Shown here one piece after another: positions 1 to 27,985 of a stretch of DNA of 27,985 bases. The notes under the pieces were generated by a model. That model did no database searches, had not been told where the DNA came from, and saw nothing but the letters and a program-made list of their open reading frames with translations. Origin of the DNA: a virus. Every line of letters begins with the position of its first letter. Position 1 is the first letter of the stretch. Both the position numbers and the translations under genes were made by a program. The DNA lies in IMG/VR virus record IMGVR_UViG_3300042311_001225, positions 1 through 27,985 of that record. One strand, 5' to 3'.

Positions 1-932
1 AGAAATTCTTCTGAAGGGAAAGTTGTGTACATTCTTGTGTAAGGAGACTTGGTATAGACATTTTGAATTAATTCAAAATCAATATTATAATAAACCGAAT
101 TATTGTTTACTTCTGTAAAAATATTTTGTGACTGTGTACCAACATCAATTGATTTTTGATACATTCCGTTTGTATAAGCAGAACTAATGAAAAAAGTATA
201 CCAAGCAGACCCACTGATTGTGGAAGCAGATATTCGACGGGTTAAAAAATTGTATGATGTCATTTGATTCCCGTAAGTATCATTTCCAGTTGGGTAGGGT
301 ACCGTTGGGTAGTTTAAAATTTGCACGGCGGGTAATTCGCCGCTAGTCCATCCAGAATAACTTAAATACGTATTCATTTCGTTTTCAAAATCAACTTGAT
401 TTGTTGATGGAGCAACTCCATTACTAAATCCAAAAAAATTGACCCCCTGACTTTGCATATAATTTCCTATAATTGTTGAAGCGGTCAAAGGTTCAATTAC
501 CAATAAAGCCGTAATTGAATTATTGTAAAATATAGGAGTAGGGTTTGGAGTAGGCGTTGGAGTTGGTGAAGTAGTAAAACTAGGTGTAACAGTATTGGTA
601 GGTGTTGGAGTTGGTGAATATGACGTTTGAGTAACCGATGGTGTAACAAAAGGTGTAGCAGTATTGGATGGAGTATATGATGGTGTAACAGTAACCGATG
701 GTGTTGGGGTTAATGTGATACAATTGTAGACTTGTGTAAACTCGCAGTTTTGTGAGTCAATTATTTTTACTAAAACGGAAGGACTATTAGTATAGGCTGA
801 CGGACTTTCAAAAGAAAATGGTAATGTCGTAACCCCTGAGGAAACTAAATTACAATTTAATAAAAATGGTGTACAAACATATATTGAATATGGCGGTATA
901 CCATTTATTGTATTTATAGTTATTTGACTCAT
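1..932 (-). CDS. Putative tail fibre/adhesin protein, partial (3' end outside window)
   Basis: The reading frame opens with ATG at 932 and stays open to the left edge (310 codons), so the C-terminus is missing. Residues about 11-72 look like one SprB-type unit: a GIPPYS segment, a Cys, and a closing IIDSQNC, matching the repeat ends of the upstream 727-residue protein. Residues about 74-133 are a Thr/Pro/Ser-rich linker (TPTP, TPSVT and SPTPTPT blocks). After it comes a different, Asn/Tyr/Ser-rich domain containing a MQSQGVNFFGFSNG segment, which I do not recognise. The stop of the upstream gene is 2 bases before this ATG, so the two are surely co-transcribed. A flexible linker joining two globular parts suits an extended surface or fibre protein. 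The receptor-binding role is inference from position and architecture. No signal peptide is visible. Confidence 0.75.
   Translation of the reverse strand, partial: MSQITINTINGIPPYSIYVCTPFLLNCNLVSSGVTTLPFSFESPSAYTNSPSVLVKIIDSQNCEFTQVYNCITLTPTPSVTVTPSYTPSNTATPFVTPSVTQTSYSPTPTPTNTVTPSFTTSPTPTPTPNPTPIFYNNSITALLVIEPLTASTIIGNYMQSQGVNFFGFSNGVAPSTNQVDFENEMNTYLSYSGWTSGELPAVQILNYPTVPYPTGNDTYGNQMTSYNFLTRRISASTISGSAWYTFFISSAYTNGMYQKSIDVGTQSQNIFTEVNNNSVYYNIDFELIQNVYTKSPYTRMYTTFPSEEF
540..715 (-). repeat. Imperfect short direct repeats coding a Thr/Pro linker
   Basis: On the plus strand the 15-mer GTTGGAGTTGGTGAA occurs at 556-570 and again at 604-618. GTAACCGATGGTGT occurs at 631-644 and 691-704. Variants of GGTGTAACAGTATTGG occur near 583 and 652. 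They encode the Thr/Pro/Ser-rich linker of the partial protein. The repeats are degenerate and share no single period, so this is a low-complexity coding repeat rather than a clean tandem array. Such DNA can change length by slippage or recombination. Confidence 0.7.
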
Positions 933-934
933 TT

Positions 935-3118
935 TTACGCACAAATAATATTATTTACTGAGATACATTTAATAACATAGTAAATTCTTATTGTAAATGT
1001 AATGGTTTCCCCTTTATAATACTCACCTGTTTGGTCAGCCTTTGCAAGAATATTAATACTATTCTTTTCAGCATCTACAGTACAACTTTGGATGTTTGGA
1101 ATGGTAAGAATTGATGATTGTATAATTGGTGCAAAATAACTTAAATCAGGAATATTATCAAAACTCTCGGTATAATAAAAAGGAAACTCGTAATCAATTC
1201 CCCCAATATTTACTTTAAAATTAAATGTTGCACTACTTAAAGTACAATTTGTTGAATTTTCAACTAATGACGTATATCCTGAATACATCATATTTTTTAA
1301 AGTTAATTTAGTTGTTGGAATAGTTTCTTTTACTCCCTTACTATATTTGAAACTATAACTAGTAATTTGTTTTGGGTCACAAGTCACATCAATACTTCTT
1401 GATGTTATACAGTTATTTTCACCACTTACTGTTAAAGTATAGGTACCTGCCGTTAATCCAGTTATAAAAATTCCAGTTTGCCCGTTCACATTTTCACTCC
1501 AAAATAAACTATATGGTCCGTCAGTTTCTTGAATCAAAGCGGTGACGGTTCCCTCATTTCCATTTTGACAGCTTGTTGAATATAGAAATAATTGGTATGG
1601 TTCAGTTTTAGGAATAAAGGTAATCCCAGTAATTGTACATGCAGTATCATCAATAACTGTAACAGTATAGAACGCTGAGGGTAGTCCAGTAAAAGTATAT
1701 GTTGTTGCAGTTGTGGGAGATGAGTGTTGTCCGCTAGATAAATAATACGTATAAGTAAGTCCAGTTTGGTAAACTTGATTAATACCAACATTTATGGAAC
1801 CACTAAAACTTGCACAATTATCAGTATTTGCGGTTAACGAAATAGAAAAGTTTGTAAAATTTTCAATTGTAATTATCTCATTATAAGTACAAGCACTGTT
1901 TATGTCTCTAACCGTTAAAAGATAATTTCCATAATTTAAGTTTGAAAATGTATTGGTCGCTAAAGAAGTTGTTCTTTTAGTTACTGAACCACTACTGGCA
2001 GATAGAGTAAATAAAAACGGTGGTGTACCATCCTGTAATTGTGTTGTAATACTTCCCCTTTTATCACAGTAAGAATCTTCTTTTGTTGAGGAAATAATTG
2101 AAAACGAATTTGGTGCAAAAAGTTGAGCCTCGTAATTAGTTTGACATAAACCAGCATCAGTTATGGTTAAATCATAAATACCTGATGATAGTCCTGTAAA
2201 TGTAACTTCGTTGGAAATTAAAGTTTGTGACACCCCATTACTTAAAGAGTAATTAAAGGGTGCTGAACCGCCTGAAGTGTAAAAAGTTATCTGTCCGTTA
2301 TTACTATAACAATCGGGTAATACCGTTGTATACGCAAGAACAGATAAGGAACTTGAAGCACTTACAGTGGTACTCTTGAAACTTGAGCATCCCAATGAAT
2401 CGGTCACCGTAACCCCATAATTTCCAATTGATAGACCTGTTACAGATGTTCCCGTCACTGTTGGTGATATAGAGTTGTCCCAAACATATGTAAATGGAGC
2501 GGCTCCAGAAACACTTGTAATATAAATCTGTCCATTCTGTATAACACAAGCAGGATTATTTACTGTATATAAATTAAAGTCTAATGGCGTGGAAGTCTTA
2601 ACAATCACAGAGTTACTAATACCTTCACATCCACCTAAATCTTGTACTACCGCATAATAAACATCGGGAGCCAACCCTTGGAAATACACATAATTAGAAT
2701 TAGTCGACGCGCTCGTATAAAAACCTCCGCTCGAATATAGTGAAACGGTATTTAATCCATAATTTATTGGCATGTAAGCATATACTGTTCCATTATTATC
2801 ACCACACGTTGTATTCACTGAGGTGGTTAATGTAATTGTAATAGAAGAGGTTATTACAAAAGAAATTGGCACTTGATACACCGTCTCCCCCAAATAAGGC
2901 GTGTCATAAATTTGTAATGAGTAATATCCCGCACTTAGCCCTGTAACAACATATGGATTTGTTGTAATTGTTCCAGATGAAAATGAAATTCCTGAAACAG
3001 GATTTATCCATGTAACACTAACAGGAGGTGAAGATGCGGTATATGAGAGTGAAAATGTGCCAGCAGACGTGTTTCCACAATCTCCAACTATACTATATGA
3101 GGTACCTAATATTGACAT
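935..3118 (-). CDS. SprB-like repeat protein, probable tail adhesin
   Basis: A 727-residue protein built of about seven degenerate units of roughly 75-85 residues (approximately 6-90, 96-175, 181-255, 258-335, 338-415, 423-500, 508-580), then a different C-terminal domain (585-727). A typical unit opens with an early Cys and N-G (PACVIQNGQI, LPDCYSNNGQI), has a GGSAPF or GAAPFTY turn, then TGLS.G.Y..T.TD, and often closes in GC. The third unit is the clearest (VTGLSIGNYGVTVTDSLGC). This is the consensus of SprB repeats, known from the gliding adhesin SprB of Flavobacterium and other large Bacteroidota surface proteins. There is no signal peptide or type IX sorting domain, so a virion part is more likely than a secreted protein. 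It starts 3 bases after the stop of the gpI-like gene and ends 2 bases before the next start. Family assignment is fairly secure; the adhesin role is inferred. Confidence 0.75.
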   Translation of the reverse strand: MSILGTSYSIVGDCGNTSAGTFSLSYTASSPPVSVTWINPVSGISFSSGTITTNPYVVTGLSAGYYSLQIYDTPYLGETVYQVPISFVITSSITITLTTSVNTTCGDNNGTVYAYMPINYGLNTVSLYSSGGFYTSASTNSNYVYFQGLAPDVYYAVVQDLGGCEGISNSVIVKTSTPLDFNLYTVNNPACVIQNGQIYITSVSGAAPFTYVWDNSISPTVTGTSVTGLSIGNYGVTVTDSLGCSSFKSTTVSASSSLSVLAYTTVLPDCYSNNGQITFYTSGGSAPFNYSLSNGVSQTLISNEVTFTGLSSGIYDLTITDAGLCQTNYEAQLFAPNSFSIISSTKEDSYCDKRGSITTQLQDGTPPFLFTLSASSGSVTKRTTSLATNTFSNLNYGNYLLTVRDINSACTYNEIITIENFTNFSISLTANTDNCASFSGSINVGINQVYQTGLTYTYYLSSGQHSSPTTATTYTFTGLPSAFYTVTVIDDTACTITGITFIPKTEPYQLFLYSTSCQNGNEGTVTALIQETDGPYSLFWSENVNGQTGIFITGLTAGTYTLTVSGENNCITSRSIDVTCDPKQITSYSFKYSKGVKETIPTTKLTLKNMMYSGYTSLVENSTNCTLSSATFNFKVNIGGIDYEFPFYYTESFDNIPDLSYFAPIIQSSILTIPNIQSCTVDAEKNSINILAKADQTGEYYKGETITFTIRIYYVIKCISVNNIICA

Positions 3119-3121
3119 TTA

Positions 3122-6058
3122 TTAACAACCAAATTCAACGTTTATAAATTCTAAATCAAAATCAGCAAGAGTAATCTCTTCACAGTCCTCTGATTGTAAT
3201 GTTATTGTATTATTGGCGTAAGTTGCCGAAACACCTATTGCCGTTAAATCTCCAAGTATACTTCCAAGTCCTTGGTTTATAAATATAATCCATTGCACTT
3301 CACTCATAACTAAATTTGGTGAGTTAAACACCTCAGGGTTATCAAAACTAAAAGTCTCATTCACACCATTTTTGGTTAATGTGAGGATAAATCTATATTG
3401 TAATGATGATATAGACGCAGTACCAACCGCACAGACTATTTCTAATGGGATTGAATTTATTGCTTGTTGTAGAATATTAGAATTATATAATATACTCAAA
3501 AAGAAATCGACTGTATTACAATTATTAGGTTGTACTCCACCACCAGCTTGTCCACCTGCAAGTTCTAAATTTTCTAAAATACATCCTCGTTGTGGCCTGT
3601 AAATAAATTTCTGTCTATGGAAAATAGAATTTTCGAACCTTGTTCCTGTATTCCAAAGAGTGGTAGCAGGTATAAATTGTTCAACCAACCTTACCCAAAA
3701 ATCTCCAATTCCATTAATATAACTTAACATATTAATGTAGTTAAAATTATTTGTTTCGATTCCTACGTCTTGTAGTGATGTTAGATATCTCCAAAAAATA
3801 GATTGTAGTGTTGGGTATCCCGATGTTTTACCGTCTGTCGCAACTTGTCTGTTTCTAACATTTATTAAATTTGTCCAAAAAGTTTGAGCGAATTCAAAAA
3901 AGTCTTTTAGTTGTGGTTTTGGGTCAATTACGGTCCAGTCGGTATCACCTGTTGTTGGGTACGGATTAGCAAGTCCTGAAAAAGGTATCGGATAATTTTC
4001 TTGGTTTGAAAGAGCCCATACATCGTATGCAAGTGCTTGTCCTGGATTTAAAAACAAGTCAACGTTTTTAACATTCATTACAAGTCTATCATCACTTACT
4101 TCATAATAAGCATCAAAATTACCATCAGCATTTTTTCTTAAATCAGATGTGTTTTGGGTCCAAGATTTTTTGTTATCAATTGTTTTTTCAAGTTCAAAAC
4201 CAATTCCCAAATAAGGAAAGTTTCTAAACCTCTCCAAGTATTTTTCACCATATGTAAATGGTTCAAGTTGGGTTTGAATATTAACTGAGTCACCAGTAAA
4301 TGTACTTAACTCTTCGTTTATTTCTTCAGGACTTCTATGTTGTGGTGTAGATTCGAACCATCCCGCACCTTTTTGAAAATAAAGGGAATCGTTATCGGCT
4401 GGTGCCTTAGGGTAACCATCCTTATCTATTGGATAATCATCCCTTAATAAATCAACTTCAACCACTTCGTTTGACGGGGTATAAGCCGTATAAGGAGCAC
4501 CAAAAAATCTATAAATGTTGTTTGGGTCGTATACAGGAACTAATGGTGTATAAGTACCTCCTGTTACAGTAAAATATAACTCCTCAAATCTATCTGGTCT
4601 TATTCTATCATCTGCAAGGTATATGTGTTCGTTAAATTCCAAAAGAGCCTCGGGAGCTCCGATAAAATTCATTAAAAATTCTATTGCCCTTCTGGTACCT
4701 TTTGATTTAAACAGATATGCCGAATTAAGAATCAAGTTTCTAAAATACTGATACTCTAACTCATCAAGTGATGGTGAGTTCGACATGCCAGGAAAATTAC
4801 TCGATACTTGCCCATAAAGTGTACTCAAAAAAGAATCACTTTGAATTGGTGATATGTTTGTTTGCCATCCGAGTGTTTGTGCAAAATTTGTAAGTAATTT
4901 AGACGGAACATCATCTCCCACATTATAATTTACCGAAACCATATGTGAAATGGAGTCGATGTACTTTTTGGATTCGTCAAAACTCCTACCATAAATTTTT
5001 AGAGTTTTAGCCACCTTCATATCGTCGGTATCAAATTCTTTAAAAGAATCTGTAGTATAAAATCTAGTTAAAAGGTCCGTTTGATTTTCGTCAAAGGATT
5101 CGGAAATTTTACTGAGTTTTGTTACGTATGATGTAAATGATGGGGTAGAAATATCTATGTTCCACTGACCGTTTAGTGGCCATGTTGCGGTTTGTGTAGT
5201 GTAAAATATATTCCCATCGTCGCCGTCAGTTAAGACCCTAAACTGTGAGGTATAGAGAGGCATCGAATATCTATTCAATAAAAACTCATCCACCTCATCA
5301 AGTTCCAAATTAAAAATTTCACTTACCGTAATATCATCGGGTCTTATAATATAATCCGTAATCATTGGTACGGTTGTAGGGAATGGTTCTCCGTCTACTG
5401 CAATATATAAAGTTCCTGCCGATGTGGTGGTGGTTGCGGTAACATCAATAATATTATATGTCCCACCTGTTATTTCTAAAACATAATTTCTGAAATATGT
5501 TGTAAAATCACGGTATTTAGAAACCTCATATGGTAAATTTTTAATATTGATAAATGCCGATGTTGTGAAATCAATACCTAAAGGGTTAGAAATAATACTA
5601 GCGTCTATTCCAAAATAGGTAATATTTTCAACCGAATCATATGTTAAAAAATTAATTGTTGCACCCGTTGTATAATTTGGTCTGAAAAATGAAACTTCTA
5701 AAGCGGCTGGAAAGTAATTTATACTATTTGTAATTGATGCAAGAAGTCTCTTACCCATTGGACCATAAGCAACATAGTTAGTCACTTTTGAAGGGTCAAA
5801 GTTTGGATATACTCTAAAATTTACATCATTAATCTGTTGAGCCTTAACAGTTGTTGATATGTTAAGATTACTTAAATTTAAAGGTCCCGAGTATTTTCCA
5901 GTATCAAAATTTCTATCAACTTTTTCATTAACAGAAGTTCTAAATTCAAAATTTCCAAGCGTAAGTCCTCCCCCTCGGGTAAGTTGTAACCCAACCAAAT
6001 TATCCGAAAAAGTACCTTGACCACTTCCGGTTTGTGGAGGATACGTAAACTTACTCAT
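3122..6058 (-). CDS. Probable baseplate wedge protein (gpI/gp7-like)
   Basis: A 978-residue protein. Residues about 430-482 contain ILNSAYLFKSKGTRRAIEF followed by LMNFIGAPEALLEFNE. This resembles the core of the phage P2 gpI tail family, in which a KGT..A...L...G motif precedes an acidic or aromatic segment. In contractile tails gpI-type proteins take the place of T4 gp7, which bundles with a gp6 dimer in the wedge. T4 gp7 is 1032 residues, close to this length, and a gp6-like gene lies upstream in the same operon. The rest is beta-rich and Tyr/Asn/Thr-rich without recognised motifs; a segment near 880 is Gly-rich (GGQAGGGVQ). The ATG overlaps the preceding stop in an ATGA junction at 6055-6058, suggesting translational coupling. 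The gp7 equivalence is an inference from one motif, size and context. Confidence 0.55.
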   Translation of the reverse strand: MSKFTYPPQTGSGQGTFSDNLVGLQLTRGGGLTLGNFEFRTSVNEKVDRNFDTGKYSGPLNLSNLNISTTVKAQQINDVNFRVYPNFDPSKVTNYVAYGPMGKRLLASITNSINYFPAALEVSFFRPNYTTGATINFLTYDSVENITYFGIDASIISNPLGIDFTTSAFINIKNLPYEVSKYRDFTTYFRNYVLEITGGTYNIIDVTATTTTSAGTLYIAVDGEPFPTTVPMITDYIIRPDDITVSEIFNLELDEVDEFLLNRYSMPLYTSQFRVLTDGDDGNIFYTTQTATWPLNGQWNIDISTPSFTSYVTKLSKISESFDENQTDLLTRFYTTDSFKEFDTDDMKVAKTLKIYGRSFDESKKYIDSISHMVSVNYNVGDDVPSKLLTNFAQTLGWQTNISPIQSDSFLSTLYGQVSSNFPGMSNSPSLDELEYQYFRNLILNSAYLFKSKGTRRAIEFLMNFIGAPEALLEFNEHIYLADDRIRPDRFEELYFTVTGGTYTPLVPVYDPNNIYRFFGAPYTAYTPSNEVVEVDLLRDDYPIDKDGYPKAPADNDSLYFQKGAGWFESTPQHRSPEEINEELSTFTGDSVNIQTQLEPFTYGEKYLERFRNFPYLGIGFELEKTIDNKKSWTQNTSDLRKNADGNFDAYYEVSDDRLVMNVKNVDLFLNPGQALAYDVWALSNQENYPIPFSGLANPYPTTGDTDWTVIDPKPQLKDFFEFAQTFWTNLINVRNRQVATDGKTSGYPTLQSIFWRYLTSLQDVGIETNNFNYINMLSYINGIGDFWVRLVEQFIPATTLWNTGTRFENSIFHRQKFIYRPQRGCILENLELAGGQAGGGVQPNNCNTVDFFLSILYNSNILQQAINSIPLEIVCAVGTASISSLQYRFILTLTKNGVNETFSFDNPEVFNSPNLVMSEVQWIIFINQGLGSILGDLTAIGVSATYANNTITLQSEDCEEITLADFDLEFINVEFGC

Positions 6059-6963
6059 GTTGAAATTATGTTTGCAAAGTTTTTACTGAAGTCTACATCA
6101 TCCCCTCTGTCTTGTCGAACCTCATAGAGCAATTCGTTATACTGGTCTCGTATTTCATACAAGTTATATTGTTTATAAATGTTATTGCCTGAATCATAAA
6201 TAGTATAAATTCCATCCTCAATCGATTTAGTCTGATTACCATAAAGAGCAATTGCAAGAGTAGATGCATCGTGTTCAACAATTTCAACTTCGACTACCGC
6301 TGGGTTGAAGAAAGTATTTGTTATTATAATATTTTGAGCAGGCGCTCCAATAAATGGAGTCGCGTTTGGTCTTGTTGTTGGTGACGATGAAGGTGTTAAG
6401 GTACAAAACATTAAGTTAGTTGAACCCTCAGAGTATCTATATCTAACAGACTTTTGTGATGTGTTAACTAAGTTTTGAGTAACAGGTTCACAATAAAAGT
6501 TCGAGGTAATTATTCTAAAGAAATTTGGTATTTTAGTACCGTTATCATTTAAGTACTCCACCCTAAAACCAACGAGTCCTTGATTTGTAAATTTGTTTCT
6601 AAATTCAGATGGAACATCTTGGATGTTAATTATAATACCTTTTGTATTTGGTGAAGAGGAAAGAACACCACAGTCATTTATTAAAGTTCGTATCTGAGCT
6701 GGTCTGAAATAAAGTGTATATATTCCAAGGGCATTAAACTGGTCTGCAGGAAGTGTTAAATTATATAACCCTCCGAGTAGCTCAGTTTCAGTACCACCTA
6801 TACTTGCGTTACTATAATACGGTCTTAGATACTGTATAGAGTCTAATTGTGTAAGAGTAAAATCTGTAGTTAAATCTCTTGAGGGGGTATAGTGTAGAAT
6901 TATTTCTACATCTTCAGGACTAACGTCTGAGGGTCTAACTATTCCGTAATTACCTGTAGCCAA
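6055..6963 (-). CDS. Unknown phage structural protein, TTG start
   Basis: A 302-residue protein I cannot place in a family. It opens with ATGNYGIVRPSDVSPEDVEI after the start residue, and is rich in Thr, Asn and Tyr like its neighbours. A short Ser/Thr/Pro stretch (TLTPSSSPTTRPNATPF, near residues 190-205) probably separates an N-terminal and a C-terminal domain. The start codon is TTG at 6961-6963: an in-frame TAA lies at 6976-6978, only five codons upstream, with no ATG or GTG between, and the next Met is deep in the protein. The sequence before the TTG is T- and A-rich (TTTATAAA directly adjacent) with no Shine-Dalgarno motif. It lies 26 bases after the PKD-type gene and overlaps the gpI-like gene by 4 bases, so a baseplate or tail-tip role is likely but unproven. 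Confidence 0.65.
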   Translation of the reverse strand: MATGNYGIVRPSDVSPEDVEIILHYTPSRDLTTDFTLTQLDSIQYLRPYYSNASIGGTETELLGGLYNLTLPADQFNALGIYTLYFRPAQIRTLINDCGVLSSSPNTKGIIINIQDVPSEFRNKFTNQGLVGFRVEYLNDNGTKIPNFFRIITSNFYCEPVTQNLVNTSQKSVRYRYSEGSTNLMFCTLTPSSSPTTRPNATPFIGAPAQNIIITNTFFNPAVVEVEIVEHDASTLAIALYGNQTKSIEDGIYTIYDSGNNIYKQYNLYEIRDQYNELLYEVRQDRGDDVDFSKNFANIIST

Positions 6964-6989
6964 TTTATAAAAAAATTAAATTTAGTTTA

Positions 6990-8072
6990 TTATATATCAT
7001 TCCAATTTCTAACCTTGAAGAATCCTAATCCATATTTTCGAAGAGACCCAACGTTGTTTATTTCTCCCATTCGTTTAAAATCTTCCATACCAGAATATTT
7101 TCCTCTTTCAATAAATACATAAGATTGTATTTCCGGCTGTTCTATTATATTCATCAAATACTCAAATTTAGTTAAACCTGATGCGGTTAACATATCACTT
7201 GTAAGTCCTTGTGAAAAACAATAAAAAACTGATTGTCCATTAGGATAATCTAAATAGGTTTGGTCATTAATTGTATAGGCCGTAAAATTAACACTTTGGG
7301 AAGCAGTCATTCCTGTTGTTCCGTCTTCTAATGTCAACATTAGACCATCAATAAATGGATTTGGTCCATACACTCTAAGTTCTTCTAACCTAGATTTTGT
7401 CTGACCAGAAACAATAAAAGGTATATTAGAATAAGCCGCCGATATTTGTTCAGTTACACTATTATTAGAATCAAAAAAATATATATAATTTTGGCTTGAT
7501 GGGGAACCACTCCATGAACCATTATTGGAAGGGAAAATTACGGTTCCGTCTGGGTCTAAATATGGTGAAACGACAAATGGTATCGTTACATTTTTATTTT
7601 GTGTAAAAAGTCCGAATATACTACTACCAGAAAATGAAATAGTATAAGTACCCTCTACCAAATAATTATGACAAGTAGTTACAGGTATAAAATCAATGAC
7701 TTCCTCAATTGGTGAGCCATCACCCCAGTCTACAAAATAAGTGGCACCACTTAAATATGTTACATTTCTTTTAGATGTATTTAATATACAAATTCCATTG
7801 GGTTGATTCTCATCAATAACGAACGTAAAATTTACATTTTCATTACAGTGAGTCAAATCTCCGTCGAAAGGTGAATAATACCCAACATCAGAATAATCTT
7901 GTTTTAAAAAAATTGGGATTGATAGGTCGGTTAATAATGAGTCCCCATTAGTTCCTCCAGATAAGATTTCAGTTAAACCCGAATAATATCCGAAAGTAAA
8001 TCCACTATAAGTTTCAGGTCTAATATCGAATATTAAAACCTCGGGAGATATTTTAATTTTTCTGACTTCCAT
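6990..8072 (-). CDS. Structural protein with PKD-like domain
   Basis: A 360-residue protein. Residues about 85-165 carry a PKD-type signature: VDWGDGS at 114-120, then H135-N-Y and GTYTISFSG at 141-149, matching the family pattern of W.FGDG followed by H.Y...G.Y.V. PKD domains are Ig-like beta-sandwiches, common in surface and adhesive proteins, especially in Bacteroidota. The N-terminus MEVRKIKISP closely matches that of the preceding gene (MDVNKIKITP), suggesting the same docking segment on both. Its ATG shares one base with the preceding TAA (TAATG at 8072). The C-terminal half (Thr/Tyr-rich, ending KVRNWNDI) is unrecognised. A peripheral baseplate or fibre-attachment part is a reasonable guess; no enzymatic motif is visible. 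Confidence 0.7.
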   Translation of the reverse strand: MEVRKIKISPEVLIFDIRPETYSGFTFGYYSGLTEILSGGTNGDSLLTDLSIPIFLKQDYSDVGYYSPFDGDLTHCNENVNFTFVIDENQPNGICILNTSKRNVTYLSGATYFVDWGDGSPIEEVIDFIPVTTCHNYLVEGTYTISFSGSSIFGLFTQNKNVTIPFVVSPYLDPDGTVIFPSNNGSWSGSPSSQNYIYFFDSNNSVTEQISAAYSNIPFIVSGQTKSRLEELRVYGPNPFIDGLMLTLEDGTTGMTASQSVNFTAYTINDQTYLDYPNGQSVFYCFSQGLTSDMLTASGLTKFEYLMNIIEQPEIQSYVFIERGKYSGMEDFKRMGEINNVGSLRKYGLGFFKVRNWNDI

Positions 8073-9142
8073 TATATTACAGGTGGGTTTACATACTCAT
8101 ACCAAATATTAGTTGTTAAAATATTGTTAGTTGCAATATCTACCAATTCGTATACTTTACCAGGGTAATTTAAATCTACTCTCACGTAAAAATCATCATT
8201 TGGTAAGGTATATCTATTAGCATAATTTGATTGTGGATTAACTGTAAAAGTCGTATAAGTTCCAGTTGCGGCGTCAAAATACTTCGCCCTCATAAAAAAT
8301 TGGGTTATGTTCAAAAGTGTTGGGTCTTCATACCAATATAGATAATAACCTTCTGTATTTCCTACATGGTCTAATGTAAATTGTGGCCTATAAATTATAT
8401 AAGAATTGTCAGGAATTTCTTCTTCTACCTCGCATTCACAAACATTTTCTATAACAAAAATATTTAAATTTTGAAATATGTCATAATCAGTTCCATCAAA
8501 AACTAAATTAATAGTGGTAATATCCTCATCTTCCTCAAAGATATATTGATATACTCCAGTGGAGCCAAATGGTACACAAAAATCAAGAGTAGTTTCCCCA
8601 TCATCATCATTCCAACTTTGTTCTTCTCCACAACAGTCTGTAAATGTAAACAAATTTTCAGCCGATATAAATGAAATTATTCTGTACCTAATACAAGGTA
8701 AAACTGGTGGTGGTACTCCTAATGTTGCAAAAAAATCTATGTCTGATTGGTATGTTCCTAAAATTGCCGTTAGATATATGCGTTGCGTTTGGGGAAGGGT
8801 TGAATCATAAAAATCTAATTTAAAAAAAGAATTCCTATAGGCATTTGATTGGAATCTAACATCATCAACGGTTAGTTTAGTGAAATATGTATTATGCCAT
8901 GTATCTGTTGAGGCACTGTAAAAATTAAACTGATATACTTGCTGGGTATTATTTGCTATTGGTCTTCTTGAAAATCTAACTAGTTCGTAATTTGAGGGTT
9001 GACCAATAACTTTTTTTATTATTTCTTGTTCCTCTTGCAGATAACTTTCTTCTCTGCTTAGTAAATCCCATCGCATGTCAAATGGGACCACAATTTCTTG
9101 TGAATTTTCTATCGGAGTTATTTTAATTTTATTCACATCCAT
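8072..9142 (-). CDS. Unknown structural protein sharing the MDV.KIKI.P N-terminus
   Basis: A 356-residue acidic, aromatic-rich protein of unknown family. It starts MDVNKIKITP, paralogous in appearance to the start of the next gene (MEVRKIKISP), after which the two diverge. It has a Cys pair in FTDCCGEEQSW and a Cys/Glu-rich segment (VCECEVEEE) in its middle. The C-terminal part is Tyr/Asn/Thr-rich and probably beta-structured. The ATG at 9142 lies inside the end of the upstream gene (14-base overlap), and its TAA overlaps the next ATG by one base, so three consecutive genes are translationally interlocked. No signal peptide or transmembrane helix is visible. Tail or baseplate function is inferred only from position between gp6-like and gpI-like genes. 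Confidence 0.6.
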   Translation of the reverse strand: MDVNKIKITPIENSQEIVVPFDMRWDLLSREESYLQEEQEIIKKVIGQPSNYELVRFSRRPIANNTQQVYQFNFYSASTDTWHNTYFTKLTVDDVRFQSNAYRNSFFKLDFYDSTLPQTQRIYLTAILGTYQSDIDFFATLGVPPPVLPCIRYRIISFISAENLFTFTDCCGEEQSWNDDDGETTLDFCVPFGSTGVYQYIFEEDEDITTINLVFDGTDYDIFQNLNIFVIENVCECEVEEEIPDNSYIIYRPQFTLDHVGNTEGYYLYWYEDPTLLNITQFFMRAKYFDAATGTYTTFTVNPQSNYANRYTLPNDDFYVRVDLNYPGKVYELVDIATNNILTTNIWYEYVNPPVI

Positions 9143-10928
9143 CTATCGTAGGTATTGGGATTACACGTGCAAAGTTTGTATTAGACCCTTCGGGTATTAT
9201 TCTAAAGAAAAAATTGTCATACGGGTAGTGTCGGTTATTAAAGAACGGATAATCCACTCCATTTCCATCTGAGTCAACAAATCCGTAAGGATACAAATCT
9301 CTCCAAAAAAAAGTTTTATTTTTTTCTGAGTAAAAAGCATAATCAGGTATACCAACCGTAACATCACTATTTCCTTGTTCTATGTAGTCAGAGTATTCTC
9401 TAATTTTCAATTTATAATGTGGTATATAATAATAACCACTTGGGTTATCTAGACTTGTATTTATATCAAAAACTTGTGGATTAAATACGAATTTATGGTA
9501 GTACTCAGAAAGAACTGTTTCTTTTAATTCCATATTATTCCACTCACAGACATCACCATATATTTGTTCTCCCTGATTATAATAATCATTATAATAAAAA
9601 GTCTGAGGTACACCTCCTGAATTATATAAATAACTACTAGTTGATAAATTTAAATCCGAATTTGGATTGTTTCTTTCCCACCATGCTGTGGGGACACTCC
9701 TAATGTTAAATTTCCATCCTTCTTTTAATCCATTTCCTTGGGGTGTAGGGGGAGTAAACCACCCGAAATAACCTCTATGTACAACCGTAAAGAATATCTC
9801 GCTTACAGGTCTATTATGATTATCTAAAAAACCAGTTATGTTTACAGACCTATTAAAAGATAAATTATAAGATTGTGAATCTTCTAATACTGATATCCTT
9901 GATAAATTGTTTGGTGTTAGGGCAGCAGTCTCAAACTTTTTTTTTGTTCTAAAAGCATTCTGTTCGAATCCTGTAAAAGTCGTGACTGCGTCAAATTGAT
10001 TTGTAAGAATAGTATGAAGTCTAACGTAGTAATTAGATTTTGATTCTATCGGGTTGTCACTATCAATAACTCTTCTTAAAGTACCTACTTTATCTTGTTC
10101 AAATGTATTGGGTCCTGTATTATACCCAACATCTAAAATATTAAAAATTGTAGATTCGGAACCATATGTACCATCACCTAAACTAAAAATTTCGAACAAA
10201 TTCCTATCAGGAATTACTACACCTAATGAATTTGTAATTTCAATATTTGAAAACTCAACATATTCTCCCGCTATTAAATTATGTTTAAATGCGGTTCTAC
10301 ATTGCCAAAAAGCCTTACCATCTGAAGACACTCTTGACATTCTATATGGTATTCCATCAGATATAACCCAATCATCTGAGCTATTAGGTAATCCATCCCC
10401 AAAATCGTATGATAATGTTTTTTGACTATCCATACCTGAAACATAACTCAAATAAAAAGACCAATTATACTTATTAGCTTGTAATGGCATTGCGTCTACT
10501 TGTGCGTTTGGGCCAGAAGTATACCCATTTATTCCAAAATCTGTCCTTATAAAAGAAAATTCATTATATTGTGGAATACCAGGCCATGGTAATGTTATAG
10601 GAGTTAAAACTTGTTGAGCCTTTGTTTCCTCAGCGTTTACATAATAAAGATTATTATTATAAGGTCTATGCGGCTCCGAAACGGGTTGAGTAATACCTGA
10701 GTAAGTATTAGAAAAAAGTAGTTGGAATTTACAACTTGGAAAAAAATTAAACGAATTTTGTCTCTCATTGTCATAGACTTCAGTTAGATTAACGCTGGCC
10801 TGTCTAACATTTTCATCTAACTCTTTAATTTTCCCACTAAGGGGTAAAGTCATCTGAATACTGACATCGGATGCCTGCTTATATCTAAGACTACCTTTTA
10901 AGAATTCTATTTTATTATTATCGCTCAT
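9129..10928 (-). CDS. Unknown phage structural protein (599 residues)
   Basis: I chose the ATG at 10928; the frame also offers a TTG one codon earlier at 10931, but the ATG is the simpler start. It lies 11 bases inside the end of the giant gene. The N-terminus (MSDNNKIEFLKGSLRYKQAS) leads into a Lys/Glu-rich segment with VRQASVNLTEVYDNERQ, perhaps helical. The remainder is rich in Tyr, Phe, Asn and Pro, as in tail-spike or baseplate proteins. A DFGDG stretch near residue 180 resembles the PKD turn, but the partnering H.Y..GTY part is not clear, so I do not call the domain. No enzyme motif was found. It probably belongs to the virion baseplate, by co-location. Confidence 0.6.
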   Translation of the reverse strand: MSDNNKIEFLKGSLRYKQASDVSIQMTLPLSGKIKELDENVRQASVNLTEVYDNERQNSFNFFPSCKFQLLFSNTYSGITQPVSEPHRPYNNNLYYVNAEETKAQQVLTPITLPWPGIPQYNEFSFIRTDFGINGYTSGPNAQVDAMPLQANKYNWSFYLSYVSGMDSQKTLSYDFGDGLPNSSDDWVISDGIPYRMSRVSSDGKAFWQCRTAFKHNLIAGEYVEFSNIEITNSLGVVIPDRNLFEIFSLGDGTYGSESTIFNILDVGYNTGPNTFEQDKVGTLRRVIDSDNPIESKSNYYVRLHTILTNQFDAVTTFTGFEQNAFRTKKKFETAALTPNNLSRISVLEDSQSYNLSFNRSVNITGFLDNHNRPVSEIFFTVVHRGYFGWFTPPTPQGNGLKEGWKFNIRSVPTAWWERNNPNSDLNLSTSSYLYNSGGVPQTFYYNDYYNQGEQIYGDVCEWNNMELKETVLSEYYHKFVFNPQVFDINTSLDNPSGYYYIPHYKLKIREYSDYIEQGNSDVTVGIPDYAFYSEKNKTFFWRDLYPYGFVDSDGNGVDYPFFNNRHYPYDNFFFRIIPEGSNTNFARVIPIPTIDGCE

Positions 10929-13900
10929 CAATCAAAGTTGTATCAACATACTTGTTAATAAATACATCCATTGCCGTTGCGCCAGGAATTAATCCAAAAT
11001 AAAAATGTTGCGGAGCACCAAATGTGAAAGTTCTATTTAAATATCCTGTTGGTGTTGTTGAAACTAAAGCTCCAGTTAAATCATTATTTGAAATGAATGC
11101 ATTGTAATATTGAGAAATATTATTACTTGTACTTGGTCTAAAATATTCTGATGAATTATCCAATCTATCTAAATCTTGATACCCAACTCTAAAGAAAGTA
11201 AATCCAGGATTTGTATCAAAATCATTTGACTGTTGACCAAATATTGTTCTAGATAAAGCTAAACCACTACCTATAGGTACCGGACTATTCGTCATATTAA
11301 TTCTCCACTGATAAAATGGTACTTCTTGTGTAAAAGTAGGAATTATAGTTTCTTCATCAGGAGTTATAGGTAGAACTGTCGCTGGATTATATAATGTTCT
11401 TCTTGGTGTTATATAATCTCTATCCACAGAATTACCACTAAAAAATAATCCATAAAATGGAATTCCAGTACCGTCAGTCCCAAAATAAATTGTGTTATTA
11501 CCATAAGTTTCAGGTCCGTATTCATAAACTCCAAATTCTGAACTTATAGATATCATTTGTGAAAAATCAGCGTCAACAAGACTAGGTAGTAATCCTCCAA
11601 AAAATAACTGTCCATTTGCCCATCTTGAATTTGTAAAGACAGCTCTAATTGATGGGTCGTCACTTCCCTGATTTGCATCATCATCTTCTGAATTACCAAC
11701 AGGTATAAGAAGTTGCCAGAATTTAACATTAACAAACCTACTTAAAACAAAAAGATTTAATACTTTTGAATTATCTTTATAAGAGGTACTTGGAACTTTA
11801 TTTACAATATATCCATCATATTCGTCTGAAAAAACTATTTCCTGTATAAATTGATTTTTTGGGCCCAATTCCATTATGGTTGTCGGAAACAAAAGGTTTT
11901 TCAAATTTCCATACTTATTTACATTAACATCAGTTAAATTGTATTTTAACTTACCGATAAAATTATTTGCGTTATATGGGGAACTTCTATAAAAAAAGTT
12001 TTTTATTTGTCTATTGAAAAATATAGTGTCTCTACAATAGCTCTTAACTGGTTGATTTTCGTCATCGAAGAATGTTGCCATTTGAAATGAAAATGCATAT
12101 AGGGTTCCATTTATCCAATTGTTAGAAAAAGTTTGTGAGAATATATCAAAACACATTGCAAAAGTTAATTTTAACCTCTGTACCCACTCTACCACCGACC
12201 TTATATCAGAATAATATTTAACAGTTATTTGTCCACTAGTTGCATTTGTTTCGTCTATTCTAAATCTAAATAAAGAAATAAAAACTTTAGAGACTAAAAC
12301 ATAACACCCTCTTCCTCTCTCAAACCACACATAATCACTTGCCGCCGCTGGTTGAGTACTATATGGTACAGGGTCAGCAATTCCTGGTGTGCCATCTGTA
12401 TTAATATAATAACTATTAAGGTCTACCGCAGATTCACATTGTGATATTGAATTTAATACTGAAGAGTATTCTCCGGTTTCTCCTCCAGGTATAAAATCAA
12501 CATCAACTTCTGTTACAATAGGATTTAAATTTACATCTCCACCTCCTACTTGTTCTATAGTACAATTAGTAAGTTTAAATATTGCAAATCCAGCATTTTG
12601 ATGGAGTAACATTGTATTACCAAATCCATTTTTTGTAATCTGTGTAGAAGATGGTAATCTATCAGTTCTGAAAACAGAAACTAAAGGATTTCTAACTAAC
12701 AATGTATTATTAGGGTTAATGTGCCATGTATCAGGTGAGTATCCAGGAGCAACGGGAACATTTTCCTCAAAACCAGCATATACAGGTGAGAAATATATGG
12801 CGTTAGTATTTTCAAAAAAAGTATCTCTATCTCTCAAATATACATTAGTGTAGCTATTTCCATCCGGGTCAGGCAAAGCTACGTTAGTTTGTACATAAGA
12901 TAGTGCGTGAGCATATCCAGCACCCTGTGTTATATATAAACTATAACTACTATTAAAAGCATCTGTCCAAAAATCATTACCTATAGTCCCACCAAAAATA
13001 CCTATTGGACATCCAAAAAATACTGAGGATGAATAATCCAAATATGTAGTTAGTCTTCCAACATAAATAGAACTTCCCTCTACGTATTCTCTACCATAAT
13101 AACCTGATACTTCATTATCTTCAGTATTCCTTCTTACTGAATGATAATATTGATTATTACCAGGATAGTTTCCAAACTTAGTACAGAATCTACCAGTTCC
13201 CGCCCCGCCAAACATGTCAAAATCATCTCCAACATAAACGCTATTACTACCATCATAACAATTACTGAGCCTTGAGTAAGCTCCGTCGTTTGGTCCAACA
13301 TCGTCACAAATAACACCGGGATTAATACCATTATTATATCCTACATCAAAATTATAGTAAGGATGTACAGTATAAATGCTAGGTATAGCAAAAGGGAATT
13401 GTTGTCTTCTTAGAGCTTGGTAAGTATCCGAAACTGTATTTAAATAACATGGATAATCAGTTTCGTATCTAATTTCTCTTACCAAATTTTTAGTAAATGC
13501 GTTGTTACTGGGATTTACACACAAAATTCCATCATATGTTGAGCCAGGTGCGAATACTTCGGTTGTACTATCAACTATTCCTTGGTTAACCGTGTTTCCT
13601 GAATTCCAAATACCGTGTAAAAACCTTGAGTACTTACTCAAAGCAGAGTAATACATGTGCATTTTAGTTTCAAACTGAAAAAAGGGATTTTCATCTGTAT
13701 TGAGATATACAAAATTATAAGAAGTATGAAATAGTGGTAAATAATTAAGAACTGGAAAAGGACCAGGACCGGGTATAACATCATTAAATTTATTAAATTC
13801 ATGATATGGTAATATTAATCCCTTTGGATTTACTAATGAGTCCGTGGGAGCCGCCTGTATGGGAATATTCATTTTCATCCCAGGTACAGTAATAATGATT

Positions 13901-16900
13901 CTTTGGTTTACAAACGAATCACTAAAAACTTGTCCTGGCCCTCCACCACCTCTTCTAATATTATTATCTGAGTTAAAATCCCAATTTGAACCATACAACC
14001 TTCTTAAATCATATCTAATAGGTATGGTTTGTGAATTTGGGTCGACTCCCCTTTGTAAAAAAACAATTGTTAATCCAGTTGTACTTTGTAAAGAACCCCA
14101 ATCATCTAAATGAACATGTGTCCAAGTCATAGAATCAAAACAAAGACCAATTCCTGCGGTACCACAACTAAACCCAAAGTCATCACCAACTGAGTTTATT
14201 CTTTGTCTGGTATAGGTCCTATTAGCATTTGACATACCTGGACTTGAGAACAAATTTGATATCGGGTAACCTGCCGGTACGTTTGCCGGTGTCCCGTTGC
14301 ATCCATTACAATGTCCAAAATATCTATATTGACCAACATTACTTCTTAAAAATCTATAAGGTAGTGAAAATTTAGCGTCTCCACTATTATTTGTATTAGA
14401 TAAACCTATAGCATAAGCAGTATCGGTAGGTGTGTTGTTAGGACCAATATGGTTAGTTTCTAAAATATATTCATCATAAGGTATAGAATCTATTACTTGA
14501 AAATATTCAATATCCATTGGATAACAAGTTGTCCCAGTGATTGATTGTGGTCCAGTTAATGGCATGGTATAAACTGTTGATAATGTATTTGGAGCCCCTT
14601 GGAAATTAGGATTAGCATAAAAAGCAGTCCTTGTTAGATGTCTTGTAAATACTCCTAGAGAGTCATCCACATTTGGGTCTTGTGATTCACTAGGGTCTTG
14701 GAATGTTAATAGGTCTCCTCTATTAAAAGTTCCATTATCAACAACAAGTACCATAACATTGTCAAAATGGAATTTTGTTGTAGGATTATTATTTGCGGGA
14801 TTCCATGTAACCTTTATTTGATTCCATCCTGTATTTCCGGGACTTATAGATGCTCCCTTATCTCCGTCCCAAAAAGCTGTGACATTATCAAAATACTTAG
14901 CCTTTGTGTTAAATAAATTTAGTCTTTCGGCAAGTGTTAAACTGAGAGAAAATCTTTGTATGTTTCTACTACCATCATTACCTTCAAAAATTGGTATTCT
15001 TACCCAATTTGGGTTTTCATCTGAATTCCACCCCGCTTGTATAGTCGAATTAATTAATTTTAATTGATTACTACTATTAGGGGTTGCCTGATTTTCACTA
15101 CCTGTAGCATCACTGTGAGTGCCGTAGTTCATTGCACTACAAGTATTACCAAGTTTATAGTTTGCAAAACTAGCATCATTTAATTGGTATAAAACGGCAG
15201 TCTGAGTTGCACTAAAGGTACTTAGGGAAGTTAAATTTGCCAAATTTGATACATTTACCTCATCAAATTGTGAGGCATTTTCATCAAGTGCAACTGCAAG
15301 TGGAATAGTTTCAGGGTCAAGTTGTACAGGGTCTATGTTACATCTACATCTAGTACATCCATCGTCGGTATATAGAAACAACGGTAGTTTAATATTTTTA
15401 AATGGATTATTTAATATTGTATCAAATGGTATAAAGTCAGGACATTCTACAGGTTCAGGAACATTAATTAAATCAGCAATCCCATTAATTAAAAATCCAA
15501 CCGCCTCACAAATAGCAACTACTATATTTATGAGACCAAGAATAATAACTAAAACTGGAGTTAATATTATCCAAAGAAAACCAAGTACGTGAGATATTAC
15601 TGTAAGGGGTATAAGAATGAATTTAAACATTTCCAATATGAAACTGAAAAAGATAAATAAAATATTATATCTGTAATAAGCATCATTTACTGGAAATGGA
15701 TTTTTTGTATCTTCACAAGCCTCGTCATTTACATATTTGATTTGTATTGATTTCTGAGGTAAAAAAGAACTCGAAAATCTATCAATCAATTGAGAAACAG
15801 TGTAAACTTTATTATAGGTAAACTCAAAGAATCTATCCTCACAATCGACCGCCTCTTGTATCATATCAGAAGTGCCATAATCAACCCAACTTAAACTATA
15901 CGCATATGAACCTTGTACTTGGAATTGTTGTCTATTGTAGACATCAACAAATAATCCACCTCCTGTATTAGAGTCAATTAAAGTGTAGTTTATTACAACT
16001 GTATTACCAACAAGTTCCGGTAAAGGTATTGTATCATGTAAATCAGGTCTTTCTATTCCATTAACAAGTATTGTCCATTCTGAAATGTTATCAGTACCTG
16101 TAACAATATAATATTGTTCTGGTGGTACCGCACCAGGAAAAAGAAGTGTTGCAGAGTTTTCATTATCAGGTACATTTAACTGTGACGGACTTGGATTTGT
16201 TTTTGCAGGGTCATCATTAGGGTTAGTTGAATTAGGAACATCGCTCCATCCCCATTCTTTTACGTTTGGTACCAAAAAATACCCTCTTCTATCTTCCTCT
16301 CTTAAAGATGTTGATTGTTGCCATTTAATTTTAAATCTATATCTTGCTCTTGTGGGTACACCAGCACTACCATCAGGAGAAATTCTTCTAATACCATTTT
16401 CATCAGTATATTCATAATCCAAATTCATCGGGACATCTACAACCCACGCCCCATTTGCATCAATTAATTTACCCTCATTTTCCAAACGAAATTCTTCTAA
16501 GATAGGTCTACCATCATCGTCTGTAAAAATAGTTTGTCTAATACAATCGATTTGACCTGGACCTGATATTAAATCACATAACCAACCTTGCTTAGCAGGA
16601 ACTTTACAATTTCTTTTAAGTTTTTTCTTATTGGTAGTTGAGATAAGTGAACCCATAAAAATAGCAACTGGTTTGAGTTCTATAGAAGCCTCAGTAGTTA
16701 AGTCAAAATCCGCTCTTACAATATAGTGTTGACAAATCCCTTCTTCCCCGTAAAAGGGAGCAACTTGGATTGTTTTTGTAAGAGTTACAATTTGAGGTAA
16801 TTCGCTATAATTTTCTGAAAATTTAAATTTGGTTCCATTTACCTGACTCTCAACTGCTCTACCCATCCTTATTAAATCTTGTGGGGATAGAGAAAACTCA

Positions 16901-17424
16901 CCAATATCAGATAAGTCAACTTGCATGAATAACTCATATTGTCCGACTGGAACACCAAAAATCATAAAGTCCCCCGAATCATTAGTTTTTGCCGTGAACT
17001 TATAATACTTATCATATACCTCAACAACTGTTGGATTTGTAAGTGCATCAATTCTGTCAGGAAAAGTTCCAACGGGAACGTGTCCTGAATAAGATTGTGA
17101 ATATGGTAATAAGTTATACTTGTATCCGTCTTCGTTGAAGTCTTCAAAACTTCTATATGGGTATAATGTTGAAATTATAGGGTTAGACTGGTCCTCTTCT
17201 GAGATTGGGATAAAAATCGAAACTCTTGCATTTACAAGTCCTAACCCTTTATTAGCAAAAACTCTTCCGCACACAACACCAAAATCAGCACAACTTCTTG
17301 TGTAAACCTCGTTTGGGAAAATTGACAGTGATAAAATTTCTAACTTGTCATAATCTTGGTCTAAATTAACTTGTAATACTTTGTTTGTACCAACTTCGGT
17401 TCTAATTCTATAAGAATTGGGCAT
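10918..17424 (-). CDS. Giant structural protein with carboxypeptidase-regulatory-like domain and hydrophobic block
   Basis: A 2168-residue protein, by far the largest here. Residues about 48-180 resemble a carboxypeptidase-regulatory-like beta-sandwich: VCGRVFANKGLGLVNARVSI, then KFTAKTNDSGDFMIFGVPVG and QYELFMQVD, which fit the usual G.V....G.PL..A.V.I / T..DG.F....G.Y.L pattern. Residues about 586-655 form an extremely hydrophobic stretch (FIFFSFILEMF, LGFLWIILTPVLVIILGL, FLINGIADLI), enough for two or three membrane-spanning helices. A Cys group follows at C661, C690, C693 and C695 (DDGCTRCRC). The remaining ~1450 residues are Asn/Tyr/Gly/Ser-rich and beta-like, without family signature. 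It begins 50 bases after the gp6-like stop. It could be a baseplate hub, tail-tip or membrane-interacting ejection protein. A tape measure is less likely because the long helical pattern is missing. Function unknown. Confidence 0.75.
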   Translation of the reverse strand: MPNSYRIRTEVGTNKVLQVNLDQDYDKLEILSLSIFPNEVYTRSCADFGVVCGRVFANKGLGLVNARVSIFIPISEEDQSNPIISTLYPYRSFEDFNEDGYKYNLLPYSQSYSGHVPVGTFPDRIDALTNPTVVEVYDKYYKFTAKTNDSGDFMIFGVPVGQYELFMQVDLSDIGEFSLSPQDLIRMGRAVESQVNGTKFKFSENYSELPQIVTLTKTIQVAPFYGEEGICQHYIVRADFDLTTEASIELKPVAIFMGSLISTTNKKKLKRNCKVPAKQGWLCDLISGPGQIDCIRQTIFTDDDGRPILEEFRLENEGKLIDANGAWVVDVPMNLDYEYTDENGIRRISPDGSAGVPTRARYRFKIKWQQSTSLREEDRRGYFLVPNVKEWGWSDVPNSTNPNDDPAKTNPSPSQLNVPDNENSATLLFPGAVPPEQYYIVTGTDNISEWTILVNGIERPDLHDTIPLPELVGNTVVINYTLIDSNTGGGLFVDVYNRQQFQVQGSYAYSLSWVDYGTSDMIQEAVDCEDRFFEFTYNKVYTVSQLIDRFSSSFLPQKSIQIKYVNDEACEDTKNPFPVNDAYYRYNILFIFFSFILEMFKFILIPLTVISHVLGFLWIILTPVLVIILGLINIVVAICEAVGFLINGIADLINVPEPVECPDFIPFDTILNNPFKNIKLPLFLYTDDGCTRCRCNIDPVQLDPETIPLAVALDENASQFDEVNVSNLANLTSLSTFSATQTAVLYQLNDASFANYKLGNTCSAMNYGTHSDATGSENQATPNSSNQLKLINSTIQAGWNSDENPNWVRIPIFEGNDGSRNIQRFSLSLTLAERLNLFNTKAKYFDNVTAFWDGDKGASISPGNTGWNQIKVTWNPANNNPTTKFHFDNVMVLVVDNGTFNRGDLLTFQDPSESQDPNVDDSLGVFTRHLTRTAFYANPNFQGAPNTLSTVYTMPLTGPQSITGTTCYPMDIEYFQVIDSIPYDEYILETNHIGPNNTPTDTAYAIGLSNTNNSGDAKFSLPYRFLRSNVGQYRYFGHCNGCNGTPANVPAGYPISNLFSSPGMSNANRTYTRQRINSVGDDFGFSCGTAGIGLCFDSMTWTHVHLDDWGSLQSTTGLTIVFLQRGVDPNSQTIPIRYDLRRLYGSNWDFNSDNNIRRGGGGPGQVFSDSFVNQRIIITVPGMKMNIPIQAAPTDSLVNPKGLILPYHEFNKFNDVIPGPGPFPVLNYLPLFHTSYNFVYLNTDENPFFQFETKMHMYYSALSKYSRFLHGIWNSGNTVNQGIVDSTTEVFAPGSTYDGILCVNPSNNAFTKNLVREIRYETDYPCYLNTVSDTYQALRRQQFPFAIPSIYTVHPYYNFDVGYNNGINPGVICDDVGPNDGAYSRLSNCYDGSNSVYVGDDFDMFGGAGTGRFCTKFGNYPGNNQYYHSVRRNTEDNEVSGYYGREYVEGSSIYVGRLTTYLDYSSSVFFGCPIGIFGGTIGNDFWTDAFNSSYSLYITQGAGYAHALSYVQTNVALPDPDGNSYTNVYLRDRDTFFENTNAIYFSPVYAGFEENVPVAPGYSPDTWHINPNNTLLVRNPLVSVFRTDRLPSSTQITKNGFGNTMLLHQNAGFAIFKLTNCTIEQVGGGDVNLNPIVTEVDVDFIPGGETGEYSSVLNSISQCESAVDLNSYYINTDGTPGIADPVPYSTQPAAASDYVWFERGRGCYVLVSKVFISLFRFRIDETNATSGQITVKYYSDIRSVVEWVQRLKLTFAMCFDIFSQTFSNNWINGTLYAFSFQMATFFDDENQPVKSYCRDTIFFNRQIKNFFYRSSPYNANNFIGKLKYNLTDVNVNKYGNLKNLLFPTTIMELGPKNQFIQEIVFSDEYDGYIVNKVPSTSYKDNSKVLNLFVLSRFVNVKFWQLLIPVGNSEDDDANQGSDDPSIRAVFTNSRWANGQLFFGGLLPSLVDADFSQMISISSEFGVYEYGPETYGNNTIYFGTDGTGIPFYGLFFSGNSVDRDYITPRRTLYNPATVLPITPDEETIIPTFTQEVPFYQWRINMTNSPVPIGSGLALSRTIFGQQSNDFDTNPGFTFFRVGYQDLDRLDNSSEYFRPSTSNNISQYYNAFISNNDLTGALVSTTPTGYLNRTFTFGAPQHFYFGLIPGATAMDVFINKYVDTTLIDER

Positions 17425-17474
17425 AACTATTTTTTTTATAAATAGTGTACTCTATTTTTTGAAAAAATAAAGAA
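17425..17474 (-). promoter_or_regulatory. AT-rich spacer before the giant gene, possible weak promoter
   Basis: This 50-base gap is the longest inside the minus-strand tail block. It holds TATTTATA followed by an A-run (minus strand, about 12 bases before the ATG) and an AT-only palindrome at 17453-17469 centred on one G. No GC stem with a U-tract is present, so termination is unlikely. A promoter or translation-enhancing A-rich leader is possible; there is no Shine-Dalgarno sequence. Confidence 0.25.
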
Positions 17475-19313
17475 TTAGGAGAAATTGACCGTACTTAAAT
17501 TTTTAACCCTAACCTGTATATCTTGGTTATCGTACCTTACTTGATATATCTGCCTTGGCTCGGCAAAAATTGTTTCGTCAATAATTTCAATTTGTCTTGT
17601 CGCCGAGTCCAAATATCTCTGTGAAGTTTCGGCAGATGAGTAGATTCCTCCCACCTTGTTAAACACCATTATATCCGTAACACTGATAACTCCATCCTCC
17701 TCTTGCATGATTCTTCTTATTTCAGAAATATTAACATTTTGACCCATTTGTCTATTAATTGGGTTCATGTAATCCGCAATTTTTAATATAAGGTTTGAAA
17801 CAACAATTCCTTGGTTTTGTGAAGCGTCTAATACAACTGATATATCAAAAGATAGGTCTATTACATTTGCAGGATAAACATAGATATAATCATTAATCAT
17901 TCTATAGTTTGACAAATAATTTGCAATGTTTGTCATCAGCGTATTTGATACAGACGAGGTGAGCTTTCCTGTTTGGTCATAAGAAAGAACATTAATTTTA
18001 ATCTTATTATCCTCCTCAGTTATTGCCACTTTTGCTGGAGCTCCAAACTGAGATGGCATCTTTCTGAGTAACGCTTCGTAGTCATTAATAGTAACCGCTC
18101 TGTTTTGTGCCGCAAAATTAAATGCAACAAAATTTCTTACTTCTTCTGTTGTTGGGAAGTTCGCCCCTCCGATTGCGGCTGTTGTATTATTACAAGACAG
18201 TGATTGTATAACACTACTGTTTATAATCTGTGAGGGTCCGTTAACTGCAAAATTTACTGTTGCAATTCCGTTAATAATATTAACACCAATATTTGATGAG
18301 AGTCCTCCACCTATTCTATACTGAATAAAAAGTGTTGTATTTGGTTTTAATACTGAACCTAATGAAAAGTTGTTTTGGTATTTGGATAAATCAAGTGGTT
18401 GTCCGTTTCTAGCAAATTCTCTAAGTAATTCGTCAGTAGAAGTATTACCTCCACCAAATGTTAATTTCATATAACCCTCAGGAGTATATTCTGTAATAAA
18501 TCTGCTTGTAGTTTGTAAATATCTACCCACTTTAACACCAGGGGTATCAGAAGTTTTTGTCGGGTCTTCGATAAACACTCTGTCTTCGGCAAGAGCCTGA
18601 ACTTCATACCATCTATTATTTGCACCCAAAAATTCTTGAGCTGAGGGTATGTTTGTATAGTTTGTTCCGTCTTTCAATAATACACTTGTAACACCAAGTA
18701 CATTTCTTTCAGGTAAAAATATCTCATAAAATGGTCTTGATTCTATATCTGTAATAGTTTTTTTAAACACTTTTGTAACACCATTCACTACCGCCTCTCT
18801 TTTAACAATTGTATAATTTACAATAATATTATTTGAGTCATAGTTTGGAATAACAAGTCTGTTAACAAAACCATTAGAGTCAAAATCAGATGAGAAATTA
18901 CAATCGTTGGGTAATTCGAATATCTGTCCTGCACCTTGTACCTGACTTCCTCTTCTTAAAATTCCACAATATCTTAAATCCTCTTTATCACCAAAAGCTG
19001 GTACAACAATAGAGAACTCAACAAGAGCAACAGAAGGTCTTAGTCCAGGTATTTTTAAACCATAAGTTCTTGCTATGTTAAATACAGACGACCTTTCTTG
19101 GGCATATTGTAAAACAGTTTCTTGTAAACTTCTGTCAATGTGGTAGTGAAGGTTATCAGTAACGGCAGCATTCAAATCCATAAAGACGCTAAAAATCGCA
19201 GCATCATTAAAATTTTGGACTAAATCAGGATAATATAATTTTGTAAAATTAATTAATTCATTCCTGATATTTTGGAAATCCCTTACAGTATACGATATTT
19301 GTTTGTTAGCCAT
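17475..19313 (-). CDS. Baseplate wedge protein, gp6/baseplate J family
   Basis: A 612-residue protein of the gp6/P2 gpJ baseplate family; T4 gp6 (660 residues) forms the inner ring of the wedge as a dimer. The clearest signature is at residues 382-424: GGANFPTTEEVRNFVAFNFA, then AQNRAVTINDYEALLRKMPS and QFG, the family's hallmark segment with QNRAVT and DYE. The N-terminal part (DFQNIRNELINFTKLYYPD, DLNAAVTDNLHYHIDRS) matches the helical start typical of wedge proteins of T4-like phages. The C-terminal section ends in beta-rich segments (IVVSNLILKIADYMNPINRQ, EDGVISVTDIMVF) also typical of gpJ-like proteins. It lies 5 bases after the gp25-like gene, the order expected for contractile tails. 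ATG at 19313 with no Shine-Dalgarno motif. Confidence 0.9.
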   Translation of the reverse strand: MANKQISYTVRDFQNIRNELINFTKLYYPDLVQNFNDAAIFSVFMDLNAAVTDNLHYHIDRSLQETVLQYAQERSSVFNIARTYGLKIPGLRPSVALVEFSIVVPAFGDKEDLRYCGILRRGSQVQGAGQIFELPNDCNFSSDFDSNGFVNRLVIPNYDSNNIIVNYTIVKREAVVNGVTKVFKKTITDIESRPFYEIFLPERNVLGVTSVLLKDGTNYTNIPSAQEFLGANNRWYEVQALAEDRVFIEDPTKTSDTPGVKVGRYLQTTSRFITEYTPEGYMKLTFGGGNTSTDELLREFARNGQPLDLSKYQNNFSLGSVLKPNTTLFIQYRIGGGLSSNIGVNIINGIATVNFAVNGPSQIINSSVIQSLSCNNTTAAIGGANFPTTEEVRNFVAFNFAAQNRAVTINDYEALLRKMPSQFGAPAKVAITEEDNKIKINVLSYDQTGKLTSSVSNTLMTNIANYLSNYRMINDYIYVYPANVIDLSFDISVVLDASQNQGIVVSNLILKIADYMNPINRQMGQNVNISEIRRIMQEEDGVISVTDIMVFNKVGGIYSSAETSQRYLDSATRQIEIIDETIFAEPRQIYQVRYDNQDIQVRVKNLSTVNFS

Positions 19314-19318
19314 TACTT

Positions 19319-19780
19319 TTATATATTAATAATTATAAAATCACTCTGATTAAATACATTATTTGTGATTGTATAATCAATTCTTACTTTTGCAGTATAT
19401 TCTAATCCCGCTCTACCGGGTAAGGCAATTGTATTATTAGTCATTCCATCTTGAGTAGTTGTTGGATTTGTTCCTTCTTCCGTACTTGCATCAGTAATAG
19501 AAATAGTATTTATTTGAAGGTTTGGTATATATTTTCCAACCGAATCTCTTATCTCTGATTCTATTTGATTAAAGGTTGGTCCATCCAACGGTTCGAAAAT
19601 ATATTCATACAGTCTTGTACCAAAATCAGGTAAAAAATATCTCGCGCCTTTTCTTGTTAAAAGTAAGTGAATTAAACTACTTCTAACTTCTTGGTCTTCA
19701 AAATCTGTAAGGTCTAAATACTTTCCATCAAATGAATCCCTAAATGGGAAAGTAATACCATATGTTACACCATTTGCCAT
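19319..19780 (-). CDS. Baseplate wedge protein, gp25/GPW family
   Basis: A 153-residue protein of the gp25/TssE family, which sits at the base of the sheath and helps nucleate its polymerisation. Residues 31-64 carry the family core: EVRSSLIHLLLTRKGARYFL followed by PDFGTRLYEYIFEP. The usual EPR motif near the end of the following helix appears here as I85-P86-N87 (GKYIPNLQI), so Glu and Arg are both replaced. Residues about 97-120 are a Thr/Gly/Asn-rich insertion (DASTEEGTNPTTTQDG) before the last strands. It precedes the gp6-like gene by 5 bases, as partners in the wedge. T4 gp25 is 132 residues, so this one is slightly longer. Start at ATG 19780 without Shine-Dalgarno sequence. Confidence 0.9.
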   Translation of the reverse strand: MANGVTYGITFPFRDSFDGKYLDLTDFEDQEVRSSLIHLLLTRKGARYFLPDFGTRLYEYIFEPLDGPTFNQIESEIRDSVGKYIPNLQINTISITDASTEEGTNPTTTQDGMTNNTIALPGRAGLEYTAKVRIDYTITNNVFNQSDFIIINI

Positions 19781-19797
19781 ATCATATAAATATGGAA

Positions 19798-20421
19798 CTA
19801 TTTAATTTCAGTAATATTATAATAGTAACAATCTCCATCTTCAGCAACCCACCTATCAGATAAAGTTTCAACTGAAGGTAATTCAGTATCCACTTTTATC
19901 TCTTTAGGTTCTATTGGAAATTTATTTGTAATCCAATTAGAATCTCTCCAATAAATTCTGTTGTTTGGTTGACACAAAAGATACCCATCATCGGCAATTA
20001 AAATATGACCGCATTTATAATCAGAAGGTTCATCAGAATATGAATTTTTATACCAGTCGACTGTCATAAGATATGTTGCCCAAATTTTTGACCCATCTCT
20101 TAAAACGACTTGACATCTTTTTTCATATAAATAATCAAAAATGTTTACTGCAACATTTTCTGAAAAACAATCCCAAAGTTGTTTAAAATAGAATGGTATG
20201 TCATTATCGGGTTCTTTTATGAATATTTCAGAAATTGGAACCCTTGACCTTAACATACCATAATCGGTCATTATATGAAATGTTAAAATTTTACCTGCTA
20301 TAGACTGAATTCCAAAAGCATATGCCTTATGAAACTTATTATCGTCTTCCGCATTTTTTGTAAAATGTGAAACCCTGACCAAACACTTAAACAACTCAAT
20401 GTTTTCGTTATAAACTGCCAT
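19798..20421 (-). CDS. Unknown 207-residue protein between nrdA and gp25
   Basis: I do not recognise this protein. It is of mixed composition, with many aromatic residues (WDCF, IYWRDSNW, DCYYYN) and five Cys, and differs from the Asn/Thr-rich structural proteins downstream. The first ~80 residues look like a small beta-domain (AYAFGIQSIAGKILTFHIMT, then SRVPISEIFI), followed by a helical part (PFYFKQLWDCFSENVAVNIF). No catalytic motif or membrane segment is visible. Its gap to nrdA is 10 bases and to the gp25-like gene 17 bases, so it is in the same operon and sits exactly where nucleotide metabolism gives way to baseplate genes. It may be either a regulator or modifier, or a structural accessory; the sequence does not decide. 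Confidence 0.6.
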   Translation of the reverse strand: MAVYNENIELFKCLVRVSHFTKNAEDDNKFHKAYAFGIQSIAGKILTFHIMTDYGMLRSRVPISEIFIKEPDNDIPFYFKQLWDCFSENVAVNIFDYLYEKRCQVVLRDGSKIWATYLMTVDWYKNSYSDEPSDYKCGHILIADDGYLLCQPNNRIYWRDSNWITNKFPIEPKEIKVDTELPSVETLSDRWVAEDGDCYYYNITEIK

Positions 20422-20431
20422 GTGTTAAATA

Positions 20432-22864
20432 TTATGATGAACAACCAAAACAATCAAATTCACTATTTGCCGGTTTTGGTGGTAAGTTTAAATTTGAATA
20501 ATCTACTTTAGGTGGCTCAGGTGTTACATTTGGTTTTGATACTTTTGATATATCTACAGCCAAGTGTTTTGCCCCTGTTGAAATTGCCTTTGTTCTAACA
20601 TAATAACAAAGTGTCTTCAGTCCTTTTTCCCATCCGTAGAAGTGTGATGATGAAATCTTTGACAGGGTTGGATTACCCATATAGATGTTCATTGATTGTG
20701 ATTGGTCAATGAATGGAGCTCTGTCAGCAGCCATTTCAATCAATTCCTTCTGTGAGATTTCCCAAATTGTTTTGTATTTTGGAATTAAGTGTTCAATTCT
20801 TTTAACTTTCTTATTGTATTGTCTGTCTTCAGGGTCAAGGTAGTTATTGAAATTAATCCCCTGAACTGAACCTTCATTAAGAATAATTTCATTCTTTAGG
20901 TCCTCACCCCAAATACCTAACTTCTCAAAGTCATTAATCAAATATTTGTTAACAATCATAATCTCACCACCAACTACACGTCGATTAAAAATCGCCGAGT
21001 GAGCCGGTTCTGTCATTTCATATGAACCTGTAATCTTGGCCGATGAAGCAACTGGCATTTGAGCGGTGAATAAAGAGTTACAAACTCCATAATCTTTAAC
21101 TTCTTCTTTAACTGATACCCAATCCCATCTTCCTGATAACTCATTTTCTTTCAAACCCCACATATCAAATTGGAATATTCCCTCTGACATTGGTGAGCCG
21201 TTAAAGAAATCATATGGTTTATATTCTTCTGACTTACATAAACGGCAACTTTCAGTAATTGCAGCAAAGTAAATTGTTTCAAAAATATCTTTATTAAGTT
21301 TCTTAGCCTCTTCTGATGTAAAGATGTAATCCATCAAATAGAATACATCTGCAAGTCCTTGTGTTCCAATTGCAATCGCCCTTTGTTCACGTCCACCCTT
21401 GTTTCCTTTTTCAGTTGAGTAGTTGTTAATATCTACAACTTTGTTAAGGGCTCTAACAACTTTACGAGTTTCTTCATACAATAATTGGTGGTCAAATATT
21501 CCGTCTTTAATGAAATTCTTTAACACCATTGATGACAATGTACAAATTGCGGTTGTATTTTCATCTGTGTATTGGTAAATTTCATTACAAAGATTTGACT
21601 GTTTGATAACACCGATGTTTTGATGATTTGTCTTTTTGTTCGCATTGTCCTTTGAGCAAAGATATGGGACACCAGTTTCAATCTGTGACTCAATAATCTT
21701 TGACCAAATTTCTTGGGCTTTAACTTTTTTACCGATTCCAAGTGACACCGCTTTATTATAGTTTTCTTCGTATTCGTCACCATAACATTCTTGGAGTGGT
21801 TTAACACCCGCTTTCTTAATATCATTAGGACAGAACAAATACCAATCACCGTTGTTTTTAACGGCTTTCATAAAGTTATCAGGAATCCAAAGTGCTGTGA
21901 ATAAATCACGGGCTCTTAACTCTTCAGCTCCTGTATTCTTTTTAATATCCAAAAGGTCAAAAATATCTTTGTGCCAGGGTTCCAAATAAATTGCTGCAGA
22001 ACCTGGTCTACGCCCTTGTTGATTAAAGAATCTGAGTGATTCATTTACAATTTTCAAGTACTTCAAAAGTCCTCCGGCAAATCCACCTGATGAATTAATT
22101 CTACTTTCTTTACTTCTAATGTTTGACATAGAAAGCCCAATACCCGCAGCATCTGATGAATATGTCGAGATATCTTTCATTGTATTCAAAAGACCTTCTC
22201 TTGAGTCCGCATCATTAAAGTGAAGGACACAAGAAGCAAGTTGTGGAACTTTTGTACCAGCGTTAATCATAATTGGTGTTGCCGGTGAAATAAGTTGACT
22301 TGATAATGACTTATAATATTCAACCGCTTGTTCAAATGATTTAGTTACCCATATTGCGACACGCATGTACATATGTTGAGGACGTTCAATTGTCTTACCA
22401 CTCGGTAATTTCAAAAGATACATCTCTTGTAACGACCTCCAAGCAAAGTAATCAAAGTTATAATCATTATCATGATTAATAACTTCATCAATATTAGATG
22501 GTCCATAACTACTAATCATATTTATAAACTCCTGATTAACAATACCTTCTTTGTAAAGTTCCATCATAGTGCTTGAGAAACTTGCATTGGTCTCTTTATG
22601 GTAAGCGGAAATTGCAACTGATGATGCAAGTCTTGAGTAGTCGTGATGACTACCAGTAAATGCTGCCGCAATCTCATAGATTAACTTATCAAGTTCTTTT
22701 GTGGTAATTTCACCTTCAGTTGGAACTGAGGTGATTACCTTAATAAAAATCTCATCAGAATTAATGTTTAAACCTTTGGCGGCTCTTTTAATTCTATTAT
22801 ATATTTTTTGTGGGTTAAAAGACGCATCTTCCCCACTACGTTTTTTAATTTTTAGTGACATCAT
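20432..22864 (-). CDS. nrdA: Ribonucleoside-diphosphate reductase, large subunit (class Ia)
   Basis: An 810-residue catalytic subunit that reduces ribonucleoside diphosphates to deoxy forms for phage DNA synthesis. An ATP-cone regulatory domain covers about residues 4-95 (KIKKRSGEDASFNPQKIYNR). The active-site cysteines are present: C212 (SCVLHF), C426 in NLCNE (N424, C426, E428) and C441 (AICTLSS). MPVASSAKITG at 603-613 is the substrate phosphate-binding signature. The radical-transfer tyrosine pair is Y754-Y755 (TLCYYVRT), and the C-terminal redox pair is C805/C808 (DCFGCSS). Length is normal and no intein interrupts the active site. Two consecutive ATGs (22864, 22861) are possible starts. 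It follows nrdB by 19 bases, so the two subunits are made together. Confidence 0.97.
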   Translation of the reverse strand: MMSLKIKKRSGEDASFNPQKIYNRIKRAAKGLNINSDEIFIKVITSVPTEGEITTKELDKLIYEIAAAFTGSHHDYSRLASSVAISAYHKETNASFSSTMMELYKEGIVNQEFINMISSYGPSNIDEVINHDNDYNFDYFAWRSLQEMYLLKLPSGKTIERPQHMYMRVAIWVTKSFEQAVEYYKSLSSQLISPATPIMINAGTKVPQLASCVLHFNDADSREGLLNTMKDISTYSSDAAGIGLSMSNIRSKESRINSSGGFAGGLLKYLKIVNESLRFFNQQGRRPGSAAIYLEPWHKDIFDLLDIKKNTGAEELRARDLFTALWIPDNFMKAVKNNGDWYLFCPNDIKKAGVKPLQECYGDEYEENYNKAVSLGIGKKVKAQEIWSKIIESQIETGVPYLCSKDNANKKTNHQNIGVIKQSNLCNEIYQYTDENTTAICTLSSMVLKNFIKDGIFDHQLLYEETRKVVRALNKVVDINNYSTEKGNKGGREQRAIAIGTQGLADVFYLMDYIFTSEEAKKLNKDIFETIYFAAITESCRLCKSEEYKPYDFFNGSPMSEGIFQFDMWGLKENELSGRWDWVSVKEEVKDYGVCNSLFTAQMPVASSAKITGSYEMTEPAHSAIFNRRVVGGEIMIVNKYLINDFEKLGIWGEDLKNEIILNEGSVQGINFNNYLDPEDRQYNKKVKRIEHLIPKYKTIWEISQKELIEMAADRAPFIDQSQSMNIYMGNPTLSKISSSHFYGWEKGLKTLCYYVRTKAISTGAKHLAVDISKVSKPNVTPEPPKVDYSNLNLPPKPANSEFDCFGCSS

Positions 22865-22883
22865 AGTTTTATAAAATAATCAA

Positions 22884-23831
22884 TTAAAAGTCATCCGTAA
22901 AGGACAATGTTTCGTTCAACTTTGCTTTCTGATACTCAACAGTCCTTGACTCAAAGAAATTACCTTTTGTTTCAACTGCAATTTGTTCCATAAATTTAAA
23001 TGGTTGTTCAACATTAAAATGTTTTTTACATCCAAACTTAACAAGTAGACCATCAACAACAAACTCAAGATATTGTTTCATAAGATTTGAGTTCATTCCG
23101 ATAAGTGAAACAGGTAATGATTCGGTAATAAATTCTTTTTCAATCTCAAGTGCTGAAAGAAGAATTTCCTTAATTCTCTTTTCACTTGGTTTGTTTTCAC
23201 AGTGATTGTTCAAAAGGTGAATTGCAAAGTCACAGTGAAGATTTTCATCTTTAAATATAAGTGAATTTGCGTTACACAACCCTTGCATGATTCCTCTTGA
23301 TTTCAACCAAAAGATTGAACAGAATGAACCTGAGAAGAATATTCCTTCTACAGCCGCAAATGCTACAAGTCTCTCTTGGAAGGATGCGTTTGTAATCCAA
23401 TCAAGAGCCCACTTGGCTTTCTTTTGAACTGCTGGAAGTCTGTCAATTGCGTGGAAACATTCATCCTTTTCATTTGGATTTGACACATATGTATCAATCA
23501 AAAGTGAATACATTAGACTATGGATATTCTCCATCGCTAGTTGCATTCCGTAAAAGAATTTTGCTTCAGGGTATTGTACTTCTCGGTAGAAGTTCTCAGC
23601 CAAATTTTCATTAACAATTCCATCTGATGCCGCAAAGAATGATAAAACATTCTTAACAAAGTATTGTTCATTCTCTGAAAGGTTCTCCCAATCACGAATG
23701 TCACCCGACAAATCCACCTCTTCGGCCGTCCAAAATGCGGCTTGGTGCATTTTATAAAATTCCCATATGTCGTTGTGTTCAATCGGAAATATAACGAAAC
23801 GATTTGGATTTTCTACCAATATTTTTTCCAT
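22884..23831 (-). CDS. nrdB: Ribonucleoside-diphosphate reductase, small subunit (class Ia)
   Basis: A 315-residue ferritin-like subunit that holds the diiron centre and tyrosyl radical for NrdA. Ligands can be placed by comparison with class Ia R2 proteins: D70 (FFAASDG), E101 and H104 (AMENIH), E162 ([10 protein letters not shown]), E196 and H199 (DENLHCDF). The radical tyrosine is Y108 (MYSLLIDTY). The C-terminal peptide [10 protein letters not shown] resembles the R2 tail that docks into R1. Several stretches ([37 protein letters not shown]) are very close to eukaryotic R2 as I remember it, and unlike E. coli NrdB. It has a good Shine-Dalgarno sequence, unlike most genes here. The order nrdB before nrdA is reversed relative to many bacterial operons. 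Confidence 0.97.
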
Positions 23832-23839
23832 AATAAATG

Positions 23840-23844
23840 CTCCT
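23840..23844 (-). promoter_or_regulatory. Shine-Dalgarno sequence of nrdB
   Basis: AGGAG on the minus strand, with 8 bases between it and the ATG at 23831. It stands out because most starts in this window have only A/T-rich leaders. Confidence 0.7.
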
Positions 23845-23856
23845 ATTTTATAATAA

Positions 23857-25227
23857 TTATACTGTTTGTTGTTTCTTTCTGTCTAGAATTTCACGAATTC
23901 TATCTCTATTTTTTTGTTCTTTGTTTTCTTCAAAACCTAACATTGTGATTGAACTTTCTGTATCAATCACAAGTAGTTCATTATCAAATTTGCAGTTTTC
24001 AAAGATTACCCCGTCTTTACCGATACGTGATTTTGTGATAGCAATTGTTGCAAGTTTGAGTTCCTTTTGTTGTAATGTTTTGGCCACAGATATAATAACG
24101 TGACCTACTTGAGCTTTCTTAATTGAGCCACCCATTTGGTCTGTTGTTACAACTTCAGATGAAATTGAACTTCTGTTACCTTGTGTTGCCGTCCATCCTG
24201 CAATGTGTAACTCGTGACACATTGCTTCAAATGCTCTCATTACTGAACCTTCACTCTTCCACTCGTCATCCATCATCTTCTCAGGTGTTACACAATCAAT
24301 GTAGTCCAAGATAATCACATCAATCTTAATTCCATCTGCAATCATCTTTCTAAGTTGATTCTTAATTTGACCCATAGTCAAAGTATCTGATGGAAGTTTT
24401 TTAAGAATAAGTCTGTTTTTCATCTTATCTTGAACTTCGGTTACTTTCTTCATAACCTCTTCTTTGTGGTCACCAAGAAGGTCAGGTGCAATTCCAGTCC
24501 AAAGGGTGAAATGTTTTCTTTGAATAATCTTTGGGTTGTCCTCAAAGAATATCTGTAACACATTGAATCCCATATTGAAGGCGTGGTTTGCAATCTTTGT
24601 GGTCAAACTTGTCTTACCTACACCTGTTGGTGCAAGTATCACTCCGATTTCACCTTTAGCAAGACCTCCTTTCAAAAGATTGTCAATACCTGGAATCCCC
24701 ATTGGAATTGGATGTCGATAATCTTCTTGAAGAACTTGGTCCAAGTTTTCAAAAACATCACCTGTATCTTTCTCTATAACACCAACTTGAAGAGCCTCTC
24801 GAACCATCTCTTCAAGGGTGTCATAGTTTTCAAACTCACCTCCGTCAATAATCTTTTGAGCCTTCCCCATCACCTTCTGAAGCTCTTGTTGCTTACAGAA
24901 TTTGAGAGCCTTTTCTTGAACAAAAAGTGACCCTTCTTCAGATACATTTTTAATTTCATTAATTGTATCCAAAGTGATTTTTAACATCAGCTCTTGGGTA
25001 ATCTCTGACTTAATAATTTGATGCAATGTGTCATAGGTTGGAGCACAATCGAACTTTTTGTAGTATTCTTTAATCATCTGTATGATGATTTTGTAATACT
25101 TGTTTTCAAAGTAATTTGCCTCAAGTACATCCAATATCGAGTGAGAAAAGTTCTTATCAATTATTATCTGATTGATAAGTTGTTGTTGGAAGGTACCTCC
25201 TAAATAATCAAAATTTTTGTCAGCCAT
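23857..25227 (-). CDS. Replicative DNA helicase, DnaB/T4 gp41 family
   Basis: A 456-residue hexameric helicase expected to unwind the fork ahead of the phage polymerase. The N-terminal ~110 residues form a helical primase-interaction region (short and divergent, as in T4 gp41). The RecA-like motor starts near 175 ([19 protein letters not shown]). Walker A is APTGVGKTS at 199-207 with K205; Walker B is VIILD at 304-308; Q349 in WTATQGNRS fits motif H3; KSRIGKDG at 399-406 carries the candidate arginine finger R401 with the usual basic residue before it. T4 gp41 is 475 residues, similar. It lies 25 bases before nrdB and 26 after the small unknown gene, in one run with RNase H. Start at ATG 25227, supported by an upstream AAGGA. 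Confidence 0.93.
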
Positions 25228-25232
25228 CTTAG

Positions 25233-25237
25233 TCCTT
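25233..25237 (-). promoter_or_regulatory. Shine-Dalgarno-like site of the helicase gene
   Basis: AAGGA on the minus strand, 5 bases before the ATG at 25227. With nrdB it is one of only two clear ribosome-binding sites I saw in the window, and it supports this start. Confidence 0.55.
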
Positions 25238-25253
25238 TTTTAAGTAAATATTG

Positions 25254-25709
25254 TTAGACTAAGGAGTATCCCATCAAATCGTAAGTTAAATTTTTAGAAG
25301 AAAATACTTCAGTCAAATTAGACAAAACCCCTTTAAGATATGGTCGAATATCTACTGTATATCTAATTTTTGGGGGGTAAGGTTTTGCATCAAAAGTGTA
25401 GTGGTACATAACATTACCATTGTATTTTAGATACAAATTAAACACCTCAGGTCCATCTGTGAAAGATGTTTCAAGAACCTCAGGGTTTTCCATAATTTCA
25501 TATTGGTTGTCAGACATATATGAAACACTCTTCATCTTTAGATGTTGTTTCATATTACCAACAAATCCATCCAACAATTCCAAAAGCTCCACTGAATTTT
25601 TGGCTTTCGGGTTGTAGTCCTTCACGTTAAAATAACGTTGTACAATAAAGTTGTCATTCACAGTCATCAAAAACTCCAACTTTGTTAAATCTGCATTTTG
25701 CTCTTTCAT
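25254..25709 (-). CDS. Unknown 151-residue protein in the replication cluster
   Basis: I cannot assign this small protein to a family. It begins MKEQNADLTKLEFLMTVNDN and contains an acidic and aromatic middle with FIVQRYFNVKDYNPKAK, then a strand-rich end (YLKYNGNVMYHYTFDAKPYP, KIRYTVDIRPYL). There is no Cys and no membrane segment, and no recognisable catalytic motif. The gap to the upstream RNase H gene is 8 bases and to the downstream helicase gene 26 bases, so it is in the same transcript. Small conserved proteins between replisome genes in T4-like phages are often accessory factors, but here that is only an inference from position. Confidence 0.6.
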   Translation of the reverse strand: MKEQNADLTKLEFLMTVNDNFIVQRYFNVKDYNPKAKNSVELLELLDGFVGNMKQHLKMKSVSYMSDNQYEIMENPEVLETSFTDGPEVFNLYLKYNGNVMYHYTFDAKPYPPKIRYTVDIRPYLKGVLSNLTEVFSSKNLTYDLMGYSLV

Positions 25710-25717
25710 AAAGAATT

Positions 25718-26719
25718 TTACTTTGTTTTTTTACTTTTTTCTTTTCTTGTTAACTTTAAAAATGGTGTGATAAAATAAGTCCATGCGTCGTCCGTTTTTG
25801 GTAGAAACTTAAAAATCCCATCATCCACCATAAACTTGATTAGATTTTTATAACTCCTACCGTCTGTATCCAAGTTCTCTGAAAAGATAAGTTTTACTTG
25901 TTCAATTGCCTCTTCATTCAAAAGAGGGTTAGACAAATCCACAATCTTTTCATTAATCTCATAATATTCTTTTTCAAATATACCTGATTTTGTCTTACCA
26001 GTCAAAATATTTTTTAAAGTTTGGTTATCTTTTTGTTCTTTCAACAATAGTTCAGCCTTTTCAAGAATTTCTTGGTAGGTGACTTTTCTTTCCAAAACTT
26101 CAGGAAAAAATTTAACGAGTGTCTTTTCCCCAAGAGATTGAATCCCTTGTATATTATCTGACTTATCACCCATCATTATCTTCAATGTTAGGACATTTTC
26201 GTGTGGAAATTCAAAATCATTAAACTTGATTTTGTCTCCATTGTCATATGTTGTTCTAAGTGAAGGTGAATAAAGTGAGACTTTTTCAGAGATAAGCTGA
26301 GTTAAATCTTTGTCAGAAGAGAATATTAGTTTCTTTTCATTCTCAGATATTCTGCAATACTCAGCCATAAGGTCATCAGCTTCAATTCCTTGGACTTCAA
26401 GTTGTCGGACATACATTTCCTCCAAGTATTGTTTAACTCTGTTTTTTTGGTATAGATATGACAAATAAATCGGTTCTTCAAAAGATAGTTTTCTATTCTG
26501 TTTGTAACTCGGATATAGAATTTCTCTTTTTGACCTTGAGTCTTCCCCGTCCCAAAACACAATTACCTTATCAAAATTGTGCTCGTCAATAAATTTTCTA
26601 AGAGTATTAATAAAGTGAAAAAGGCCCCCAATATGGTTTCCATTGTGGAAATAATCTTTCACGCCATGGAAACCAATTTTAAATAGGTTATTACCGTCTA
26701 TAAGGAGAGTCTTTTTCAC
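25718..26719 (-). CDS. rnh: RNase H / 5'-3' exonuclease, FEN family (T4 Rnh-like)
   Basis: A 333-residue FEN-family nuclease. T4 RNase H (305 residues) removes RNA primers from lagging-strand fragments, and this is its likely role here. Metal-binding motifs are in order: D8 (LLIDGNNL), D57 (VFWDG), E113, D115 and D116 (GIEADDL), D136 and D138 (SSDKDL), D185 and D188 (GDKSDN, leading to the helix-hairpin region QGIQSLGEK). R64 through the YKQNR segment (72-76) is the helical-gateway region conserved in phage members. The start is GTG at 26719: the next in-frame stop upstream is TGA at 26750-26752 and no ATG lies between. The Lys-rich C-terminus (TRKEKSKKTK) could contact DNA or a partner protein. 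Confidence 0.92.
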   Translation of the reverse strand: MKKTLLIDGNNLFKIGFHGVKDYFHNGNHIGGLFHFINTLRKFIDEHNFDKVIVFWDGEDSRSKREILYPSYKQNRKLSFEEPIYLSYLYQKNRVKQYLEEMYVRQLEVQGIEADDLMAEYCRISENEKKLIFSSDKDLTQLISEKVSLYSPSLRTTYDNGDKIKFNDFEFPHENVLTLKIMMGDKSDNIQGIQSLGEKTLVKFFPEVLERKVTYQEILEKAELLLKEQKDNQTLKNILTGKTKSGIFEKEYYEINEKIVDLSNPLLNEEAIEQVKLIFSENLDTDGRSYKNLIKFMVDDGIFKFLPKTDDAWTYFITPFLKLTRKEKSKKTK

Positions 26720-26834
26720 AGATTTTAAATTAAATATTTTACTATTTTTTCACTATTTATATTTAAAATGTATTAATTATTTTAGTATATGAATCTTATT
26801 ACAGAACTTTAACTTTTTAAATTATAAAATAAAA
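26720..26834. promoter_or_regulatory. Divergent intergenic region, candidate promoters
   Basis: This 115-base, almost purely A/T spacer separates the minus-strand replication genes from the plus-strand DegT-like gene and is the only divergent junction in the window. On the minus strand TATAAATA lies at 26754-26761, 34 bases upstream of the GTG, the same octamer as the T4 late promoter core. On the plus strand TTATAAAAT sits just before the ATG at 26835. No GC-rich terminator, operator or Bacteroidota-type TTTG/TA..TTTG pair was found. Promoters are required here by gene orientation, but the exact boxes are uncertain. Confidence 0.5.
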
Positions 26835-27428
26835 ATGAAACATAATCCATATAAAATTGTAAAAATGTTCGAAGAAGAAATTGCCGAATACACAGGAGCT
26901 CCTTACGCAATTGCTTTAGATAATTGTACTGATGCGTTATTTTTATGTTGTACTTTTTTAAAAGTAGAGGATGTTACAATTCCAAAAAAAACATACCTAT
27001 CGGTACCTCAAGCAATAATGGCAGCAGGCGGTAAATTTATATTTGATGATATAGATTGGAAAGGTATATATCAGTTGTATCCATATCCGATATATGACTC
27101 AGCAAGAAGATTTACTAGTAACATGTATATAAATGGTAGTTTTATGTGTCTATCATTTCACCCAAAAAAAATACTAAAAATGAGAAAAGGGGGAGTAATA
27201 TTAACCGATAACCAAGAAGCATATGAGTGGTTTAAAAAAGCTAGACATGAAGGAAGAGACGAAATACCTTACATTGAGGATAACATCAAGTTTATGGGTT
27301 GGAACATGTATATGACCCCTCCTGACGCCGCGGAGGGATTGTGGTTAATGTCTTCTATGCCAAAACATAATGAAGACACTCATGAAGACTATCCTGATTT
27401 AACTAATCATGATTTGTACAAATCATGA
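26835..27428 (+). CDS. Half-length DegT/ArnB-type PLP protein
   Basis: A 197-residue protein matching only the PLP-binding large domain of DegT/DnrJ/EryC1/StrS sugar aminotransferases, which are normally about 370 residues. Expected elements: NCTDAL at 30-35 in place of the phosphate-binding SGTAAL loop; FDDIDWKG at 70-77; D88 in YDSARR, the residue that pairs with the pyridine nitrogen; LSFHPKKIL at 106-114, where K112 aligns with the Schiff-base lysine of the SFHA.KN motif; and KGGVILTDN at 118-126. A WNMYMTP..AA segment follows, after which the protein stops. The C-terminal small domain, which completes the active site across the dimer, is missing. The sequence around it gives no room for a lost remainder in another frame. 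It is the only plus-strand gene and ends inside a palindrome. It may act with a host partner, form a compact variant, or have lost catalysis. Confidence 0.8.
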   Translation: MKHNPYKIVKMFEEEIAEYTGAPYAIALDNCTDALFLCCTFLKVEDVTIPKKTYLSVPQAIMAAGGKFIFDDIDWKGIYQLYPYPIYDSARRFTSNMYINGSFMCLSFHPKKILKMRKGGVILTDNQEAYEWFKKARHEGRDEIPYIEDNIKFMGWNMYMTPPDAAEGLWLMSSMPKHNEDTHEDYPDLTNHDLYKS

Positions 27429-27435
27429 TTAGTTA
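27400..27435. terminator. Perfect 36-bp palindrome spanning the DegT-like stop codon
   Basis: TAACTAATCATGATTTGT is followed immediately by its exact reverse complement, so the whole 36 bases are self-complementary; as a hairpin this gives about 16 paired bases around a small GTAC loop. The DegT-like TGA stop at 27426-27428 lies inside it. It sits between convergent genes, where a bidirectional terminator is expected. No T-run follows on either strand, so classical intrinsic termination is doubtful; an mRNA 3'-protecting hairpin, a protein-binding site or a recombination site are alternatives. Confidence 0.6.
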
Positions 27436-27474
27436 TGAATACTTGTATTAATATTCCTTTGAATTGATTTTTAT

Positions 27475-27985
27475 TTAGAGTTCTCCTTCATTATTTTCAA
27501 AGGTGACCTCGGTTTCATCAAGAATAATTTCACCAGTTCCTGAAAGTATTGCGTTCCAGTACTGAGAATATTCTTTTTTGTAATTTTCAAGTGCGTCTTT
27601 ATCATCAGCGATGTATCCCTGTGGGGTTGCGATGATTTTTCCGTCTTTGTATCCAAGTCCATTAATGTGGTTTTTTAATACAGAGATTTTAGTGCGGATA
27701 GCATAAGATACAGTTCGTCCATTTTTGGTTGCGGTGATATGATTAATACCAGCGTTTTTCTGATTACCAAATAGGAATACAAGTGCCGATGCAAGCCATA
27801 GAGCTTCTCCACCCTTTGCTTTGATAGTTGGTTGCCCAAATGGATTATCGGGAAGTTCTACCCAAGGTTGGTTAACAACTATAAGTGTATTAATGTACGG
27901 ATAGTCTTCTTTACGTGACTTCGTAATACGAGCCTGTATTCCCATACCAATTTTGTCAGCAAGTACTGATGCGTTATGTTGTTTA
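27475..27985 (-). CDS. uvsX: RecA/UvsX-like recombinase, partial (5' end outside window)
   Basis: The frame is open to the right edge and continues before the first internal ATG (27945) with KQHNASVLADKIG, so 169 complete codons of a longer protein are seen. MGIQARITKSRK followed by TLIVVNQPW matches the RecA-family segment MGLQAR... ..IFINQ, and KAKGGEALWLASALVFLFG matches the L2/GG.AL..YAS region. The end carries TKISVLKNHINGLGYKDGKI and a helical, acidic tail (YKKEYSQYWNAIL, then ILDETEVTFENN). T4 UvsX pairs homologous strands to drive recombination-dependent replication; it fits beside RNase H and helicase. Walker A and B lie outside the window. A Sak4-like or other RecA-fold protein is an alternative, but less likely. 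Confidence 0.65.
   Translation of the reverse strand, partial: KQHNASVLADKIGMGIQARITKSRKEDYPYINTLIVVNQPWVELPDNPFGQPTIKAKGGEALWLASALVFLFGNQKNAGINHITATKNGRTVSYAIRTKISVLKNHINGLGYKDGKIIATPQGYIADDKDALENYKKEYSQYWNAILSGTGEIILDETEVTFENNEGEL

Follow-up and report, generated by a model that had tools for sequence, protein, structure and literature searches.

Genomic Context of the Seven-Unit Gene

The window, i.e., the whole stretch of DNA analyzed, is a 27,985-base IMG/VR virus record encoding an RNR, a replicative helicase, an exonuclease, and a minus-strand tail/baseplate cluster. The genes of this cluster that are considered here are as follows.

3–944, minus strand: next gene after the seven-unit gene, cut by the contig end, encoding a Pro/Thr-rich stalk protein (phrog_15511, E = 1.7e-7), with a homolog at the same place in relatives
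935–3118, minus strand: gene for the seven-unit SprB-like protein (ATG start, 727 aa)
3122–6058, minus strand: 978-aa tail/baseplate-operon protein, the invariant upstream neighbor of the seven-unit gene
17475–19313, minus strand: gp6/Baseplate_J-like baseplate wedge protein (profile matches)
19319–19780, minus strand: gp25-like baseplate wedge protein (profile match)

The gp25-like and gp6/Baseplate_J-like genes lie upstream of the seven-unit gene on the same strand, in agreement with the baseplate-operon setting described in the initial annotation of the window. The seven-unit gene follows a homolog of the 978-aa gene, at a spacing of -11 to +5 nt, in 70 of the 70 distinct loci with readable downstream sequence; this number is that after duplicate removal, and in four further loci the contig ends at or inside the seven-unit gene. 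In one relative (L013), tail-fiber and tail-spike-like genes are located downstream. The 978-aa protein matched no Pfam or PHROG family and is weakly similar to a large structural protein that Flavobacterium phage immuto and phage Mel-JY01 encode in the same cluster. Its description as P2 gpI-like, which came from a motif, found no Pfam support, and the name was dropped. The RNR of the window has its closest counterparts (~41%) in Tenacibaculum and Cellulophaga phages, and the nearest relatives of its gp6-like protein include that of Flavobacterium phage immuto. The host of the virus is therefore likely a member of the Bacteroidota.

Several other genes were noted in these regions. The baseplate cluster of the window contains a 2168-aa ORF (10918–17424) with no convincing family match in Pfam or PHROG. 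On the plus strand, a 197-aa ORF (26835–27428) matches only parts of the 360-position DegT/DnrJ aminotransferase profile and looks truncated. The tail gene region of a 140-kb relative carries an IS605 OrfB (TnpB-like) transposase gene (L012:15363-16574). Other proteins of 432–820 aa with one or two SprB units are encoded in the tail-gene regions of relatives (L013:19544-22006; L046, L106, L108, L113, L130, L132, L135, L138, and L140).

Domain Organization and Predicted Fold

The 727-aa ORF is kept at full length in relatives with 47–49% identity. It consists of exactly seven SprB-type Ig-like units (residues 2–583), of about 75–90 aa each, and a separate C-terminal domain (residues 584–727); the initial annotation had proposed about seven SprB-like repeats. 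All parts are encoded on the minus strand.

2840–3115, minus strand: unit U1, residues 2–93; AB-loop C14, FG-loop Cys absent; presumed baseplate-proximal end
2585–2839, minus strand: unit U2, residues 94–178; AB C105, FG C164
2348–2584, minus strand: unit U3, residues 179–257; AB C191, FG C244; SprB match
2102–2347, minus strand: unit U4, residues 258–339; AB C270, FG C325; best SprB match
1850–2101, minus strand: unit U5, residues 340–423; AB C351, FG C410
1604–1849, minus strand: unit U6, residues 424–505; AB C435, FG C494
1370–1603, minus strand: unit U7, residues 506–583; AB C517, FG C570, closing C580 after strand G
938–1369, minus strand: C-terminal domain, residues 584–727; conserved, α/β, distinct from the SprB units; C625 and C718 almost invariant

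Structure prediction, one of the checks proposed for the repeats, was carried out with AlphaFold2 on the whole protein, and the mean pLDDT rose from 69 with 6 sequences to 84 with 55 sequences. The latter model contains an Ig-like sandwich with β strands in each of the seven units, as expected, followed by a poorly predicted linker (residues 582–603) and an α/β C-terminal domain. The pTM of 0.41 leaves the relative arrangement of the domains unsure. Among solved structures, the model is best matched by fragments of the Aureispira GhpA filament, and in this whole-protein search the C-terminal domain is covered by none of the solved structures among the matches listed. A homology of this domain to the C-terminus of the 978-aa neighbor, suggested by eye, was not significant in a profile comparison.

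Relationship to Cellular SprB Repeats

A Pfam search, named beforehand as a check in the initial annotation, matched the window protein to SprB (PF13573) with an E-value of 1.5e-6 and 28.1 bits, which against a cut-off of 28 is borderline when taken alone. The match is considerably stronger in relatives: SprB was matched by five of five members of the first alignment (best 2.3e-11) and by all 55 diverse members of the broad family (best 7.6e-28). A unit model built from 200 cellular SprB units gave the window protein 161 bits over seven consecutive domains. The boundaries of these training units had initially been set by means of the phage model, which makes for a mild circularity, but their loci were retrieved from bacterial genomes using a T9SS query protein. 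The cellular-unit model gave at most 8.5 bits for 1000 shuffles and -19.4 for the reversed window protein. Conversely, a model trained on phage units only found at least 13 units (E = 1.4e-104) in a bona fide T9SS SprB protein of 1670 aa (L007), which also carries SprB (6e-95) and CHU_C sorting-domain (5e-14) matches. As judged from these sequence comparisons, the phage units are genuinely related to the units of T9SS-secreted Bacteroidota proteins. The protein itself was described initially as lacking a signal peptide and a sorting domain, and this description holds: its N-terminus (MSILGTSYSIVGDCGNT), read by eye, has no basic-plus-hydrophobic leader, and no T9SS sorting domain (CHU_C or Por_Secre_tail) is found at its C-terminus, the sole Por_Secre_tail trace (E = 0.6) falling inside unit 7.

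A Fixed Core and a Variable C-Terminal End

Direct scans yielded 45 loci with the seven-unit protein; its upstream neighbor was recovered in 80 of 366 loci. The 59 representatives at 90% identity show a median pairwise identity of 37% and seven units across the set. Apart from two members that are broken or misaligned, every complete member has a core of 702–735 aa. In a few relatives, belonging to two groups, 6 or 8 units were counted, which is probably an effect of the detection threshold because the core lengths are unchanged. With position-specific models, 203 of 203 held-out units matched their own position best; thus, seven position-specific units were fixed before the divergence of phages that are now ~27–50% identical. 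The units within one phage protein share only ~31% identity, versus ~53% within cellular arrays. Given the constant core length, the position specificity, and this difference in identity, the seven-unit array is, on sequence grounds, an old and fixed component of the phage lineage, and neither a variable adhesin array nor a recent duplication.

Within the family, variation is greatest in the C-terminal extension rather than in the SprB units. Total length ranges from 705 to 1283 aa in complete, unbroken members, and the surplus is formed by this extension, which is mostly made up of stretches rich in Pro and Thr and of small domains containing cysteines. Between relatives whose cores are ~90% identical, the difference can be the presence or absence of an extension of 274–375 aa; for L001 and L002, for instance, the extension of 274 aa is present in one and absent in the other. 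The window protein lacks an extension, and a Pro/Thr-rich protein, conserved in relatives, is encoded by the next gene. In one relative (L045:8977-10794), the seven-unit ORF stops at 606 aa while similarity runs on, reflecting a frameshift or a sequencing error.

None of 50,697 phage records represents a cultured relative carrying the seven-unit gene. The nearest cultured phages, immuto and Mel-JY01, were considered as possible carriers of an orthologue; they have tail-fiber or LamG proteins at this place, with no SprB units. A search for a cellular relative of the whole protein found none.

Predicted Cysteine Pairing

The initial annotation had pointed to conserved cysteines in the units, and nearly all unit cysteines are indeed invariant in the 59 non-redundant representatives: Cys14, 105, 191, 244, 270, 325, and 351 without exception, and Cys164, 410, 494, 435, and 570 nearly so. 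DSSP assignment on the AlphaFold2 model places Cys14, 105, 191, 270, 351, 435, and 517 in AB loops and Cys164, 244, 325, 410, 494, and 570 in FG loops, with Cys580 after strand G of U7. When Ig domains are strung in tandem, strand A of a domain starts out from its N-terminal pole and strand G finishes at its C-terminal pole; the AB loop is consequently found at the C-terminal pole, and the FG loop at the N-terminal one. Intra-unit AB–FG pairs would therefore sit at opposite ends of the domain. They would also leave Cys14 and Cys580 without partners, and no covariation of such pairs was observed in phages or cells; intra-unit disulfides were therefore rejected. In contrast, a scheme that links the AB loop of unit k to the FG loop of unit k+1, together with a 517–580 pair, accounts for all fourteen unit cysteines.

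Covariation agrees with this scheme. Among the phages, co-change was found in few events, four in number: 517/580 twice, on supported branches, 435/570 once, and ~2/~74 once, these pairs showing no discordant case; the intra-unit alternatives never co-change. In a group of 27 members, U1 has an FG-loop Cys near residue 74 exactly when an N-terminal Cys is present near residue 2, and this perfect correlation is what the scheme requires for the first unit. One phage (L057) runs against the pairing, as C164 is lost and C14 is retained.

The AB/FG cysteine pattern is also present in 97% of cellular SprB units. Among 1,841 adjacent unit pairs, drawn from L007 and from 77 genome loci, almost all of which carry a Bacteroidota label, the AB(k) and FG(k+1) cysteines were both lost ten times, compared with none for intra-unit pairs and none for reversed neighbors (Fisher p = 2e-17); the ten co-losses lie in six ORFs, three on one contig, and amount to about four independent cases, and 17 pairs are discordant. 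Moreover, the FG Cys is absent in 12 of 89 array-first units but in only 17 of 1735 middle units of cellular arrays (p = 2e-9).

Taken together, inter-domain AB(k)–FG(k+1) disulfides are predicted for the phage protein. The initial proposal of conserved disulfides or paired folds thus stands as to the conserved cysteines and is refined to inter-domain pairing. By inference, the cellular co-losses support disulfides of this type in SprB repeats at large. Because the cytoplasm in which phage proteins fold is reducing, the bonds could form only after lysis.

Proposed Role and Alternative Explanations

The favored explanation, which we consider fairly probable, is that the seven-unit protein serves a contractile-tail Bacteroidota phage as a structural rod of fixed length, docked on the baseplate, stapled by disulfides, and offering its C-terminal end for host contact. 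The unit count, the family membership, the invariant neighborhood, the predicted fold, and the positions and co-loss of the cysteines are its observed basis; the virion location, polarity, disulfides, stiffness, and function in host contact would follow from it. The N-terminal end would attach to the ~980-aa protein of the baseplate operon whose gene lies immediately upstream, and the seven Ig-like SprB units would form the shaft. At each joint, a disulfide would link the AB-loop cysteine of a unit to the FG-loop cysteine of the unit that follows, and C580 would close off the last unit. These bonds would arise once the virion has left the reducing cytoplasm, giving a stiff shaft of set length, about 25–28 nm as estimated from 35–40 Å per Ig domain. 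The C-terminal domain and, in many relatives, the Pro/Thr-rich extension with its small domains would point outward as an exchangeable host contact.

Adsorption of Flavobacterium and Cellulophaga phages has been tied to the gliding machinery (PMC7345892, PMC13288928). Together with the membership of the units in the same domain family as T9SS-secreted surface proteins, this link speaks for a captured host adhesin, in which the SprB units themselves would bind host surface glycans or gliding/T9SS surface parts during adsorption. Yet each unit is tied to its position, and the units evolve as a structural core would; since the C-terminal extension, and not the SprB units, varies most, host contact is better placed there. 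A recent transfer is also not indicated, as the whole protein has no cellular relative that could be found and its units have diverged from one another much further than cellular units have. Capture for binding is thus unlikely. Of the captured host surface module suggested initially, the shared domain family stands, while recent capture does not, given the fixed units, their lower mutual identity, and the missing cellular relative.

Alternatively, SprB might be merely the nearest model for ordinary phage Ig-like accessory domains, such as those of Hoc, T5 pb10, and neck whiskers, which would sit on the head, neck, or tail and stick weakly to cells. Indeed, the unit profile matches the decoration protein 5lxk (E = 3e-7), the neck whisker gp24 9occ (5e-7), and Hoc 3shs (0.0068), and 16 of 55 members match a Hoc-like PHROG through single Ig-like parts, although the window protein does not. 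SprB, however, is matched by every member and more strongly, the AB/FG cysteines follow the pattern of cellular SprB units, and the gene lies in the tail cluster at all loci read, which makes this explanation rather improbable. A non-virion protein, intracellular or secreted and placed in the operon by chance, is conceivable insofar as the placement in the virion comes from gene context. The tight coupling to the 978-aa gene (70/70 loci) and the surface-type, Pro/Thr-rich character of the extensions argue against it, and we regard it as very improbable.

Beyond the structural rod favored for this phage protein, a broader view is advanced with slightly less assurance: SprB repeats in general may be stiff, force-bearing rods stapled AB(k)–FG(k+1), and a widespread Bacteroidota phage lineage may have fixed this design as a seven-unit ruler reaching from the baseplate to the receptor-binding tip.

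Novelty and Comparison with Known Systems

To date, no paper describing SprB repeats in phage tails was found in the open-access literature. SprB repeats, Ig-like domains on phages, and one viral homolog named 'SprB repeat' are already known; the fixed seven-unit architecture, the one-to-one association with a gene of the baseplate operon, and the ladder of cysteines common to cellular SprB arrays are new. The named homolog, UniProt A0A6J5LD72 from an uncultured Caudovirales phage (714 aa), matches over its full length with 39% identity and is very probably a member of the seven-unit family; the SprB label on a phage protein is therefore not new. For this entry, a database name was found and no description of unit number, gene neighborhood, or cysteine pairing.

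The work defines a widespread phage protein family, for which PHROGs holds no family, coupled one-to-one to a baseplate-operon gene, and provides a concrete proposal for tail-arm construction in these Bacteroidota phages. The cysteine rule extends equally to bacterial gliding adhesins. The family also presents a bacterial surface-adhesin domain as serving long-term as a viral structural part.

SprB repeat arrays, which are T9SS-secreted as in the gliding adhesin SprB, resemble the phage protein in having a unit of ~75–85 aa, the motifs C..NG, GG..PY.Y.W, and GL..G.Y.VTVTD..GC, and the same AB/FG cysteine positions and co-loss rule. Unlike SprB adhesins, the phage protein lies in a phage gene cluster, carries no signal peptide or T9SS sorting domain, and has exactly seven highly diverged, position-fixed units, whereas cellular arrays are long and more uniform. 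T5 pb10-type decoration proteins, Hoc, neck whiskers, and the Ig-like domains of lambda gpJ share the Ig-like fold on virions and a detectable sequence similarity, but they occupy other places in the virion or genome and have fewer domains. In the portions of 5lxk and 9occ that could be aligned, which take in the FG loop but not the AB loop, there is no FG-loop cysteine. Grappling hook protein A (GhpA) of Aureispira sp. CCB-QB1 (PDB 9flp, 9flv, 9fly, and others) forms a long filament of tandem Ig-like domains, as in the phage model; however, it is a bacterial protein of 5,898 aa, and its sequence match is weak (14.9 bits).

The 1670-aa SprB protein used above is itself encoded in a 642-kb uncultured phage record (LR756502.1; L007:13141-18153). 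It has a leader-like N-terminus, ~13 SprB repeats, a PKD domain, and CHU_C, so that, with the assembly and binning of the record taken as given, a huge-phage record contains a T9SS cargo protein.
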